From Bradyrhizobium septentrionale (GTDB lineage: Bacteria > Pseudomonadota > Alphaproteobacteria > Rhizobiales > Xanthobacteraceae): a stretch of DNA of 64,000 nt. Both the position numbers and the translations under genes were made by a program. How positions within the stretch are numbered: the stretch's first letter is position 1; each line of letters starts with the position of its first letter. Under the pieces are notes generated by a model. The model had not been told where the DNA came from. It ran no database searches and saw only the letters and a program-made list of their open reading frames with translations. Location: positions 5,598,501 to 5,662,500 of the forward strand of contig NZ_CP088285.1 in NCBI RefSeq assembly GCF_011516645.4. Reading direction: 5' to 3'. Shown here in pieces: positions 1-64,000 of the stretch.

Positions 1-11
1 CACGAGGCAAC

Positions 12-764
12 ATGACCAACACCATCGAGGCCCTCGACAGCGGCTACCGTTTCATGCCCGGCGTCAGTCAATATTCCTGCGGCGTCAGTGCGCTGCCGGG
101 TTTTGCGATCGAGCGCGTCTGGTTCTCTCAACCGGTGCCGCTGAAGGCGGGCTTTGACAGGATCGCGGACATCCTCAAGTCCGCGGGCCGTCCGCTCACT
201 GCATTCGGCGCCTGCGAATTGCGCTCGCCGGCGCCGTTCACCGAAGACGGGTTCAAGGCCTTCAACGCGATCTACATCAAGACGCTGATCGAATGGGGCG
301 TGATGCGCGACGGCGTCAATCCGGTGGCGCGCAGCAATGTCTGCCCGAAGCTCGATCCGCCCGCCGAGCCGTCGTTCCACGCCTTCTCCTACACGGTGCC
401 GGCTGCGAAGGACGCACCGTCGAGCTTCGTCGTGGCCGGCAGCGGCGAGTCGGTCGAGGGCAAGGCCAATTATCGCGATCACACCGTGGCCCTCGGCGAC
501 ACCAGTCCGGCCGGCATCCTGGCGAAAGCGAAATTCGTGGCTAACGAGATGGAACGCCGGATGAGCGCGTTCGACGGCACCTGGCAGGACACCACCGCCG
601 TGCAACTCTATACCGTCCACGACGCCTATCCCGTGCTCGAAAGCGAGCTCGGCCACCGCGGCGTGCTACGCAACGGCTTGACCTGGCATTTCGACCGGCC
701 GCCGGTGATTGGGCTTGACTTCGAAATGGATTGCCGGCGCGTGCATCGCGAGCGCGTGGTGTGA
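12..764 (+). CDS. RidA/YjgF-fold protein, cytosolic, substrate unknown
   Basis: 250-residue protein that I place in the RidA/YjgF-like superfamily by its overall pattern; it is about twice the length of a single RidA domain, so it may hold two related halves. No signal peptide or membrane segment is visible. The usual RidA active-site arginine in a Pro-Ala-Arg context near the C-terminus is not present (the region reads VLRNGLTWHF), so imine deaminase activity cannot be assumed. A GAGG ribosome site lies just before the ATG. It heads a run with an amine oxidase, a cytochrome c and a true RidA, which suggests handling of a reactive amine or imine product. Function is inference from neighbours. 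Confidence 0.6.
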   Translation: MTNTIEALDSGYRFMPGVSQYSCGVSALPGFAIERVWFSQPVPLKAGFDRIADILKSAGRPLTAFGACELRSPAPFTEDGFKAFNAIYIKTLIEWGVMRDGVNPVARSNVCPKLDPPAEPSFHAFSYTVPAAKDAPSSFVVAGSGESVEGKANYRDHTVALGDTSPAGILAKAKFVANEMERRMSAFDGTWQDTTAVQLYTVHDAYPVLESELGHRGVLRNGLTWHFDRPPVIGLDFEMDCRRVHRERVV

Positions 765-888
765 TGCATCGATCACCTGCTGCATCAAAAGCGCGTGTGG
801 GTGCATGGCGAAGCGTGCGGCTTTCCTTGACACGGATCGCATCAACCGTTTCCCTTCGCCATCGAAATCAGCGGCTGGGTGAACGCGG

Positions 889-2481
889 GTGCAGAACGAA
901 TCTGTGATCAGGCGGCGGGATCTGCTCGCGCTGATCGGCACCATCGCCGGCAGCTCGGCGATGTATCACGCGATGACGAGCCTCGGCTTCGCATCCGAGT
1001 CTGCCTACAAGGGGCCGCTCAAGCTCGCCGGCGATGTGAAGGGCGCTTCGGTGCTGATCCTCGGCGCCGGGCTTGCCGGCATGACGGCGGCGCTGGAACT
1101 GCGCAAGGCCGGCTACAAGGTCCAGATCCTCGAATTCAACAACCGGCCCGGTGGCCGCAACTGGTCGATCCGCGGCGGCGACAGCTTTACCGAGCTCGGC
1201 GGCTTCAAGCAGACCTGCCAGTTCGAGCAGGGGCTCTATCTCAATCCCGGCCCGTGGCGAATTCCCTATCATCACCGCGCGCTGCTCGATTACTGCCGCC
1301 GGCTCAACGTGACGCTGGAACCCTTCCTCCAGCTCAACCACAACGCCTATCTGCACGCGACGCGCGCATTCGACGGCAAGCCGCAACGCTTCCGCAGCAT
1401 CAAGGCGGACTTCCAGGGCCAGGTGTCGGAGCTGCTCGCGAAAGTCACCCAGCAGGGCAGGCTCGACGAGGTCGTCACCAAGGAAGATCAGGAGATATTG
1501 CTGCAGGCGATGCGCGACTGGGGCGCGCTGGACCGCGACTACAAGTACAATGCCAACCTCGTCTCCGCCGAGTTCCGCGGCTATACGCGCGATCCCGGCG
1601 GCGGCCTGATGGACGATCCGCTGCCGAGCGACCCGATTTCACTGCAGGAGCTGTTGCGGTCACGGATGTGGCGCTATCTGCAGAGCTATGCGCGCTACGA
1701 CTTCCAGACCACCATGTTCCAGCCGGTCGGCGGCATGGACATGATCGGCAAGGCGTTCGCGCGCGAGGTCGGCGATCTCATCCGCTACAACGCCAAGGTC
1801 ACGCAGATCCAGCAGAATGGCTCCGGCGTCACCGTGAGCTACGTCGACACGGGCGGTCCACCCACGGTGCAGCAGGCGACCGCCGACTGGTGCATCTGCA
1901 CCATCCCGCTGCCGATCCTGAGCCAGCTGCCGGTCGACGTCAGCGGGCCGATGAAGAATGCGATCGATTCCGTATCCTATGCCGCCTCGGTGAAGATCGG
2001 GCTGCAGTTCAAGCGGCGGTTCTGGGAGGAGGATGAGGCGATCTATGGCGGCATCAGCTACACTGACCTGCCGATCCGGCAGATCGGCTATCCGAATTAT
2101 GGCTTCAACCGTGGCGGACGCGGTGTCCTGCTCGGCGGCTACATGTATGGGGGCGCCAATTCCTTCGAGTTCACGGCGATGACGCCGGCCGAGCGCGTCG
2201 TCAGTGCCGTCGAGTTCGGCGCCAAGATCCATCCGCAGTACAAAAGCGAATTCGAGAACGGCGTCGCGGTGGCCTGGCATCGTGTGCCGTTCACGCTCGG
2301 CTGTGCCGGCGAATGGACCGACGCCGGGCGCGCGCAGCATTACCGCAATCTCTGCCAGATCGACGGCCGCATCGCGCTGGCGGGTGAGCATGCCTCGCAA
2401 CTGCCGGCCTGGCAGGAAGGCGCGATCCTGTCCGCGCTCGACGCCATCAGCCGATTGCACGAACGCGTGGTGAAGACGTGA
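889..2481 (+). CDS. Tat-exported flavin-containing amine oxidase/dehydrogenase
   Basis: 530-residue FAD-dependent amine oxidase of the monoamine oxidase/NicA2 superfamily. The GTG start leads into an RRRDLLAL twin-arginine motif and a hydrophobic stretch, so the folded flavoprotein is probably exported. The dinucleotide-binding fold is plain at residues about 55-85 (ILGAGLAGMTAALELRKAGY, then RPGGR). The C-terminal flavin motif reads LAGEHASQLPAWQEGAILSA. The family oxidises amines to imines; some members, such as NicA2, pass electrons to a cytochrome c instead of oxygen. The next gene, overlapping by one base, encodes a cytochrome c, which fits a dehydrogenase. The amine substrate cannot be told from sequence. 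Confidence 0.85.
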   Translation: MQNESVIRRRDLLALIGTIAGSSAMYHAMTSLGFASESAYKGPLKLAGDVKGASVLILGAGLAGMTAALELRKAGYKVQILEFNNRPGGRNWSIRGGDSFTELGGFKQTCQFEQGLYLNPGPWRIPYHHRALLDYCRRLNVTLEPFLQLNHNAYLHATRAFDGKPQRFRSIKADFQGQVSELLAKVTQQGRLDEVVTKEDQEILLQAMRDWGALDRDYKYNANLVSAEFRGYTRDPGGGLMDDPLPSDPISLQELLRSRMWRYLQSYARYDFQTTMFQPVGGMDMIGKAFAREVGDLIRYNAKVTQIQQNGSGVTVSYVDTGGPPTVQQATADWCICTIPLPILSQLPVDVSGPMKNAIDSVSYAASVKIGLQFKRRFWEEDEAIYGGISYTDLPIRQIGYPNYGFNRGGRGVLLGGYMYGGANSFEFTAMTPAERVVSAVEFGAKIHPQYKSEFENGVAVAWHRVPFTLGCAGEWTDAGRAQHYRNLCQIDGRIALAGEHASQLPAWQEGAILSALDAISRLHERVVKT

Positions 2482-2894
2482 TGATGCGTATCAGCATATC
2501 GGCGGTTGCCGCGTTGACGCTGCTGTCCGCCACCGTGGCGGTGGGGCAGGATAACGCCACGGGCAAGCGCACTTTCTCCTCGGGCTACCGCTTCGTGGAG
2601 ATGACCGGCGAGGAGCTGTTCGGCAATGTCTGCCAGGGCTGCCACATGCCGGATGCCACAGGCGCAAGCGGCGCCGGCACTTATCCGGCACTCGCCAGCA
2701 ACAAGAATCTCGAATCCGCCAGCTATCCGATCTTCCTTGTCATCAATGGCCGCCGCGGCATGCCGGGGTTCGGCGACATGATGACCGATGGTCAGGTCGC
2801 CGCCGTTGTGAATTATCTGCGGACGCACTTCGGCAACACCTATCAGGACGCGGTGACGGCCAAGGATGTCCAGGACGCCCGCCCTAACAAATAA
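2481..2894 (+). CDS. exported class I-like cytochrome c, probable electron acceptor for the amine dehydrogenase
   Basis: 137-residue protein with a Sec signal peptide (hydrophobic residues about 6-20, ending near VAVGQ) and one CQGCH haem-attachment motif at about residue 50. A downstream Met in a GMPGFGDMM context is a candidate axial ligand. Its ATG overlaps the stop of the upstream amine oxidase gene (TGATG), so the two are translationally coupled. I infer that it takes electrons from the flavoprotein in the periplasm and passes them to the respiratory chain. An alternative GTG start lies one codon earlier. Confidence 0.85.
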   Translation: MMRISISAVAALTLLSATVAVGQDNATGKRTFSSGYRFVEMTGEELFGNVCQGCHMPDATGASGAGTYPALASNKNLESASYPIFLVINGRRGMPGFGDMMTDGQVAAVVNYLRTHFGNTYQDAVTAKDVQDARPNK

Positions 2895-2909
2895 TTCGGG
2901 GAGAGTTTG

Positions 2910-3398
2910 ATGAAAGTCACAGGTATCCTGTTGGGCGCCGCGCTGTCGGTGGTGGCAAACGCTGCCTCGGCTGACGTGATCAGGCATCCGATTCCCAATT
3001 CGACGTTCCCGATCGCGCAGGCGGTCACCGTCACCGGCAACACCACGACCGTCTATGTCAGCGGCCAGGTGCCGCCGGTCGCCAACAAGGATGCCGATCC
3101 GTCGAGCCCGCAGGCCTATGGCGACACCAAGACCCAGACCGTCGGCGTGCTCAATCGCATCAAGGGCATCCTCGAAGGCCAGGGGCTTGGCATGGGCGAC
3201 GTCGTCAAGATGCAGGTGTTCCTGGTGCACAACGCATCCGCACCGATGGACTTCAAGGCCTTCATGGAGGGCTACACCCAGTTCTTCGGCGGCAGCCAGC
3301 CGAACCTGCCGGCCCGCTCGGTGGTCGGCGTCGCGGCGCTCGCCAATCCCGGCTTCCTGGTCGAGATCGAGGTGATCGCGGCCAAGGATGCCAAATAG
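2910..3398 (+). CDS. exported RidA-family imine/enamine deaminase
   Basis: 162-residue RidA (YjgF/YER057c/UK114) protein with a clear Sec signal peptide (residues 1-21, cleavage near ANAASA). The RidA active-site pattern is intact: PARSVVGVAAL with the catalytic Arg, followed by LVEIEVIA with the conserved Glu. RidA proteins hydrolyse reactive imines/enamines to carbonyl plus ammonia, and are usually cytosolic; an exported one next to an exported amine dehydrogenase suggests it hydrolyses the imine product in the periplasm. GGGGAG lies ahead of the ATG, 12 bases after the cytochrome gene. Confidence 0.85.
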   Translation: MKVTGILLGAALSVVANAASADVIRHPIPNSTFPIAQAVTVTGNTTTVYVSGQVPPVANKDADPSSPQAYGDTKTQTVGVLNRIKGILEGQGLGMGDVVKMQVFLVHNASAPMDFKAFMEGYTQFFGGSQPNLPARSVVGVAALANPGFLVEIEVIAAKDAK

Positions 3399-3527
3399 GG
3401 ACTCCAAATGGCGTGCGCGAAACTGCGGAGCATGCGCGCGGAAATTGAAGGGCTCGCCGTCTTGCCAAAGCGCGTGTCGCCTGTCTGAATTCGTCTCCAC
3501 TGAGGCGGTGGAATCCGGGAGAGCACG

Positions 3528-4946
3528 ATGTCGCACAAGGCCCCAAACATGGCTCGAACGCTGCGGCTCGCAGCAGCACTTGGTCCGGTCCTGCTCGCAA
3601 CCGGTGCCACGGCGCAGGGGCTGACCGAGCAGCAGCAGTTTGCCCGCGGCATCTATCAGGAACTGGTCGAGATCAACACCACCACCGCGACCGGCGATAC
3701 CCAGAAGGCGGCGGAGGCGATGGGCGCGCGGCTCCGCGCGGCGGGCTTCCCTGAGGCCGACGTGCACGTGTTCTCGCCGGCGCCGCGCAAGGGCAATCTG
3801 GTGGCGCGGCTGCCCGGCTCCGGCGCGCGCAAGCCGATCCTCCTGGTTGCCCATCTCGACGTCGTCCCAGCCCTCCGTGAGGACTGGACGGTCGATCCGT
3901 TCAAGCTCACCGAGCAGGACGGCTATTTCTACGGCCGTGGCTCTAGCGACGACAAGTTCATGGCGTCGGCCTTCATCACCAACCTGATCCGCTACAAGAA
4001 GGAGGGCTACAAGCCCGACCGCGACATCATCGTCGCACTCGAGACCGACGAGGAGATCCTCGATGCCAACGGCCTCGGCATGCAGTGGCTGATCAAGAAC
4101 CACCGTGACCTGATCGACGCCGAATTCGCGCTGAACGAAGGCGGCGGCGTCGGCCTCAAGAACGGCAAGGCGATCCGCAACAGCGTGCAGACCAGCGAGA
4201 AGGTTTCGGTCGGCTACCAGCTCACGGTGAAGGATCGCGGCGGCCACTCATCGCTGCCGCGCAAGGACAACGCGATCTACCACCTCGCCGAAGGCCTCGT
4301 CCGGCTCTCCAATTACAGCTTCCCGATGAATCTCAACGAGACCACGCGAATCTATTTCGCGAAGATCGCCGAGGTCGACAAGTCGCATGCCGACGACATC
4401 AAGGCGATCCTGGCGCCGCAGCCCGAACCGGCGGCGCTGGCGCGATTGTCGGAAAATCCCGGCTACAATGCGCAGCTTCGCACCACCTGCGTCGCGACGA
4501 TGCTCGAGGGCGGCCACGCCATCAACGCGCTGCCGCAGCTTGCGACCGCCAAGGTGAACTGCCGGATCCTGCCCGGCGAGCCGGTCGACGGCGTCCAGGC
4601 GACGATCGAGCGCGTGCTCGCCGACAAGCAGATCGAGGTGACCCCGACCGGCAAGGCCGTGCTGAGCCCGCCGTCGCCGCTGAATGAGGAGGTGATGGGA
4701 TCGATCGAGAAGCTGTCGAAGGAGTTCTGGCCGAATGCCGAAATCGTCCCTACCATGAGCACCGGCGCGACCGACGGCAGCTATCTGCGCAATGCGGGGA
4801 TTCCGACCTATGGTCATTCCGGGCTCGGCGCCGATGTCGATGACAACCGGAACCATGGCAAGGACGAGCGCGTGCTGGTCAAGTCGTTCTACGAGGGCGA
4901 GGAGTATCTCTATCGCCTGGTCAAGATGCTCGCCGGCGGAAAATGA
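3528..4946 (+). CDS. exported M20-family metallopeptidase
   Basis: 472-residue M20/M25/M40 zinc peptidase with an N-terminal signal sequence (about residues 1-29, ending ATGATAQ). Metal ligands and catalytic residues are visible in order: HLDVVP, the GSSDDKF Asp, the ETDEE pair, the NEGGG site and a late HGKDERV His. The dimerisation domain lies between the two halves (about residues 210-330). The family removes amino acids from peptides or acyl groups from N-acyl amino acids. It follows the amine-oxidising genes after a 129-base gap with its own GGGAG site, so it might release the amine or amino acid that they oxidise; that link is inference. Confidence 0.85.
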   Translation: MSHKAPNMARTLRLAAALGPVLLATGATAQGLTEQQQFARGIYQELVEINTTTATGDTQKAAEAMGARLRAAGFPEADVHVFSPAPRKGNLVARLPGSGARKPILLVAHLDVVPALREDWTVDPFKLTEQDGYFYGRGSSDDKFMASAFITNLIRYKKEGYKPDRDIIVALETDEEILDANGLGMQWLIKNHRDLIDAEFALNEGGGVGLKNGKAIRNSVQTSEKVSVGYQLTVKDRGGHSSLPRKDNAIYHLAEGLVRLSNYSFPMNLNETTRIYFAKIAEVDKSHADDIKAILAPQPEPAALARLSENPGYNAQLRTTCVATMLEGGHAINALPQLATAKVNCRILPGEPVDGVQATIERVLADKQIEVTPTGKAVLSPPSPLNEEVMGSIEKLSKEFWPNAEIVPTMSTGATDGSYLRNAGIPTYGHSGLGADVDDNRNHGKDERVLVKSFYEGEEYLYRLVKMLAGGK

Positions 4947-5764
4947 TGGCTGACGGCAAGACAAGGCTGCGGGTGGCGGTCGCCGGCCTCGGCGCGATCG
5001 GCACTGACGTCGTCAAGGCGCTCGATCAGGGCATCGAGGGATTGATGCTGGTTGCGGTGTCGGCAAACAGTCCGGACAAGCACAGCGGCTGGGTTGCGGA
5101 GCTCAACTCTGCGCCGAAGCTGGTGCCGATCGACGGGCTCGCCGATGTCGCCGACATCGTGGTCGAGTGCGCGCCGAGCAAGCTGGTGCGCTCGATCGTG
5201 GCCCCGGTGGTCGCGCGCGGCAAGACCGCGGTCGTGCTCAGCGTCGGCGCGCTGCTGCAGAACGAGGACTTGGTCGATCTCGCCCGGGCGCATGGCGGCC
5301 AGATCATCGTGCCGACCGGCGCGCTGATCGGGCTCGATGCGGTGACTGCGGCGGCGATCGGGACCATTCATTCGGCCAAGCTGGTGACGCGGAAGCCCGT
5401 CGCGGGGCTCGTCGGCGCGCCGCATCTGGTCGAGAACAACATTCAGATCGAGGGGATCACCGAGCCGCTGCGCATCTTCGAGGGCAGCGCGCGCGACGCC
5501 GCCAAGGGCTTTCCGGCCAATCTCAACGTCGCCGTGGCATTGTCACTGGCCGGCATCGGGCCCGACCGCACAAGGGTGGAAATCTGGGCCGACCCGACAG
5601 TGACGCGCAACACCCACCGGATCGAAGTCGATTCCGACTCGGCGCGGTTCTCGATGATGATCGAGAACATCCCCTCGGAGAACCCGAAGACCGGCCGCAT
5701 CACTGCGCTGTCGGTGATCGCCTGCCTGCGCAAGCTGCGCGCGTCCTTGCGGATCGGAACGTGA
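4943..5764 (+). CDS. L-aspartate dehydrogenase
   Basis: 273-residue NAD(P)-dependent L-aspartate dehydrogenase. The N-terminal Rossmann fold has VAGLGAIGTDVV at about residues 11-22, and the C-terminal signature NTHRIEVDSDSARFS...ENIPSENPKTGRITALS is typical of the family. It converts aspartate to iminoaspartate/oxaloacetate; iminoaspartate can feed quinolinate and NAD synthesis. The ATG overlaps the peptidase stop, and its own stop overlaps the next start by one base, so it is in a tight transcription unit with a nicotinamidase. This pairing favours a role in NAD supply rather than nitrogen catabolism, but both are possible. Confidence 0.85.
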   Translation: MMADGKTRLRVAVAGLGAIGTDVVKALDQGIEGLMLVAVSANSPDKHSGWVAELNSAPKLVPIDGLADVADIVVECAPSKLVRSIVAPVVARGKTAVVLSVGALLQNEDLVDLARAHGGQIIVPTGALIGLDAVTAAAIGTIHSAKLVTRKPVAGLVGAPHLVENNIQIEGITEPLRIFEGSARDAAKGFPANLNVAVALSLAGIGPDRTRVEIWADPTVTRNTHRIEVDSDSARFSMMIENIPSENPKTGRITALSVIACLRKLRASLRIGT

Positions 5765-6384
5765 TGAAGATTTTGCCCGACGATCTCTTCCTGATCATCG
5801 ACGTGCAGAACGATTTCTGCCCGGGAGGCGCGCTTGCGGTCGCGGACGGCGATGCCGTCGTGCCGGTGGTCAACCGGCTCGCCAGCCGCTTCGACCATGT
5901 GGTGCTGACGCAGGACTGGCACCCGGCGCGCCACAGCTCGTTTGCGACCTCGCATCCGGGCGCTGCGCCGTTTTCCTCGATCGCGATGCCGTATGGGCCG
6001 CAGACGCTGTGGCCGGATCATTGCATCCAGGGCACGGCTGGCGCCGGGTTTCACCCCGACCTCGCGACTGACCGCGCCGAGCTCGTGATCCGCAAGGGCT
6101 TCCGCGGCGCGATCGATTCCTATTCGGCGTTCTTCGAGAACGACCTGATAACCCCGACTGGGCTCGCCGGCTATCTGCGCGAGCGCGGCCTCAAGCGCGT
6201 CGTGATGGCGGGGCTCGCCACCGATTTCTGCGTGCAGTATTCGGCGCTCGATGCGCGGCGGCTCGGTTTCGAGACCGCGGTCGTGCTGTCGGGCTGCCGT
6301 GCCATCGATCTCGGCGGCTCGCTTGCCGCCGCCACCGCGGCGATGCGCGAGGCCGGCGCCGCGCTTGTCGAGGAGATCGCCTGA
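5764..6384 (+). CDS. pncA: nicotinamidase (isochorismatase-fold cysteine hydrolase)
   Basis: 206-residue nicotinamidase, converting nicotinamide to nicotinate and ammonia in the NAD salvage route. The Asp-Lys-Cys catalytic triad is visible: DVQNDFCPGGAL near the N-terminus, Lys in VIRKGFRG, and Cys in GLATDFCVQYSALDA. The metal-binding DWHPARH segment lies between. The start codon shares one base with the stop of the aspartate dehydrogenase gene (TGATG), so both are co-translated. Length is close to other PncA proteins. Confidence 0.9.
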   Translation: MKILPDDLFLIIDVQNDFCPGGALAVADGDAVVPVVNRLASRFDHVVLTQDWHPARHSSFATSHPGAAPFSSIAMPYGPQTLWPDHCIQGTAGAGFHPDLATDRAELVIRKGFRGAIDSYSAFFENDLITPTGLAGYLRERGLKRVVMAGLATDFCVQYSALDARRLGFETAVVLSGCRAIDLGGSLAAATAAMREAGAALVEEIA

Positions 6385-6473
6385 GCGGAGCCGGCTAACG
6401 GCGAAAACCGTTGTTTTGACTGGCCTTTTGTTCTAATCCCCAGCCGTTGATGATGACGCGCAGCGGAGATTTC

Positions 6474-7460
6474 GTGTCGGGACAGGTTTTGCGGATAGGG
6501 ACGCGCAAGAGCGCGATGGCGCTTGCGCAAACGGACGAGGTCGCGCGGCTGCTGCGCGCCTCGGCGCCGGACCTTGCCGTCGACATCGTCAAGTTCGAGA
6601 CCCGCGGCGACCAGGACCAGACCAGCAAGCTGTTGCGTCACGGCGGCAAGGGTGGCGCGTTCGTCGCCGAGATCCGCGAGGCGATGCGATCAGGCACGCT
6701 GCAGGCCGCGATGCATTCGCTGAAGGACGTGCCGGGAAATGAGGAGACGCCGGGTCTGGTCCTCGCCGCGATGCTGGCGCGCGATGCGGCCAACGATTCG
6801 CTCGTGTTGCGGCCGGGTCTGACGCTGGATGCGTTTCGCGCCTCGCGCGGGAAAGGCTTCATGATCGGCACCAACGCTGTGCGCCGCGCCGCCTATCTGC
6901 GCAGGCTGTTTCCTGAAGCGACGGTGATTCATTTCCGCGGCGCCGCCGACACGCGAATTGCAAAACTCGATCGCGGGGCCAAGCAGCGGCTGCCCGATGG
7001 CGGCGAGGTGGGGCCGGCGGATGCGCTGGTGATGGCGCGCTCCGGCCTCGAGCGCATCGGCATGACCGCGCGCATCGCACATGACTTCTCGGTCGATGAG
7101 ATGCTCCCCGCGGTCGGCCAGGGCGTCGTCGCGGTCGAATGCGTCGAGACCGACTGGGCGACGCGTGCGCGGCTTGCCGGGATCGACAACGCGCCGTCGC
7201 GGCTCGCCGCCGAGGCCGAGCGCGAGGTGCTGTGGGTGCTCAACGGCCACTGCAATTCGCCGATCGCCGGCCACGCCACGCTTGCGGGGGCTGAGATGAC
7301 GCTGCGTGCCTCGGTGCTCGACGAGGCCGGGGCCGGCTTCATCGAGGTGACGCGGCGCGGGCCTTCGGACCGGCCGCGCGAACTCGGCCGCGCCGTCGGC
7401 ATGGAGCTATTGGACAAGGGCGCCGCCGAGATCATCGCCCGCACCCGGGTCGAGGAATAG
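6474..7460 (+). CDS. divergent hydroxymethylbilane synthase (HemC family)
   Basis: Member of the porphobilinogen deaminase family, which links four porphobilinogens into hydroxymethylbilane. The catalytic Asp is in HSLKDVP and a Cys suited to hold the dipyrromethane cofactor is in NGHCNSPIAG. Two departures are visible: the usual RGN-x-(E/D/G)TR substrate-binding motif is RGAADTR, and about ten extra residues (around LPDGGEVG) follow it. GGAG at 6465-6468 favours the GTG start at 6474; ATGs at 6450 and 6453 are also in frame. The neighbours are NAD genes, not other hem genes, so this is probably a paralogue of a housekeeping HemC elsewhere. It converges with the next gene with only 8 bases between. 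Confidence 0.75.
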   Translation: MSGQVLRIGTRKSAMALAQTDEVARLLRASAPDLAVDIVKFETRGDQDQTSKLLRHGGKGGAFVAEIREAMRSGTLQAAMHSLKDVPGNEETPGLVLAAMLARDAANDSLVLRPGLTLDAFRASRGKGFMIGTNAVRRAAYLRRLFPEATVIHFRGAADTRIAKLDRGAKQRLPDGGEVGPADALVMARSGLERIGMTARIAHDFSVDEMLPAVGQGVVAVECVETDWATRARLAGIDNAPSRLAAEAEREVLWVLNGHCNSPIAGHATLAGAEMTLRASVLDEAGAGFIEVTRRGPSDRPRELGRAVGMELLDKGAAEIIARTRVEE

Positions 7461-7468
7461 CGGCGCTG

Positions 7469-8158
7469 CTACGTCCGCAGCGGCCAGCTGCCGATGATGC
7501 GGAAGCGGGATGCGCTGTCGGCCTGCTTGAACAGCGCGATGCGGTCGACCGCGAGCGTCGTGAGCTCGATCGCGGCGAACCGCTCGCGCAGCCGCGCCAT
7601 GATCGGGCCGCGCCGCTCGTCGCTCAGCCGCCCGGTCAGCGTCATGTGGAAGCGGAATTCCTCCATGACGTAGGGATAGCCCCAGCGGTCGAGATAGTCG
7701 CGCTGTCGCTCCGTGAGCCGTTCGGGTCTGCGTCGCGCGCGATCTTCCTGCGTGAGTGGCGCACGGAACGCGTCGAATTCGGTGACGCAATCGGCGGCGA
7801 GCTGCTGGAGTTCGTCGGAGAGCTTCGCCGGGATCACGGCGATGAAGCCGCTGATGGCATCGACAACAGGCTCGATCAGGGGAATGCGCCGCGCGCGGCC
7901 TGCGAAGGCGGCACAGGCGTCGAGAAGCTCGGCCTCGCTCCTGCCGTCCGCAAGCGCAGTCGGCGCCTTCAGCGTGGCGTGAAAACCGTATTTGCGCGGG
8001 TCCTCGGTGACCTCGCGCCAGTCGGGCGCGACGCCATCGGGAAACCGCAGCTCGTCGCCCGACACGGCGTCATAGCCGAGCAGCGTCGAACCGAAGCGGT
8101 GCAGGGCGCTGTCAGGTGACGGCGCATAGTAGATCGCGTAGCGCGGAGTGGGGGCCAT
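7469..8158 (-). CDS. DUF1045 phosphonate-locus protein (2H phosphoesterase-like)
   Basis: 229-residue protein of the DUF1045 family that recurs in alphaproteobacterial phn loci. Two His-x-Thr motifs (GFHATLKAP near residue 58 and FRFHMTLTGRL near residue 168) match the 2H phosphoesterase pattern, so it may act on a cyclic phosphate such as the 5-phosphoribosyl 1,2-cyclic phosphate released by C-P lyase. No phnP gene is visible in the window, which makes this a candidate replacement; that is inference. It is the last gene of a minus-strand trio with phnM2 and the hexapeptide transferase. Confidence 0.75.
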   Translation of the reverse strand: MAPTPRYAIYYAPSPDSALHRFGSTLLGYDAVSGDELRFPDGVAPDWREVTEDPRKYGFHATLKAPTALADGRSEAELLDACAAFAGRARRIPLIEPVVDAISGFIAVIPAKLSDELQQLAADCVTEFDAFRAPLTQEDRARRRPERLTERQRDYLDRWGYPYVMEEFRFHMTLTGRLSDERRGPIMARLRERFAAIELTTLAVDRIALFKQADSASRFRIIGSWPLRT

Positions 8159-8178
8159 GGCAGCAGAATAAAGCCTGA

Positions 8179-9351
8179 CTATGCCGCCGCAACCGTCTTG
8201 CGCGGCGCGAGCGCGTGAACGAAGCAGCTTGCATCCGCCAGATGCACCAGCCGTCCGGCTGATATCACGGCGACGACACGCGGCCGCAGCGGCACCTTGT
8301 CGTCGACGATGACGATATCGGCACGGCGGCCGGCGGCGAGCACGCCGCGGTCGGCGAGCCCCGCGGCGCGCGCCGGCGCAGACGAGATCAGGTCCCAGGC
8401 CCTGGCGAGCGGCAGGATGCCGTCGGCAACGAGGCGGAACGCCGCGAGCAGCTGCGCCGGATAATAATAGTCCGACGCCAGCACCGAGCAGAGGCCTTTT
8501 GCGATCATGTCGGATGCCTTGGTCCAGCCGGTGTGGCTGCCGCCGCGCACCACATTGGGCGCACCGAACACGATGAAGTCATCGGCATCGGCGGCATCGC
8601 GCGCGGTCTCCTCGTTGACGGGGAATTCGGCGATCGCCGCGCCCAGCGCGCGAAACTCCTGACGCATCGCCGGGCTGTTGTCGTCGTGCGACAGCATGCG
8701 GATGTCGGCCGCGCGCGCCGCGGCGGCCAGCCTTGCGATCGAGGCCGGCACCTCGGGACGGCGCGCGACGACCCGGTCGATCAGCTCGTTGAAGGCCTCG
8801 AGCGAAAGCCCGGCGCGCTCGGCCGACTGGTTGCGCTTCTTCGGTTTGACATTGCTGTGGTCGTTGAAGGCGAACAGGTCGATGCGGCCTTCGGTGAGCC
8901 ATTGAATGATCTCGGCTTCGGCGTCGAGATTGTGGGTCTCGTGACGCAGGTGGAAGCGCGTATCGGCGGCGAGAAGCGGCCGCAGCGCCTCGATCGCATC
9001 GAGCAGCTTGCGCGCATTCTCCGCGCTGCGCAGGCCGGGCTCCCACGACCAGGTCGTGCCATGGAACACGGTGGTGATGCCGTTGGCGATCGCCTGCCGG
9101 TCGCTATCGATGAGCGCGACGTCGGTCGGGAAGTCGACGCCCGGGCGCGGCATCATCTGCCGCTCGAACGCATCGCCGTGCAGATCGATGATGCCGGGCA
9201 ATACCAAGAGCCCGCCGGCATTGATGTGAAGCGCGGCGCGGCCTTGTTCGGCGTCGAGCGCGCCGATGTCGCGGCCTGCGGTCCGCAGCGAGGTCTCGAC
9301 CAATCCGCCGTCAACCAGCGTGCGCCCGCCCTCGATGAAAATGTCCGTCAC
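8179..9351 (-). CDS. phnM: second PhnM-type amidohydrolase
   Basis: 390-residue member of the PhnM family (alpha-D-ribose 1-methylphosphonate 5-triphosphate diphosphatase). Metal-site signatures are present: [11 protein letters not shown]...PRPGVDFP near residue 57, HLRHETHN mid-protein, LSHDDN and the [14 protein letters not shown] block. It is clearly diverged from the other PhnM of this window (19406-20560), where the first motif reads ELHTDHLE...PRPKV. Its start overlaps the stop of the upstream hexapeptide transferase by four bases. It may serve a different phosphonate substrate or be a partly redundant copy. Confidence 0.85.
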
Positions 9352-10013
9352 GATGCGGCACTCCGTTGTTTGGCCTGTGCTTGGGATACGGCCTCGGCCT
9401 CATACTTGTCGAGGAATTCCTCCACCGCGAGCTTGCGAAAGTCGGGCAGGACACGGCGAAGTGTCTCATGGTCCCAGTCCCACCACGCCAGCGCAGCGAG
9501 ACGATCCGCTGTTGTCTCGGAGAAGCGCCGCTTCACCAGGCGCGCCGGATTACCGGCAACGATGGTGTGCGCGGGCACATCCTTGGTCACGATCGCGCCG
9601 GCGGCAACAACAGCGCCGGTTCCGATGTTGCGGCCCGGCAGCAGGATCGCGCCGTGACCGATCCAGACGTCATGGCCGATATGCACGTGATGCGCACGTC
9701 GCCAGTTGAAGAAGTCGGTGTCGTCGCTCTCGCCGGGAAAATAAGCGCTGGCGCGGTAGGTGAAATGCGCCTGTGTCGCGCGATGCATCGGGTGGTTGCC
9801 GGGATTGATCCGGGTCATCGCCGCGATCGAGCAGAACTTGCCGATCGAGGTGTAGGTGATCTGGCTGTCGTTCACGACGTAGGAATAGTCGTCCATGCTG
9901 ACTTCAAGCAGGATCGTGCGCGCACCGACCTCGGTATATTTGCCGAGCTTGCTCTCGCGGACCGACGCAGTCGGGTCGAGGGTCGGCACAACCGAGAGTG
10001 TTTTTCCGGCCAT
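9348..10013 (-). CDS. phosphonate-locus hexapeptide-repeat transferase
   Basis: 221-residue left-handed beta-helix (hexapeptide) transferase of the type often found in phn clusters, related to chloramphenicol/virginiamycin acetyltransferases. The repeats run from about residue 45 to 165, with [20 protein letters not shown] and [22 protein letters not shown] as the clearest turns, followed by an alpha-helical tail. It probably acylates a phosphonate or intermediate, a role like that of PhnO; the acceptor is not known. First gene of a minus-strand operon, reading away from phnC, with a triple Pho box about 66 bases upstream. Confidence 0.8.
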
Positions 10014-10078
10014 CAGGGCCTCCGCAAATCTTGCAAATCTTTGGCTTCCGGGAGATGCGCGCTCGTCATCGGGATGCT

Positions 10079-10107
10079 TGATGACAACATCATGACGTCA
10101 CGATGAC
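10079..10107 (-). promoter_or_regulatory. triple Pho-box-like direct repeat for the minus-strand phn operon
   Basis: ATGAC occurs at 10081, 10092 and 10103, an exact 11-base period; on the minus strand this is GTCAT three times. PhoB-type sites are GTCA-containing direct repeats with 11-base spacing, so this fits one and a half Pho boxes pointing toward the hexapeptide transferase start at 10013. Spacing is read directly; binding is inference. Confidence 0.65.
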
Positions 10108-10148
10108 GGCAAGAGAGCGGGTGTGGACGATCGCCGCACCGCAACGTC

Positions 10149-10166
10149 GCGTCACATAACTGTAAA
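10149..10166 (+). promoter_or_regulatory. Pho box upstream of phnC
   Basis: GCGTCACATAACTGTAAA matches the enterobacterial Pho-box consensus (two CTGTCA-type units, 11-base period) at about 13 of 18 positions. A GATAGC hexamer at 10175-10180 lies where a -10 element would be expected for a Pho promoter, and phnC begins at 10213. Confidence 0.6.
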
Positions 10167-10212
10167 ACACCGGGGATAGCGATGGCCCAACACGGCGCGG
10201 TTGGAGCATTAC

Positions 10213-11027
10213 ATGCTGGTGGTGGAAGGTTTGACGTGCCGGTTCGGCACAAAAGCCGCAGTCGACAATGCGTCCTTCTCGATCGCGCCGGGCAGCTTTG
10301 TCGGTGTGATCGGCCGCTCCGGTGCCGGGAAGTCGACCCTGTTGCGGATGATCAACCGTCTCGCCGATCCGACCTCCGGCCGTATCCTGTTCGAAGGCAC
10401 CGATGTCACCGCGCTGCGCGGCAAGGCGCTGCGGCAATGGCGGGCGCGCTCGGCGATGATCTTCCAGCAATTCAATCTGGTTGGCGGCTTGATGTGCTGA
10501 CCAACGTACTGATGGGCCGGTTGGCCCAGATCCCGTCCTGGCGTTCGCTGGCGCAAGCCTGGCCGGAGCAGGACAGGGCGCTCGCGATGTCCGCACTCGA
10601 TCAGTTCGACATCGCTCAACTCGCGGCGCAGCGCGCCGACCAGCTTTCGGGCGGCCAGCAGCAACGTGTCGCGATCGCTCGCGCGCTGGTGCAGGAGCCC
10701 GACATCATCCTCGCCGACGAGCCGATCGCCTCGCTCGATCCGCGCAACACCAGGATCGTGATGGATGCGTTGCTGCGCATCAACAAGCATTTCGGCATCA
10801 CGGTGCTCTGCAACCTGCACTCGCTCGACCTGGCGCGGACCTATTGCGATCGCCTGGTCGGCATGGCGGCGGGTCGCGTGGTGTTCGATGGCGCCCCGGC
10901 GGCGCTGACCGACCATATCGCCCGCGAGCTCTACGACCTCGAGGCCAACGACGTCATGGGCGGCGCGCCAATGCCCGCGTCCGACGGCGCGACCGTTCCG
11001 GCACTCGGCACCGCCGCCGCGGCCTGA
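10213..11027 (+). pseudogene. phnC: phosphonate ABC transporter ATPase PhnC, frameshifted
   Basis: ATPase of the phosphonate importer. The first frame runs from an ATG with GGAG six bases upstream through Walker A (GRSGAGKST, residues 34-42) and the Q-loop FQQFNLVG, then hits a stop at 10498-10500. The remaining protein continues in the next frame from about 10485, starting [12 protein letters not shown], with signature LSGGQQQRV, Walker B IILADEP and the switch His region. Restoring one C in the GGC-GGC segment at 10484-10488 would rejoin both parts into an ordinary PhnC of about 270 residues. As written, the protein is cut after about 95 residues. No slippery run suited to programmed frameshifting is present. 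It is either a real inactivating deletion or a sequencing error. Confidence 0.85.
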
Positions 11028-11052
11028 GCGTCGCGCGTTTTCCAATCTGAAT

Positions 11053-11073
11053 GGCCGGGCATTTTGCCCGGCC
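11053..11073 (+). terminator. stem-loop between phnC and phnD
   Basis: Perfect inverted repeat: GGCCGGGCA, three-base loop TTT, TGCCCGGCC. It has no T-run after it, so it is more likely an mRNA-stabilising or processing hairpin 5' of phnD than a full terminator. Its GGCCGGGC stem is repeated after phnD. Confidence 0.6.
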
Positions 11074-11105
11074 AACAGGTGCAACCATAATAAAGAGGGG
11101 TAGTC

Positions 11106-12041
11106 ATGTTTACTCGTCGCATCGTTCTGGCCGGCGTCGCCGCGCTGGCGCTCACCGGTTCCGCATCCGCGCAGGAGTGGAAGGCAAAATATCCGGAGCT
11201 TACCTTCGCGGTGGTGCCGGCCGAGAACGCCTCCGGCGTCACCGAGCGCTGGACGCCGTTCGTGGCGTATCTGTCGAAGGAGCTCGGCGTGAAGGTCACG
11301 CTGCGCATCGCCAATGACTACGCCGCCGTCATCGAAGGTCAACGCGCCGGCAACATCCAGATCGCCAGCTACGGCTCGGCCTCGTTCGCGCGCGCCCGCC
11401 TGACCGGCGTCAAGTCCGACGCGTTCGCCAACGACATCAACGCCGACGGTTCGACCGGCTACTACTCGGTGTTCTTCGTCAAGGCCTCGAGCCCCTACAA
11501 GAGCGTCGACGATCTGAAGGGCAAGAACCTCGGCCTGGTCGATCCGAACTCGACCTCGGGCAACAACGTGCCGCGCTTCGAGCTCGACAAGATGGGCATC
11601 GCCGACGCCGACACCTATTTCGGCAAGGTCGTGTTCACCGGCAGCCACGAGAACGCGGTGCTGGCGCTGGCGCAGGGCACCGTCGACATGGCCGCCAACC
11701 AGTGGACCAGCGACGACGATTCGACACTCGCGCAGATGCTGACCAAGGGCATGCTGAAGAACGCCGACGGCTCGGCGATGAAGAAGGACGATTTCCGCAT
11801 CATCCACAAGTCGGCGCCGATCATCAACGGACCCTATGCCTACAACGCCGATCTGCCCGAGGACCTGAAGGCCGCGATCGCGAAGGCCTTCTTCGAAGCT
11901 CCGACCAAGGACAAGGCCGCGTTCGACCGTCTCTCCGACGGCCAGAAGAAGGGCTTCCATCCCGCCACCACCAAGGACTGGGATGGCACGATCGAGCTGA
12001 TCAAGTTCGTCGACGCTCTGCGCAAGAAGAAGGCGAGCTGA
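11106..12041 (+). CDS. phnD: phosphonate ABC transporter substrate-binding protein PhnD
   Basis: 311-residue periplasmic binding protein with a Sec signal peptide (residues 1-22, ending SASAQ). It captures phosphonates for the PhnCDE importer. Family features include the AVVPAENASG start of the mature domain, SYGSASFARA, the central VDPNSTSGNNVPRFEL loop that lines the ligand site, and VFTGSHENAVLALAQGTVD. It lies between the phnC pseudogene and phnE1 in the usual order and is flanked on both sides by a strong hairpin with the same stem. Confidence 0.93.
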   Translation: MFTRRIVLAGVAALALTGSASAQEWKAKYPELTFAVVPAENASGVTERWTPFVAYLSKELGVKVTLRIANDYAAVIEGQRAGNIQIASYGSASFARARLTGVKSDAFANDINADGSTGYYSVFFVKASSPYKSVDDLKGKNLGLVDPNSTSGNNVPRFELDKMGIADADTYFGKVVFTGSHENAVLALAQGTVDMAANQWTSDDDSTLAQMLTKGMLKNADGSAMKKDDFRIIHKSAPIINGPYAYNADLPEDLKAAIAKAFFEAPTKDKAAFDRLSDGQKKGFHPATTKDWDGTIELIKFVDALRKKKAS

Positions 12042-12061
12042 TCGTTCGGCTGACGTCACGA

Positions 12062-12091
12062 GGCCGGGCCTGACAGCCCGGCCTTTGTTCT
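12062..12091 (+). terminator. hairpin with T-rich tail after phnD
   Basis: GGCCGGGC (12062-12069), six-base loop, GCCCGGCC (12076-12083), then TTTGTTCTT. This looks like a rho-independent terminator or attenuator inside the operon, which would leave phnD mRNA more abundant than phnE mRNA. The stem is the same as that of the hairpin ahead of phnD. Confidence 0.7.
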
Positions 12092-12119
12092 TAACTCCGA
12101 ACCGGACTGGCACGCGTCG

Positions 12120-13004
12120 ATGGCGACCGCCGTATCCATTCTTCCGGCGCAGCAACTGGCAACGCTGGAAGAGGCCTACCGCAGTTCGGTCTCGCGCAAG
12201 CGGCTGAAGGCCGCGTTGGCGGCGGCAATATTCTGCGCTGCCCTGGTGATCGCCGCGTTCGGCGCGGAAGTGAACCTGCGCACGCTGTTCACTTATTTCG
12301 GCAACTTCGTCAGCTATTTCGACCGCATCCTGACGCTCGAATCGGGCGCGCGGGTGTGGACCGATTTTCCCGAATGGTTCTGGGGCTGGAAGAAATGGCT
12401 GAGGATGCTCGGCGAGACCGTGCTGATCAGCTATGTCGGCACGCTGACCGGCGCGGTGTTTGCCTTCGCGCTGAATTTCTTCGCGGCCCAGAACACCTCG
12501 CCGGCGCCGTGGCTGCGCTTTGCGGTGCGCCGGCTGCTTGAATTCGCCCGCACGGTGCCCGGCATCGTGTTCGCGCTGATCTTCGTGATCGCGTTCGGCC
12601 TTGGGCCGATGGCCGGCGTGCTGGCGATCGCGATCCACTCGACCGGCGCGCTGGGAAAACTGTTCGCCGAGATCGTCGAGAACGCCGACATGAAGCCGGT
12701 CGAGGGCATCCGCTCCACCGGCGCGAGCTGGCTGTCCTGCATGCGCTTTGCCGTGCTGCCGCAGGTGTCGGCGGGCTACGCCAGCTACGCGCTGCTGCGG
12801 TTCGAGATCAACGTCCGCGAAGCCTCGGTGATGGGCTTTGTCGGCGCCGGCGGCATCGGCCAGGAGCTCGTGGTCGCGATCCACAAGTTCTACTATTCCG
12901 ACGTCAGCGCCATCCTGGTCACCATCATCATCACCGTCTTCATCATCGACATCTCGACCGGCTGGCTGCGCGGCCGGCTGTTCGGCAAGGAGACGCGGCG
13001 ATGA
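12120..13004 (+). CDS. phnE: phosphonate ABC transporter permease PhnE (first)
   Basis: 294-residue inner-membrane permease of the PhnE family. After a cytosolic N-terminus, a hydrophobic segment lies at about residues 30-48, then several membrane spans from residue 100 on. The EAA-type loop that contacts the ATPase is EIVENADMKPVEGIRSTGAS, and the C-terminal FVGAGGIGQEL motif is typical. It pairs with the second PhnE, whose start overlaps its stop by four bases, so the channel is probably a heterodimer. Confidence 0.92.
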   Translation: MATAVSILPAQQLATLEEAYRSSVSRKRLKAALAAAIFCAALVIAAFGAEVNLRTLFTYFGNFVSYFDRILTLESGARVWTDFPEWFWGWKKWLRMLGETVLISYVGTLTGAVFAFALNFFAAQNTSPAPWLRFAVRRLLEFARTVPGIVFALIFVIAFGLGPMAGVLAIAIHSTGALGKLFAEIVENADMKPVEGIRSTGASWLSCMRFAVLPQVSAGYASYALLRFEINVREASVMGFVGAGGIGQELVVAIHKFYYSDVSAILVTIIITVFIIDISTGWLRGRLFGKETRR

Positions 13005-13849
13005 GCCAGCTGCCGAAGCCGAATACCGAGGAGCTGCGCGCAAAATATCCCAGCGCCTTCGACCGGCCCGCCTCGGCGCGGCTGGCGCTGCCGGCAATGA
13101 CCGTGGCAGCGCTTGCGGTCTTCGTGTACGGCCTGGTCGATCTCGACTTTTCACCGTCCAGGCTGATCGCGGGCCTCAGCCAGCTCGGCTGGATCACCAT
13201 GCTGATGATCCCGCCGAATCCCGGCGCGTCGTTCCCGCTCTACATGCAGGCGCTCGGCGAGACGCTGTCGATCGCGCTGCTCGGCACCACGCTTGCGGCG
13301 TTGCTGGCGCTGCCGGTCAGCCTGCTGGCGGCGCGCAACATCATCCCCTCGAACCTGATCCGCTTTCCGGTGCGCCGCTTCCTGGATTCGATCCGCGGCG
13401 TCGACACGCTGATCTGGGCGCTGGTCTGGATCAACGTCGTCGGCCTCGGGCCGTTCGCCGGCGTGCTTGCGATCATGGTGTCGGACTTCGGCGCGTTCGG
13501 AAAACTGTTCTCGGAGGCGATCGAGGCGGCGGACCGCAAGCAGGTCGAGGGCATCCGTGCCTCCGGCGGCAATACGCTGCATGAAATCCGCTTCGGCCTG
13601 CTGCCGCAGGTGCTGCCCGTGATCGCAGGCCAGGTGCTCTATTTCATCGAGTCGAACACGCGTTCGGCCACCATCATCGGCATCGTCGGCGCCGGCGGCA
13701 TCGGCCTGCAGCTCGCCGAGCAGATCCGCGTGCTGGAATGGCAGAAGGTGTCGTTCCTGATCCTGATGATCCTGATCGCGGTCGCGGCGATCGACTTCAT
13801 CTCGAGCAAGCTGCGCTTTGCGATTATCGGTCAAAGGGCGGTGGCCTAG
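13001..13849 (+). CDS. phnE: phosphonate ABC transporter permease PhnE (second)
   Basis: 282-residue permease paralogous to the upstream gene. The ATPase-contact loop reads EAIEAADRKQVEGIRASGGN and the C-terminal motif IVGAGGIGLQL. A first membrane segment is at about residues 28-45 and further spans follow from residue 80. ATGA overlap with the upstream phnE shows translational coupling. Two-permease phn importers are common in rhizobia. Its end faces the convergent phnF gene across an inverted repeat. Confidence 0.92.
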   Translation: MSQLPKPNTEELRAKYPSAFDRPASARLALPAMTVAALAVFVYGLVDLDFSPSRLIAGLSQLGWITMLMIPPNPGASFPLYMQALGETLSIALLGTTLAALLALPVSLLAARNIIPSNLIRFPVRRFLDSIRGVDTLIWALVWINVVGLGPFAGVLAIMVSDFGAFGKLFSEAIEAADRKQVEGIRASGGNTLHEIRFGLLPQVLPVIAGQVLYFIESNTRSATIIGIVGAGGIGLQLAEQIRVLEWQKVSFLILMILIAVAAIDFISSKLRFAIIGQRAVA

Positions 13850-13856
13850 AGAGACA

Positions 13857-13987
13857 CCTCGCCCCGCTCTTGCGGGGAGAGGTCGGCGCGTAGCGCCGGG
13901 TGAGGGGAGTATCCCCGAACTCATATCTAGTGAACTCGCGGAGATAGCCCCTCACCCCGACCCTCTCCCCGCAAGAGCGGGGCGAGG
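13857..13987. repeat. inverted intergenic repeat between phnE and phnF
   Basis: Two near-perfect arms of about 30 bases (13857-13886 and 13957-13987), starting CCTCGCCCCGCTCTTGCGGG, with a second inner pair GGGTGAGGGG / CCCCTCACCCC. Related sequence recurs at 47252-47386 and 51069-51280, so this is a dispersed element. It lies between convergent genes and can also act as a bidirectional terminator. Confidence 0.8.
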
Positions 13988-14002
13988 GAGAAGGGCGCGA
14001 CG

Positions 14003-14728
14003 TCAACCGTTCTCGACCAGAAACTCCACGCGCTCGGCGGCGAAGCGCGAGCGCTTGGTCACCAGCGGCTGGTCCAGCATCTCGACGTCGGTCGCGTCGA
14101 CCACCAGCACCGGCCGCCCCAGCGGCAGATCAAGCCGCGCGGCGTCGGTCGCATCGACGATCGCCGCGGTGATCCGGGTCGAGGAGCGGTGGTAATCCTT
14201 GACGCCGTAATGCCCGAGCAGCTTCGTCATCGAGTGGACGTTGGCGAACACGCTGCCGGCATCGGGAAACCGCTCGGCCGACAGCCAGGTGGTGGAGACG
14301 CAGATCGGCGTCCGGTCGGCGAGCCGCACCGCTTCGATCCGGATCAGCCGTGCGCCGATCTTCAGGCCGAGCTCACGCGCGATCTCGCGGTTGGCGATAT
14401 CCTCACCGGCCTCGATCAGCTGGCCGCGCGGCTCGTGGCCGCCGGCGCCGACGATCTCCGAAAATCTTGTGCGCGAGCGCAGGGGATAGGCGAGGCGCTG
14501 GGCCTCGACATAGGTGCCGCTGCCGCGCTCGGCGCGCACCAGGCCGCGCTCGGCCAATGCGGCGAGCGCCCGCCGCACGGTGTGGCGGTTGACCCGGTAA
14601 GTCTCGGCGATCTCCATCTCGCCCGGCAGCTTTTCGCCCGCGGCAAAGCGGCCGTCAGCGATGCCGCGCTCGATGCCGTCGGCAACTTGCCGCCACAAGG
14701 CGACGCCGGAACTTTCCTGCATGCTCAT
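14003..14728 (-). CDS. phnF: GntR/HutC-family regulator PhnF
   Basis: 241-residue regulator. An N-terminal winged helix (about residues 8-75, with EMEIAETYRVNRHTVRRALAAL as the recognition region) is followed by a UTRA ligand-binding domain (about 95-235). This is the HutC subgroup layout used by PhnF repressors of C-P lyase operons. It reads away from phnG; the shared 105-base region holds a Pho box and a perfect palindrome that is the likely PhnF operator. The start at 14728 is not backed by a strong ribosome site; Met at 14722 is an alternative. Confidence 0.9.
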   Translation of the reverse strand: MSMQESSGVALWRQVADGIERGIADGRFAAGEKLPGEMEIAETYRVNRHTVRRALAALAERGLVRAERGSGTYVEAQRLAYPLRSRTRFSEIVGAGGHEPRGQLIEAGEDIANREIARELGLKIGARLIRIEAVRLADRTPICVSTTWLSAERFPDAGSVFANVHSMTKLLGHYGVKDYHRSSTRITAAIVDATDAARLDLPLGRPVLVVDATDVEMLDQPLVTKRSRFAAERVEFLVENG

Positions 14729-14755
14729 CGTGCGGTGATACCAGAAATCGTCGGT

Positions 14756-14773
14756 TTGTCACGAAACAGTCAT
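14756..14773 (+). promoter_or_regulatory. Pho box upstream of phnG
   Basis: TTGTCACGAAACAGTCAT: GTCAC at 14758 and GTCAT at 14769, exactly 11 bases apart, matching about 14 of 18 positions of the Pho-box consensus. A weak -10-like TATCAA at 14784-14789 lies about ten bases further on, which puts the transcription start inside the PhnF palindrome. Confidence 0.7.
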
Positions 14774-14784
14774 GGCGCTTGGCT

Positions 14785-14816
14785 ATCAAGTTGTCTATTA
14801 TCATAGACAACTTGAT
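14785..14816. promoter_or_regulatory. PhnF operator palindrome
   Basis: Perfect inverted repeat with 14-base arms, ATCAAGTTGTCTAT and ATAGACAACTTGAT, separated by four bases. It holds the GT..TA...TA..AC type of half-sites known for HutC-subfamily GntR regulators. It sits 16 bases before the phnG start and 56 bases before the phnF start, so one bound repressor could cover both promoters. Confidence 0.8.
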
Positions 14817-14832
14817 GCAAGCAAGGTTGCCC

Positions 14833-15294
14833 ATGAGTTCGACCGGACCAAACAGCAAACAGGCCCAGCGCAAGGCCGCGATGACGGTGCTGGCGCACGC
14901 CGCCGCGGCCGACATCGCAGGCAAGCTCGCGGCGATCGCGGTGCCGGTGCATGAGAGCCTGCGCGAGCCGGAGAACGGCCTCGTGATGGTGCGCGGGCGG
15001 ATCGGCGGCGACGGCGCGCCGTTCAATCTCGGCGAGGCGACGGTGTCGCGCGCGGCGGTGCGGCTTGCGACCGGTGAGGTCGGCTACGGCTACACGCTCG
15101 GCCGCGACGCGCAGAAGGCGCAGATGATCGCGCTGTGCGACGCCATGGTGCAGTCGACGGAACTGTCCGGCGAGGTGGAGGCGAAGGTGATCGCGCCGCT
15201 GCGCGTAGCCATGAACGCCGAACGCACTCGCAAGGCCGCCGAGACCGCGGCGACGCGGGTCGATTTCTACACGATGGTGCGCGGTGAGGGGTAA
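14833..15294 (+). CDS. phnG: C-P lyase subunit PhnG
   Basis: 153-residue subunit of the carbon-phosphorus lyase core complex (PhnGHIJ), which with PhnI and PhnL attaches phosphonate to ribose 5-triphosphate. Family features: GLVMVRGRIGGDGAPFNLGEATVSRAAVRL in the first half and GYTLGRDAQKA after it. I chose the ATG at 14833 because it has AAGG six bases upstream and lies after the operator; an upstream in-frame ATG would place the operator inside the gene. First gene of an eight-gene phnGHIJKLMN operon. Confidence 0.93.
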   Translation: MSSTGPNSKQAQRKAAMTVLAHAAAADIAGKLAAIAVPVHESLREPENGLVMVRGRIGGDGAPFNLGEATVSRAAVRLATGEVGYGYTLGRDAQKAQMIALCDAMVQSTELSGEVEAKVIAPLRVAMNAERTRKAAETAATRVDFYTMVRGEG

Positions 15295-15298
15295 TGCA

Positions 15299-15907
15299 AT
15301 GACGACGATTGCCGAAATGCCCGCAGGCTTTGCCGACAAGGTGCTGTCGGCGCAATCAACGTTCCGTTCCGTGATGGATGCGATGGCGCGTCCGGGCAGC
15401 GTGCAGCGCGTTGCGGCGAGCGCAGGCACGCCCGCGGGCATGATGCGCGGCGCGGCCGCGATCGCGCTGACGCTATTCGATCACGACACGCCGATCTGGC
15501 TCGATGCCGCGATGTCGGCGACGCCGGATGTCGCCCGCTGGCTGAAGTTTCACGCCAGTGCGCCGGTGGTCGCGGATTCCTCGATCGCAAGCTTCGCGCT
15601 GATCGGCGACGCGGCGAAGCTGCCGGCGCTCGAGCGTTTCGCGTTCGGCAGCAGCGAATATCCGGATCGTTCGACCACGCTGATCCTGCAGGTCGACAGC
15701 CTGACGCAGGGCCCGGCCTTCGAGCTGAAGGGGCCCGGCATCGACGGCAGCGCGCTGTTGCAGGCGATGATCAAGCCGCGTGACCTGTTCGATCGGCTGT
15801 CGATCAACGAGGTCCTGTTCCCGCGCGGCATCGATGTCGTGCTGGTCCATGACGATGCCATTGTGGCGATCCCGCGCACCACGCGGCTGATCGCAAGCGG
15901 AGTGTGA
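15299..15907 (+). CDS. phnH: C-P lyase subunit PhnH
   Basis: 202-residue PhnH, a structural subunit of the C-P lyase core complex. Recognisable features are the GFADKVLSAQSTFRSVMDAMARPG start, the DHDTPIWLDA segment and the C-terminal LSINEVLFPRGIDVVLVHDD. It begins four bases after the phnG stop. I prefer the ATG at 15299 because an earlier in-frame codon lies within the phnG end. Confidence 0.93.
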   Translation: MTTIAEMPAGFADKVLSAQSTFRSVMDAMARPGSVQRVAASAGTPAGMMRGAAAIALTLFDHDTPIWLDAAMSATPDVARWLKFHASAPVVADSSIASFALIGDAAKLPALERFAFGSSEYPDRSTTLILQVDSLTQGPAFELKGPGIDGSALLQAMIKPRDLFDRLSINEVLFPRGIDVVLVHDDAIVAIPRTTRLIASGV

Positions 15908-15910
15908 GCG

Positions 15911-17014
15911 ATGTATGTAGCCGTCAAGGGAGGCGAGCGCGCCATCGAGAATGCCCACCGTTTGCTCGCGCATGAGCGGCGCGGCGATCGCGACGTACCC
16001 GAGGTGACGCTGGCGCAGATCTCCGAACAGCTCGCGCTCGGCGTCGATCGGGTGATGACCGAGGGCTCGCTCTACGATCGCGAGCTCGCGGCGCTTGCGA
16101 TCAAGCAGGCGCGCGGCGACATGATCGAGGCGATCTTCCTGGTCCGGGCGTTCCGCGCCACGCTGCCGCGCTTCGGCGCCACCGAGCCGGTCAACACCGG
16201 CGAGATGCAGGTGCGGCGGCGCATCTCCTCGACGTTCAAGGACGTTCCGGGCGGCCAGATCCTCGGCCCGACCTTCGATTACACCCATCGCCTGCTTGAT
16301 CCGCAGCTCGCGGAAGGCTTTGTGCCGGAGCAACCGGCGACGTCGGAAGCCTCGCAGGCGGCAACGCCGCGGGTCACCGACATTCTCGGCCGCGACGGCC
16401 TGATCGAGTCTTCGCCGCAGGCCGAGGCCGACACGCCGGTCGGCGACCTCACGCGTGAGCCGCTGAGCTTCCCGGCCGATCGCGATCTGCGGCTGCAGAA
16501 TCTTGCGCGCGGCGATGAGGGCTTTCTGCTCGCGCTCGGCTACTCGACGCAGCGCGGTTACGGCCGCAACCACCCCTTCGCCGGCGAGATCCGCTTCGGC
16601 GAGGTCGAGGTCGAATTCTCAGCCGAAGATGTCGGCTTCGCGGTGCCGCTCGGCGCGATCGAGCTGACCGAATGCCAGATGGTCAACCAGTTCAAGGGCT
16701 CGACGACCGAGGCGCCGTGCTTCACCCGCGGCTATGGCCTCGCCTTCGGGCAGAGCGAGCGCAAGACCATGTCGATGGCGCTGGTCGACCGTGCCTTGCG
16801 CGCGCGCGAGCTCGGCGAGGAGGCCGCGGCGCCGGCGCAGGACGAGGAGTTCGTGATGTCGCACTCCGACAATGTCCAGTCGACCGGCTTCGTCGAGCAT
16901 CTCAAGCTGCCGCATTATGTCGACTTCCAGTCCGAGCTCGGCCTACTGCGCAAGCTGCGGCAGGAGTTTGCCGAGGCCAATCAGGCGGTGGAACTGCAGG
17001 AGGCCGCGGAATGA
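15911..17014 (+). CDS. phnI: C-P lyase subunit PhnI
   Basis: 367-residue PhnI, which with PhnG, H and L displaces adenine from ATP to form a ribose 1-phosphonate 5-triphosphate. The family start MYVAVKGGERAIENAH and conserved blocks TFDYTHRLLDPQLAEGF, GYSTQRGYGRNHPFAGEIR and SHSDNVQSTGFVEHLKLPHYVDF are all present. The length is close to that of E. coli PhnI. Its stop overlaps the phnJ start (ATGA). Confidence 0.95.
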   Translation: MYVAVKGGERAIENAHRLLAHERRGDRDVPEVTLAQISEQLALGVDRVMTEGSLYDRELAALAIKQARGDMIEAIFLVRAFRATLPRFGATEPVNTGEMQVRRRISSTFKDVPGGQILGPTFDYTHRLLDPQLAEGFVPEQPATSEASQAATPRVTDILGRDGLIESSPQAEADTPVGDLTREPLSFPADRDLRLQNLARGDEGFLLALGYSTQRGYGRNHPFAGEIRFGEVEVEFSAEDVGFAVPLGAIELTECQMVNQFKGSTTEAPCFTRGYGLAFGQSERKTMSMALVDRALRARELGEEAAAPAQDEEFVMSHSDNVQSTGFVEHLKLPHYVDFQSELGLLRKLRQEFAEANQAVELQEAAE

Positions 17015-17895
17015 ACGCGCCGACGTACAACTTCGCCTATCTCGACGAGCAGACCAAGCGGATGATCCGGCGCGCGATCCTGAAGGCGATCGCGATCCCC
17101 GGCTATCAGGTGCCGTTCGCGAGCCGCGAGATGCCGATGCCCTATGGCTGGGGTACCGGCGGCGTGCAGGTGACGGCCGCGATCCTCGGCCCCGACGACG
17201 TGCTGAAGGTGATCGATCAGGGTTCGGACGACACCACCAACGCGATCTCGATCCGAAAATTCTTCGGCAAGACCGCGGGTGTCGCGACCACGACGTCGAC
17301 GACGGATGCGACTGTGATCCAGACCCGGCACCGCATTCCCGAAGCGCCGCTGCACGCCGGGCAGGTGCTGGTCTATCAGGTGCCGATCCCCGAGCCGCTG
17401 CGCTTCCTCGAGCCGCGCGAGACCGAGACGCGGCGGATGCACGCGCTCGCCGAATACGGGCTGATGCATGTCAAGCTCTACGAGGACATCGCGCGCTTCG
17501 GCCACATCGCGACCGCCTACGCCTATCCGGTGAAGGTGAATGCACGCTACGTGATGGACCCGTCGCCGACGCCGAAATTCGACAACCCGAAGATGGACAA
17601 TTGCGCGGCGCTGCAGCTGTTCGGCGCCGGCCGCGAGAAGCGCATCTACGCGATCCCGCCCTACACCACGGTGGTCTCGCTGGATTTCGAGGATCACCCG
17701 TTCACGCGCTATCGTTTCAATGCGCCCTGTGCGCTGTGCGGCGCCGACTTCTCCTATCTCGACGAGATCGTCACCGACGACAGAGGCGGGCGGATGTTCG
17801 TGTGCTCCGACACCGACTTCTGCGAGCAGCGCCAGGCCGCCGGCCATCACGGCACCGAGAGCGCAGCGCCGCACAAGGAGAAGGCGCATGTCTGA
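17011..17895 (+). CDS. phnJ: C-P lyase PhnJ, radical-SAM catalytic subunit
   Basis: 294-residue PhnJ, the radical enzyme that breaks the C-P bond of ribose 1-phosphonate 5-phosphate. Its four cysteines at about residues 240, 243, 265 and 271 keep the family spacing C-x2-C-x21-C-x5-C; three bind the 4Fe-4S cluster and the last is the thiyl-radical site. The region FNAPCALCGADFSYLDE is well kept, so the subunit should be active. It is coupled to phnI by ATGA, and phnK starts eight bases before its end. Confidence 0.96.
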   Translation: MNAPTYNFAYLDEQTKRMIRRAILKAIAIPGYQVPFASREMPMPYGWGTGGVQVTAAILGPDDVLKVIDQGSDDTTNAISIRKFFGKTAGVATTTSTTDATVIQTRHRIPEAPLHAGQVLVYQVPIPEPLRFLEPRETETRRMHALAEYGLMHVKLYEDIARFGHIATAYAYPVKVNARYVMDPSPTPKFDNPKMDNCAALQLFGAGREKRIYAIPPYTTVVSLDFEDHPFTRYRFNAPCALCGADFSYLDEIVTDDRGGRMFVCSDTDFCEQRQAAGHHGTESAAPHKEKAHV

Positions 17896-18685
17896 GCTCG
17901 CAAGCCTCGACACCGACCAGCCGCTCCTGGTGGCCGAGGGGCTCGGCAAGAACTACGGCCGGCTTCCGGCCTGCCGCGACGTCTCGTTCGCGCTCTATCC
18001 CGGCGAAGTGCTGGCGATCGTCGGCGAATCCGGCTCGGGCAAGTCGACGCTGCTGCAGCTGCTGTCGGCGCAGCTTGCGCCCAGCGCGGGGCACGTGTCC
18101 TACCGGATGCGCGACGGCGTGCTGCGCGATCTTGCCGAACTCGGCGAGGCCGAACGGCGCTTCCTGTTTCGCACCGACTGGGGCTTTGTGCATCAGGACC
18201 CGGCGCAGGGGCTGCGCATGGGCGTTTCGGCGGGCGCCAATGTCGGCGAGCGGCTGATGGCGGTCGGCTGGAATCACTACGGCCGGATCCGCGACACCGC
18301 ATCGACCTGGCTGGAGCGGGTCGAGATCGATGTCGGCCGCATCGACGACGCGCCAAAGACCTATTCCGGCGGCATGCGGCAGCGGCTGCAGATCGCGCGC
18401 AACCTCGTCACCGAGCCGCGGCTGGTGTTCATGGATGAACCGACCGGCGGTCTCGACGTCTCGGTGCAGGCGCGGCTGCTCGATCTGATGCGCAATCTCG
18501 TCAGCGAGCTTGGCCTTGCCGCCATCGTCGTGACCCACGATCTTGCCGTCGCGCGCCTGCTGTCGCACCGCGTGATGGTGATGAAGGGCGGCCGCGTCAT
18601 CGAGACCGGCCTCACCGACCAGGTGCTCGACGATCCCCGCGAGCCCTATACGCAGCTGCTCGTCTCCTCGATTCTTCCGCCATGA
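17888..18685 (+). CDS. phnK: C-P lyase ATP-binding protein PhnK
   Basis: 265-residue ABC-type ATPase that docks on the C-P lyase core rather than a membrane transporter. Walker A is GESGSGKST (about residue 44), signature YSGGMRQRLQIARNL, Walker B LVFMDEP and switch VVTHDLA. The ATG at 17888 overlaps the phnJ end by eight bases, the usual close coupling. Near the peptide-transporter ATPases in sequence, but its place between phnJ and phnL fixes the identity. Confidence 0.94.
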   Translation: MSELASLDTDQPLLVAEGLGKNYGRLPACRDVSFALYPGEVLAIVGESGSGKSTLLQLLSAQLAPSAGHVSYRMRDGVLRDLAELGEAERRFLFRTDWGFVHQDPAQGLRMGVSAGANVGERLMAVGWNHYGRIRDTASTWLERVEIDVGRIDDAPKTYSGGMRQRLQIARNLVTEPRLVFMDEPTGGLDVSVQARLLDLMRNLVSELGLAAIVVTHDLAVARLLSHRVMVMKGGRVIETGLTDQVLDDPREPYTQLLVSSILPP

Positions 18686-19392
18686 GCTTGACAATGACCG
18701 CGATGATCGAACTCACCAACGCCGAGAAGACCTTCACCATGCATCTGCAGGGTGGCGTCGAGCTGCCCGTGGTGCGCGGCGTCTCGTTCCACGTCGTATC
18801 AGGCGAATGCGTGGTGCTGTCCGGCCCGTCGGGCGCCGGCAAATCCTCGATCCTGAAGATGATCTTCGGCAATTACCGCTGCGACAGCGGCCGGATCGGC
18901 ATCCGCCACCACGGCAAGGTGATTGACCTCGCGACCGCCGAGCCGCGCCAGGTGCTGAGCATCCGCCGCTCGACGATCGGCTATGTCAGCCAGTTCCTGC
19001 GCGCGGTGCCGCGGGTAGCGACGATCGACGTCGTCGCCGAGCCACTGATCGTCAACGGCGTAGCGCGCGAGGAGGCCCGCGAACGCGCCGGCGGCCTGCT
19101 GCGTCGGCTGAATATCCCGGAGCGTCTCTGGACCTTGCCGCCCTCGACCTTCTCGGGCGGCGAGCAGCAGCGCGTCAATATCGCGCGCGGCTTCATCTCG
19201 GACCTGCCGATCCTGCTGCTCGACGAACCCACCGCTTCGCTCGATGCGGCGAATCGCGCAGTGGTGGTCGAGCTGATTGCAGAGAAAAAGACCAGGGGCG
19301 TCGCGATGGTCGCGATTGTCCATGACGACGAAATCCGTCATCTGATTGCCGATCGTATCGTCGACGTGACCTCGTTCGCCGCTGCTGCCTGA
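18682..19392 (+). CDS. phnL: C-P lyase ATP-binding protein PhnL
   Basis: 236-residue ABC-type ATPase needed, with PhnGHI, for the first step of the C-P lyase pathway. Walker A GPSGAGKSS, signature FSGGEQQRVNIARGF, Walker B ILLLDEPTASLD and a VHDDE switch are all present. ATGA overlap with phnK. The early region TFTMHLQGGVELPVV is typical for PhnL. Confidence 0.94.
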   Translation: MSLTMTAMIELTNAEKTFTMHLQGGVELPVVRGVSFHVVSGECVVLSGPSGAGKSSILKMIFGNYRCDSGRIGIRHHGKVIDLATAEPRQVLSIRRSTIGYVSQFLRAVPRVATIDVVAEPLIVNGVAREEARERAGGLLRRLNIPERLWTLPPSTFSGGEQQRVNIARGFISDLPILLLDEPTASLDAANRAVVVELIAEKKTRGVAMVAIVHDDEIRHLIADRIVDVTSFAAAA

Positions 19393-19405
19393 AGGACCGT
19401 TTGAA

Positions 19406-20560
19406 ATGACCGCCAAGCAAGACACCATCATCGGCAACGCCCGGCTGGTCCTCGCCGACCGCGTGATCGAGCAGGGCTGGGTCGCGATAGCGGACGGCAG
19501 GATCGCCGAATTCGGCGAGGGCAGGGCGCCCGAGGCGGCCGAGGACGCCGGCGGCGATCTGCTGATGCCCGGACTGATCGAGCTGCACACCGATCATCTC
19601 GAGATGCACTACGTGCCGCGGCCAAAAGTGTTCTGGAACCCGATCGCGGCCGTGATCTCCTATGACGGGCAGCTCGCGACCTCGGGCATCACCACGGTGC
19701 TGGATTCGCTGCGGGTCTGGCGCGAGGACGGCGCCGAGGATGTCGACGGCCGCGCCGGCGTCTTGGCGGCGGCGATCTCGGCGGCGCGCGAGGAAAATCT
19801 GCTGCGTGCCGATCACTTCCTGCATCTGCGCTGCGAAGTCCCGATGCCGGATGTCGTCGCCGAGGCCAAGGAGCTGATCGACCGGCCGGACGTGCGGCTG
19901 ATGTCGCTGATGGACCACACCCCGGGCCAGCGCCAGTTCCGCGACGAGGTGAAGCTGCGCGACTATTACCGCGGCAAGGGCGGCGGCATGACCGACGCCC
20001 AGCTCGACGTGCTGTTCGCGCGGCGCTTCGCTTATCAGAAGGAATATGCCGTCGCCAACACCCGCGCGATCGTTGCGCTGGCGCATGCGTACAAAATCCC
20101 GCTGGCGAGCCACGATGACACCACCGACGAAAACGTGGTCGACGCCGTCAACGACAAGGTCGCGGTCGCGGAATTCCCGACCACGATGGAAGCCGCGCGC
20201 GGGCTGCACGCCGCCGGCATCGACATCCTGATGGGCGCGCCGAACGTGGTGCGCGGCGGCTCGCATTCCGGCAATATCGCCGCCGTCGATCTCGCCAATG
20301 AGGGCATGCTCGACATCCTGTCGTCGGACTACATCCCGTCCAGCCTGCTGATGGCGGCGCTGCAGCTGCCGCTTCATGTGCCGGCGATCGATCTCGCCTC
20401 GGCCGTCCGCACCGTGACCAAGACGCCGGCCGAGGCGGTCGGGCTCGCCGATCGCGGCGAGATCGCGGTCGGCAGGCGGGCCGATCTGATCCGCGTGCAC
20501 GTCGCGCGCGATCTGCCGGTGGTGCGCAGCGTCTGGCGCGAAGGAGCCAGGGTCGCATGA
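19406..20560 (+). CDS. phnM: PhnM, ribose 1-methylphosphonate triphosphate diphosphatase
   Basis: 384-residue amidohydrolase that removes pyrophosphate from alpha-D-ribose 1-methylphosphonate 5-triphosphate before PhnJ acts. Metal-site motifs: LIELHTDHLEMHYVPRPKV near residue 50, HLRCEVP, the LASHDDTTDE block and [15 protein letters not shown]. This copy sits in the core operon, 13 bases after phnL, and is the canonical one; a diverged copy is at 8179-9351. The stop overlaps phnN (ATGA). Confidence 0.94.
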   Translation: MTAKQDTIIGNARLVLADRVIEQGWVAIADGRIAEFGEGRAPEAAEDAGGDLLMPGLIELHTDHLEMHYVPRPKVFWNPIAAVISYDGQLATSGITTVLDSLRVWREDGAEDVDGRAGVLAAAISAAREENLLRADHFLHLRCEVPMPDVVAEAKELIDRPDVRLMSLMDHTPGQRQFRDEVKLRDYYRGKGGGMTDAQLDVLFARRFAYQKEYAVANTRAIVALAHAYKIPLASHDDTTDENVVDAVNDKVAVAEFPTTMEAARGLHAAGIDILMGAPNVVRGGSHSGNIAAVDLANEGMLDILSSDYIPSSLLMAALQLPLHVPAIDLASAVRTVTKTPAEAVGLADRGEIAVGRRADLIRVHVARDLPVVRSVWREGARVA

Positions 20561-21153
20561 GCGAACTCCCTGCCGTCGCCGCGCAGCACGCCACCACGAT
20601 CGGTCCCGGCCGGCTGATCCTGGTGGTCGGCCCGAGCGGCGCCGGCAAGGACACGCTGCTGGGGCTGGCGAAGGCGGCCTGTGCCGACGATCGCGACATT
20701 GTGTTCGCGCGCCGGCTGATCACCCGCCAGGCGTCGGTGTCGGAAGACAATGAGGAGGTCAGTGCGGAAACGTTCCAGCGCGCGGTCGCCGCCGGCGACT
20801 ACGCCATGTACTGGGACGCGCATGGCCATCGCTACGCGCTGTCGCTGGTGATCGACGATGATATCCGCGCCGGGCGCACCGTGATCGCGAACGTCTCGCG
20901 CACGGTGATCGCGGCCGCCCGCCGCAACTATGCCAATGCCATTGTGGTGTCGGTCACGGCGCCGCCGGACGTACTTGCCGCGCGACTGGCCGCGCGGGGG
21001 CGTGCCAGCGACGGCGGGCTCGCACGGCGGCTGGGACGCACCGTCGACGAGAGCACGGCGACGCCTGATTTCACCATCATCAATTCCGGTACCGCCGAAT
21101 ATCACGCGCGACAGCTTGTCCGCATCATCAAGGGCGAACGCTGGGACGACTAA
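20557..21153 (+). CDS. phnN: ribose 1,5-bisphosphate kinase PhnN
   Basis: 198-residue guanylate-kinase-fold protein that phosphorylates ribose 1,5-bisphosphate to PRPP, returning the C-P lyase ribose carrier to nucleotide metabolism. P-loop VVGPSGAGKDT is at about residues 25-35, followed by FARRLITRQ and a C-terminal TIINSGTAEYHARQL. Coupled to phnM by ATGA; last core gene of the operon. Confidence 0.93.
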   Translation: MSELPAVAAQHATTIGPGRLILVVGPSGAGKDTLLGLAKAACADDRDIVFARRLITRQASVSEDNEEVSAETFQRAVAAGDYAMYWDAHGHRYALSLVIDDDIRAGRTVIANVSRTVIAAARRNYANAIVVSVTAPPDVLAARLAARGRASDGGLARRLGRTVDESTATPDFTIINSGTAEYHARQLVRIIKGERWDD

Positions 21154-21174
21154 CAGCAGAGGAGCAATGCACGA

Positions 21175-21786
21175 ATGTCGGTGATTTCTACGATCGAGCA
21201 GCTTGAGGCGATCTACGGTTTCCCGAATGACGCGTCGACCGTGAAGGTCGCCGATCACGTGACGCCGCTCTATCGTGTGCTGATCGAGAAGTCGCCGTTC
21301 GTGTCGCTCGCGACCTCTGGCCCCGAGGGGCTCGACTGCTCGCCGCGCGGCGATCTGCCGGGCTTCGTCCGCATTCATGATGCGAAGACGCTGATGATGC
21401 CGGATCGCCGCGGCAACAATCGCTGCGATTCGCTGCGCAACATCGTTCGCGATCCCCGGGTCGGGCTATTGTTCCTGATTCCGGGCTCGGGGAGCACGCT
21501 GCGCGTCAACGGCCGCGCCTATATCTCGGCCGAGCCGGAGCTCCTGGCCTCGTTCAAGATGGAAGGCAAGGCGCCGCGCACGGTGATCGTGATGAATGTG
21601 GACGAGATCTACTTCCAGTGCGCCCGCGCGATCGTGCGCTCCGACCTCTGGAATCCGGACAAGCAGGTCGATCCGAAGGCCCTGCCGACGCCGGGCCAGA
21701 TCCTCGCCGAGATGAGCGAGCACACGGTCGGCGGCGAGACCTACGATCGCGAGTGGCCGGAGCGCGCGCGCCAGACGATGTGGTGA
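21175..21786 (+). CDS. pyridoxamine 5'-phosphate oxidase-like FMN-binding protein
   Basis: 203-residue split-barrel flavoprotein of the pyridoxamine-phosphate-oxidase-like group (not PdxH, which is at 58570-59211). Conserved parts include PFVSLATSGPEGLDCSPRGD, a MMPDRRGNNRCDSLRNI flavin/phosphate contact region and VGLLFLIPGSGSTLRVNGRA. The substrate is unknown. It begins 21 bases after phnN and may be read from the phn promoter, but similar genes occur outside phn loci, so a phosphonate role is not shown. Confidence 0.75.
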   Translation: MSVISTIEQLEAIYGFPNDASTVKVADHVTPLYRVLIEKSPFVSLATSGPEGLDCSPRGDLPGFVRIHDAKTLMMPDRRGNNRCDSLRNIVRDPRVGLLFLIPGSGSTLRVNGRAYISAEPELLASFKMEGKAPRTVIVMNVDEIYFQCARAIVRSDLWNPDKQVDPKALPTPGQILAEMSEHTVGGETYDREWPERARQTMW

Positions 21787-21813
21787 CGTGCGCCCGGACG
21801 GTCGGGGTTGAAC

Positions 21814-23538
21814 CTAGGATATAGCCCGGTCTTCCCAGTCTTCCCAAGTGACATCGGCGTTGATCTCGAGGTAACGCGAAACGGCGACGCCGATGGTCGG
21901 GAAGAAGTTGTTCTCGCCAAGCTGCGCCAACAAGCCGAATTTCTTTAGCTTGTCCCTGACGGGATCCTTGAGCTCGGCAAAGCACAGCTCGATCTTCCGC
22001 GCCTGCAACGCCTCGTCCAACTCGGCGAGAATGTCGCCGGCGGTCACGTCCACGCTGGTGACCGGCTCGGCCGCAACGACCAGCCAGCGCACCGGCGTCG
22101 GAGATTTCGCCACGGCATCCAGTGCGCGTTCCTTGAAGAACTCGGCATTGGCAAAGAACAGCGGCGCATCCCACCGGAACAGGACCAGCCCGGGGATTTG
22201 GCGGGCGTCCGGATATCGCGTGATGTCGTGATAACCCTTCACGCCGGAAGCGCGACCCAGCACGGCGGAATGCGGGCGCCATCCGTCCCACAGGAACTCG
22301 ACAATGGCGATCACGATGGCGAGGCCTATTCCCGGAATCACTCCCAGCACGGCCACGCCAACAAAGCAGACCACCGATAGCCAGAACTCCCACTGCTGGA
22401 TGGCGTAGATTCGCCTGAGATCGCTGAACTCAAACAGGCCGAGCGCGGCGGCGATGACGACGGCGGCCAATGCGGCGTTGGGCAAGTGCCGAAGCAGGTT
22501 CGGCGCCATCAGCAGCAGAAGGGCGATGGCAAGCGCGCCGATGACGCTGGTGAGTTGGGTGCGCGCTCCGGCAGCTTCCGCAACGGGCGTGCGCGATCCG
22601 CTGCTGCTGATCGGAAAGCCCTGAAAGAAGCCGGCCGCCAGATTGGCCGCGCCGAGCCCCACCATCTCCTGGTTGGGATCAACGCGATCGCCCAATCGTC
22701 CCGCATAGGCCCGCGAAAGCACGCTGGTGTCGGCGAATGACACCAGCGCGACGGCGCCACCGCCGATCAGCACCTGCACGATATCGCCATAGCCGATCCA
22801 GGGAATGGCGAATCCCGGCAGGCCCTGGGGAAGCGAACCCAAAACTGTCACGCCGTAGCGCGCTCCGAGATCGAGCACGCCGGTGACGACCGTCGCCGCA
22901 ACGACGGCAATCAGAATGCTCGGCAACCGCTTGTTCCGTGCGAGCAGCAGGATCACCGCCAAAGTGGCAAGACCGATCCCGAGGGCGACCCAATTTGTCT
23001 TTCCGTCAAGGATCGCTCCGCCGATCGCCCAGAGGCTGCGCAGAGGTCCATCGCTTTCGATGGAGAAGCCGAACAGCTTTGGCAGCTGGCTGATCAGCAC
23101 GGTCAGGGCAATTCCGTTCATGTAGCCGTAGCGGATCGGCTTGGAGAGAAGCTCTGTCAGGAATCCCAACCGCGCGACGCCCGCCACGATGCATATCGTT
23201 CCGGAGACGATGGCCATCATGGCGGCGAGGGCTACCACGCGCATGGGATCGCCGCCCGATAGCGGAACGACAACGCCGAGGATGATGGCTGCAAGCGCCG
23301 AGTCCGGTCCCAGGACGAGGATGCGGCTCGGCCCGAACAACGCGTAGACGAGCAGCGGGATGATCGTCGCGTAAAGTCCGTAGATGCCCGGCAAGCCAGA
23401 CGCTTCCGCATAGGCGATGCCGACCGGGACCAGCATGGTCGCGAGCACAAGCCCCGCGACGATGTCGTGTGGAAACCACGCCGCTTGATATCGACGGAGC
23501 GTGTTGAGACCTGGCAGCCAGCTGGTCCAGTGATGCAT
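21814..23538 (-). CDS. SulP-family anion transporter with STAS domain
   Basis: 574-residue SulP (SLC26-type) transporter, annotated as sulfate permease in most genomes although members also carry bicarbonate, oxalate or other anions. The N-terminal part has about 10-14 membrane segments, beginning at residue 24 (HDIVAGLVLATMLVPVGIAYA with the SulP signature GLPGIYGLYATIIP). The SSSGSRTPVAEAAGARTQ loop is conserved. A cytosolic STAS domain fills about residues 435-565. It lies downstream of the tetR-like gene on the same strand, with 53 bases between. Confidence 0.88.
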   Translation of the reverse strand: MHHWTSWLPGLNTLRRYQAAWFPHDIVAGLVLATMLVPVGIAYAEASGLPGIYGLYATIIPLLVYALFGPSRILVLGPDSALAAIILGVVVPLSGGDPMRVVALAAMMAIVSGTICIVAGVARLGFLTELLSKPIRYGYMNGIALTVLISQLPKLFGFSIESDGPLRSLWAIGGAILDGKTNWVALGIGLATLAVILLLARNKRLPSILIAVVAATVVTGVLDLGARYGVTVLGSLPQGLPGFAIPWIGYGDIVQVLIGGGAVALVSFADTSVLSRAYAGRLGDRVDPNQEMVGLGAANLAAGFFQGFPISSSGSRTPVAEAAGARTQLTSVIGALAIALLLLMAPNLLRHLPNAALAAVVIAAALGLFEFSDLRRIYAIQQWEFWLSVVCFVGVAVLGVIPGIGLAIVIAIVEFLWDGWRPHSAVLGRASGVKGYHDITRYPDARQIPGLVLFRWDAPLFFANAEFFKERALDAVAKSPTPVRWLVVAAEPVTSVDVTAGDILAELDEALQARKIELCFAELKDPVRDKLKKFGLLAQLGENNFFPTIGVAVSRYLEINADVTWEDWEDRAIS

Positions 23539-23591
23539 CGCCGGTCACTCCCAACTGCGTTGGGGCTCGCGTGCGCAGGACGTGAACCGCG

Positions 23592-24191
23592 CTATCCCTT
23601 CGCCTGCTCATCAAACGCCTTCAGCGACACCGCCGCAATCTCGCGCAGCGCGTTGCGGTCGGCGCCCGAGGAGGCCATTACGCACATGCCTGATGTGACC
23701 GCGGAGAGATAGCGGGCAAGCATGGCCGGATCGGCGCTTTCGTCCAGGTCGCGTTCGGCCTTGGCGCGGACGAAGCGTTCGCGCAACTGGTCTTCGGTGT
23801 GGGTGCGACGCGCCGCCAGTTCGAATGGAACATTTTCCGAGCCGGTGCCGCAGGCAAGGCCGCCCTGGACCAGCAGGCAGCCGGGCGGGTTGGCGGGATC
23901 GGTCTGGGCGTCCGCGTGCTCCATCAGAAATCGTTCGGCCACCTCGCGGGCAGTGGCGGCGCCCAAGACCTTTTCCATCCAGGCGTCACGGCGCTCGGTG
24001 TAGCGGTCGAGGGCGGCCTTCAGCAGGCCTTCCTTGCTGCCGAAGGCGGCATAGAGGCTCGGCGGATTGATGTTCATCGCCTCGGTGAGTTGCGCAATCG
24101 TCGCGCCCTCGTAACCATGGCGCCAGAACACGTCCATCGCCTGGTCCAAAGCGGCATCCGCGTCGAAAGCGCGGGGGCGTCCCATACCCAT
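23592..24191 (-). CDS. TetR/AcrR-family regulator of the adjacent RND pump
   Basis: 199-residue regulator. The N-terminal helix-turn-helix spans about residues 8-55 (MDVFWRHGYEGATIAQLTEAMNINPPSLYAAFGSKEGLL); the rest is the ligand-binding domain. An upstream in-frame start would add 60 residues unlike the family, so I use Met at 24191. It diverges from the RND adaptor gene; a 22-base palindrome lies beside the adaptor start, so it is likely the local repressor. Confidence 0.88.
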   Translation of the reverse strand: MGMGRPRAFDADAALDQAMDVFWRHGYEGATIAQLTEAMNINPPSLYAAFGSKEGLLKAALDRYTERRDAWMEKVLGAATAREVAERFLMEHADAQTDPANPPGCLLVQGGLACGTGSENVPFELAARRTHTEDQLRERFVRAKAERDLDESADPAMLARYLSAVTSGMCVMASSGADRNALREIAAVSLKAFDEQAKG

Positions 24192-24356
24192 TTTCGTTGC
24201 TCCGTAAGCCGGGTGCCGTTTCTGTGACGGATTGTCCCTGCTTATCCTCTTGTTGCACGTGATGTTTTTCCGCGGCTTCTCATTTCCCCACGAATGCGCT
24301 AAGAAAATCATAGTGCTCGATACATAAGTATCTTGCGAACCGGCGTCCAGCTCCAC

Positions 24357-24378
24357 ATCTGTAGTGAACACTACAGAT
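24357..24378. promoter_or_regulatory. probable TetR operator
   Basis: Perfect inverted repeat, ATCTGTAGTG and CACTACAGAT, with two bases between, ending 15 bases before the RND adaptor ATG at 24394. A smaller inverted repeat, GATAC-ATAA-GTATC, is at 24319-24332. Position and symmetry fit a TetR dimer site that blocks the pump promoter. Confidence 0.7.
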
Positions 24379-24393
24379 ATCTGGAGCGCGTGA

Positions 24394-25638
24394 ATGCCCT
24401 CGTCAACCCAAAATCCCCGTTCCGGCCGTTTCCGACGCGTCGTCGGCGGTATTGTGATCCTCGGCGCCCTCGGCGTCGCCGGTTCGATCGCGACCGGCCA
24501 CTATTTTCATGCCGCCCAGGCGACCGCCACAGCGGCCGCGCCCGAACCGGCGGTGCCGGTGACCGTGGCCGTGATCCAGCCGCGCCCGACCACGCTGTTC
24601 GACGACTTTTCGGGCCGGCTCGAGGCGGTCGACCGCGTCCAACTCCGGCCGCGGGTGGCGGGCGCGATCCTGGCGACCAACTTCACCGAAGGCGCGCTGG
24701 TGAAGTCCGGCGACATCCTGTTCAAGATCGACCCCGCGCCTTACGCCGCCGAGGTCGACCGTGCCCAGGCGCAGCTCGAGGCCGCCAAGGCCCGCGCTGT
24801 GTTCACCGCGAGCGAAGTCGAGCGCGGCGCCCAGCTGGTCGGCAACAACATCGTGACCAAGCGCGACTTCGACCAGCGCGACAACACCAATCGCGAGGCG
24901 ATCGCCAACGTCAAGGCGGCCGAAGCGGCGTTGCAGACGGCAAAACTCAATCTCGATTACACCGAGGTCCGCGCACCGGTCGACGGCCGGGTCGGCAGGA
25001 TCGAGATCACGGTCGGCAATCTGGTCGCCGCGGGCACCTCGTCGCCGGTGCTGACCTCGCTGGTGTCGGTCAATCCGATCTATGCGAGCTTCGATGCGGA
25101 TGAGGAGGTCGTGCTGCGTGCGCTGAACTCGATCGCAGACGCCTCCGGCAAGCGCGGCAATCTCGATCAGATCCCGGTCGACATGGTGACCTCAGGCGGC
25201 CTCAGCGCCAAGGGGCACATCCAGCTCATCGACAACCAGGTCAACGGGCAAAGCGGCACCATCCGCGTCCGCGCCGTGTTCAGGAACGATGACGGCCGGT
25301 TGATTCCAGGGCAGTTCGCCCGCGTGCGCATGGGCCAGCCGAAAGAGCAGACGATGGTGCTGATCGACGAGCGCGCCGTCGGGACCGACCAGGACAAGAA
25401 GTTCGTCATGCTGGTCGGCGACGACAGCCGTGCGGTCTATCGCCCGGTCACGCTCGGCGGCGCGGTCGACGGCCTGCGGATCGTGACCGCGGGCCTGAAA
25501 TCCGGCGACCGTATCGTCGTCAACGGCCTGCAGCGTGTGCGTCCCGGCGCACTTCTGAAGATGGAAGTCGCCGAAATGGGCGCGCGCGGCACGCAGCAGG
25601 CGTCCACTGAAACCAACCAGCACGTCGTGCAGCGCTAG
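24394..25638 (+). CDS. RND efflux periplasmic adaptor (AcrA/MexE type)
   Basis: 414-residue membrane fusion protein linking an RND pump to an outer-membrane channel. An N-terminal membrane anchor is at about residues 16-36. The biotinyl-lipoyl halves are RVQLRPRVAGAILATNFTEG and LNLDYTEVRAPVDGRVGRIE, separated by a coiled-coil hairpin rich in Ala and Glu (about residues 110-170); beta-barrel and proximal domains follow. GGAG at 24383-24386 precedes the ATG. It forms an operon with the pump; no outer-membrane factor gene follows, so a TolC-like partner must be elsewhere. Confidence 0.93.
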   Translation: MPSSTQNPRSGRFRRVVGGIVILGALGVAGSIATGHYFHAAQATATAAAPEPAVPVTVAVIQPRPTTLFDDFSGRLEAVDRVQLRPRVAGAILATNFTEGALVKSGDILFKIDPAPYAAEVDRAQAQLEAAKARAVFTASEVERGAQLVGNNIVTKRDFDQRDNTNREAIANVKAAEAALQTAKLNLDYTEVRAPVDGRVGRIEITVGNLVAAGTSSPVLTSLVSVNPIYASFDADEEVVLRALNSIADASGKRGNLDQIPVDMVTSGGLSAKGHIQLIDNQVNGQSGTIRVRAVFRNDDGRLIPGQFARVRMGQPKEQTMVLIDERAVGTDQDKKFVMLVGDDSRAVYRPVTLGGAVDGLRIVTAGLKSGDRIVVNGLQRVRPGALLKMEVAEMGARGTQQASTETNQHVVQR

Positions 25639-25647
25639 GCGCTGCAC
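25629..25647 (+). other. short inverted repeat between the two RND genes
   Basis: TGCAGCGC-TAG-GCGCTGCA: 8-base arms around the stop codon of the adaptor gene, 15 bases before the pump start. It could form a small mRNA hairpin that tunes translation of the pump. No T-run follows. Confidence 0.4.
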
Positions 25648-25661
25648 GCGGGGGCGGAGCC

Positions 25662-28600
25662 ATGAATCTCTCAAAATTCTTCATCGACCGGCCGATCTTC
25701 GCCGGCGTGCTATCGATCCTGATCTTCCTGGCCGGCCTGATCTCGCTGCTGGCGATGCCGATCTCGGAATATCCCGACGTGGTGCCGCCGTCGGTCGTCG
25801 TGCGCGCGACCTATCCGGGCGCCAATCCGAAGGTGATCGCCGAGACGGTGGCAACGCCGATCGAGGAACAGATCAACGGCGTCGAGGGCATGCTCTATAT
25901 GTCGAGCCAGGCGACCACCGACGGCGCGATGACGCTGACGGTGACGTTCCGGCTCGGCACCGACCCCGACAAGGCAACGCAGCTGGTGCAGAATCGCGTG
26001 CAGCAGGCCGAACCGCGCCTGCCGGCCGTGGTGCGCCAGCTCGGCATCATCACCAAGAAGAGCTCGCCCGACCTCACCATGGTCGTGCATTTGCTGTCGC
26101 CGAACAACCGCTACGACATGACGTATCTGCGCAACTACGCGGTGCTCAACGTCAAGGACCGGCTGGCGCGGATCGACGGCGTCGGCGACGTCCAGCTCTA
26201 TGGCGCCGGCGACTATTCGATGCGGGTCTGGGTCGATCCGCAGAAGGCCGCCGAGCACGCCCTGACCGCAAGCGACGTGGTGCGCGCGATCCAAGCGCAG
26301 AATGTCGAGGCCGCCGCCGGCGTGGTCGGCTCCTCGCCGAGCGTCAAGGGCCTCGATCTCCAGCTCTCCGTCAACGCCGAGGGACGGCTGTCGACCGAGG
26401 AGCAGTTCGGCGACATCGTGGTCAAGACCGGCGCGAACGGCGAGGTGGTGCGGCTGCGCGACGTCGCGCGGATCGAGCTTGGCGCTTCCGAATACGGCCT
26501 GCGCTCGCTGCTCGATAACAAGCAGGCGGTCGCGATCCCGATCTTCCAGGCGCCGGGTTCGAACGCGCTGGAGATCTCCGACCATGTCCGCGCCACCATG
26601 GCCGAGATCAAGAAGAACATGCCGGAAGGCGTGTCGTACCAGATCGTCTACGATCCCACCCAGTTCGTGCGTTCCTCGATCGGGGCCGTCATCCACACCC
26701 TGCTCGAGGCGATCGCGCTCGTCGTGCTGGTCGTGATCCTGTTCCTGCAGACCTGGCGCGCCTCCATCATTCCATTGATCGCGGTTCCGGTATCGATCGT
26801 CGGCACCTTCGCGGTGATGCATGTGTTCGGCTTCTCGATCAACGCGCTCAGCCTGTTCGGCCTGGTGCTCGCGATCGGCATCGTGGTCGACGACGCCATC
26901 GTCGTGGTCGAGAATGTCGAGCGCAACATCGGATCCGGCCTGTCGCCGCGCGACGCCACCAACCAGGCGATGCGCGAAGTGTCGGGCCCGATCATCGCGA
27001 TCGCGCTGGTGCTGATCGCGGTGTTCGTGCCGCTCGCCTTCATCTCCGGCCTGACCGGACAGTTCTACAAGCAGTTCGCGCTGACCATCGCGATCTCGAC
27101 CGTGATCTCCGCCGTCAACTCGCTGACGCTGTCGCCGGCGTTGTCGGCGCTGCTCTTGAAGGGGCATCACGAGCCGAAGGACTGGCTGACCCGGATCATG
27201 GAAAAGTCGCTGGGCTGGTTCTTCCGCGGCTTCAACAAGGTCTTCACCAAGTCGTCCGAGAATTACGGCCGTACCGTCACCAAGGTGATCTACGGCAAGG
27301 CCGTGGTGATCGGCCTCTATGTGCTGCTGATCGGCCTCACCGGCGTGCTGTTCAAGCAGGTGCCGAGCGGTTTCGTGCCGGGCCAGGACAAGCAATACCT
27401 GGTCGGCTTTGCCCGGCTGCCCGATGGCGCCACGCTCGACCGCACCGAGGAGGTGATCCGCAAGATGAGCGACATCGCGCTGACCCAGCCCGGGGTCGAA
27501 AGCTCGGTGGCGTTTCCTGGCCTGTCGATCTCTGGCTTCACCAACTCCTCCAACGCCGGCATCGTGTTCTCGACCTTGAAACCGTTCGACGAGCGCAAGG
27601 ATCCGTCGCTCAGCGGTCCGGCGATCGCGGCGGCGCTCAACAAGAAATATGCCGGCATCCAGGATGCCTTCATCGCGATGTTCCCGCCGCCGCCGGTCAA
27701 CGGCCTCGGCACCATCGGCGGCTTCAAGCTGCAGATCGAGGACCGCGCGGGCCTCGGCTATGAGGCGCTGAACGACGCGACCAAGGCGTTCATGGCCGCG
27801 ATGCAGAAGGCGCCGGAGATCGCCGGCGTGTTCTCGAGCTTCCAGGTCAACGTGCCGCAGCTGTTCGCCGACATCGACCGTACCAAGGCGTTGCAGCTCG
27901 GCGTACCGGTGACGGAAGTCTTCAACACGCTGCAGATCTATCTCGGCTCCTACTACGTCAACGACTTCAACAAATTCGGCCGCACCTATTCGGTCTATGT
28001 GCAGGCGGACGCGCCGTTCCGCGCGCGCGCCGACGACATCAGGCAGCTGAAGGTGCGCTCGTCGTCCGGCGACATGGTGCCGCTCTCGGCGCTGCTGAAG
28101 GTCCGTCAGAGCGCAGGGCCGGAGCGTGCGATCCGCTACAACGGCTTCCTGTCATCCGACATCAACGCCGCCGCTGCGCCCGGCTTTTCGTCGGGCCAGG
28201 CGCAGGAGGCGGCAACGCGGATTGCCGCCGAAACGCTGCCGCCGGGCTTTGCCTTCGAATGGACCGACCTGACCTATCAGGAGTTCATCGCCGGCAATTC
28301 CGGGCTCTGGGTGTTTCCGCTCGCGATCCTGCTGGTGTTCCTGGTGCTCGCCGCGCTCTATGAGAGCCTGGCGCTGCCGCTCTCGATCATCATGATCGTG
28401 CCGATGGGCCTGTTGGCCGCGATGTTCGGCGTCTGGCTGTCGAAGGGCGACAATAACGTCTTCACCCAGATCGGTCTGATCGTGCTGGTCGGATTGTCGG
28501 CCAAGAACGCTATCCTGATCGTCGAATTCGCGCGCGAGCTCGAATTCGCCGGGCGTTCGCCGATCCGTGCCGCGATCGAGGCGAGCCGGTTGCGGCTGCG

Positions 28601-28844
28601 GCCGATCCTGATGACGTCGATGGCGTTCATCATGGGCGTGCTGCCGCTGGTGCTGTCGACCGGAGCGGGCTCGGAGATGCGACGCGCGATGGGCGTCGCG
28701 GTGTTCTCCGGCATGATCGGCGTCACGATCTTCGGCCTGTTCCTGACGCCGGTGTTCTATGTGCTGCTACGGAGCCTCACCGGCATGAAGCCGCTGACGC
28801 AGCACGGCGAGGCGACCATTCCCGGAAAAGCACACGCGGCATGA
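25662..28844 (+). CDS. RND multidrug efflux pump, inner-membrane (HAE1 family)
   Basis: 1060-residue proton-driven exporter of the AcrB/MexF family. The usual start MNLSKFFIDRPIFAGVLSIL opens the first membrane span. Two repeats of membrane bundle and large periplasmic loop are seen; the second half starts at about residue 540. The proton-relay segment in TM4 reads GLVLAIGIVVDDAIVVVENVE with the paired Asp. The closing TM region GLSAKNAILIVEFARELE is also typical. 23 bases after the adaptor gene; repression by the adjacent TetR protein is likely. Confidence 0.94.
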   Translation: MNLSKFFIDRPIFAGVLSILIFLAGLISLLAMPISEYPDVVPPSVVVRATYPGANPKVIAETVATPIEEQINGVEGMLYMSSQATTDGAMTLTVTFRLGTDPDKATQLVQNRVQQAEPRLPAVVRQLGIITKKSSPDLTMVVHLLSPNNRYDMTYLRNYAVLNVKDRLARIDGVGDVQLYGAGDYSMRVWVDPQKAAEHALTASDVVRAIQAQNVEAAAGVVGSSPSVKGLDLQLSVNAEGRLSTEEQFGDIVVKTGANGEVVRLRDVARIELGASEYGLRSLLDNKQAVAIPIFQAPGSNALEISDHVRATMAEIKKNMPEGVSYQIVYDPTQFVRSSIGAVIHTLLEAIALVVLVVILFLQTWRASIIPLIAVPVSIVGTFAVMHVFGFSINALSLFGLVLAIGIVVDDAIVVVENVERNIGSGLSPRDATNQAMREVSGPIIAIALVLIAVFVPLAFISGLTGQFYKQFALTIAISTVISAVNSLTLSPALSALLLKGHHEPKDWLTRIMEKSLGWFFRGFNKVFTKSSENYGRTVTKVIYGKAVVIGLYVLLIGLTGVLFKQVPSGFVPGQDKQYLVGFARLPDGATLDRTEEVIRKMSDIALTQPGVESSVAFPGLSISGFTNSSNAGIVFSTLKPFDERKDPSLSGPAIAAALNKKYAGIQDAFIAMFPPPPVNGLGTIGGFKLQIEDRAGLGYEALNDATKAFMAAMQKAPEIAGVFSSFQVNVPQLFADIDRTKALQLGVPVTEVFNTLQIYLGSYYVNDFNKFGRTYSVYVQADAPFRARADDIRQLKVRSSSGDMVPLSALLKVRQSAGPERAIRYNGFLSSDINAAAAPGFSSGQAQEAATRIAAETLPPGFAFEWTDLTYQEFIAGNSGLWVFPLAILLVFLVLAALYESLALPLSIIMIVPMGLLAAMFGVWLSKGDNNVFTQIGLIVLVGLSAKNAILIVEFARELEFAGRSPIRAAIEASRLRLRPILMTSMAFIMGVLPLVLSTGAGSEMRRAMGVAVFSGMIGVTIFGLFLTPVFYVLLRSLTGMKPLTQHGEATIPGKAHAA

Positions 28845-28882
28845 TGTCGCGTGTGTAAGCTTCTTGTCAGTTTCGAAGGGGA

Positions 28883-29101
28883 TCAGGCTGCGATATCGAG
28901 CAGCAACTGCGACGAACCGCGGACCAGCACCTTGCGGCCCGCGGGTGTCAACGCAAACGCGTCTCCCCGCACCGCAACATAGCCGAGCGTGATCAGGCTT
29001 TCGACGGCAAACCGGTTCAGCCTTGACGGGTTTGCTGCGGGCGCCCGCAGCGCTTTCAACGCATCCCACTGATCGGGTCTGAGTTCGAATTCTTCGCTCA
29101 T
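28883..29101 (-). CDS. small hypothetical protein, winged-helix-like
   Basis: 72 residues, no signal peptide. The pattern LNRFAVESLITLGYVAVRGDAFALTPAGRKVL resembles a helix plus beta-wing of a winged-helix fold, as in small DNA-binding or protein-binding modules, but I do not recognise a named family. It converges with the RND pump gene, 38 bases apart. Confidence 0.55.
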   Translation of the reverse strand: MSEEFELRPDQWDALKALRAPAANPSRLNRFAVESLITLGYVAVRGDAFALTPAGRKVLVRGSSQLLLDIAA

Positions 29102-29505
29102 GGTTCAGGCACTCCAGAAATCTTGGGGTGCGAGATACAGAGTGCTGATGAATTTCGTGCGACCACAACGAGTCAGGATTTCGATTTATGTGGACGCGCC
29201 GTCACATCGCCGTGTCATTGGAATACTTCAGTTTTTCGAATCATTGCGGCGCATTGACGCGTGATGTCGTCACAGTGATTAACCGCACGTCGTCACAGAA
29301 GTTAATCAAGTGGGCCGTGAACCCATAAATCGGCCGAGCTGACGGCTCGCGAGAGTCCGCTACGCTCCGGTAGCGATCAATTCTGCATCGCAGCGAAATG
29401 AGGCGATGGGCCAGCAGGAAACCCATGCGCCGCCATCCCATCTCGAATAGCGATCAGATGCTCCGGATAATCATCTCTTGTCGAAGCGCTCGCCGCGCCT
29501 CGCGC
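29102..29505. other. 404-base intergenic region, no gene seen
   Basis: Less GC-rich than its flanks. Two direct copies of GTCGTCACAG (29266-29275 and 29289-29298) are followed at similar distance by TTAA, a possible regulator site. A short reading frame across the region has no ribosome site or family resemblance, so I do not call it. Confidence 0.5.
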
Positions 29506-29904
29506 TCAAAGCACCGCGATGCAATCAACCTCGATATCGAAACCTCCTGGCCAAGACGGAACGTTCAGAAAGATGCGTGCCGGCGCGTCCATCGGGAAGT
29601 AACGCGAGTAGACCTCGTTGAACTGGTCGAAGTGGGCCTCGTCGGGCGTGCAATAAACGTTGCATTTGACCACGCGCTCAAGCGACGAGCCGGCAGCTTC
29701 CAGGCAATGCTTCATCTGGTCGAGTACGATCTCAGCCTGACGCACAAAGGGCAGTCGCTTGACCTCGCCGGTTTCCGGGTCGAACGGCGGCAGGCCCGAC
29801 ACATAGACGGTCTCGCCGGCGACGATCACAGGATAGATCGGACCTTTCCGCCGGCGCTCCAGATAAGTGGAGATTGGTTCGACCCGAACTGGCAGTCGCT
29901 TCAT
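29506..29904 (-). CDS. RidA-family protein with intact active-site Arg
   Basis: 132-residue RidA/YjgF protein, cytosolic. The catalytic pattern DAPARIFLNVPSW...FDIEVDCIAV keeps the Arg and a following Glu. RidA homologues hydrolyse imines and enamines; some, such as 2-aminomuconate deaminase, work in aromatic catabolism. I use the Met at 29904 because an earlier start adds 20 residues unlike the family. It follows another RidA-family gene by 34 bases on the same strand, at the end of a catabolic-looking gene set. Confidence 0.82.
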   Translation of the reverse strand: MKRLPVRVEPISTYLERRRKGPIYPVIVAGETVYVSGLPPFDPETGEVKRLPFVRQAEIVLDQMKHCLEAAGSSLERVVKCNVYCTPDEAHFDQFNEVYSRYFPMDAPARIFLNVPSWPGGFDIEVDCIAVL

Positions 29905-29938
29905 CTTCAAGTCCTCATGAGACGTGCTGGTCGATGCG

Positions 29939-30328
29939 CTAGACCTTGGCGGCGCAGGCTTCAACTTCGAGCAAATATTCAGGTTTCACGAGCTGAGGGA
30001 TCACCAACAGCATAGAGGCTGGCCGCGCGTCTCCAAGGAATCTTGACCGAACCTCGACATAGGCAGGAATATCCTCGGCGCGCAGCAGATAGTGCGTCAC
30101 CTTTACGAGGTCGTGCACCGTCATCCCGGCGAACGCCAGCATGTCGACAATGTGCTGCCACGCCAGTTCAGCCTGCCCCGCGATGTCGGACGGCAGCGTG
30201 CCGTCAATCGCAAGCCCAGGTGTCCCCGACGTGAGCAGCCAGCGGGCATTTCCGCTTACCTCGGTGGCGTCACTATAGCGGCCGATCTGCCGCGCGATTC
30301 CGATATCATGGCGTTTCAGGGGCATCAT
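29939..30328 (-). CDS. RidA-family protein lacking the active-site Arg
   Basis: 129-residue RidA-fold protein. Where RidA has Pro-Ala-Arg, this reads ARPASMLLVIPQL, so the Arg needed for imine hydrolysis is replaced by Ser; the late Glu is kept (LLEVEACA). It is therefore likely one of the Rid subgroups without standard deaminase activity, perhaps binding a ligand or pairing with the neighbouring RidA. No signal peptide. Confidence 0.8.
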   Translation of the reverse strand: MMPLKRHDIGIARQIGRYSDATEVSGNARWLLTSGTPGLAIDGTLPSDIAGQAELAWQHIVDMLAFAGMTVHDLVKVTHYLLRAEDIPAYVEVRSRFLGDARPASMLLVIPQLVKPEYLLEVEACAAKV

Positions 30329-30407
30329 TCCTCACTATGTTTGCAGAACGTCCGGAGGTGACGGCCGCGCCAGCTACCAAATGCTTGCCCGGCTCGTAAC
30401 CCGCGCC

Positions 30408-30860
30408 TTATGCGAGTGCGGGATCGGATTCGAGATGGAATCCCTTCGACGTGATCAGCCATTGACCATTGATGCAGTGCCAGGTCAGGTAATCTACGAA
30501 CACCATCGCGCTGATCTTGAGCCGGACCTTGACGAAGGCCTGGGTGGCAGAAGCAAAATCGATCAGCAGGATTTCGTCTGCGCGAAGCGCGTTCAGCGAC
30601 TTTGGGGATTGGCGCTTGTCAAGAATATCCATGTAGGTCGAGGCGGACCACGTCACCATCTGGCCGTCGCGAAATCCGTGCAGTTGGACCGTCGACCGAA
30701 ACACCTGATCAAAGCGCGACGTGTCGCAGTCGTACATCAGATCGAAGTACCTTTGCAGCGCCTGGGTCAGCTCCGTGAAGCATGAACGCCCGATCGTTTG
30801 GGCTGCGGAATCCCTGCCTTGCTGGAGCAATTGGGTTGGTTCTCGAGAGGCAGCGATCAT
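30408..30860 (-). CDS. NTF2-like (SnoaL/lumazine-binding-like) protein
   Basis: About 150 residues with an NTF2-like cone fold pattern: a long first helix region, ALQRYFDLMYDCDTSRFDQVF, a central VTWSASTYMDIL and a closing VFVDYLTWHCINGQWLITSKGF. Members are small enzymes or ligand binders with varied activity. An AAGGAG ribosome site lies before the ATG at 30860, which I prefer to the Met ten codons earlier. It stands between a LysR gene and the RidA pair on the same strand. Confidence 0.7.
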   Translation of the reverse strand: MIAASREPTQLLQQGRDSAAQTIGRSCFTELTQALQRYFDLMYDCDTSRFDQVFRSTVQLHGFRDGQMVTWSASTYMDILDKRQSPKSLNALRADEILLIDFASATQAFVKVRLKISAMVFVDYLTWHCINGQWLITSKGFHLESDPALA

Positions 30861-31021
30861 CGAAACTCCTTGCTCGATCCAGCGAGCCAAGCGTCGGTTT
30901 CAAGCGTCGGTTCCTGCGCCACACCGTGCGGTTGAGTCAGCGGCGCTTCGGCTGCCTCCCATTACGCCGCTGGCCATGCCGTTACAAATTCATAATATGA
31001 AATACGAACATTCCGAATCGG

Positions 31022-31915
31022 TCACTCGTAGAGCGCGCCAGAAAGCGTCCGCTCCATCGCGTCCAGCGGCCGAGACAATCGCCCGGGCTGACGCCTGCGA
31101 ACAAACCAGGTCGAGACCGTGAGCCGGAAATCAGGCACGTTGAATGCCTTGATCTTCTGCTTGACCGGAATCTTCTTCATCTGGCTTGCCGGCAACAGCC
31201 CAAAGCCCGCGCCGCGCGCAACCACTGAAAGCTGCAGGTTCTTGCCGTACGCCTCGACGATCACCCGGGGTGGCCCCGCGCCGACACGTTCGAGCGCCTG
31301 CGTCAGGGCAACGCGGTAACCACAGCTCTCGGGCTGGATCACCCAGCCCACTTCGTTCATCGCCCGCAGCGAGCGCCAGCGGGTCGACGCATGACTGGCG
31401 GCGCCGATGATCCGCACATCCTCGCGACCGAGGCAACGCGCCGGCAGTTCGGTCTTCGGCGGGCCATCCGTGAGCAGCGTTATGACGGCAGCATCGAGGC
31501 TGCCGTCATCAAGCCGTTTCAGCAGTGGCGCGGTCCAGTCAACGGAGATCTGGAGGGTAAGGTCCGGGAAACCGGACCGCAGCTGATCGAGCGGCCGTTC
31601 TGCCACCACCTCGGCCAGCGCGTGGGCGGTGCCAATACGCAAGACGCCCATCGGCGGGGCCGTTGGCGCGAGAGCATCCGAAAATGCCTCAGCCGCATCG
31701 AGAACCCGCCGCCCGTGATCGAGCGCCGCTTGACCGTCGTGGGTAAGGGCCAACGGCTTGGTTTGCCGATCGAACAACGTGGCGCCGAGATCCAGTTCCA
31801 GTCGTTGAACCAGCCTCGACACTGCGGACTGTGTCATGTGGAGCTGCCGGGCAGCCGCCTGCACCGATCCGGTCTGCGCGACCGTCACAAACGTGCGAAT
31901 CTCGTTCAGCTTCAA
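31022..31915 (-). CDS. LysR-family transcriptional regulator
   Basis: About 297-residue regulator. N-terminal helix-turn-helix KLNEIRTFVTVAQTGSVQAAARQLHMTQSAVSRLVQRLE, then a periplasmic-binding-protein-like effector domain from about residue 90. A TTG at 31915 has AGGAGA six bases upstream and gives the standard LysR start; an ATG 13 codons earlier is the alternative. Likely controls the flanking minus-strand catabolic genes, which is inference. Confidence 0.88.
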   Translation of the reverse strand: MKLNEIRTFVTVAQTGSVQAAARQLHMTQSAVSRLVQRLELDLGATLFDRQTKPLALTHDGQAALDHGRRVLDAAEAFSDALAPTAPPMGVLRIGTAHALAEVVAERPLDQLRSGFPDLTLQISVDWTAPLLKRLDDGSLDAAVITLLTDGPPKTELPARCLGREDVRIIGAASHASTRWRSLRAMNEVGWVIQPESCGYRVALTQALERVGAGPPRVIVEAYGKNLQLSVVARGAGFGLLPASQMKKIPVKQKIKAFNVPDFRLTVSTWFVRRRQPGRLSRPLDAMERTLSGALYE

Positions 31916-32056
31916 GGAAACTCTCCTACCACTACTATTCCGTAGCGGTATCATATTTTCCAGGACCGAAGCGATAGCTCTGCGCGACTGCTCACACCTC
32001 CAGATCGGCGCGCGCGATGCGATCTATCAATAGCAAAGCGGAGTCCACGTTCTGGA

Positions 32057-32857
32057 TTAGCCGCGCCGCACGCTTGCGCCGCCATCGACCGGCAACGTGA
32101 CGCCAGTCACGAAATCAGCTTCATCGGATGCGAGAAACAGCGCGGCATTGGCGACATCCCAGCCGGTGCCCATCTTGTGACGCAGCGGCACCTTGCTGTC
32201 GCGTTCCGCCTCGACCTCGGCGCGGCTCTTCTTGAATTCGCGTGCGCGCGTGTCCACCGCCATTGGTGTGTTCATCAGTCCGGGCAGGATCACGTTGGCG
32301 CGAATGCCATATTGCGCATTCTGGTAGGCGAGCTGCTCGGTGAAGGCGATCATCGCCGATTTCGTCGCCTTGTAGGCAACGTAGGGATAGGTCGTGATTG
32401 CGGCCATCGACGAGATGTTGATGATCGAGCCGCGCTGCTGCTTGCGCATGATCGGGATCACGTGCTTGGCGGCGAGGATGCAGCTCTTCAGGTTGATCGC
32501 CACGCAGCGGTCGAATGCCTCCTCGGTGATGTCGAGCAGTTCGGCATCGCCGCCGGAGAGGCTGACGCCGACATTGTTGTGCAGGATATCGACGCTGCCC
32601 CAGCGGACATGCGCATCCGCCACCATCGCCCTGATGTCGGCATTCTTGGTGACGTCGGCCTTGAAGGCTACAGCGGTGCCGCCCTTGGCCGTGATCATCT
32701 CGACGGTTTCCTGCGCCGACGCCAGATTGTGATCGACGCACAGCACCTTGGCGCCCTCGCGCGCGAAGGTCAGCGCGGTGGCGCGGCCGTTGCCAATACC
32801 CTCACCGGGGCTCTGGCCGGCACCGACGACGATGGCGACGCGATCTTGCAGGCGCAT
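32057..32857 (-). CDS. short-chain dehydrogenase/reductase
   Basis: 266-residue SDR. The cofactor site is slightly atypical, VVGAGQSPGEGIGNGRATAL, with extra residues in the Gly motif. The catalytic set is present: NNVGVS, Ser in IINISSMAAITT, and YVAYKATK (Tyr-x3-Lys). Oxidoreductase on an unknown alcohol or ketone. Its start lies one base after the stop of the carboxymuconolactone-decarboxylase-like gene, so the two are co-translated. Confidence 0.88.
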   Translation of the reverse strand: MRLQDRVAIVVGAGQSPGEGIGNGRATALTFAREGAKVLCVDHNLASAQETVEMITAKGGTAVAFKADVTKNADIRAMVADAHVRWGSVDILHNNVGVSLSGGDAELLDITEEAFDRCVAINLKSCILAAKHVIPIMRKQQRGSIINISSMAAITTYPYVAYKATKSAMIAFTEQLAYQNAQYGIRANVILPGLMNTPMAVDTRAREFKKSRAEVEAERDSKVPLRHKMGTGWDVANAALFLASDEADFVTGVTLPVDGGASVRRG

Positions 32858-32858
32858 C

Positions 32859-33413
32859 TCACTTCACTCCCGGGATTGGGTACTGCTGCAGTACCTCTTT
32901 GTAGGTGGGTTCGTTATCGATCTGCATGGTGGCGAGCACGCGCACCACGGCGCAGTAGAACGCAATCGTCAGCACCAGGTCGGTCATATGCTCGTCGGAC
33001 AGCTCTCGCTTGATCTCGGCGAAGGTCGCATCCGACATCGCGAGGTCGCGCACCATCTCGCGGGCGCCCCTCAGGATCGCTCTCGCCAGCGGCTCGAGCT
33101 GCGACGGCCTGCCGTCGGTTTCCGCGATCAGGCCCTTTATATCCTCGTCGGTGACGCCGAACTCCTTGCCGATCTTCACATGGTGGGTGAACTCGTATTC
33201 CGACTTCTCGAGCCAGCCGACCTGCAGGATCGCGAGCTCGCGCAGCCGCGGATCGAGCTTGCTGTTGAAGCGGATATAGCCGCCGATGCCGTTGAAGGCG
33301 CGCGCCATATCCGGCGAATTGACCAGCAGCTTGTGCAGATTGGTATTGCGCTTGAGCATGTCGCGATATTCGGGTGCGACCTGATCGGCTTCGAGATAGG
33401 GCAGGCGGGCCAT
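32859..33413 (-). CDS. carboxymuconolactone decarboxylase/AhpD-fold protein
   Basis: 184-residue all-helical protein of the carboxymuconolactone decarboxylase family. The DPRLRELAILQVGWLEKSEYEFTHHVKIGKEFG block, with the conserved Glu and His, is typical, and there is no CxxC, so it is not an AhpD-type reductase. The long in-frame N-terminal extension is unlike the family, so I start at 33413. It may catalyse a lactone or decarboxylation step together with the SDR and hotdog proteins. Confidence 0.8.
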   Translation of the reverse strand: MARLPYLEADQVAPEYRDMLKRNTNLHKLLVNSPDMARAFNGIGGYIRFNSKLDPRLRELAILQVGWLEKSEYEFTHHVKIGKEFGVTDEDIKGLIAETDGRPSQLEPLARAILRGAREMVRDLAMSDATFAEIKRELSDEHMTDLVLTIAFYCAVVRVLATMQIDNEPTYKEVLQQYPIPGVK

Positions 33414-33460
33414 TGTTGTTGTCCTTGGTTCGGCGGCTTGCGGGAGAGGCGGCTGTCGCT

Positions 33461-34411
33461 TCAGCCGTAGAGGGCTTTGTGCTCGCTTTCGTAGTTGGCG
33501 TAGGAGTCCTTCATGCTGGCGCCGTTGAGCAGCATGGTCGCGACCACAGTATTGTCGGCATCGAACACGGTCGAGCGCACCCACATGCTCTCGGTGCGCT
33601 TGCTGCCCGAGAGCGCGACGACCTCGCGCTCGACCCAATAGGTCTCGCCCGGGAACAGCGGCCCGCGCACCAGCCGGATCTCCTGGTCGGCGAACAGCCC
33701 GACCGCCGGGCCGCGGACCGGCAGGCGGTCTTCGCGCGCGCGGTACTGGAACAGCACGCTCAGCATCTCCATCGGGATGATGGCGCGGCCCCAGGGATTA
33801 TGCTCCAGCGAATAATAGTCTGATGGTTCGGTGATCACCTTGAGCTTGTCGGCCAGCGAAAACGGATAGAGGTCGCCCATGTTCTGGTCGAAATCCATCT
33901 TGATCGCCTGCCGCGGCGTCTTCATGCCGACCTTGATGTCGGCGAGGATGACGGGATCGGCCAGCGGCTTCAATTCGCCGAGCCGATGGCTCAGCGCCGT
34001 CTCGGTGCCGTCGCCATCGATCGAGGCCGTGCCGCGCAGGATCTCGGTGCCGTCGCGCTTGATCATCCCGATCGCGCAAACAGTCTGGCCCGGCTTCGGC
34101 TTCTCGATCTGGGCCTGCACCTCTTCGCCTTCGAACACCGGATTGCGGTAATGCGCCGACAGGCATCCGGTCATGAACCAGGCCCGGCCCCAGATACGCT
34201 CGCACAGCGGCGCGAACTGGCTGAAATGGGTCGGTCCCTCGATCGTGCCGCCGCGGAAGCCGAGCTTCTGCGCGGTTGCATCGTCGTGGATCGAGGCGTG
34301 CGAGTCGTAGGTCTGGGCCTGCAGCATCTGCTTCGGGCTGCGCCACGGACCCACCAGCAGATTGCCGTTCTCCACGATTTCCGTCGTGAACGCGGATTCG
34401 ACTGTAATCAT
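33461..34411 (-). CDS. hotdog-fold protein, MaoC-like, substrate unknown
   Basis: 316-residue protein that looks like two hotdog domains in tandem (about 30-150 and 185-300). GTIEGPTHFSQFAPLCERIWG in the first half and a C-terminal YWVEREVVALSGSKRTESMW strand run resemble MaoC/FAS1-type dehydratases acting on acyl-CoA or related esters. Catalytic residues cannot be fixed by eye. First gene of the minus-strand set; it diverges from the indolepyruvate oxidoreductase gene with 203 bases between. Confidence 0.6.
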   Translation of the reverse strand: MITVESAFTTEIVENGNLLVGPWRSPKQMLQAQTYDSHASIHDDATAQKLGFRGGTIEGPTHFSQFAPLCERIWGRAWFMTGCLSAHYRNPVFEGEEVQAQIEKPKPGQTVCAIGMIKRDGTEILRGTASIDGDGTETALSHRLGELKPLADPVILADIKVGMKTPRQAIKMDFDQNMGDLYPFSLADKLKVITEPSDYYSLEHNPWGRAIIPMEMLSVLFQYRAREDRLPVRGPAVGLFADQEIRLVRGPLFPGETYWVEREVVALSGSKRTESMWVRSTVFDADNTVVATMLLNGASMKDSYANYESEHKALYG

Positions 34412-34614
34412 CCTCGGTCTCCCTTTGCGCGCACCGTTTCAAAGAAGCCCGGGTTCGGCAAGGCCTCGCATGTGCAACATCGAGTTATGTGCTGCGGCCA
34501 TGGAACGGGGCTGTTCATGCATAACAAAACCGGTGCATGCTGATGCATGATCATTCGGAAGATAATGAGACCGGTTCGGACCGGCGCGACTAACCGGCGG
34601 GGAGCCTGAGACTG

Positions 34615-37600
34615 ATGGCGTTGATGGACGTTGGACTGGACGACAAGTACCGGTTGGACACGAAACGAATCTTCCTCTCCGGTACCCAGGCTCTGGTCCG
34701 ATTGCCCATGTTGCAGCGCCAACGCGACCGCGCGCACGGGCTGAACACCGCAGGTTTCATTTCCGGATATCGCGGCTCGCCGCTCGGCATGTACGACCAC
34801 GCGCTGTGGCGGGCGAAATCGTTCCTCAGAGAGCACGACATCGCCTTCGTTCCCGGCCTCAACGAGGATCTGGCGGCGACCGCGGTGTGGGGCAGCCAGC
34901 AGGTCGGCATGTTCCCCGGCGCCAAGGTCGATGGCGTGTTCGGCATCTGGTACGGCAAGGGCCCCGGTGTCGACCGCTCGCTCGATGCGCTCAAGCACGC
35001 CAATTCGGCCGGCACCGCGCCGAATGGCGGCGTGATTGCGCTGGCCGGCGACGACCATGGTTGCCAATCATCGACTCTGGCGCATCAGAGCGAGCAGGTG
35101 TTCGCCTCGGCGCTGATGCCGGTGGTCAATCCTGCGACGCTGCAGGCTATCTCGACCTCGGCATCCTCGGCTTTGCGCTGTCGCGGTATTCCGGCTGCTG
35201 GGTCGGATTCAAGGCGATCTCCGAGACCGTGGAAAGCTCGGCCTCGATCGTCAGCGATCCCGATCGCATCAGGATCATCACACCTGATGATTTCGAGATG
35301 CCGCCGGACGGACTCTCGATCCGCTGGCCGGATCCGCCGCTGGAAGCCGAGCGCAGGCTGCACGGGCCCAAGATGGAAGCGGTCGCGGCCTTCGCCCGCG
35401 TCAACCGGTTCGACCGCATCGTGCTGGATTCGAAGCCGGCGCGGCTCGGCATCATGGCGACCGGCAAGGCCTATCTCGATCTGCGCCAGGCGCTCGCCGA
35501 TCTCGGCCTCACCGATGCCGACGCGCAGGCACTGGGACTGCGCATCTACAAGGTGGCGCTGACCTGGCCGCTCGAAGCACGCGGCGCGCGCGCCTTCGCC
35601 GAAGGCCTGCAGGACGTGCTCGTGGTCGAGGAGAAGCGCGGCTTCATCGAGGACCAGCTGGTTCGCATCCTCTACAACATGGACGCTGCGAGGCGTCCCT
35701 CGGTGGTCGGCAAGCGCGACGAGAGCGGCGCGCCGTTGCTGCCGAGCGAAGGCGAGCTGACGCCGACCATGGTGGCGGCCGCCGTCGTCGCGCGGCTGCG
35801 CAAGCTCGGCCACCGTAGTCCGTTACTGGAGCAGCGGCTGGCAAAGCTCGAGGCGTTCGATCGTCCGGCCGAGGGCACGGGCACCGCGAAGCTGCAGCGC
35901 ACGCCGTATTTCTGCTCGGGCTGTCCGCACAACTCGTCGACCAAGATCCCCGAGGGCAGCCGCGCCATGGCCGGCATCGGTTGTCACGGCATGGCGCTGT
36001 CGGTGCCGAACCGCAACACCCAGACCATCTCGCATATGGGCGCGGAGGGCGTGAGCTGGATCGGGCAGGCGCCGTTCACCAGCGAACAGCACGTGTTCCA
36101 GAATCTCGGCGACGGCACCTACACCCATTCCGGGCTTTTAGCTCTACGGGCCGCGGCTGCGGCCGGCGTCAACATCACCTACAAGATTCTCTATAACGAC
36201 GCGGTCGCGATGACCGGCGGCCAGCCGGCCGAGGGCGGTTTTACGGTGTCGCAGATCGCGCACCAGGTCGCGGCCGAGGGCACCAAGCGGCTTGCGATCG
36301 TCTCCGACGATCCGGACAAATATCCCGCCAATTATTTCCCGTCGGGCGCCACCATCCACCATCGCCGCGAGCTCGATGCCGTGCAGCGCACCTTGCGCGA
36401 GATCGAGGGCCTGACCGTCCTGATCTACGACCAGACCTGCGCCGCCGAGAAGCGCCGCCGCCGCAAGCGCGGGCTGTTCCCCGATCCGGCCAAGCGCGTC
36501 TTCATCAATGAGCGCGTCTGCGAAGGCTGCGGCGACTGCTCCGTGGCGTCGAACTGCGTCTCGGTGCAGCCGCTGGAGACCGAGTTCGGCCGCAAGCGCC
36601 GCATCGACCAGTCGAACTGCAACAAGGATTTCTCCTGCATCGAGGGTTTTTGCCCGAGCTTCGTGATGGTGCAGGATCCCAAGCTGCGCAAGGCCGACCG
36701 CGCTGCCGCCGATCCGAAGGCGCTGTTCGCCGACCTGCCGACGCCGCCTGCGGCCGCGCTTGCCGCCCCCTACAACATCCTGATCACCGGCATCGGCGGC
36801 ACCGGCGTCATTACCATCGGCGCACTGCTCGGCATGGCCGCGCATGTCGAGGGTCTGGCGTGCTCGACGCTCGACTTCACCGGCCTGTCGCAGAAGAACG
36901 GCGCGGTCATGAGCCATGTCCGGCTGGCGCCGGTGTCCGGCATGCTGACCACGGTCCGCATCGCGCCCGGCAACGCCAATCTGATCCTCGGCTGCGACCT
37001 CGTCGTGGCCACCAGCGTGCCGGCGTTGAGCCGCGCCGAGCGCGGCGTCACCCGCGCCGTCGTCAACGCTGATCTGTTGCCGACCGCGAGCTTCGTGATC
37101 GATCCCGATATCGATTTCGAGGCTGGTGCGATGCGCGACGCGCTGAACGGCGCGGTGCGGCCTGATGATCTCGACATTCTCGATGCCACCGGGCTTGCGA
37201 CCGCGCTGATGGGCGACAGCATCGCCACCAACGCCTTCATGCTCGGCTTCGCGTTCCAGCGCGGCGCGATCCCGCTGTCGCTCGATGCGATCCTGAAGGC
37301 GATCGAGCTCAACGGCGCCGCGATCGAGATGAACAAGACCGCGTTCTCCTGGGGCCGGCTTGCCGCGCACGATCTGCAACGCGTGGTCAGCGCCGCGCGC
37401 TTCAAGAACGCCGGTGCAGCGCCCGCAAAGAAGACACTCGACGAGGCGATCGCGTTCCGCGCCAAATTCCTCACCGACTATCAGGATGAGGCCTACGCCA
37501 AGCGCTATCTCGACGATGTCGCGCGCGTGCGCACCGCCGAGGCCGCGGCCGCGCCGGGCTCGCAGGACCTGACCGAGGCCTTTGCAAAAGGGCTGTTCAA

Positions 37601-38087
37601 GCTGATGGCCTACAAGGACGAATATGAGGTCGCGCGGCTTTATTCCGACGGCGAGTTCAGCAAGGCCTTGAGGGAGCAGTTCGAGGGCAATTCCGGTTTG
37701 AAGGTCCTGCTGGCGCCGCCGCTGCTGGCGCAGCGCGATCCCGTCACCGGGCGTTTGCAGAAGCGCGAATTCGGCCCGTGGATCTTCAAGGCGTTCGGCT
37801 TGCTGGCGGGGCTGAAGGGCCTGCGCGGCACCGCGTTCGACATCTTCGGCTACACCTCAGAGCGCAAGATGGAGCGCGCCTTGCCGGTCGAGTATTCAAC
37901 GATGATCCTGCGTCACCTCGACGGCAAGAAGCCGCTCGACCTGCCGCGCCTGGTGGCGCTGGCGAAGGCGGCGGACCTCGTGCGCGGCTATGGCCACATC
38001 AAGGAAGGCAACGTCGCCCGCTACCGCACCGAATGCGCGCGGCTGGAGCGCGCGATCGGCCGGCCCTTGGCGCAGGCGGCCGAATAG
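34615..38087 (+). pseudogene. indolepyruvate:ferredoxin oxidoreductase (single-chain), frameshifted
   Basis: Large single-chain 2-oxoacid:ferredoxin oxidoreductase of the type that acts on aryl pyruvates. The first frame covers about 177 codons (TPP-domain start, GFISGYRGSPLGMYDHALW) to ...VVNPATLQ. The protein then continues in the next frame with YLDLGILGFALSRYSGCWVG from 35148. One base is missing at about 35146; restoring it gives one protein of about 1157 residues. Further on are the 4Fe-4S cysteines (CEGCGDCSVASNC and CNKDFSCIEGFCP, about 640-690 of the joined protein) and the gamma-domain ITGIGGTGVITIGALLGMAA. As written the gene is broken; true loss and sequencing error are both possible. 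Confidence 0.85.
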
Positions 38088-38089
38088 GC

Positions 38090-38191
38090 TGGAGCGTTTT
38101 CGAGCGAAGTGGCTGCCGGTTCGCGTGAAGAAAACGCGTCAAAACAAAAACCTAGAGCCCCGTTCCGATACCATCGGAACGGGGCTCTAGG
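38090..38191. repeat. dispersed ~100-base repeat with perfect 19-bp palindrome
   Basis: Starts GGAGCGTTTTCGAGCGAAGT and ends in a perfect stem, CCTAGAGCCCCGTTCCGAT / its complement, with a three-base loop. I recognise this as a sequence found many times in Bradyrhizobium genomes. It lies just after the oxidoreductase stop and its stem could end transcription. Confidence 0.75.
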
Positions 38192-38322
38192 CGGGGGCAG
38201 CGGGAACTTTCCACGGCCGCCCTGGTTGACCGGTAACCCTGCCCACAGCCGCGGGGTGGATTCGCGCGGCCGGGCCCCTACATGATGGCTGTTCTGTTCG
38301 AGTGATTTCAGGAGGCCCTTTG

Positions 38323-38754
38323 ATGGTCCTGAAAAACGCTTTGGTTGCAATCGTTTGTACCGCGTGCCTGGCTTTGGGCGGCGTGGCGTTGGCTGACGAC
38401 TACCGGCCGAGCGAGTTCTTCAGCCTCGACCTTTCCCAGGCCGTGCTGTCGCCGAAGCGACTCGGGCCGCCGGCGCAGTTCGAGCCGGTTCCGGTCGAGG
38501 CGAAGACCGACCTCGGTCCGGATCAGCGTGCCAATGTGGAGCCGACGGCCGAGCAGCCGAAGGTCGCGCCGCAGAAGTCCGTGCGGACGGCCAAGGTGAC
38601 GGCGCAGCCCGAGAAGAAGCGCGCGGCCGCGAGCCTTCCAGCCCGCGCCAAGCTCGCAAGGCGGCACGCGAACCCGCTCGATGCGGAAGCCCGCGACACC
38701 AGGATCCAGACCTGGCCGTGCCGCACTGGTGGCATCTGCAACTGGCAGCGGTGA
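38323..38754 (+). CDS. small exported hypothetical protein
   Basis: 143 residues with a signal peptide (about 1-22, ending GVALADD). The middle is low-complexity, rich in Lys, Pro and Ala, with no recognised domain. The C-terminal tail DTRIQTWPCRTGGICNWQR has two Cys and two Trp, probably a conserved disulfide-bonded end. AGGAGG lies eight bases ahead of the ATG at 38323. Function unknown. Confidence 0.75.
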   Translation: MVLKNALVAIVCTACLALGGVALADDYRPSEFFSLDLSQAVLSPKRLGPPAQFEPVPVEAKTDLGPDQRANVEPTAEQPKVAPQKSVRTAKVTAQPEKKRAAASLPARAKLARRHANPLDAEARDTRIQTWPCRTGGICNWQR

Positions 38755-38795
38755 GGGGCGCACCGTTTGCTCTGATCAGCACGTCAACGCCAGCA

Positions 38796-38957
38796 AACCC
38801 GTCATCCTGAGGTGCGACCGGAGCGAGCCTCGAAGGATGAATCGGCCTCGTTGCGGCCACGACACCTCTGGAGCTGAAATAGTCGGGCCGTCGATCCTTC
38901 GAGGCTCGCCAAGCGGCGCAATTGCGCCGCAAGGCTCGCACCTCAGGATGACGGGTT
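38796..38957. repeat. dispersed inverted repeat with 22-bp perfect ends
   Basis: The ends at 38796-38817 and 38936-38957 are perfect inverted copies (22 bases). The element fills the gap between the small exported protein and the phoD promoter region. No coding content. Confidence 0.8.
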
Positions 38958-39008
38958 GGCTTTGAGTGCTGGGCGTTCGCACCGTTCCGATCCGCCATCT
39001 CCCCTCGA

Positions 39009-39068
39009 GTCATCCCGCCGTCGCAAAACCGTCGGCGGAGAGTCAAGAAACCGTAAGGGTGGAGTCAA
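39009..39068 (+). promoter_or_regulatory. extended Pho-box array upstream of phoD
   Basis: GTCAT at 39009, GTCGC at 39020, GTCGG at 39031, GTCAA at 39042, GTAAG at 39053 and GTCAA at 39064: six GT-starting units at an exact 11-base period, five of them GTC. This is the geometry of tandem PhoB binding. The last unit ends 45 bases before the phoD ATG. Confidence 0.6.
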
Positions 39069-39113
39069 ACGGCGCGGGCAAAACCTTCGTTGCGATTCGA
39101 CGAAGGTTATTCG

Positions 39114-40694
39114 ATGCCGACAGCGATCTCCGCGCGGGGGCGAGGCCTCACAAGGCGGCAGCTTCTTGTGCGCTCGGCGTCGACGGCTGCGCTGGCCGGA
39201 TTGGGTTCGCTCGCAAAACCCTATCTGAGCCGCGCGGCGGGCCGTCCTGCGATCGAAGGCATCCAGTCCGGCGACGTCGCGAGCGATTCAGCTGTGATCT
39301 GGGCCCGCTCCGATCGCGCCGCGCGGATGCAGATCGAATGCGCCACGGTCGAGAGCTTCGCCACCATCCTGCGCACCGCGTCCGCCGATGCGCTGCCCGA
39401 GCGCGACTTCACCGCAAAACTGCTGCTCGACGGCCTGCCGCCGGGCCAGGACCTGTTCTATCGCATCAGCTTCGCGGATCGCGACGGCACCGCCGGCCAA
39501 AGCCGCATCGGCCATTTCCGCACCGCGCCGGTCGACCGGCGCTCGATCTCGTTCGTGTGGTCCGGCGACGTTGTCGGGCAGGGCTGGGGCATCGACCCCG
39601 CGCGCGGCGGCTTGCGCAGCTACCGCACCATGCTGAACGAGCGCCCGGACTTCTTCATCCATTCCGGCGACCACATCTATGCGGATTGCACGGTGCCGGC
39701 GGAGCAGACGCTGCCGAACGGCGAGATCTGGCGCAACATCGTCACCGAGGAGAAATCCGTCGTCGCGCACAGCCTCGAGCAGTTTCGCGGCAACTACAAA
39801 TACAACTGGCTCGACGAGAATTTTCGCGCCTTCCACGCCGAAGTGCCGATGTTCGCGCAGTGGGACGACCATGAGGTCGCCGACGACTGGTCGCCGGTCG
39901 GCACCGCCGACGCTACCGGCTACGACGCGGACGGCAGCTCGCGCCTGGTGGCGCGGGCGCGCCGCGCTTTCCATGAATTCATGCCGATGCGGCTGATGCC
40001 GGAGCGCGACGGCCGCGTCTATCGCAAGATCGCCTATGGGCCGCTGCTCGACGTCTTCATCATCGACATGCGCTCCTACCGCGATTCCAACTGGAACAAG
40101 CAGGGCGATCCCGACCAGGCGTTCATCCTCGGCGAGAGCCAGCTCGCCTGGCTGAAGCGCGAACTGGTGGCGTCGGAGGCTGTCTGGAAGGTGATCGCAG
40201 CCGACCTGCCGATCGGCCTCGTCAGCCTGGATGCGGTCGCGCTCGGCGACGGCCCGCCGGCGCGGCGCGAGCACGAGATCGCCGATCTGCTGTCTTTCAT
40301 GAAGCGCGCCGGTGTCCGCAACACCGTGTGGCTCACCGCCGACATGCACTACACCGCCGCGCATCATTATGATCCGAACCGCGCGGTGTTTCAGGAGTTC
40401 GAACCGTTCTGGGAGTTCGTCTCGGGTCCGCTGCATGCCGGCACCTGGTCGCCGGGCGAACTCGACAACACCTTCGGCCCCAAGGCGATGTACCAGAAGG
40501 GCTGCTCGGCCGAGCAGGGCGACAATCTCGCCCCCTGCTTCGGCCTGCAATTCTTCGGCCGCGTCGACATCGACGGCACGACCTCTGTGATGACGGTGAC
40601 GCTGAAGGACGTCGACGACCACGACCTCTGGTCGGTCGACATCGAACCGCGGCCGGATGCGCGGCCCGGCCAGATCATGGCGGAACATATCTAA
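39114..40694 (+). CDS. phoD: alkaline phosphatase D, Tat-exported
   Basis: 526-residue PhoD phosphodiesterase/phosphomonoesterase that frees phosphate from organic esters outside the cytoplasm. A Tat signal is clear (LTRRQLLVRSASTAALAGLG). Metal-site motifs: SGDHIYAD, QWDDHEVADDW, FIIDMRSYR and TADMHYTAAHHYD. The N-terminal PhoD domain (about residues 40-130) precedes the catalytic part. The upstream Pho-like array suggests induction under phosphate starvation. Confidence 0.92.
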   Translation: MPTAISARGRGLTRRQLLVRSASTAALAGLGSLAKPYLSRAAGRPAIEGIQSGDVASDSAVIWARSDRAARMQIECATVESFATILRTASADALPERDFTAKLLLDGLPPGQDLFYRISFADRDGTAGQSRIGHFRTAPVDRRSISFVWSGDVVGQGWGIDPARGGLRSYRTMLNERPDFFIHSGDHIYADCTVPAEQTLPNGEIWRNIVTEEKSVVAHSLEQFRGNYKYNWLDENFRAFHAEVPMFAQWDDHEVADDWSPVGTADATGYDADGSSRLVARARRAFHEFMPMRLMPERDGRVYRKIAYGPLLDVFIIDMRSYRDSNWNKQGDPDQAFILGESQLAWLKRELVASEAVWKVIAADLPIGLVSLDAVALGDGPPARREHEIADLLSFMKRAGVRNTVWLTADMHYTAAHHYDPNRAVFQEFEPFWEFVSGPLHAGTWSPGELDNTFGPKAMYQKGCSAEQGDNLAPCFGLQFFGRVDIDGTTSVMTVTLKDVDDHDLWSVDIEPRPDARPGQIMAEHI

Positions 40695-40849
40695 CCCCAT
40701 CGCGACATCTTGATGATGGCCGCCTTGCCCGAGGGCCCGATTTGCGGGCAGACTGCGACTTGGCAGTCCTGCCAATTTCATTCCTTCCAGACAATTTGCT
40801 GGCGTGACGTCGTCGATGGCATCGGCGCCCCACGCGTCAGGAGCTATCC

Positions 40850-41668
40850 ATGGAAAATCTGCAGATACAGGGCATCAGCCTGCCGCAGCTCGGGCTCGGC
40901 ACCTTCCGCATGCAGGGCGACGCCTGCCGCGCGGCGGTCGAGAGCGCGCTCGGGCTCGGGTACCGGCATATCGACACCGCCGAAATGTACGCCAATGAAG
41001 AGGCGATTGGCGCGGCGATCGCGACCGCGAATGTCGCGCGCAAGGACCTGCACGTCACCACCAAGGTCTGGCACGAGAACCTGGCGCCGGACGCGATCCG
41101 GAAAGCGTTCGATGCCAGCCTGAACAAGCTGCGGCTCGATCATGTCGATCTCTATCTCGTGCATTGGCCGTCGAAGAGCATGAAGCTGCCGGCAGTGTTC
41201 GAAACGCTGATGAAGCTGAAGCAGGAGGGCCGCACCCGGGCGATCGGCGTTGCCAATTTCAACACCGCGCTGCTCAAGACCGTGATCGAGGACATCAAGG
41301 CGCCGATCGCCTGCAACCAGATCGAATACCATGCGATGCTGGATCAGACGCCGGTGCGCAACTATCTCGCGGCGAAATCGATCCCGCTGGTGGCCTATTG
41401 TCCGCTGGCCCAGGGCCGTTTCGCCACCGACGAGACGCTGGCGAAAATCGGCCGCAAGCATGATGCGACGGCAGCGCAGGTGGCGCTGAAATGGCTGCTC
41501 GATCAGAATGGCGTTGCGGCTATCCCGAAAGCCTCGCGCGCCGAAAGCCAAAAGGCCAATCTCGACGCGCTGAAGGTCAGGCTCGACGACGACGACCGCA
41601 AGGCGATCGCTGCGTTGCGCAAGGACATGCGCTGCGTCAATCCGGGATTTGCGCCGGCGTGGGATTGA
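40850..41668 (+). CDS. aldo/keto reductase
   Basis: 272-residue NADPH-dependent aldo/keto reductase with an (alpha/beta)8 barrel. The catalytic tetrad is visible: Asp and Tyr in HIDTAEMYANEEAIG, Lys in VTTKVW and His in YLVHWPS. A cofactor-binding end AAIPKASRAESQKANLDAL is present. Resembles the 2,5-diketo-gluconate reductase group; real substrate unknown. It is alone and converges on a terminator. Confidence 0.88.
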   Translation: MENLQIQGISLPQLGLGTFRMQGDACRAAVESALGLGYRHIDTAEMYANEEAIGAAIATANVARKDLHVTTKVWHENLAPDAIRKAFDASLNKLRLDHVDLYLVHWPSKSMKLPAVFETLMKLKQEGRTRAIGVANFNTALLKTVIEDIKAPIACNQIEYHAMLDQTPVRNYLAAKSIPLVAYCPLAQGRFATDETLAKIGRKHDATAAQVALKWLLDQNGVAAIPKASRAESQKANLDALKVRLDDDDRKAIAALRKDMRCVNPGFAPAWD

Positions 41669-41702
41669 GCCCGGCGGGCATTTGATGAGAACGTAGAAAA
41701 AG

Positions 41703-41728
41703 AAAATGGCTCCGCGAGGAGCCATTTT
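41703..41728. terminator. bidirectional rho-independent terminator
   Basis: AAAATGGCTCC - GCGA - GGAGCCATTTT: 11-base perfect arms with A-rich left and T-rich right ends. It lies between the convergent aldo/keto reductase gene and the small minus-strand gene and can serve both. Confidence 0.88.
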
Positions 41729-41740
41729 CCGTCTGTCGAT

Positions 41741-41977
41741 TTAGTAGCGATCCCGCCTGATGACCACCGTGCGGTCATGGTCGTGGTGCCAGCCGCGATG
41801 CCAGCCACGGTCGTGGCGCATTCCACGGTCATGGCGCATCTCGGCGCGCGCGCCCCAGCCACGATCCCAGTGATGATGGCCGCCGCGCTTGATCACGACG
41901 GTCTCGGCGCTCGCGATCGACGGAACGGCCACTGCAAGCGCACCGACAGCCGCAAGAACAAAGCCAAATTTTTTCAT
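41741..41977 (-). CDS. small His/Arg-rich exported protein
   Basis: 78 residues: signal peptide (1-23, ending PSIASA), then a mature part very rich in His, Arg, Asp and Trp with short repeats (RHDRG, HRGW, HHDHDR). The composition suggests metal or surface binding, but I know no function. I start at 41977, where the signal peptide begins; an earlier start adds 44 unlikely residues. Confidence 0.75.
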   Translation of the reverse strand: MKKFGFVLAAVGALAVAVPSIASAETVVIKRGGHHHWDRGWGARAEMRHDRGMRHDRGWHRGWHHDHDRTVVIRRDRY

Positions 41978-42206
41978 CTCATCCTCCTCAATGATGCGTG
42001 GAGGAAACCGTACAGGCATCGAAACGTTCCTGAGGAAACGGAGGAGTTTTCTGAACGGTTGTTCAGGCAATTGCGGCCGCTGCTGTGTGTCGCGTGTTGT
42101 CGCGCACAATCGATGGATGAGCGCTGCAGGTCGCTTCGATGGCCTTGCCTAAGGGCTGCGTCCGACGCATCATCGCGTCATAAAAATCATATTGGGGGGC
42201 GTCGCC

Positions 42207-43487
42207 GTGAGCGGATTTTCGCGCCGGGATTTTTTGAAGAGCACAGGATCGGCCGCTGCCGCCGCCATCGCGGGGCCGGCCGCTGCGGCGATGGGGCCGG
42301 ACGACAAGTTCGACCTCGTGATCAAGAGCGGTGACGTGATCGATCCCAGCCAGTCGCTGCGCGGCAAGCACGACATCGGCATCCGCTGGGGCATCATCGA
42401 GGCTGTTGAGGACGAGATCCCGGCCGCTCGTGCCGCCAGGACCATCGACGCATCGGGCAAGCTCGTGATGCCGGGCCTCGTCGACCTGCACTGTCACGTT
42501 TATCCGTACGGATCGGCGATCGGCATTCCCGCCGACGAGCTGGTGCAATTCCAGGGCACCACGACGGTGGTCTCGGCGGGCGATGCCGGCGTCAACAATC
42601 TCGCGGCGCTGCGGCGCTTCATCGTGGCGCAGTCGCGGGCGCGGATCTACGCCTTCCTCCATATTGCGAACAACGGCCTGTCGGCTTTCCCGGTGGCCGA
42701 GCTCTACAACATCGACAATGCCCAGGTCGAAGCCTGCGCGATGGCGCTCGCCGAGAACCCGGACTTCCTGATCGGGGTCAAGGTGCGGATGTCGGAGAAC
42801 GTCATCTTCAAGCACGGCATCGAACCGCTGAAGCGCGCCATCCAGGCCTGCGAGATGTGCGGCTGGCCGGCGCGGATGATGGTGCATATCGGCGGCGTCG
42901 AGACCAGGGAGCTAATGTCCGACATCCTCGATCTGCTGCGGCCGGGCGATATCCTCACCCACGCCTATTCCGGCGCGCCGAACATGTCCGGCGCCTTCAC
43001 CAACATCGTGCAGGACGGCAAGCTGCTGCCGGCAGCGCTCGAAGCCAAGCAGCGCGGCGTGCTGTTCGATGTCGGCCATGGCGGCGGCAGCTTCGATTTC
43101 ACGGTGGCGGAGATCGCCATTCCGGCGGGCTGCACGCCCGACACGATCTCATCCGACATCCATGTCTTTTCGGGCAACTCGCCCGGCATCCCGTTCCTGC
43201 CGAACGTGATGAGCAAGTTCCTGGCGATGGGCTCATCGCTGGATCAGGTGGTGGCGATGGCAACCTCGGTGCCGGCGCGGATCATCAACCGCGCCCCCAA
43301 GATCGGCACGCTGCAGCGCGGCGCGCCCGGCGACGTCGCGATCATGGACCTCGTCGAAGGCCCGGTCACCTTCGTCGACACCCGCAACAACAAGCGCGAC
43401 GGCAATCTGCAGCTGAAGCCGGTGCAGACCGTGGTCAACGGCGTGCCGTTCGGCCGGCCCTATCAGGCGCCGTTTTCGGTGCGGTGA
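42207..43487 (+). CDS. Tat-exported amidohydrolase/deacetylase-family metallohydrolase
   Basis: 426-residue amidohydrolase. A Tat signal is seen (FSRRDFLKSTGSAAAAA). Metal-site motifs: VDLHCHVYPYG near residue 90, MVHIGG mid-protein, THAYSG and SSDIHVFSG. The family includes dihydroorotase-like and N-acyl amino acid deacylases; the substrate is unknown. A GTG at 42207 with a G-rich ribosome site is preferred over a TTG five codons upstream. Confidence 0.85.
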   Translation: MSGFSRRDFLKSTGSAAAAAIAGPAAAAMGPDDKFDLVIKSGDVIDPSQSLRGKHDIGIRWGIIEAVEDEIPAARAARTIDASGKLVMPGLVDLHCHVYPYGSAIGIPADELVQFQGTTTVVSAGDAGVNNLAALRRFIVAQSRARIYAFLHIANNGLSAFPVAELYNIDNAQVEACAMALAENPDFLIGVKVRMSENVIFKHGIEPLKRAIQACEMCGWPARMMVHIGGVETRELMSDILDLLRPGDILTHAYSGAPNMSGAFTNIVQDGKLLPAALEAKQRGVLFDVGHGGGSFDFTVAEIAIPAGCTPDTISSDIHVFSGNSPGIPFLPNVMSKFLAMGSSLDQVVAMATSVPARIINRAPKIGTLQRGAPGDVAIMDLVEGPVTFVDTRNNKRDGNLQLKPVQTVVNGVPFGRPYQAPFSVR

Positions 43488-43505
43488 GATTTAGCACGCG
43501 GAGCC

Positions 43506-43587
43506 ATGGATTGCTTCGTCGCTCCGCTCCTCGCAATGACGAGGAGAGAGATCACACCGTCATTGCGAGCGAAGCGAAGCAATCCAT
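43506..43587. repeat. dispersed inverted repeat (ATGGATTGCTTCG type)
   Basis: The left arm 43506-43541 and right arm 43558-43587 are near-complementary; the core CGTCATTGCGAGCGAAGCGA is common in Bradyrhizobium intergenic regions. It lies between convergent genes and can fold into a stable hairpin. Confidence 0.75.
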
Positions 43588-43606
43588 CTTTCGGCGAGCG
43601 AAACAG

Positions 43607-44845
43607 CTAGTCGCGCTTCTCCACATTGCTGCTCCGTGCCGGCACGCCGAACTCCTTGCGGCACACCTCGGCCAGCACCGCGACGCCCTCGCGGATCTGC
43701 TCGTGCGAGGGGCTGGCGAAGCAGAGGCGGAGCCGGCTGCCGGAATGCGCCTTGCTGGTCGACCATTCCGGTCCCGGATTGATCGAGACGCCGGCGGCAA
43801 GCGCCGCCTGATAGAGCTTCAACGTGTCGACATTGTCGGGTAGCTTGACCCAGAGGAAGATGCCGCCCTTGGGGGCCTCGAATTCGGCCGCGGTGCCGAA
43901 CTGCTCGTTCAGCGCCTCCATCAGCGTGTCGAGTTTTGCGCGCAGTCCTCGCGTCAGCTTGGGCACGTGGGTCGAGAAATGCGGCGCGCAATATTCTGAT
44001 AGCACCATCTGCTCCAGCGCGCCGGAGCCGGCGTCGGTCTTCAGCGGCAGCATCCGCGACATGATCTCCCAGGGCGCGACGATGAAACCAACCCGCAGCG
44101 CCGGCGCAATCGACTTCGAGAACGAGCCGATATGGATCACGCCGCCATGCTTGCTCATGGCATAGATCGCGGGCGGCCGTTCGCCGCTCCAGATCAGATC
44201 GGCATAGCAATCGTCCTCGAAGATCGGCACGCCGTATTCTTTTGACAGCTTCAGCATCTCGGCGCGGCGGCTCTCGGGCAGGATCGAGCCGGTCGGGTTC
44301 TGCACGGTCGGGATGGTGTAGATGTATTTCGGCGTGATGCCGCGCCGCTTGTGATCGGCGAGCGCTGCGGCCAGCGCATCGATCCTGATGCCCTCGCCAT
44401 CGAGGGGAATGCCGACCGCGTTGACGCCGAGCCGCGTCAGCCGGTTCAGCGAGCCCTGATAGGTTTCCTGCTCGATCAGCACGGTGTCGCCCTTGGCGAG
44501 CAGGGTCTGGTTGACCAGATCGAGCGCCTGCAGCGAGCCGGAGACGATCATGATCTCGTGCGGCGTGCAGGCAATCCCCGCATCGCGCTTCAGCTTCTCG
44601 GTCAGGAATTGGCGCAGCGGCAGGTAGCCCTGTGGCCCGTGCGCGAGGTTGTAGGTCGCGAGATTCCTGCCTTCGCGCTTCAGCACGGCGTTGACCGCCT
44701 CGAGCAGTCCGTCGACCGGGACCTGGTCGGGATCATTGTTGCCGCCGACGAAGCTGTATTTGGCGAGTCCGGTCCATCGCGCCGCCGGCGCAGGCAGGCC
44801 GGCCGGGAGCAGCGGTGCAAAGTCGAACTGGGCTGAGATGGACAT
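43607..44845 (-). CDS. PLP-dependent aminotransferase (class I/II, 2-aminoadipate-like)
   Basis: 412-residue fold-type I aminotransferase. The cofactor Lys is in HIGSFSKSIAPALRVGF (about residue 240), with conserved TIPTVQNPTGSIL, FEDDCYADL and a C-terminal GSRLRLCFASPS containing the carboxylate-binding Arg. It resembles 2-aminoadipate/aromatic aminotransferases and the catalytic domain of MocR regulators but has no DNA-binding domain. Substrate not certain. Confidence 0.88.
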   Translation of the reverse strand: MSISAQFDFAPLLPAGLPAPAARWTGLAKYSFVGGNNDPDQVPVDGLLEAVNAVLKREGRNLATYNLAHGPQGYLPLRQFLTEKLKRDAGIACTPHEIMIVSGSLQALDLVNQTLLAKGDTVLIEQETYQGSLNRLTRLGVNAVGIPLDGEGIRIDALAAALADHKRRGITPKYIYTIPTVQNPTGSILPESRRAEMLKLSKEYGVPIFEDDCYADLIWSGERPPAIYAMSKHGGVIHIGSFSKSIAPALRVGFIVAPWEIMSRMLPLKTDAGSGALEQMVLSEYCAPHFSTHVPKLTRGLRAKLDTLMEALNEQFGTAAEFEAPKGGIFLWVKLPDNVDTLKLYQAALAAGVSINPGPEWSTSKAHSGSRLRLCFASPSHEQIREGVAVLAEVCRKEFGVPARSSNVEKRD

Positions 44846-44906
44846 GGACGTTTCGCTCCGTGTTGTTGTCGTTGAGAAGGCCGCGCGTAAGCGGCCTTCT
44901 ATGCAG

Positions 44907-45446
44907 TCAGTTGTTGCCGAGCGGCCTGATCGGCCGGCCCTGGCTGATGAAGGCGTAGTGCCCGGGGCCGACGCTGCCGACCATCAGGGCCTCGACCGCC
45001 GGTTCCGCGATCTCGCCCGCGGCCGCCCAATCGACCACGAAGTTCGCGCCGGTGCCGCCGCGCGTATCGGTCGTGGCGATAGCGACCTCGACGGTCGCAA
45101 ACGGTTTTAACGCGATCGGCGATTTGAGGTAGCTCTCCACCATCTTGCCTGCTGTGTCGAAATAGGCGATCCGCTTCAGCACCAGCGGCCTCGTCTCGGA
45201 GGCGTTGTGCACGCTGAGCGTCACCGAGAAATCGGCCCTGAGCTTGCCCTGGCTCATCGACACGCTGGAATAGACCGGCACGTAGAACGCACCGGAGGCC
45301 GTGAGCCCTTCCGTCGGGACCGCGGTCAGCGAATTTGCAAAATTTTGTTCAATACTTCCGGGGGATTGTGCTAGCGCGTCAGGCATGCGCACGGTGAGGC
45401 AGACCAAAACTGCCAGAAAAATGGCGCCTGCGCGGATGTGACACAT
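44907..45446 (-). CDS. DUF3124 exported protein
   Basis: About 179 residues, with a signal peptide (hydrophobic segment about 6-22, cleavage near DALAQ). The body, FYVPVYSSVSMSQGKLRADFSVTLSVHN, ...VESYLKSPIALKPFATVEVAI and GANFVVDW, matches the DUF3124 family. Function unknown; probably periplasmic. Start at 45446 chosen to begin at the signal peptide; an earlier Met is possible. Confidence 0.75.
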   Translation of the reverse strand: MCHIRAGAIFLAVLVCLTVRMPDALAQSPGSIEQNFANSLTAVPTEGLTASGAFYVPVYSSVSMSQGKLRADFSVTLSVHNASETRPLVLKRIAYFDTAGKMVESYLKSPIALKPFATVEVAIATTDTRGGTGANFVVDWAAAGEIAEPAVEALMVGSVGPGHYAFISQGRPIRPLGNN

Positions 45447-45505
45447 TGCTCGGTTGATCCTCACGCCCGGCCCTCTAGGTTGCGGCAACAGGAAGTCTTT
45501 GACGC

Positions 45506-47239
45506 ATGCATGAACTGATCCCCGACATCACGCTCTGTATCCTGTTTGCCTGGGGGCTCGGGCTGCTCGCCCATTTCTCCCGGCAACCGCTGATACTGGC
45601 GTACCTTATCGCCGGCTTTTTCATTGGTCCATTCGGCATGGGCTGGGTCAAGTCCCAGGAGTCGATCAGCATCATCTCCGAGCTCGGCCTGATCTTCATG
45701 CTGTTCATGATCGGGCTGGAAATCGACCTCAAGAAGATCATCCGCGCCGGCAAGGTGATCCTGTTCGCCGGCGCCGGCGAGCTGCTGGGCGGCTGCCTGA
45801 TCGGCGTCGCGTTCTTTGCTGCAATCGGGCTTGCGATCGGCGGCGGCAAGTTCGACGCGGTCTATCTCTGCGTCGCCTGCGCGCTGTCCTCGACCGTGAT
45901 CATCGTCAAGGTGCTCTACGAGAAGCGCGAGCTGGATACGCTGCCGGGCCGGATCACGCTCGGCGTGCTGGTGTTGCAGGACATCTTCGCGATCCTGTTC
46001 CTGGCGGTGCAGCCGAGTCTCGCCGATCTGCAGATCAGCGTCGTGCTGCTGTCGATCGCCCGCGTTGCCGCGCTGGTGGTGACCGCGCTGGTGCTGAGCC
46101 GTTACGTGTTGCCGCGGCTGTTCCACCAGATCGCGCGCCGGCCCGAGCTGGTGCTGCTCGGCGCGCTCGCCTGGTGCTTCCTGATCGGCGAGATCGCCGA
46201 GCGGCTGCATCTGTCGCGCGAGATGGGCTCGCTGGTCGCCGGGGTCTCGATCTCGACCTTTCCCTATGCACTCGACGTCACCGCCAAGGTCACGACGCTC
46301 AGGGATTTCTTCATCACGCTGTTCTTTGTCGCGCTCGGCATGACGATCCCTGTTCCGGGGTTACAGGTGATCGGGCTGGCGCTGGTGATCGCGGCCTTCA
46401 CGGTGGCAAGCCGCCTGGTCACGACGTTCACGCCGCTCTATCTGATGAAGCAGGGCCTGCGCGCCAGCCTGCTGCCGGCGATCAATTTGGCGCAGATCTC
46501 CGAGTTCTCGCTGGTGGTGATCCAGACCGGTGTCGCCGCCAACCATATCGGGACCGAAACCGCGAATGCAGTCTCGTTCGCGTTCGTGGTGTTGGCGGTG
46601 CTCTCGACCTTCGCGATGGGCCGCAGCGACCAGATCGTGCGCGGCCTGATCGGTCCCTTGAAGCGGATCGGAGTGCGCGACCTCGACCAGGAGGGCGAGG
46701 GCCGCGGCGAGGCCGGCCAAGAGGGCGAACATGGCGAGATCCGGCGCATCGTCATCCTCGGCTTTTTCCGCGCGGCGAGCGCGCTGATCAGCCAGATCGA
46801 GCGGCAGAACCAGTCGCTGCTCGAGCAGATCAGCGTCGTCGACTTCAATCCGCTGGTGTTCCGCACGCTGACCGATCGCGGCATGCACGTGATCTATGGC
46901 GATATCAGCAATGTCGATACCCTGGTCCATGCCGGCATCGGCAAGGCCGAGATCATCATCCTGAGCGTGCCGGATTTCCTGCTGGTCGGCGCCGACAACG
47001 AGAAGCTGGTGCGTCACGTCCGCGCCCTGAACCCGACCGCGAAGGTTGTCGCCACCGCGGACCTCTTGACCGGCGTCGACGACCTCTACGCTGCCGGCGC
47101 CGATTACGTGACGGTGACCCGCCTCAGCGACGCCGGCGAGCTCTATGCGGTGATCGAGGCCACCGATGCCGGCCTGCTCGACGACAAGCGCGCCGAACTC
47201 GACGCCCAGTTGAGCGACCGGCGCGAGGTGTTGCCGTAA
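45506..47239 (+). CDS. CPA2-family cation:proton antiporter with RCK-like domain
   Basis: 577-residue KefB/YbaL-type antiporter that exchanges K+ or Na+ for protons. About 12 membrane segments fill residues 1-385 (including GLIFMLFMIGLEIDLKKI with the ion-site Asp). A hydrophilic linker about 392-412 leads to a TrkA-N-like Rossmann domain (about 413-530). The nucleotide-binding loop reads ILGFFRAASALI, lacking the GxGxxG glycines, so NAD control may be weak. Confidence 0.88.
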   Translation: MHELIPDITLCILFAWGLGLLAHFSRQPLILAYLIAGFFIGPFGMGWVKSQESISIISELGLIFMLFMIGLEIDLKKIIRAGKVILFAGAGELLGGCLIGVAFFAAIGLAIGGGKFDAVYLCVACALSSTVIIVKVLYEKRELDTLPGRITLGVLVLQDIFAILFLAVQPSLADLQISVVLLSIARVAALVVTALVLSRYVLPRLFHQIARRPELVLLGALAWCFLIGEIAERLHLSREMGSLVAGVSISTFPYALDVTAKVTTLRDFFITLFFVALGMTIPVPGLQVIGLALVIAAFTVASRLVTTFTPLYLMKQGLRASLLPAINLAQISEFSLVVIQTGVAANHIGTETANAVSFAFVVLAVLSTFAMGRSDQIVRGLIGPLKRIGVRDLDQEGEGRGEAGQEGEHGEIRRIVILGFFRAASALISQIERQNQSLLEQISVVDFNPLVFRTLTDRGMHVIYGDISNVDTLVHAGIGKAEIIILSVPDFLLVGADNEKLVRHVRALNPTAKVVATADLLTGVDDLYAAGADYVTVTRLSDAGELYAVIEATDAGLLDDKRAELDAQLSDRREVLP

Positions 47240-47251
47240 ACGCCGGTGTTT

Positions 47252-47386
47252 CACCTCTCCCCGACGGGGAGAGGTCGATTTGCGCAGCAAATCGGGTGAG
47301 GGGTTCAGGTCCCGCGAGAGAGTGCAACCCCTCACCCGGATCGCATCTGGCGTGCAATCCGACCTCTCCCACAAGGGGAGAGGTGA
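47252..47386. repeat. dispersed inverted repeat (CACCTCTCCCCG type)
   Basis: Outer arms CACCTCTCCCCGACGGGGAG and its near-complement at the right end, with inner GGTGAGGGGTT / AACCCCTCACC. Same family as the repeats at 13857-13987 and 51069-51280. Confidence 0.75.
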
Positions 47387-47515
47387 CCCTCGCGTGTCGC
47401 TGGCCGTCACCGTCCTGGTATGCCTGCCGGACGCATGGCGGGTTGCATAATGATACTGGCGCTGACATCGGAACCCGGCTAATCCACTGCCTGCATATAA
47501 CGAGATGTCAGGACA

Positions 47516-48592
47516 ATGGCCGATACGATCCAGGAAGTGCTGCAAGCCTTTGCGAAGGGTGAACTCGTCGTCGTCACCGACGATGACGATCGGGAAGGCG
47601 AGGGCGATCTGATCGTCGCGGCGTCGTTCTGCACGGCGGAGAAGATGGCCTTCATCATCCGCCACACCTCCGGCATCGTCTGCGCGCCGATCACCACCGA
47701 AGACGCCCGCCGGCTGCGGCTCGACCCGATGGTGGCGCACAACGAGTCCAACCACACCACCGCCTTCACCGTGTCGATCGACTACAAGCCCGACGGCGGC
47801 ACCGGCATCTCGGCCGAGGAACGCGCCTCCTGCTGCCGCGCGCTCGCCAATCCCAATGCCGGCGCCAATGATTTTGCGCGGCCGGGCCACATCTTCCCGC
47901 TGATCGCGCGCGACGGCGGCGTGCTGCTGCGTTCCGGCCATACCGAGGCCGCTGTCGATCTGTGCCGGCTCTCGGGCCTGCCGCCGGTCGGCGTCATCAG
48001 CGAGTTGATGAACGACGATGGAACCGTGATGAAAGGCGAGCAGGTCGCGAAGTTCGCCGCCGCCCACAAGCTCAAGCATGTCACGATCGCGGACATGATC
48101 GCCTATCGCCAGGCGCGCGAGAAGCTGATCGAGCGGGTCGCGACCTTCACCACCGAAAGCCCGATCGGGCCGCTGCAGGGCTATGCCTATCGCTCGCCGT
48201 TCGACGAGATCATGCACGCCGCGTTCGTCTATAACGGCATCGGCGACGGCCGGGACGTGCTGACGCGGCTGCACAAGCCCAACATCGTCAAGGACCTCTT
48301 CACCGGGCCGGCGCGCATGGAAGCCGTGCTGCGGCACTTCAAGGCTGCCGGCCGCGGCGTGCTGGTCTATCTGCGCGACGGTGCCGCCGGAGTTCCGGTG
48401 CAGCCGGTCGAGGAGTCGAAGACCGCGGAGGCCGATCGCCACAAGCAGTGGCGCGAGGTCGGCGTCGGCGCGCAGATCCTGCGCGATCTCGGCGTCACCT
48501 CGATCCGGCACCTGACCTCGTCGGTGCACGACTACAAGGGGCTGTCCGGTTTCGGCATCGAGATCGTGTCGAACGAGAAGCTGGAGACCTGA
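47516..48592 (+). CDS. ribBA: RibBA: DHBP synthase with degenerate GTP cyclohydrolase II domain
   Basis: 358-residue protein. The N-terminal half (about 1-205) is a complete 3,4-dihydroxy-2-butanone 4-phosphate synthase (VVTDDDDREGEGDLIVAA, GHIFPLIARDGGVLLRSGHTEAAVDL), which makes a riboflavin precursor from ribulose 5-phosphate. The C-terminal half keeps the RibA fold but lacks the zinc-binding Cys cluster, so cyclohydrolase activity is not expected; a separate RibA is needed. No FMN riboswitch signature is seen upstream. Confidence 0.85.
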   Translation: MADTIQEVLQAFAKGELVVVTDDDDREGEGDLIVAASFCTAEKMAFIIRHTSGIVCAPITTEDARRLRLDPMVAHNESNHTTAFTVSIDYKPDGGTGISAEERASCCRALANPNAGANDFARPGHIFPLIARDGGVLLRSGHTEAAVDLCRLSGLPPVGVISELMNDDGTVMKGEQVAKFAAAHKLKHVTIADMIAYRQAREKLIERVATFTTESPIGPLQGYAYRSPFDEIMHAAFVYNGIGDGRDVLTRLHKPNIVKDLFTGPARMEAVLRHFKAAGRGVLVYLRDGAAGVPVQPVEESKTAEADRHKQWREVGVGAQILRDLGVTSIRHLTSSVHDYKGLSGFGIEIVSNEKLET

Positions 48593-48597
48593 CGTCA

Positions 48598-48701
48598 GTC
48601 ATTCCGGGGCGATGCGTCAGCATCGAACCCTCAGGTGCGCGGTTGCGCACCGAGAATCTCGAGATTCCGGGTTCGATGCTCACGCATCGCCCCGGAATGA
48701 C
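48598..48701. repeat. dispersed inverted repeat with 33-bp arms
   Basis: Arms 48598-48630 and 48669-48701 are complementary with one mismatch and begin GTCATTCCGGGGCGATGCGT. It starts a few bases after the ribBA stop and may terminate it. Confidence 0.85.
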
Positions 48702-48785
48702 AATGATCCCAATTCAATTGCGCTTCGCAGCATAGCGCTTTAATTTATCCGCCAATTTCCGAGTGACGATACGAAAGGATGTTTC

Positions 48786-50000
48786 ATGAGCGTGCGCCCC
48801 CAGGCCAAGGACAAGCCGGCTGCCGCCAGCTTCCAGTGGGATGATCCGTTCCTGCTCGACGAGCAGCTCACCGAAGACGAGCGCCTGATCCGCGACACCG
48901 CGCGGGCCTATGCGCAGGACAAGCTGGCTCCACGGGTCACCAAGGCCTATCTGGAAGAGAAGACCGATCGCGAGATCTTCAACGAGATGGGCGAGCTTGG
49001 CCTGATCGGCGTCACGCTGCCCGAGGAATATGGCTGCGCCAATGCGAGCTACGTGGCCTATGGCCTCGTCGCGCGCGAGATCGAGCGCGTCGATTCTGGC
49101 TATCGCTCGATGAACTCGGTGCAGACGTCGTTGGTGATGTATCCGATCTACGCCTATGGCGACGAGAACCAGCGCAAGAAGTATCTGCCCAAGCTCGCGA
49201 CCGGAGAATGGGTCGGCTGCTTCGGCCTGACCGAGCCGGACGCCGGTTCCGATCCCGGCGGCATGAAGACCCGCGCCGAGAAGGTGGCCGACGGCTACAA
49301 GCTCAACGGCGCCAAGATGTGGATTTCGAACGCGCCGATCGCCGACGTCTTCGTGGTGTGGGCCAAGTCGGCAGCGCATGACAACCAGATCCGCGGCTTC
49401 ATCCTCGAGAAGGGCATGAAGGGCCTGTCGGCGCCGAAGATCGGCGGCAAGCTCAGCTTGCGCGCCTCGATCACCGGCGAGATCGTGCTCGACAATGTTG
49501 TGGTGCCGGAAAGCGCGCTGCTGCCCAACGTCTCCGGCCTCAAGGGTCCGTTCGGCTGTCTCAACCGCGCCCGCTACGGCATCTCCTGGGGCGCGCTGGG
49601 CGCCGCCGAGGACTGCATGCACCGCGCGCGGCAGTACACGCTCGACCGCAAGCAGTTCAACCGGCCGCTCGCCGCCACGCAGCTGGTGCAGAAGAAGCTC
49701 GCCGACATGGAGACCGAGATCGCGCTCGGCCTGCAGGCCTCCCTGCGCGTCGGCCGCCTGATGGACGAGGGCAAGATGGCCCCTGAGATGATCTCGATCG
49801 TCAAGCGCAACAATTGCGGCAAGGCGCTCGACATCGCCCGCATGGCGCGCGACATGCACGGCGGCAACGGCATTCAGATCGAGTATCACGTGATGCGCCA
49901 CGCCGCGAACCTCGAGACCGTGAACACCTATGAGGGCACGCACGACGTCCACGCCCTGATCCTCGGCCGCGCGATCACCGGCATCCAGGCGTTCTCGTAA
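48786..50000 (+). CDS. gcdH: glutaryl-CoA dehydrogenase (acyl-CoA dehydrogenase family)
   Basis: 404-residue flavoenzyme. It oxidises and decarboxylates glutaryl-CoA to crotonyl-CoA in lysine/tryptophan breakdown. Signatures: [46 protein letters not shown] and the catalytic Glu in [19 protein letters not shown]. The length and the last motif are characteristic of GcdH. Confidence 0.92.
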
Positions 50001-50026
50001 GGGCACTGGCGTGCCGTCAAACACGA

Positions 50027-50130
50027 CTGTCATCGTCCGCGAAAGCGGACGATCCAGTATTCCAGAGGCCTCTCGTTCAATCTCGACTGCCGGTGTTTAC
50101 TGGATCCCCCGCTTTCGCGGGGGATGACAG
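50027..50130. repeat. dispersed inverted repeat with 33-bp ends
   Basis: Ends at 50027-50059 and 50098-50130 are near-complementary (left begins CTGTCATCGTCCGCGAAAGC). Common Bradyrhizobium-type element; occupies nearly the whole gap between gcdH and the MBL gene. Confidence 0.82.
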
Positions 50131-50147
50131 CGAGTGTAGGTGTTCCC

Positions 50148-51068
50148 ATGGCCGACAACGACGACATCCCGTTCAACCGCGATTTTCCGCTGCAGCCCGG
50201 CGTGGTCGAACAGGTCCGCCCCGGCGTGCGCCGCGTCCTCTGCAACAATCCGAGCCCGTTCACCTTCACCGGCACGGTCAGCTACATCATAGGCCAGGGC
50301 AAGGTCGCGATCATCGATCCCGGTCCCGATGACGAGGCGCATGCGAAGGCGCTGCTCGATGCGGTCAAAGGCGAGACCGTGACCCACATCCTGGTCACCC
50401 ACACCCATCGCGACCATTCGCCGAACACGCCGCGGATCAAGGCTGCGACCGGCGCACCCGTTTACGCCGAGGGGCCGCACCGCGCCTCGCGCCCGCGCTT
50501 CGAGAGTGAGAAGCACAATCCGGAGTCCGGTGCCGACCGCGATTTCCGGCCTGACGTGCAGGTCAAGCACGGCGACGTCATCGAGGGCACAGGCTTTGCG
50601 CTGGAGGCGGTCGCCACCCCAGGCCACACCGCCAATCATCTGGCGTTCGCCTGGGCCGAGCGCAGCATCAATTTCGTCGGCGACCATGTGATGGGCTGGT
50701 CGACCTCGATCGTGGCGCCGCCGGACGGGTCGATGATCGACTACATGGCCTCGCTGGAGCGGCTCGAGCAGCGGCCCGAGCAGCTCTATTTCTCCGGCCA
50801 CGGCCCGGAGATTCCGGAGGGCCCGCGCTACGTCCGCTTCCTGGCTCGGCACCGCCGGGCCCGCGAGGCGTCGATCCTGCATCGCCTCGGCAAGGGCGAG
50901 GCCGACATCCCGACCATGGTGCGGGCGATCTATATCGGGCTCGATCCGCGCCTCGCCAACGCCGCCGGCTATTCGGTGCTGGCACATCTGGAGGATCTGG
51001 TCGCGCGCGGCATCGTGGCGACCGATGGCAATCCGGTGATCGGCGGCACGTACAGGATGGCTTCTTAA
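50148..51068 (+). CDS. MBL-fold metallo-hydrolase (LACTB2-like)
   Basis: 306-residue metallo-beta-lactamase-fold protein. The zinc site is HTHRDHSPN; further ligands are in TPGHTANHLAFAW, VGDHVMGWSTSIV and FSGHGPEI. A C-terminal winged-helix-like part follows (about 225-300), as in LACTB2-type nucleases/hydrolases. Natural substrate unknown. The ATG at 50148 begins at the family start. Confidence 0.85.
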   Translation: MADNDDIPFNRDFPLQPGVVEQVRPGVRRVLCNNPSPFTFTGTVSYIIGQGKVAIIDPGPDDEAHAKALLDAVKGETVTHILVTHTHRDHSPNTPRIKAATGAPVYAEGPHRASRPRFESEKHNPESGADRDFRPDVQVKHGDVIEGTGFALEAVATPGHTANHLAFAWAERSINFVGDHVMGWSTSIVAPPDGSMIDYMASLERLEQRPEQLYFSGHGPEIPEGPRYVRFLARHRRAREASILHRLGKGEADIPTMVRAIYIGLDPRLANAAGYSVLAHLEDLVARGIVATDGNPVIGGTYRMAS

Positions 51069-51280
51069 CCTCGCCCCGTTCTTCACGGGGAGAGGTCGAA
51101 ATTCGAGCGCAGCTCGAATTTCGGGTGAGGGGCGGCATGCCACAAGCTCAGTCTCACCAAGGCACTCGCGGATAGAAGCCCCTCACCCCAACCCTCTAAG
51201 AGCGAGCTTCGCTCGTCTCGACCCCGCATCCGCCTTCGCCCGAAGGCGGGCTTCGGCGGACAAGAGAGCGGGGCGAGGGA
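51069..51280. repeat. long composite inverted repeat
   Basis: Outer parts CCTCGCCCCGTTC...AGGTCG and the right-end GAGCGGGGCGAGG are complementary. Inner hairpins are AAATTCGAGC/GCTCGAATTT, GAGCGA/TCGCTC and GCCCGAAGGCGGGC. It lies between convergent genes. Third copy of the 13857 family, with extra insert. Confidence 0.75.
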
Positions 51281-51303
51281 GTCATTGGTGGCGCGGCGCG
51301 CGA

Positions 51304-52164
51304 TTATTTCTTCACCGTCTTCGCCGGCGGCGTCTTCGGCGGCGCGACGGGGGCCGCCTTCTTGGCCGGTTTGGCGTTGTCGTTGTCGGCGGCGGTGTTG
51401 AGGTCCTCGATCAGCCTCTTGACCCGCGCAGCGTTGCTGCCGAGATCGGCGTCGAAGTAGCGCGACGCCGAGCGGATGTCGACGCGCGAGTCCTCGTCGT
51501 CGGGCGTGACCCGGATCGAGACGTCCTCGCGGAAACCCATGATCGGGGTGCGCGCCACCGCCTCGATCCGGCCGATGCGGCGCGGCGGCTGCGGCGCGCG
51601 CGCGTCGATGACGAGCCATTTGCGGCGGTTCACCAGCCGCAAGGTCATCTCATAGGCGCGGTCCACCGGGGCCTCGAGCTCGACGGTTTCGATATCGGGC
51701 CAGGCCGCGCGCTGCTGCTCGGCCGAATAAAGACCGGCATAGGCGGCCGGATTGGTGCCTTCTCCGGTGCGCAGCCGCGCCAGCGCCTCGAATTTCGGCG
51801 GGTCGATCGCGTCGGTGGTGATGTCGTAGATCCGCGGCAGCTTGCGGTACTGATAGGCGAGGTAGGCCGGGTAGGCGAGGATCGCGGCGTTGATCACGAG
51901 CGCGAGCAGGATCCGGCCCATGCCGCGGGTGCCGTTCTGCCAGATCGCGGCGAAGGCGGCGAGCCCGAGCAGGATCGACAGGCCGGCCAGGCCCAGCGCG
52001 CCGAAGAAGGTCATTAGCGCCGGCTTGACCTCCAGGAACCCGAAGCGGACGATGAGGATCGAGACCACCACCGCGACGACGGCAAAGATGGCGAGGTTGC
52101 GCGACCAGGTGGCGAGACCGGACACGGGCTCCTGCTGGTAGGGAGCGGAAAACCTGCGCGCCAT
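51304..52164 (-). CDS. DUF1499 membrane protein
   Basis: 286 residues. Three hydrophobic segments at about 22-42, 50-70 and 83-105, then a soluble DUF1499 domain (about 115-255) with EALARLRTGEGTNPAAY, YEMTLRLVNRRKWLVIDA and GFREDVSIRVTPDDEDSRVDIRSASR. A Lys/Pro/Ala-rich tail follows. Function unknown. Confidence 0.82.
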   Translation of the reverse strand: MARRFSAPYQQEPVSGLATWSRNLAIFAVVAVVVSILIVRFGFLEVKPALMTFFGALGLAGLSILLGLAAFAAIWQNGTRGMGRILLALVINAAILAYPAYLAYQYRKLPRIYDITTDAIDPPKFEALARLRTGEGTNPAAYAGLYSAEQQRAAWPDIETVELEAPVDRAYEMTLRLVNRRKWLVIDARAPQPPRRIGRIEAVARTPIMGFREDVSIRVTPDDEDSRVDIRSASRYFDADLGSNAARVKRLIEDLNTAADNDNAKPAKKAAPVAPPKTPPAKTVKK

Positions 52165-52276
52165 CGTCGAAAAATCTGCCGGTTGAGATGTCCTTGGGCG
52201 ACCTCAGCCGCCGCCAATGATCGTGTGAGACCACGGACCTGCGGCGAATTCAAGGGATTTGGGCACTACTCCCGAA

Positions 52277-52398
52277 TCGTCATGGCCGGGCATAGCCGCC
52301 CGAAGGACGGCGTCGCTTCCGCTCGCCTATGACCCGGCCATCCATGTCTTGCGGCACACGAAGGCGTGGATGCCCGGGTCAAGCCCGGGCATGACGAG
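52277..52398. repeat. dispersed inverted repeat (GTCATGGCCGGGC type)
   Basis: Left CGTCATGGCCGGGCA and right TGCCCGGGCATGACG are complementary with one mismatch; inner stems also form. The element fills most of the gap between the DUF1499 and acyl-CoA ligase genes. Confidence 0.75.
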
Positions 52399-52407
52399 CG
52401 TTAGCTT

Positions 52408-54036
52408 TCACGCCGCCGCGGTCGGGAAGGTGTAGTCCTTGAACTGGTCGCGCAGCGCCGTCTTCAGGATCTTGCCGGTCGCGGTGTGGGGGATGCCGTC
52501 GACGAAGGCGACGTCGTCGGGCATCCACCATTTGGCGATCTTGCCGTCCATGAACTTCAGGATGTCCTCGCGCGTGGCGCTCTCGCCCTGCTTGAGCTGC
52601 ACGATCAACAGCGGCCGCTCATCCCATTTGGGGTGATGGACGCCGATCACGGCGGCTTCCGCGACCGCCGGATGGCCGACCGCGAGGTTTTCCAGATCAA
52701 TCGAGGAGATCCATTCGCCGCCGGACTTGATCACGTCCTTGGAGCGGTCGGTGATCCGCATGTAGCCGTGCTCGTCCATCGTCGAGACGTCGCCGGTGTC
52801 GAAAAAGCCCGCATCGTCGAGGATGTTGCTGTCGACCCGGAAATAGGCCTTGGCGATCGCGGGGCCGGAGACCTTGAGGCGGCCGAAGGTCTTGCCGTCC
52901 CACGGCAGCTCCTTGCCGGCATCGTCGGTGATCTTCATCTCGACGCCGAACGGCGGGTAGCCCTGGGTCTGCAGGATGTCGAGCCGCTCCTCGCCGCTGC
53001 GATCGGTGAAGGGCGGCTTCAGCGTGGCCAGCGTGCCGAGCGGGCTCATCTCGGTCATGCCCCAGGCGTGGCGCACCTGGCTGCCCATGTCGAGGAAGGC
53101 CTTGATCATCGAGCGCGGCATCGCCGAGCCGCCGCAGATCACCATCTGCAGGTCCGGCAGCTTGACGTTGTTGGCCGCCATGTATTGCAGCAGCATCAGC
53201 CACACCGTCGGCACACCCGCGGTGTGGGTGACCTTCTCGGTCGACAGCAGCTCGTAGACCGAGGCGCCGTCGAGCTTCGGGCCGGGCATCACGAGCTTGG
53301 TGCCCATCGAGGGTGCGGAGAAGGCGATGCCCCAGCTGTTGGCATGGAACAAGGGGACCACCGGAAGCATTGTGTCCGAGGCGGAGGTGCCGAGCGCGTC
53401 CTTCGAGTTGGCCATCAGCGCGTGCAACACGTTGGACCGGTGCGAATAAAGCACACCCTTGGGATCCCCCGTCGTGCCGGAGGTGTAGCACATCGCCGCG
53501 GCGGTGTTCTCATCGAAGGTCTTCCATTCGAACTTGCCGTCGGACGCCGCGATCCAGTCCTCATAGGCGACCGCGTTCTTCAGCGTGGTCTGCGGCATGT
53601 GCGCCTTGTCGGTCAGCACCACGTAGCGCTCGACGCTCGGCAGCTGGCCGGCGATCTTCTCCAGCACCGGAACGAAGGTGAGGTCGGTGATGACGATGCG
53701 GTCCTGGGCGTGGTTGACGATCCAGGCGATCTGTTCCGGAAACAGCCGCGGATTGACCGTATGGCAGATCGCGCCGATCCCCATGACGCCGTACCAGACC
53801 TCGAGGTGGCGCCAGGTGTTCCAGGCGATAGTGGCGACGCGGTCGCCGAGCTTGATGCCGTCGCGCTCCAGGCTCTGCGAAACTTTCAGCGCGCGGGCAT
53901 GGATTTCGGCGTAGGTGGTGCGATGAATCGGGCCTTCCACCGACCGCGTCACGACTTCCTGCGTGCCGTGATATTTGGCGGCGTGCTCAATAATCTTGTG
54001 GCACAGCAAGGGCCAATCTTGCATCAAACCAAGCAT
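52408..54036 (-). CDS. medium/long-chain acyl-CoA ligase
   Basis: 542-residue AMP-forming acyl-CoA synthetase. The P-loop signature is [19 protein letters not shown] (about residue 180), with [30 protein letters not shown] and the C-terminal catalytic Lys in [12 protein letters not shown]. Similar to medium-chain and methylthiopropionate ligases; the acid is not certain. GAGGAGGG upstream supports the ATG at 54036 over a TTG two codons earlier. Confidence 0.88.
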
Positions 54037-54112
54037 ACGCAAATCCCTCCTCGATCCTCACGCATGATCTGTCGGCATCTTGGGCGGCCGGCAGTAAAAT
54101 CATGGAATTGAC

Positions 54113-55264
54113 ATGAACTGTAGCGCGGAGAAAGCAAGCCGAAAATGGCCTGATGGTGCGTTTCGTCGCGGCCGCGCGGCAATGGTTACCGCTGCCGCCG
54201 CGCTGCTTTGCCTTGGCATGCAAGCAGGATCCGTCGAAGCTGCCCGCCGCGCGCCAGGCTTTCCGTGGGACGATCTGTTCGGCACCAGGCCGCAGCGGCC
54301 ACACAAGACGGTCCGCCGCGCAGCAGTGCCGCTGCCGAAGCCGCGCCCGGCCGAGGCGCCAGCGGCCGCCAAGCCGCCCGCAGCTGTGACGCAGCCTCCG
54401 GCGGCACCTGCCGAGGCCGACCGGCCCAGCGAGACGGCGAAGCCGGCCGAAGTCGCCAAACCGGCCGAGCCCGCCGCGCCGCAGCTGTCGGCCTGCCGGC
54501 AGGCCCTCACCGAGGAGATCGCGATCGCGCCGAGCATTCCCGACATCCATGGCGCCGGGGGCTGCGGCGGCGAGGATCTGGTGCGGCTGGAGGCGATCGT
54601 GCTGCCCGACAGGCGCAAGGTCGCGGTCCAGCCCGCGGCGATCCTTCGCTGCAAGATGGCCGCAGCGGTCGTCGACTGGGTCCGCACCGATATCGCGCCG
54701 CTGGCGCAGAGCCTTGGCGGCGGGATCAGCAATCTCGACAATTTCGACTCGTTCGAGTGCCGCGGCCGCAATCGCATCGCCGGTGCCCAGCTCTCCGAGC
54801 ACGGCCGCGCCAATGCGCTCGATGTGCGCGCGTTCGGTCTCGCCAACGGCAAGTCGATCTCGCTGACCGACCGCAGCGTTGCGCGCGACCTGCGCGAGAC
54901 CGTGCTGCATTCGGTCTGCGCCCGCTTCTCCACCGTGCTCGGCCCGGGCTCGGACTGGTACCACGAGGACCATGTCCATCTCGACCTGATTGAGCGTCGC
55001 AACAATTACCGGATCTGCCAGTGGAACGTGTACGACCCGCTACCGCAGACCGCGCCGCTGTTGCCGGCCGAGCGCCCCGAAGAGGCGCCGCCGCGCGCGG
55101 TCGCGTCCAAAACCGATGCGTCAAAGGCGGACGGAGCCAAACCCGACCGTGGCAAGGCTGATGAGCCGGGTGCCGCGAAACCAAATGATGCCGCTGCTCC
55201 CGATAGCGCCGCGGAGACCAAGCCGCAGCCAACAAAAAAGCGCCGGCAAAGCCGGCGCCTTTGA
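54113..55264 (+). CDS. extensin-like C-terminal domain protein (LAS-type peptidase fold)
   Basis: 383 residues: an N-terminal hydrophobic segment (about 24-42), a Pro/Ala-rich spacer (about 60-125), the extensin-like C-terminal domain (about 125-305) with CRGRNRIAGAQLSEHGRANALDVRAF and the metal-site SDWYHEDHVHLDL, then a low-complexity Lys/Ala/Pro tail. The fold is that of D-Ala-D-Ala carboxypeptidase-type zinc enzymes, so a cell-wall role is likely. The last codons form one arm of a terminator. Confidence 0.85.
   Translation: MNCSAEKASRKWPDGAFRRGRAAMVTAAAALLCLGMQAGSVEAARRAPGFPWDDLFGTRPQRPHKTVRRAAVPLPKPRPAEAPAAAKPPAAVTQPPAAPAEADRPSETAKPAEVAKPAEPAAPQLSACRQALTEEIAIAPSIPDIHGAGGCGGEDLVRLEAIVLPDRRKVAVQPAAILRCKMAAAVVDWVRTDIAPLAQSLGGGISNLDNFDSFECRGRNRIAGAQLSEHGRANALDVRAFGLANGKSISLTDRSVARDLRETVLHSVCARFSTVLGPGSDWYHEDHVHLDLIERRNNYRICQWNVYDPLPQTAPLLPAERPEEAPPRAVASKTDASKADGAKPDRGKADEPGAAKPNDAAAPDSAAETKPQPTKKRRQSRRL
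55234..55263. terminator. bidirectional terminator overlapping a gene end
   Basis: AAAAAA, then GCGCCGGC - AAA - GCCGGCGC, then CTTT. Arms are 8 bases with A-run on one side and short T-run on the other. It covers the last codons of the extensin-like gene and serves the convergent L,D-transpeptidase gene too. Confidence 0.82.
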
Positions 55265-55287
55265 TCGCGATTGCGACGTGATTGGGA

Positions 55288-55962
55288 TCAGTAGGTCGTG
55301 CCGCCGGCACCCTGCAGCGCCATCTGCGGCTTGTAGGGCGAGTCGCCGTGCTTCGGCTCCAGCACCACGACGATGGTGCCGAGCTTGACGCGGCCGTAGA
55401 GGTCGATGACGTCCTCATTGGTCATGCGGATGCAGCCCGAGGAGATCGACGAGCCGATGTATTCCGGCTGGTTGGTGCCGTGGATGCGGAACAGCGTGTC
55501 CTTGCCGCCCGAATAGAGATACATCGCGCGCGAGCCCATCGGATTGTCCGGGCCCGGTGCCACGAAGGTCGGCACGCCGAGCCGCGAGATTTCGCCGGGG
55601 GTCGGGTGCCAGGCCGGCCATTCGGTCATGCTGCCGACCTTGGCAATGCCGGACCAGGCCATGGCCTCTTCGCCGACGGTGATGCCGTAGCGGATCGCCT
55701 TGCCGTCGTTCATTACGTAGTAGAGGTAATGGTTGTCGGAATCGACCACGATCGAGCCGGGGGCTTCCTTGCGGTGATACTCGACGATCGCGCGGCGGAA
55801 CGGCTCGGCCACCGGGGTCTTGACGTAGGTGGTCTTGGCCAGGAGTTCCTTGTCACGCGGCTTGAAGTTCGCGGTATTGGTTGCCTCAAAGGTCGTGGCC
55901 TGCATGCAACCCGACAACATCAGACCTGCGGCCAGGATTCCAAAGGTAACTTTGAACGACAT
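55288..55962 (-). CDS. L,D-transpeptidase (YkuD/ErfK) lipoprotein
   Basis: 224 residues. Signal with lipobox LMLSGC (Cys19), so it is probably a lipoprotein. The YkuD domain (about 70-205) contains the catalytic motif HGTN...SSGCIRMTNEDV with the active Cys, preceded by GSRAMYLYSGG. L,D-transpeptidases make 3-3 peptidoglycan cross-links or attach proteins to the wall or outer membrane. It converges with another cell-wall gene. Confidence 0.9.
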   Translation of the reverse strand: MSFKVTFGILAAGLMLSGCMQATTFEATNTANFKPRDKELLAKTTYVKTPVAEPFRRAIVEYHRKEAPGSIVVDSDNHYLYYVMNDGKAIRYGITVGEEAMAWSGIAKVGSMTEWPAWHPTPGEISRLGVPTFVAPGPDNPMGSRAMYLYSGGKDTLFRIHGTNQPEYIGSSISSGCIRMTNEDVIDLYGRVKLGTIVVVLEPKHGDSPYKPQMALQGAGGTTY

Positions 55963-56324
55963 GATTACATTCCAATCGAAAATCCGCGTCTCAAAGCGTC
56001 AAAAATGCGCCCAAAACGCCACGATTCCATGAAGGGCATTATTGCCGAAACCTGCCATTATTCCCAGACTTTAGATGCCTTTCCCGCATCGCGGGACGTC
56101 GTCTGTGGCTTTTTTGCCGCAAGTGTTCTGGCGCGGGACTGGTTTTTGTGCAAACAGGCAACGGTCACCGAGTCGAAGCCGCGTCGCGTCACATTCACCG
56201 CCACTTGGCCGCCACAAAGATGGACGCCCGGTTAATGCCCCGGTCATGAAGCGCCAGCCAGAATCGCGCTAAGTCGGCGGGTCCTGCCAGCCCTGTTTGC
56301 CAGCCCTGTTTCTTGGAGTTCCTG
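55963..56324. other. 362-base intergenic region
   Basis: No convincing gene. It carries promoters for two divergent genes (L,D-transpeptidase and corA). Near its right end GCCAGCCCTGTTT is present twice in tandem (56286-56298 and 56299-56311), immediately ahead of the corA ribosome site. Confidence 0.55.
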
Positions 56325-57302
56325 ATGCTGTCGGCGTTCGTTCCTTCCGATTTCTCCCTCAAGAAGGCCGCCATCACCGACCTGGCGTCGTTGCCCGAGG
56401 GCGCGGTCTGGGTCGATCTGGTGAATCCGACCGTTGAGGAGGACCGGGCCGTCGAGAAGCTGGCGGGGATCGCGGTTCCGACCCGGGAAGACATGCAGGA
56501 GATCGAGATCTCCAGCCGTCTCTATATCGAGAACAGCGCGCGCTACATGACCGCGACGCTGATGTGCCAATCCGACACCGACATGCCGCGCACCACGGCG
56601 GTCACCTTCATCCTGACCGGCCATCGCCTGGTCACCGTGCGCTACGACCTGCCGAAGCCGTTCGCGTTGGTCGAGAACAAGCTGGCGCGCGCTTGCGCCC
56701 CCAGCATCACCGGCGAGCAGGTGCTGATGGAACTCTTGGACGCGGTGATCGACCGTTGCGCCGACATTCTGGAGCGCTGCGGGGCCGACATCGACCAGGT
56801 CTCCCATGACATCTTCGAGCCGGAGAGCGAGCGCCACGGCCACGCCAAGCAATATTCGCAGATTCTGATCACGATCGGCCGCAAGGGCGACCTGACCTCG
56901 AAGGTCCGCGAAAGCCTGGTCTCGATCGGCCGCCTCGTCACCTTCCTCTCCGCAATCGTGGAAGGGGTGAAATGGTCCAAGGACATGCGCGAGCAGCTCA
57001 AGACCATGCAGCGTGACGTCGCCTCACTGACCGACCACGCGTCCTATCTTTCCAACAAGATCACCTTCGTGCTCGACGCCATGCTCGGCGTGGTCAATCT
57101 GGAACAGAACAACATCATCAAGCTGTTCTCGGTGATGGCTGTTGTCCTGATGCCGCCAACGCTGATTGCCTCGATCTACGGCATGAATTTCAAGATCATG
57201 CCGGAACTCGAGTGGACGCACGGCTATCCGTTCGCGCTGGTGCTGATGCTGTTCGCGGCGATCGTGCCGTACTGGATTTTCAGGTGGAAGAAGTGGCTGT
57301 AG
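56325..57302 (+). CDS. corA: CorA-family magnesium/divalent metal transporter
   Basis: 325-residue CorA channel. Long cytosolic N-terminal domain, a helix leading to the first membrane span (about 262-282) and the conserved SIYGMNFKIMPEL with the GMN selectivity motif; second span at the C-terminus, ending in IFRWKKWL. GGAG lies six bases before the ATG at 56325. Confidence 0.92.
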   Translation: MLSAFVPSDFSLKKAAITDLASLPEGAVWVDLVNPTVEEDRAVEKLAGIAVPTREDMQEIEISSRLYIENSARYMTATLMCQSDTDMPRTTAVTFILTGHRLVTVRYDLPKPFALVENKLARACAPSITGEQVLMELLDAVIDRCADILERCGADIDQVSHDIFEPESERHGHAKQYSQILITIGRKGDLTSKVRESLVSIGRLVTFLSAIVEGVKWSKDMREQLKTMQRDVASLTDHASYLSNKITFVLDAMLGVVNLEQNNIIKLFSVMAVVLMPPTLIASIYGMNFKIMPELEWTHGYPFALVLMLFAAIVPYWIFRWKKWL

Positions 57303-57441
57303 GCCTGTTTTTCAAGAGCACGCGTCGCATTTTGGGATTCGGGCAACTGCCTTATTTCCTCTGCTAAAATTTGAGTGTTGCGCTGAACGTTTGGGCCAAA
57401 CTTGTCTGCGATAACGCCCACCTCGAAGCCGGAGGAGAGCA

Positions 57442-57660
57442 ATGGTTGAGAAGATCATAACGCCACGGCGTAACGTCATCGACTTTGCGCGCTATCAACA
57501 GGACCGCGCAGCAGGCAAGGTGCAGGCGATCTCGCCGGCACTTTGCCGTTACTGTGGCGCTGCGTTGCTGGATGGCGAGGACGAAGACGATTGCTCCAGC
57601 GCGTTGAACGACATCGCGCTGCAGCCTGAGAAGAAGTCGCGTCGGTTTTACGCCGACTAG
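57442..57660 (+). CDS. small hypothetical protein with CxxC
   Basis: 72 residues, no signal. The middle reads ALCRYCGAALLDGEDEDDC, a CxxC with one later Cys, which could bind a metal. A strong GGAGGAG site precedes the ATG. Family unknown to me; probably a real gene by ribosome site and codon use. Confidence 0.6.
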   Translation: MVEKIITPRRNVIDFARYQQDRAAGKVQAISPALCRYCGAALLDGEDEDDCSSALNDIALQPEKKSRRFYAD

Positions 57661-57795
57661 AGGCCGAAGCCTCGGAGGCAGAAGCCTCGTTTGCCTTGTT
57701 ACGCCTGCAAGTGAAGCAATCCCAAAGTGACGGCCGCGGCGGCGGCCGGGATCGCCTCGAAACTTCCTTCGCCGAAATAACGGCTCATCCCAGGC

Positions 57796-58548
57796 TCAGA
57801 CGTGCTGACCACCGTTAATGTGGATTTCCGCACCGTTCACGTAAGAGCTGGTCTCCGTACAGAGAACGTAAATGATCTTGGCGACCTCGTCCGGCGTGCC
57901 GAGGCGATGCATCGGGATTTGCTGATCGACGATCTTCTCGGTGCCCGGCGACAGGATCGAGGTGTCGATCTCGCCCGGTGCGATCGAATTGACGCGGACG
58001 CCGACGCGGCCGAAGTCGGATGCCATTTCCCGCGTCAATGATGCCAGCGCGGCTTTCGAGGTCGCATAGGCAACGCCGGCGAACGGATGCACGCGGGAGC
58101 CTGCGATCGAGGTGACGTTCACCACTGCGCCCCTGGCGTGCTTGAGCTCGTCGATCAGTCCGCGGGCCAGCATGATCGGCGCGAAGAAGTTGACGCGAAA
58201 CACGTGCAGCCATGTCTCGATATCGGTGTCCATGGTCCCGAGCCGCGCGCCGCCCGGCCCCTTCGGCGAGATCGCGGCATTGTTGACCAGCGCGTGCAAC
58301 TCGTCGTTCACCAGCCGTTTGCGGATCTCGGAGATGGCGCGAACCGTGTCGTCATGATCGCCGAAATCGACCTCGATGTGATCTTCCGGTCCCGCGCCCC
58401 AGGGGCAGACTTCCGGAAATGCATGCCGTGAGCAGGTGATGACGCGCCAGCCGGCGGAAGCAAACCGGATCGCGGTGGCGTGGCCGATGCCGCGGCTGGC
58501 ACCGGTAAGGAGCAGGGTACGGCGCGGCGCGTTGGAAGGAGGGGACAT
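57796..58548 (-). CDS. short-chain dehydrogenase/reductase
   Basis: 250-residue SDR with standard motifs: cofactor loop TGASRGIGHATA, NNAAIS, Ser in VVNVTSIAGSR, YATSK (Tyr-x3-Lys) and a C-terminal INGGQHV. Similar to 3-oxoacyl-reductases; real substrate unknown. 21 bases after the pdxH stop on the same strand, so possibly co-transcribed. Confidence 0.9.
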   Translation of the reverse strand: MSPPSNAPRRTLLLTGASRGIGHATAIRFASAGWRVITCSRHAFPEVCPWGAGPEDHIEVDFGDHDDTVRAISEIRKRLVNDELHALVNNAAISPKGPGGARLGTMDTDIETWLHVFRVNFFAPIMLARGLIDELKHARGAVVNVTSIAGSRVHPFAGVAYATSKAALASLTREMASDFGRVGVRVNSIAPGEIDTSILSPGTEKIVDQQIPMHRLGTPDEVAKIIYVLCTETSSYVNGAEIHINGGQHV

Positions 58549-58569
58549 GGTGTCTTTCAGGCTGTCGTA

Positions 58570-59211
58570 TCAAGGATAGAGCCGCACCTTCGACCAAGCG
58601 CGGCCGGCGCCGTCGCGGCGGAATTCGATGCGGTCGTGCAGGCGGAACGGGCGGTCGTGCCAGAACTCGAAGCGCTGCGGCGTGATCCGCCAGCCGCTCC
58701 AGCCCGGCGGACGCGGCACCTCGCCGATCATGTATTTCGCGCCGGCCTTGGCGATCGCCTGCTCGAAGGCGAAGCGGCTCTCCAGGGGCTGCGACTGCTT
58801 GCTGGCCCAGGCGCCGATCTGCGCCTGTTTCGGCCTTGTGGCGAAATAGGCGTCGGCCTCGGCATCGGTCACCGGCGTGACCGGCCCCCGGATGCGCACC
58901 TGACGGCGCAGAGATTTCCAGTGGAATAGTAAAGCGGCCTTAGGATTTGCGGCCAATTCGCGGCCCTTGGCGCTCGCAATGTGGCTGTAGAACACGAAAC
59001 CGTCGGCGTCGAAGCCCTTCATCAGCACCATCCGCACGTCCGGCAGTCCGTCGGCGTCGACGGTCGCGAGCGCCATCGCGTTCGGATCGTTCGGCTCGGA
59101 CTTGACCGCTTCCGCAAACCATTCGCCGAACAGGGCAAACGGCTCCTCCGCCGCGGTGAAATCACCCGATGTTAACGGTGCCGGGTGTTTGATGGAGGTC
59201 GTGTCGGTCAT
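58570..59211 (-). CDS. pdxH: pyridoxamine 5'-phosphate oxidase
   Basis: 213-residue FMN enzyme making pyridoxal 5'-phosphate. Features: [42 protein letters not shown], the [11 protein letters not shown] segment and C-terminal [27 protein letters not shown]...RLYP. The Met at 59211 gives the family start; a Met seven codons earlier is possible. Confidence 0.93.
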
Positions 59212-59238
59212 GTCAGGAGTCCCGATTTGCATCCGCCC

Positions 59239-59727
59239 GTGTCCGAGAGCGCGCTACTGGCCCTATATAGGGCATGGGGGCGCGTTGGCCTATCGGCGAT
59301 CCATCCCGCGGGCGCGGTGGTGACATTGATTCTGATCGGCGTTGGCGCCAGCGGCTGCAGCCTGTCGCGCAGCGATGCTTTCGCCAAGATGGACGACAAG
59401 GATGTGACTGGTGCGATCAGCCCGACCCAGGTCAGCGCGGCGATGCCGACCGAGAGCGATCTCGCCTTCGCCCGCAATGCGGCTTCCGACGTGCTGACCA
59501 AGGGCGACAAGGATTCCAGCCAGTCCTGGGAAAACCCCGAGACGGGTGCGCGCGGCTCGGTGACGCCGCTGGCCCAGGCCTATTCGGGCGAGGACGGCAA
59601 GACGTGCCGGGACTTCCTCGCGAGCTATGTCAATGGAGTCACCGAGAGCTGGCTACAGGGCGCCGCCTGTAAGGGTGGACAAGGACGGTGGGAAATCCAT
59701 AACCTGAAGCCGTGGAGAAAGTCCTGA
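59239..59727 (+). CDS. RT0821/Lpp0805-type surface lipoprotein
   Basis: About 162 residues with a hydrophobic segment ending in the lipobox-like GVGASGC, then a soluble domain with [36 protein letters not shown] and [12 protein letters not shown]...[11 protein letters not shown]. This matches the RT0821/Lpp0805 family of surface proteins. The GTG at 59239 avoids overlap with the divergent pdxH; an earlier ATG at 59185 would overlap it. Start uncertain. Confidence 0.7.
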
Positions 59728-59861
59728 GAGTTCCGGCAGAAGCCGGCCGATAATGGATGGGCGCTAGTTGCAAAAATGCCACTGAGCCCCCACATGAAGG
59801 TAAAGTGGGCCCCGATGGGTTCCATCCAGGACTGATTTTTCCCGTGAAGGAGACGTGACGG

Positions 59862-60824
59862 ATGCGCGACCCCTATGAGGTCTTGGGGGTGCAGCGGAGC
59901 GCCAGCGCTGCGACGATCAAGAGCGCCTATCGCAAGCTCGCCAAGAAGCATCACCCTGACAATAACAAGAACGACCCGAAGGCGGCCGCCCGCTTTGCGG
60001 AGATCAACACGGCCAACGAGATCGTCGGCGACGAGGACAAGCGCAAGCAGTTCGACCGCGGCGAGATCGATGCCGAAGGCAAGCCGCGCTTCCAGGGTTT
60101 CCCAGGCGGCGGCGCCGGCGGCCGTACCGGTCCGGGCGGCTTCGAATACAGCTTCCGCGGCGGACCCGGCGGCGGTGTGGGCGGCGGCAGCTTCGAGGAC
60201 ATCCTCAACAGCATGTTCGGCAACGCCGCGCGCGGCGGCGGTGGTGGTGGCCGTGCCGGGCGGTCCAGTCCGTTTGAGTTCGACGGCGGCGGGGTCGGGG
60301 TCGACCTCGATCTTTCGGTCGCCATGACGGTGTCGCTGGAGGAGTCGGTCAGGGGCGGCGACAAGCGCGTCCGCCTGCCGACCGGCCGCGAGCTCAACGT
60401 CAAGATTCCCGCCGGCGTGACCGCCGGGCAGCAGATCCGGCTGAAGGGGCAGGGCGAGACCGCTCAGGGCCACCCGCCCGGCGATCTGCTGATCACGATC
60501 TCGATCGCGCCACATCCGTTCTTCAAGATCGACGGCAACGATCTCAGGATCGATCTGCCGGTGACGCTCTACGAGGCGGTGCTGGGTGGCAAGGTCCGGG
60601 TGCCGACCCTCGGCAGCGCGGTCGAACTGTCGATCCCGAAAAACACCTCCAGCGGCCGCACTTTCCGCCTCAAGGGCAAGGGGCTGTCGAAGGCGGGTGT
60701 ATCAGGCGATCTCTATGTCACGACCCGGATCATCCTTCCCGACGGGAACGATGCCGAGCTTGAGGCATTGATGCAGACGTGGCGGGATCGAAACCCCTAT
60801 AATCCGCGCAGCGATCTCGGCTGA
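59862..60824 (+). CDS. DnaJ/CbpA-type co-chaperone
   Basis: 320 residues. J domain at residues 1-65 with the HPD motif (KKHHPDNNK), a Gly-rich linker (about 80-140), then the DnaJ C-terminal substrate domains (about 145-310). The zinc-finger cysteines of true DnaJ are absent, so it is a CbpA-like co-chaperone that stimulates DnaK. AAGGAGA is located ahead of the ATG. Confidence 0.88.
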   Translation: MRDPYEVLGVQRSASAATIKSAYRKLAKKHHPDNNKNDPKAAARFAEINTANEIVGDEDKRKQFDRGEIDAEGKPRFQGFPGGGAGGRTGPGGFEYSFRGGPGGGVGGGSFEDILNSMFGNAARGGGGGGRAGRSSPFEFDGGGVGVDLDLSVAMTVSLEESVRGGDKRVRLPTGRELNVKIPAGVTAGQQIRLKGQGETAQGHPPGDLLITISIAPHPFFKIDGNDLRIDLPVTLYEAVLGGKVRVPTLGSAVELSIPKNTSSGRTFRLKGKGLSKAGVSGDLYVTTRIILPDGNDAELEALMQTWRDRNPYNPRSDLG

Positions 60825-61215
60825 CCGCCGATAACGCGCCCCAACGACGCGACGAAGACGCGAAACTGCACCTACCCCGGACTCTATCGGGGTAGACGCG
60901 GGCGTTGCGAGCGGGTCAAACAATGACCGGCCGCCGGAGATCCGGGTTTTGCGGCGCGCAGACCGGATGGCGGAAAAGGAGTGCGGCCTCGAGAGGGGGA
61001 CCAGCGCGGTACCAAACCCCAATCGAGGCCGCGTGCGCCGATCGGCGGATCGGGCGCGGATCATCTTCGCGTGAATATCCGGTGCGATAATGAGACGCCG
61101 CAATGACGCGAATCGAAATTTTCAATGTCGGAATTGGGACGCCGGGTGAGGCCGGATTCACTTTCCCGCCATGACGCAGTTTGCGCGGAAATTTCTTCCG
61201 TAGAATTACGGAAGA
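60825..61215. other. 391-base intergenic region
   Basis: No gene seen. A hairpin CTACCCCG (60872-60879), eight-base loop, CGGGGTAG (60888-60895) follows the dnaJ-like gene; without a T-run it is only a possible terminator. The rest shows no clear signal. Confidence 0.5.
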
Positions 61216-61980
61216 TCAGCCGCCGTTCTTCTCCATCTGATCGTAGATGGCCTGCGCGACCTGGGTCAGGCGGCTGCGGTCGGTGCCGCCGCTGACGACA
61301 TAGGCGACGCCGCGATCAGCCCAGAACAGCGCGCCGTCGCTGCCCTGGACGGCATAGCGCATCTGGGTCGCATCGGTCTTCGCCTTGGCGGTGTAGACCG
61401 TGAAGCGCTCGCCGGACGTGCTCTCATACATCAGGAACGACGCCGGCCCGCTCGGCCCCGGCAGCAGGCGGCCGCCGACCAGCTTCAGCCCGGTGAGCTC
61501 CGGCGCGCGGACGTCCCAGCCGCAGCGCTTGGTCAGCCATTGCTGCAGGTGGTCGCGTTCGCTGCCGGGCACCTCGACCGGGTGACGGACCTCGACCACG
61601 TAGAGCCGGTGCGCATCGAGCGCATCGACCGTGAAGCTCTGGAAGGCCGACGGCGTCGCCGCCGCGCCGTGCGCGATCCAGCCGACGCCGCCGCCGGCGA
61701 TGAAGGCGGCCAGCGTTGCCGCCACCGCGCCATAGACCCAGCGGCGCGGCTGGCGCACCAGCCGCTCGAGCTCGAGCCGCTTCGGCACCGCCTCGTCCAG
61801 CACGGTGTCGTAGCGCGCATGCAGCCTCTCGGCCATTGCGCGCCATGACTGCACCCGCGCCGCGTCGTCAGGATGCGTGGCGAGCCACGCCTCGACATCG
61901 CCGCGGCGTTCGGCCGGCAGCTCATTGTCGACGTAAGCGTGCAGCTCGTCTTCGGTGACGGGGATGTTCGGGTCGGTCAT
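61216..61980 (-). CDS. membrane anti-sigma factor
   Basis: 254 residues. N-terminal zinc-finger-like anti-sigma segment (about 1-60; ELHAYVDNELPAERRGDVEAWL) without the full His-Cys-Cys set, one membrane span at about 88-110, and a periplasmic domain. It lies 66 bases downstream of an ECF sigma gene on the same strand, the classical arrangement in which it holds that sigma factor inactive. Confidence 0.85.
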   Translation of the reverse strand: MTDPNIPVTEDELHAYVDNELPAERRGDVEAWLATHPDDAARVQSWRAMAERLHARYDTVLDEAVPKRLELERLVRQPRRWVYGAVAATLAAFIAGGGVGWIAHGAAATPSAFQSFTVDALDAHRLYVVEVRHPVEVPGSERDHLQQWLTKRCGWDVRAPELTGLKLVGGRLLPGPSGPASFLMYESTSGERFTVYTAKAKTDATQMRYAVQGSDGALFWADRGVAYVVSGGTDRSRLTQVAQAIYDQMEKNGG

Positions 61981-62046
61981 ATCATTCGTCTCTGCCAAAT
62001 CCTGTTCGAAAACCGTTCGTCGTAACGCCTGCTGTTGCGCAGCCTA

Positions 62047-62535
62047 TCATTTCACCCGCCTGAGCGTCGGACGCTGGCCCTCGATCGATGCCCGGACATG
62101 GGCGCGGGCGCGGGCGAGCCGGGACATCACCGTGCCGATCGGCACGCCCTGGATGTCGGCGACCTCCCGGTAGCTCATGCCCTCCAGCATCACGAGCAGC
62201 AGCACCGAGCGCTGCTCCTCGACCAGCGTCGACAGCGCGCGCTCGATGTCGCGTCCCTCGGCCTCGGTGCCGCTGGCGTCGGCATTGTTGTCGAGCAGCG
62301 GCAGGAAGGCCGGCCGCCGCGCCAGCGAGCGCCGGCGGTTCTTGTTCAAATTGGTCAGGATCGTGTAGAGCCAGCTCCTGACGTCGCCGCCGAGAAACAG
62401 CCGCTTCGAGCGCAGCGCCCGCACCAGCGTGTCCTGCACCAGATCGTCGGCGATATCCGAGTCACGCACCAGCGCGCGCGCATAGCGGCGGAGCGCCGGA
62501 ATCATGGCTTCGACACTTTGACGAAACGCGGTCAT
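62047..62535 (-). CDS. ECF RNA polymerase sigma factor
   Basis: 162 residues. Region 2 (about 10-75; DSDIADDLVQDTLVRAL) binds core enzyme and the -10 element, and region 4 (about 105-155; MSYREVADIQGVPIGTVMSRLARARAHV) binds the -35. No extra domains. Partner of the anti-sigma gene that follows. A GGAAT...GTT sequence upstream may be its own promoter. Confidence 0.92.
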   Translation of the reverse strand: MTAFRQSVEAMIPALRRYARALVRDSDIADDLVQDTLVRALRSKRLFLGGDVRSWLYTILTNLNKNRRRSLARRPAFLPLLDNNADASGTEAEGRDIERALSTLVEEQRSVLLLVMLEGMSYREVADIQGVPIGTVMSRLARARAHVRASIEGQRPTLRRVK

Positions 62536-62582
62536 GCAACCCAGTCTTCGATGGTCGCGGCGCTAGCCGCCTCATCAAACAT

Positions 62583-62607
62583 AACACCCTAACGTCGCGG
62601 CTATTCC
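62583..62607 (-). promoter_or_regulatory. possible ECF-type promoter of the sigma gene
   Basis: On the minus strand GGAAT and GTT are separated by 17 bases, close to the GGAAC-N16/17-CGTT form used by alphaproteobacterial ECF factors. It lies 48-72 bases before the sigma start. Weak by itself. Confidence 0.35.
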
Positions 62608-62709
62608 GGTTGCGCCGATCTGCATGCATAGCGCCTCAGCTGCGGCCGATTTGGGCTTGTCGGCAGCCGAAGCACTGGTGTACCTCCGGGCCGGAAATAT
62701 TCGAAGCGA

Positions 62710-63309
62710 ATGCCGGTGCCAACGATCTACTACATCCGCCACGGCGAGACCGCATGGAATGCCGAAGGCCGGCTTCAGGGCGTGCAGGACATCGGCCTCA
62801 ACGAGCGCGGCCGTGCCCAGGCGGCGCATGCCGGGCGCATCCTTGCCGATCTGCTGGCGGGCGACGGCCGTGACAAGACGACGCTGCCGTTCGTCGCAAG
62901 CCCGCTGATCCGGGCGCGCGCGACCATGGAGCTGGTGCGCACCGAGCTTGGCCTGCCGCCCGGCGACTACGCCCTCGACGCGCGGCTGCGCGAGATCGGC
63001 TACGGGACATGGGAGGGCTCGACGCTGGCGCAGGCGCAGGCCGCAGATCCCGCCGTGTATGCCCGCCGCCTGGCCGAGAAGTGGACGGTGTCGCCATCCG
63101 GCGGCGAGAGCTATGTCGACGTGCAGGTACGTATGACCCAGTGGTACCGCTCGGTAACCTCAGACACCGTCGCCGTCGCCCATGGCGGCACCGCGCGGGC
63201 GCTGATGGTGGCGCTCGGCTTCGAGACCCCGGCTTCGGCCGCGGACCTCTACATCGAGCAGGGCGCGGTCTACGTGTTCGGCGCTGCGGGCCTGCAGAAG
63301 TATAGTTGA
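62710..63309 (+). CDS. histidine phosphatase (phosphoglycerate mutase-like)
   Basis: 199 residues. The active His is in YYIRHGETAWNAEGRLQG; a second His is in VAVAHGGTARALM, with Glu in LREIGYGTWEG. These are the phosphatase-type members of the phosphoglycerate mutase superfamily; the substrate is unknown. It lies 54 bases ahead of chorismate synthase on the same strand. Confidence 0.88.
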   Translation: MPVPTIYYIRHGETAWNAEGRLQGVQDIGLNERGRAQAAHAGRILADLLAGDGRDKTTLPFVASPLIRARATMELVRTELGLPPGDYALDARLREIGYGTWEGSTLAQAQAADPAVYARRLAEKWTVSPSGGESYVDVQVRMTQWYRSVTSDTVAVAHGGTARALMVALGFETPASAADLYIEQGAVYVFGAAGLQKYS

Positions 63310-63363
63310 CCTCGGCGGTCACGCGAGGTTTGACCCCGCTGCCTGCGCGCGTTACGACACGCC

Positions 63364-64000
63364 ATGTCCTTCAATACTTTCGGCCATATGTTCCGCGTCA
63401 CGACCTTCGGCGAGAGCCATGGGGTCGCGATCGGCTGCGTGGTGGATGGCTGCCCGCCGTTGATCCCCCTGACCGTGGAGGAGATCCAGCACGACCTCGA
63501 CCGCCGCCGGCCCGGCCAGTCGCGCTTCACCACCCAGCGCCAGGAGCCGGATGCGGTGAAGATCCTGTCCGGCGTGATGGCGCATCCGGAGAGCGGGGTG
63601 CAGGTCACGACCGGCACGCCGATCGCGCTGTTGATCGAGAACACCGACCAGCGCTCCAAGGACTATTCCGAGATCAAGGACAAGTTTCGCCCCGGGCACG
63701 CCGACTTCACCTATGAAGCGAAATACGGCCTGCGCGACTATCGCGGCGGCGGCCGCTCCTCCGCGCGCGAGACCGCGACCCGCGTCGCCGCCGGCGCGAT
63801 CGCGCGAAAGGTCCTGCCCGGGGTCAAGGTGCGCGGCGCGCTGGTGCAGATGGGTCCGCACAAGATCGACCGCGAGAAGTGGGACTGGGACGAGATCGCC
63901 AACAACCCGTTCTTCTGTCCCGACAAGGACAAGGCGGCGTTCTTCGAAAGCTATCTCGACGGCATCAGGAAAAGCGGCTCCTCGATCGGCGCCGTCATCG
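63364..64000 (+). CDS. aroC: chorismate synthase, 3' end outside the window
   Basis: First 212 codons of chorismate synthase, the last step of the shikimate pathway, which needs reduced FMN. Family motifs: [40 protein letters not shown] and [19 protein letters not shown]. The window ends within the gene, so it is partial. Confidence 0.95.

Follow-up and report, generated by a model that had tools for sequence, protein, structure and literature searches.

A predicted extracytoplasmic L-amino acid dehydrogenase block with an exported Rid3-type partner in Bradyrhizobium septentrionale

The gene block and its limits

Four consecutive genes, all on the + strand of a 64,000-nt window of Bradyrhizobium septentrionale DNA (the whole stretch analysed), encode proteins with export signals and raise the question of which oxidation they carry out, in which compartment and with which electron acceptor. 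Judged from sequence and from comparison across genomes, the block probably encodes an extracytoplasmic L-amino acid dehydrogenase module. Its features and flanking genes are:

12..764, + strand: CnbZ-type deaminase gene (NCBIfam NF049982, 386.4 bits), left neighbour, outside the four-gene block
889..2481, + strand: oxidase; twin-arginine RRRDLL at residues 8-13, Arg124 and Tyr418 at carboxylate-binding positions, 323.6 bits to PDB 2jae
889..999, + strand: predicted twin-arginine signal, covering about residues 1-37 of the oxidase, from sequence and comparison
2478..2894, + strand: one-haem cytochrome c with a Sec-type N-terminus, its start overlapping the oxidase stop
2631..2645, + strand: CXXCH haem-binding motif (CQGCH), from sequence
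2910..3398, + strand: Rid3-type predicted imine hydrolase with a Sec signal; tool start TTG 2907, ATG 2910 preferred
3528..4946, + strand: M20-family metallohydrolase (PRK09133 subfamily) with a signal-like N-terminus, a genus-level companion of the oxidase
4943..5764, + strand: L-aspartate dehydrogenase (AspDH)-type gene, right neighbour, its start overlapping the M20 stop

The initial annotation had recognised four real, consecutive genes with export signals, which the motifs and hydropathy of the N-termini bear out; signal peptides are called throughout by these two features. It had placed the block at 12..4946, a span that takes in a fifth gene at 12-764. This CnbZ-family gene was rejected as a block member: CnbZ- and AspDH-type genes lie side by side in one oxidase-free genome. 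The structure comparison found no solved relative of its product, whose fold model (pLDDT 46.6) is given no weight. AspDH, PncA and hemC-type downstream genes adjoin the trio of oxidase, cytochrome and Rid genes in only part of the Bradyrhizobium loci and are therefore left out of the module. A promoter and terminator scan and an Rfam search gave nothing above chance, so that the operon is delimited by gene overlaps and by comparison with other loci.

The flavoenzyme and its substrate class

The oxidase N-terminus, MQNESVIRRRDLLALIGTIAGSSAMYHAMTSLGFA, has a twin-arginine motif followed by a hydrophobic stretch. The earlier description as a Tat-type flavin amine oxidase thus holds for the signal, while "amine" should read L-amino acid. 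The closest solved relative is the L-amino acid oxidase (LAAO) of R. opacus (PDB 2jae), matched at 323.6 bits over residues 46-528, a full-length homology; among the best 60 of 104 matches, putrescine oxidase, LSD1 and other amine oxidases align only over the FAD-binding stretch. Arg124 is present in all 76 representatives and Tyr418 in 74, with Phe in the other two. An Arg/Tyr pair binds the substrate carboxylate in snake LAAO, according to the text available of PMC6149928, and the equivalence of the two residues to that pair is read from structure-match alignments. Because of the LAAO match and this conserved pair, a simple amine was rejected as substrate class, and an L-amino acid appears to be the class oxidised. 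Which one serves as natural substrate is a matter of speculation.

The comparison drew on 228 loci, of which 221 oxidases entered the grouping; the signal table omits nine loci that were incomplete or had no parsed signal region, and its rows L151 and L152 were set by hand from the N-terminal sequences. One match list was examined for 63 of its 67 rows, leaving out G1075, G1094 and two G1001 fragments.

The cytochrome c partner

The cytochrome gene begins at GTG 2478 or ATG 2481, over the oxidase stop codon (2479-2481), and has a single CXXCH, in agreement with the one-haem cytochrome and overlapping start first described. It matches Pfam Cytochrome_CBB3 (4.6e-12); its nearest solved relatives, with weak E-values, are the haem domains found in subunits of periplasmic dehydrogenases for alcohol, fructose and glucose. 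A one-haem cytochrome stands beside the oxidase in 49/49 representatives of the window's clade and a two-haem cytochrome in all three of the L128/L130/L134 clade, the cytochrome state changing only twice on the oxidase tree. An adjacent cytochrome is missing in 24 of the 76 representatives, some with Tat-motif oxidases, and lone oxidase copies with no cytochrome, some of them recent, occur at L043, L045, L049, L083 and L143. Judged by motif and hydropathy, the flavoenzyme carries a Tat signal and the cytochrome c encoded next to it is exported as well. In Dinoroseobacter plasmid pDSHI02, oxidase and cytochrome are preceded on their strand by coxB, ctaD and an oxidase-assembly gene.

The order oxidase-cytochrome-Rid is found again in records from alpha-, beta- and gamma-proteobacteria and is therefore not due to chance; the comparative sequence data support the view of the three products as exported partners. 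Linkage across genomes, a test proposed with the initial annotation, breaks down in part: Rid is missing beside 21/49 cytochrome-bearing representatives, and a close M20 is nearly limited to the genus and near relatives. Correlations between oxidase and partner distances ignore vertical inheritance and are taken, for that reason, as evidence of co-inheritance only.

The Rid protein and its export

From its best start, ATG 2910, the Rid protein begins MKVTGILLGAALSVVANAASA. Among 47 aligned relatives, the Arg at residue 137 (numbering from TTG 2907) is conserved in all and a Glu in 46; Ile occupies the Tyr position in 46/47, that column being matched by eye. A catalytic-type Arg kept and a Tyr replaced by Ile define Rid3 (PMC4433059), the type to which sequence assigns this protein. 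A homologue search gave 5605 matches. Among solved structures, the top two PDB matches are the Rid3 proteins PSPTO_3006 and PFL_1385 (9bka, 9bkc), both reported in the text available of PMC5619798 to hydrolyse LAAO-made imines in vitro. The RidA with an intact active site and a Sec signal of the initial annotation is thus confirmed and refined to Rid3.

An export signal, in some cases that of a lipoprotein, is recognised by eye in the N-termini of 45 of the 47 representatives with a Rid gene. The two signal-less proteins belong to one Pseudomonas-type clade in which the oxidase signal has also eroded (28/63 loci), with charges gained. Erosion was scored by D/E/K charges in the core of the Tat h-region, a measure picked after viewing the sequences; an uncharged-run measure and a 16-residue hydropathy window did not separate the groups cleanly. 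The joint loss is confined to one clade and therefore counts as a single event. The expectation that homologues keep their signals fails in this clade, for oxidase and Rid together. The sole exception to the match between the two signals is L171, with a single Asp in the oxidase and the Rid signal present; L206 has no Rid gene.

Three of the 21 loci without Rid have less than 1.5 kb of downstream sequence. Rid presence changes 17 times on the oxidase tree and, together with its absence beside 21/49, this makes Rid an optional component. At L064 the gene lies 2.7 kb away, and at L115 in a second, opposite cluster.

The M20 hydrolase

The hydrolase at 3528-4946 has a hydrophobic N-terminus ending ATGATAQG. 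Residues H109, D111, D141, E175, E176 and H443, which we take to be the M20 metal ligands (HxD, D, EE, H), are invariant in 20 sequences; 17 of the 20 N-termini look signal-bearing, L061 and L064 appearing frame-disturbed at the start and L078 having no clear signal. Foldseek with the M20 model (pLDDT 71.8) matches the folds of DapE, ArgE, carnosinase and carboxypeptidase without favouring any of them, and so does not narrow the substrate. At the cut-off used, M20 is found in 34 of 146 genomes of the genus, each of them one of the 36 that carry the oxidase, and in 0/110 oxidase-free genomes. The M20 neighbour with a signal-like N-terminus described in the initial annotation is upheld, with a tie to the oxidase within the genus (34/36); a close relative is almost confined to Bradyrhizobium and near relatives.

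Proposed mechanism

In the proposed mechanism, the Tat-exported flavoenzyme would act outside the cytoplasm and oxidise an L-amino acid to a 2-imino acid. The reduced FAD would hand its electrons singly to the co-encoded exported cytochrome c rather than to O2, and from there they would pass to a haem-copper terminal oxidase. Exported Rid3 would hydrolyse the imino acid to ammonium and a 2-oxo acid where the flavoenzyme forms it. The cytochrome as electron acceptor, like the substrate class and imine hydrolysis in vivo, is an inference. In Bradyrhizobium, the exported M20 enzyme would probably act on peptides or N-acyl amino acids and so provide the free amino acid; its role as supplier of the oxidase's substrate is speculative.

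A wider proposal sees a widespread module of extracytoplasmic amino acid respiration in which the imine is cleared in the compartment where the oxidase works. Rid3 would be exported wherever the oxidase is, and would have returned to the cytoplasm with it when one lineage lost both signals, so that its main function would be that of a dedicated partner to this oxidase family; the Bradyrhizobium module would add an exported M20 that releases the amino acid outside the cytoplasm. We give this proposal slightly less than an even chance. In the sequences compared, the Rid signal follows that of the oxidase, including the joint loss.

The 2015 family paper called the in vivo substrates of Rid1 to Rid3 unknown (PMC4433059). 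An oxidase that recurs next to Rid3, with export signals that match, offers this protein a definite partner open to testing; neither the usual view nor the initial annotation expects Rid proteins in that compartment. If the mechanism is right, it adds an L-amino acid branch to the recently found cytochrome-using flavin amine dehydrogenases, soil and nodule bacteria could use amino acids for respiration with no need to import them, and the auxin phenotype of Gluconacetobacter mutants gains a possible mechanism.

Alternative readings

The enzyme could be a genuine L-amino acid oxidase of the periplasm that reduces O2 to H2O2, its cytochrome having another function, such as removing peroxide or taking part in respiration at large. 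The R. opacus and snake venom relatives carry the name oxidase (PMC6149928, text available), Tat-motif relatives without a cytochrome exist, and the Tat-only enzymes of a 2025 study were mostly fast with O2. The same study, as far as its available text goes, names an adjacent cytochrome gene as the stronger predictor of dehydrogenase function (PMC12224317). This, the constancy of the cytochrome in the window's clade, its presence as another type in the L128/L130/L134 clade and the cytochrome oxidase genes at the Dinoroseobacter locus make O2 an unlikely acceptor. A NicA2/Pnao-type amine dehydrogenase, whose substrate amine has no carboxylate, would have the same signposts, a Tat signal and an adjacent exported cytochrome. 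This reading is very improbable in view of the grouping with L-amino acid oxidases, the retained carboxylate-binding Arg and Tyr, and amine oxidase matches limited, in the best 60 of 104, to the FAD-binding stretch. A non-catalytic Rid subunit, comparable to the M-beta subunit of the Chlamydomonas enzyme, has a precedent in a periplasmic LAAO-RidA complex of that alga whose RidA is termed non-catalytic in the available text of PMC5053998. The near-invariant Arg and Glu of the Rid relatives and the in vitro imine hydrolysis by two close ones (PMC5619798, text available) leave such a subunit only a small probability.

For the M20 gene, the competing reading is that of a passenger sharing an island with the oxidase and no common pathway, a serious contender although below an even chance. 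In 33 of 34 genomes a single contig carries M20 and oxidase, no more than about 6 kb apart (G072 has them on different contigs), so their joint gain and loss could be physical. Most other trio-bearing taxa have no close M20 relative, and the Mesorhizobium M20 beside the trio at L078 is 38% identical and without a clear signal. Against a passenger speaks the distribution at the cut-off used, 34/36 versus 0/110. Furthermore, both genes remain in the region in three genomes with an insertion between them, M20 genes with signal-like N-termini stand beside the oxidase on the opposite strand at L128 and L227, and two Microvirga plasmids have M20 genes (33% identical) ahead of the oxidase.

Relation to described systems

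The core of oxidase, cytochrome and Rid is already known, and the view that this is not a described system has to be abandoned: Rodrigues et al. 2016 present the lao-cccA-ridA cluster of Gluconacetobacter diazotrophicus PAL5 and suggest a periplasmic oxidase helped by cytochrome and RidA (PMC5053998; this and the following from the text available). The three predicted products, with a Tat-exported LAAO, are those of the present block, likened by the description of GDI2456/2455/2454. The PAL5 account predicts export for the oxidase, gives no RidA signal and mentions no M20; it assigns the cluster to auxin production from tryptophan, a role not assigned to the block. In Gluconacetobacter, indole-3-acetate production is lost in lao mutants and falls to about 5% in the cytochrome-maturation mutants cited there, which speaks for the proposed mechanism. 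The order is said to be kept in Xanthomonas and Caulobacter, and the named Xanthomonas loci indeed have oxidase-cytochrome-Rid, with 63-64% oxidase identity. New here, beside the comparative counts for cytochrome, Rid and M20, is the predicted matched export of the Rid helper, a testable point.

According to a 2025 study, Tat-exported flavin amine enzymes that have a cytochrome c as partner are dehydrogenases (PMC12224317, text available). The NicA2/Pnao enzymes resemble the block in their Tat flavoenzyme and adjacent exported cytochrome c, and the electron route is likely the same; that set was collected by BLAST with NicA2, whereas the block's clade, compared by description, groups with L-amino acid oxidases. 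The main text of that article, as available, has no instance of "l-amino acid", "amino acid oxidase", "rida" or "imine". Chlamydomonas LAO1/LAO2 are likewise exported L-amino acid oxidases for which RidA is a partner; unlike the block, they are eukaryotic and described as H2O2-producing, with no cytochrome partner mentioned in the available texts of PMC5053998 and PMC10805672. The word "signal" is absent from the available main text of PMC5619798, and the PSPTO_3006 branch has no signal, unlike the Rid of the block. Genes closely resembling PFL_1385 and PSPTO_3006 that stand beside the oxidase (L195, L136) differ from the block in having no adjacent cytochrome. In favour of the proposed module, an oxidase, a Rid gene with a Sec signal, tatA and tatC follow one another on a Metabacillus plasmid.

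Composition of the gene block

The block comprises four consecutive genes encoding a Tat-type FAD oxidase, a one-haem cytochrome c, a Rid protein and an M20-family metallohydrolase. The initial annotation listed these genes correctly; its span, however, wrongly opened with the preceding CnbZ-type gene. Export signals of the four proteins were called by eye and from hydropathy.

12-764, + strand: CnbZ-type gene, directly before the four-gene block
889-2481, + strand: FAD oxidase gene, twin-arginine motif and, after it, a hydrophobic stretch
2478-2894, + strand: one-haem cytochrome c gene, hydrophobic signal-like N-terminus
2907/2910-3398, + strand: Rid gene, hydrophobic signal-like N-terminus
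3528-4946, + strand: M20 hydrolase gene, hydrophobic signal-like N-terminus
4943-5764, + strand: aspartate dehydrogenase-type gene (AspDH), start overlapping the M20 stop

Further downstream, we take the genes at 7469-12041 (phnM, phnC, phnD-like) to resemble a phosphonate-use cluster. A hydroxymethylbilane synthase-type gene lies at 6447-7460 (TIGR00212, 238.5 bits).

The oxidase and its cytochrome partner

Putrescine oxidase and LSD1, among the matches listed (best 60 of 104), align with the window oxidase in the FAD-binding stretch only. Clustering of 221 of the 228 fetched sequences at 80% identity gave 76 representatives, all of which keep Arg at window residue 124; Tyr at residue 418 is found in 74, with Phe in the remaining two. 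Structure-relative alignments equate these residues with the Arg/Tyr pair of snake L-amino acid oxidase, described as binding the substrate carboxylate (PMC6149928). An L-amino acid is thus the likely substrate.

At E <= 1e-60, overlapping genome samples gave the oxidase in 36/146 for the window's genus, 8/397 for its order, 19/337 for its class, 27/398 for its phylum and 5/321 for another class. One genus, probably Pseudomonas, has it in 64 of 249 genomes at E <= 1e-40.

In the tree of the 76 representatives, the window's clade has 49 members. In every one of them a one-haem (CXXCH) cytochrome frame adjoins the oxidase, and each frame also matches a profile made with the cytochrome of the window. 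Instead of this, L128, L130 and L134, all gamma-proteobacterial, encode a cytochrome with two haems (about 200 aa) in the gap from oxidase to Rid, and the other 24 representatives have no cytochrome beside the oxidase. The cytochrome state changes twice on the tree versus 17 changes for Rid presence, with the 80% grouping concealing recent oxidase copies without cytochrome. Four of 80 named loci, the best 80 of 218 confirmed in one scan of genome contigs, are of this kind (L043, L045, L049, L083). Together with L143 they are lone copies about 90% identical to the window's oxidase, with no adjacent cytochrome, Rid or M20 and with the Tat motif intact where the start is present.

Among solved structures, the window's cytochrome comes closest, with weak hits (best 2e-06), to haem domains of subunits from periplasmic dehydrogenases that act on alcohol, fructose and glucose. 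On Dinoroseobacter shibae pDSHI02 (L251:297-7030), coxB, ctaD, a hypothetical gene and a cytochrome oxidase assembly gene precede oxidase and cytochrome on the same strand. The cytochrome gene sits upstream of the oxidase in Deinococcus. In L114 and L120 the one-haem gene downstream of the oxidase is accompanied by a second cytochrome gene immediately upstream, encoding a three-haem protein (488 and 510 aa).

Predicted matched export of the Rid protein

In the window's Rid the catalytic-type Arg (kept in 47/47 relatives) and Glu (46/47) are present, and Ile (46/47) occupies the position where most Rid proteins carry Tyr. Arg with Ile for Tyr is described as the Rid3 signature (PMC4433059). The two closest solved relatives of the window's Rid are PSPTO_3006 (9bka) and PFL_1385 (9bkc), reported as the two Rid3 proteins that hydrolyse imines made by L-amino acid oxidase in vitro (PMC5619798).

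A Rid gene lies in the stretch in 47 representatives, and in 45 of them its product has an export signal, N-termini being judged by reading. The signal is lipoprotein-like in L111, L113, L118 and, upstream of the annotated start, in Comamonas L250. In L132 and L135 a receptor gene precedes Rid, which is about 5 kb away from where the oxidase starts; in L064 Rid lies 2.7 kb past the cytochrome, and in L115 it is part of a second, opposite cluster.

The two signal-less representatives, L136 and L183, are sister rows (support 100) amid signal-bearing neighbours. Their oxidase keeps the two arginines and has gained charges in its hydrophobic stretch, e.g. VGGEQAAKDALAAL replacing VGGYSAAVSALGAL. 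Across 63 loci of their genus, probably Pseudomonas (from 63 of 67 hit rows at 1e-40), the signals were compared: by a charged-core measure picked after viewing the sequences, with L151 and L152 assigned by hand, 28 loci combine a charged oxidase core with a Rid without signal and 33 an uncharged core with a Rid signal. The exception is L171, with a single Asp in the core and a Rid signal; L206 has no Rid. PSPTO_3006 groups with the signal-less branch and PFL_1385 with the signal-bearing one. The joint loss is confined to one clade and therefore represents one event; it is what one would predict were the hydrolase required at the site of imine formation.

A plasmid of the Gram-positive Metabacillus (L253:4986-8249) carries in a row a twin-arginine oxidase, a Rid with Sec signal, tatA and tatC, with no cytochrome. 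It is, as judged from predicted signals, an independent case of matched oxidase/Rid export, in which tatA-tatC may form a dedicated export pair.

Of the 49 representatives with a cytochrome, 21 have no Rid beside the oxidase (in 3 of these less than 1.5 kb of downstream sequence is available), and Rid was not found within 5 kb on either side of the oxidase on plasmids of R. tropici, R. gallicum, M. huakuii, D. shibae and D. radiodurans. Rid is therefore a frequent partner, not an obligate one. The proposal that imine formation and hydrolysis may both take place in the periplasm gains credibility from the family-wide evidence.

The M20 gene and its surroundings

The M20 gene is found, at least 69% identical (E <= 1e-150), in 34 of the 146 genus genomes, all within the 36 with the oxidase (G052 and G097 lack it); none of the 110 oxidase-free genomes has it at this threshold. 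These are raw counts that ignore kinship, and physical linkage could explain the co-occurrence: in 33 of the 34 the two genes are about 6 kb or less apart on a single contig, with separate contigs in G072. A signal-like N-terminus is present in 17 of 19 such M20 proteins besides the window's.

The window's four genes sit exactly between CnbZ and AspDH, and in the oxidase-free genome G025 (L238:7001-8599) AspDH directly follows CnbZ. This adjacency occurs in only one of five oxidase-free genomes examined; another links the two genes in different order, and in the remaining three no CnbZ lies within 7 kb. A different branch includes three genomes in which M20 remains in the region even though genes for a TonB receptor and a PepSY protein, and in one also a solute-binding protein, separate it from Rid (Pfam was applied to L240 alone). 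Two Microvirga plasmids have the order M20-oxidase-cytochrome-Rid, with an M20 only 33% identical whose signal-like N-terminus is readable in L249 and not in L243. M20 genes lie nearby on the opposite strand in L128 and L227.

The CnbZ-type deaminase and AspDH-type pair appears to be a pathway separate from the oxidase module. In L238 it follows, in the downstream direction, an ABC transporter of the branched-chain amino-acid type; the transporter genes preceding CnbZ in L054, L055 and L238 were found neither within 10 kb upstream of the window (L150:1-10000) nor in 12 other oxidase-bearing loci compared.

Relation to described clusters

In Gluconacetobacter diazotrophicus, Tn5 insertions in lao are reported to abolish indole-3-acetate; lao clusters with cccA and ridA, an order conserved in Xanthomonas and Caulobacter, Lao has a predicted Tat signal, and cytochrome and RidA were proposed as its helpers (Rodrigues et al. 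2016, PMC5053998). The window's core of oxidase, cytochrome and Rid shares the make-up of this cluster as described there. Many Tat-exported flavin amine enzymes with an adjacent cytochrome c were described in 2025 as dehydrogenases (PMC12224317), and RidA, sometimes Rid3, genes as clustering with FAD amine oxidases (Niehaus 2015, PMC4433059). The core is thus known in outline. A search of open-licence PMC papers did not find matched Rid export, the shared loss of both signals, the variant with two haems, M20 as a companion gene or the Gram-positive form linked to Tat genes. The module is judged to be of a known kind, here with an M20 gene added.

Possible outer-membrane uptake and plasmid-borne loci

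In 14/76 representatives a gene of one TonB-dependent receptor family is found no more than about 6 kb from the oxidase, with a weak fifteenth match; on a Sphingomonas plasmid such a gene separates oxidase and Rid. This would fit a substrate exceeding a free amino acid in size, but receptor genes are common.

The oxidase was detected in 36 plasmid records (E <= 1e-60); 13 plasmid regions were inspected. In nodule isolates of Microvirga, Rhizobium and Mesorhizobium (L243, L246, L247, L248), the oxidase-cytochrome pair is carried on large plasmids and has genes for a transposase, a recombinase or a group II intron in its vicinity.
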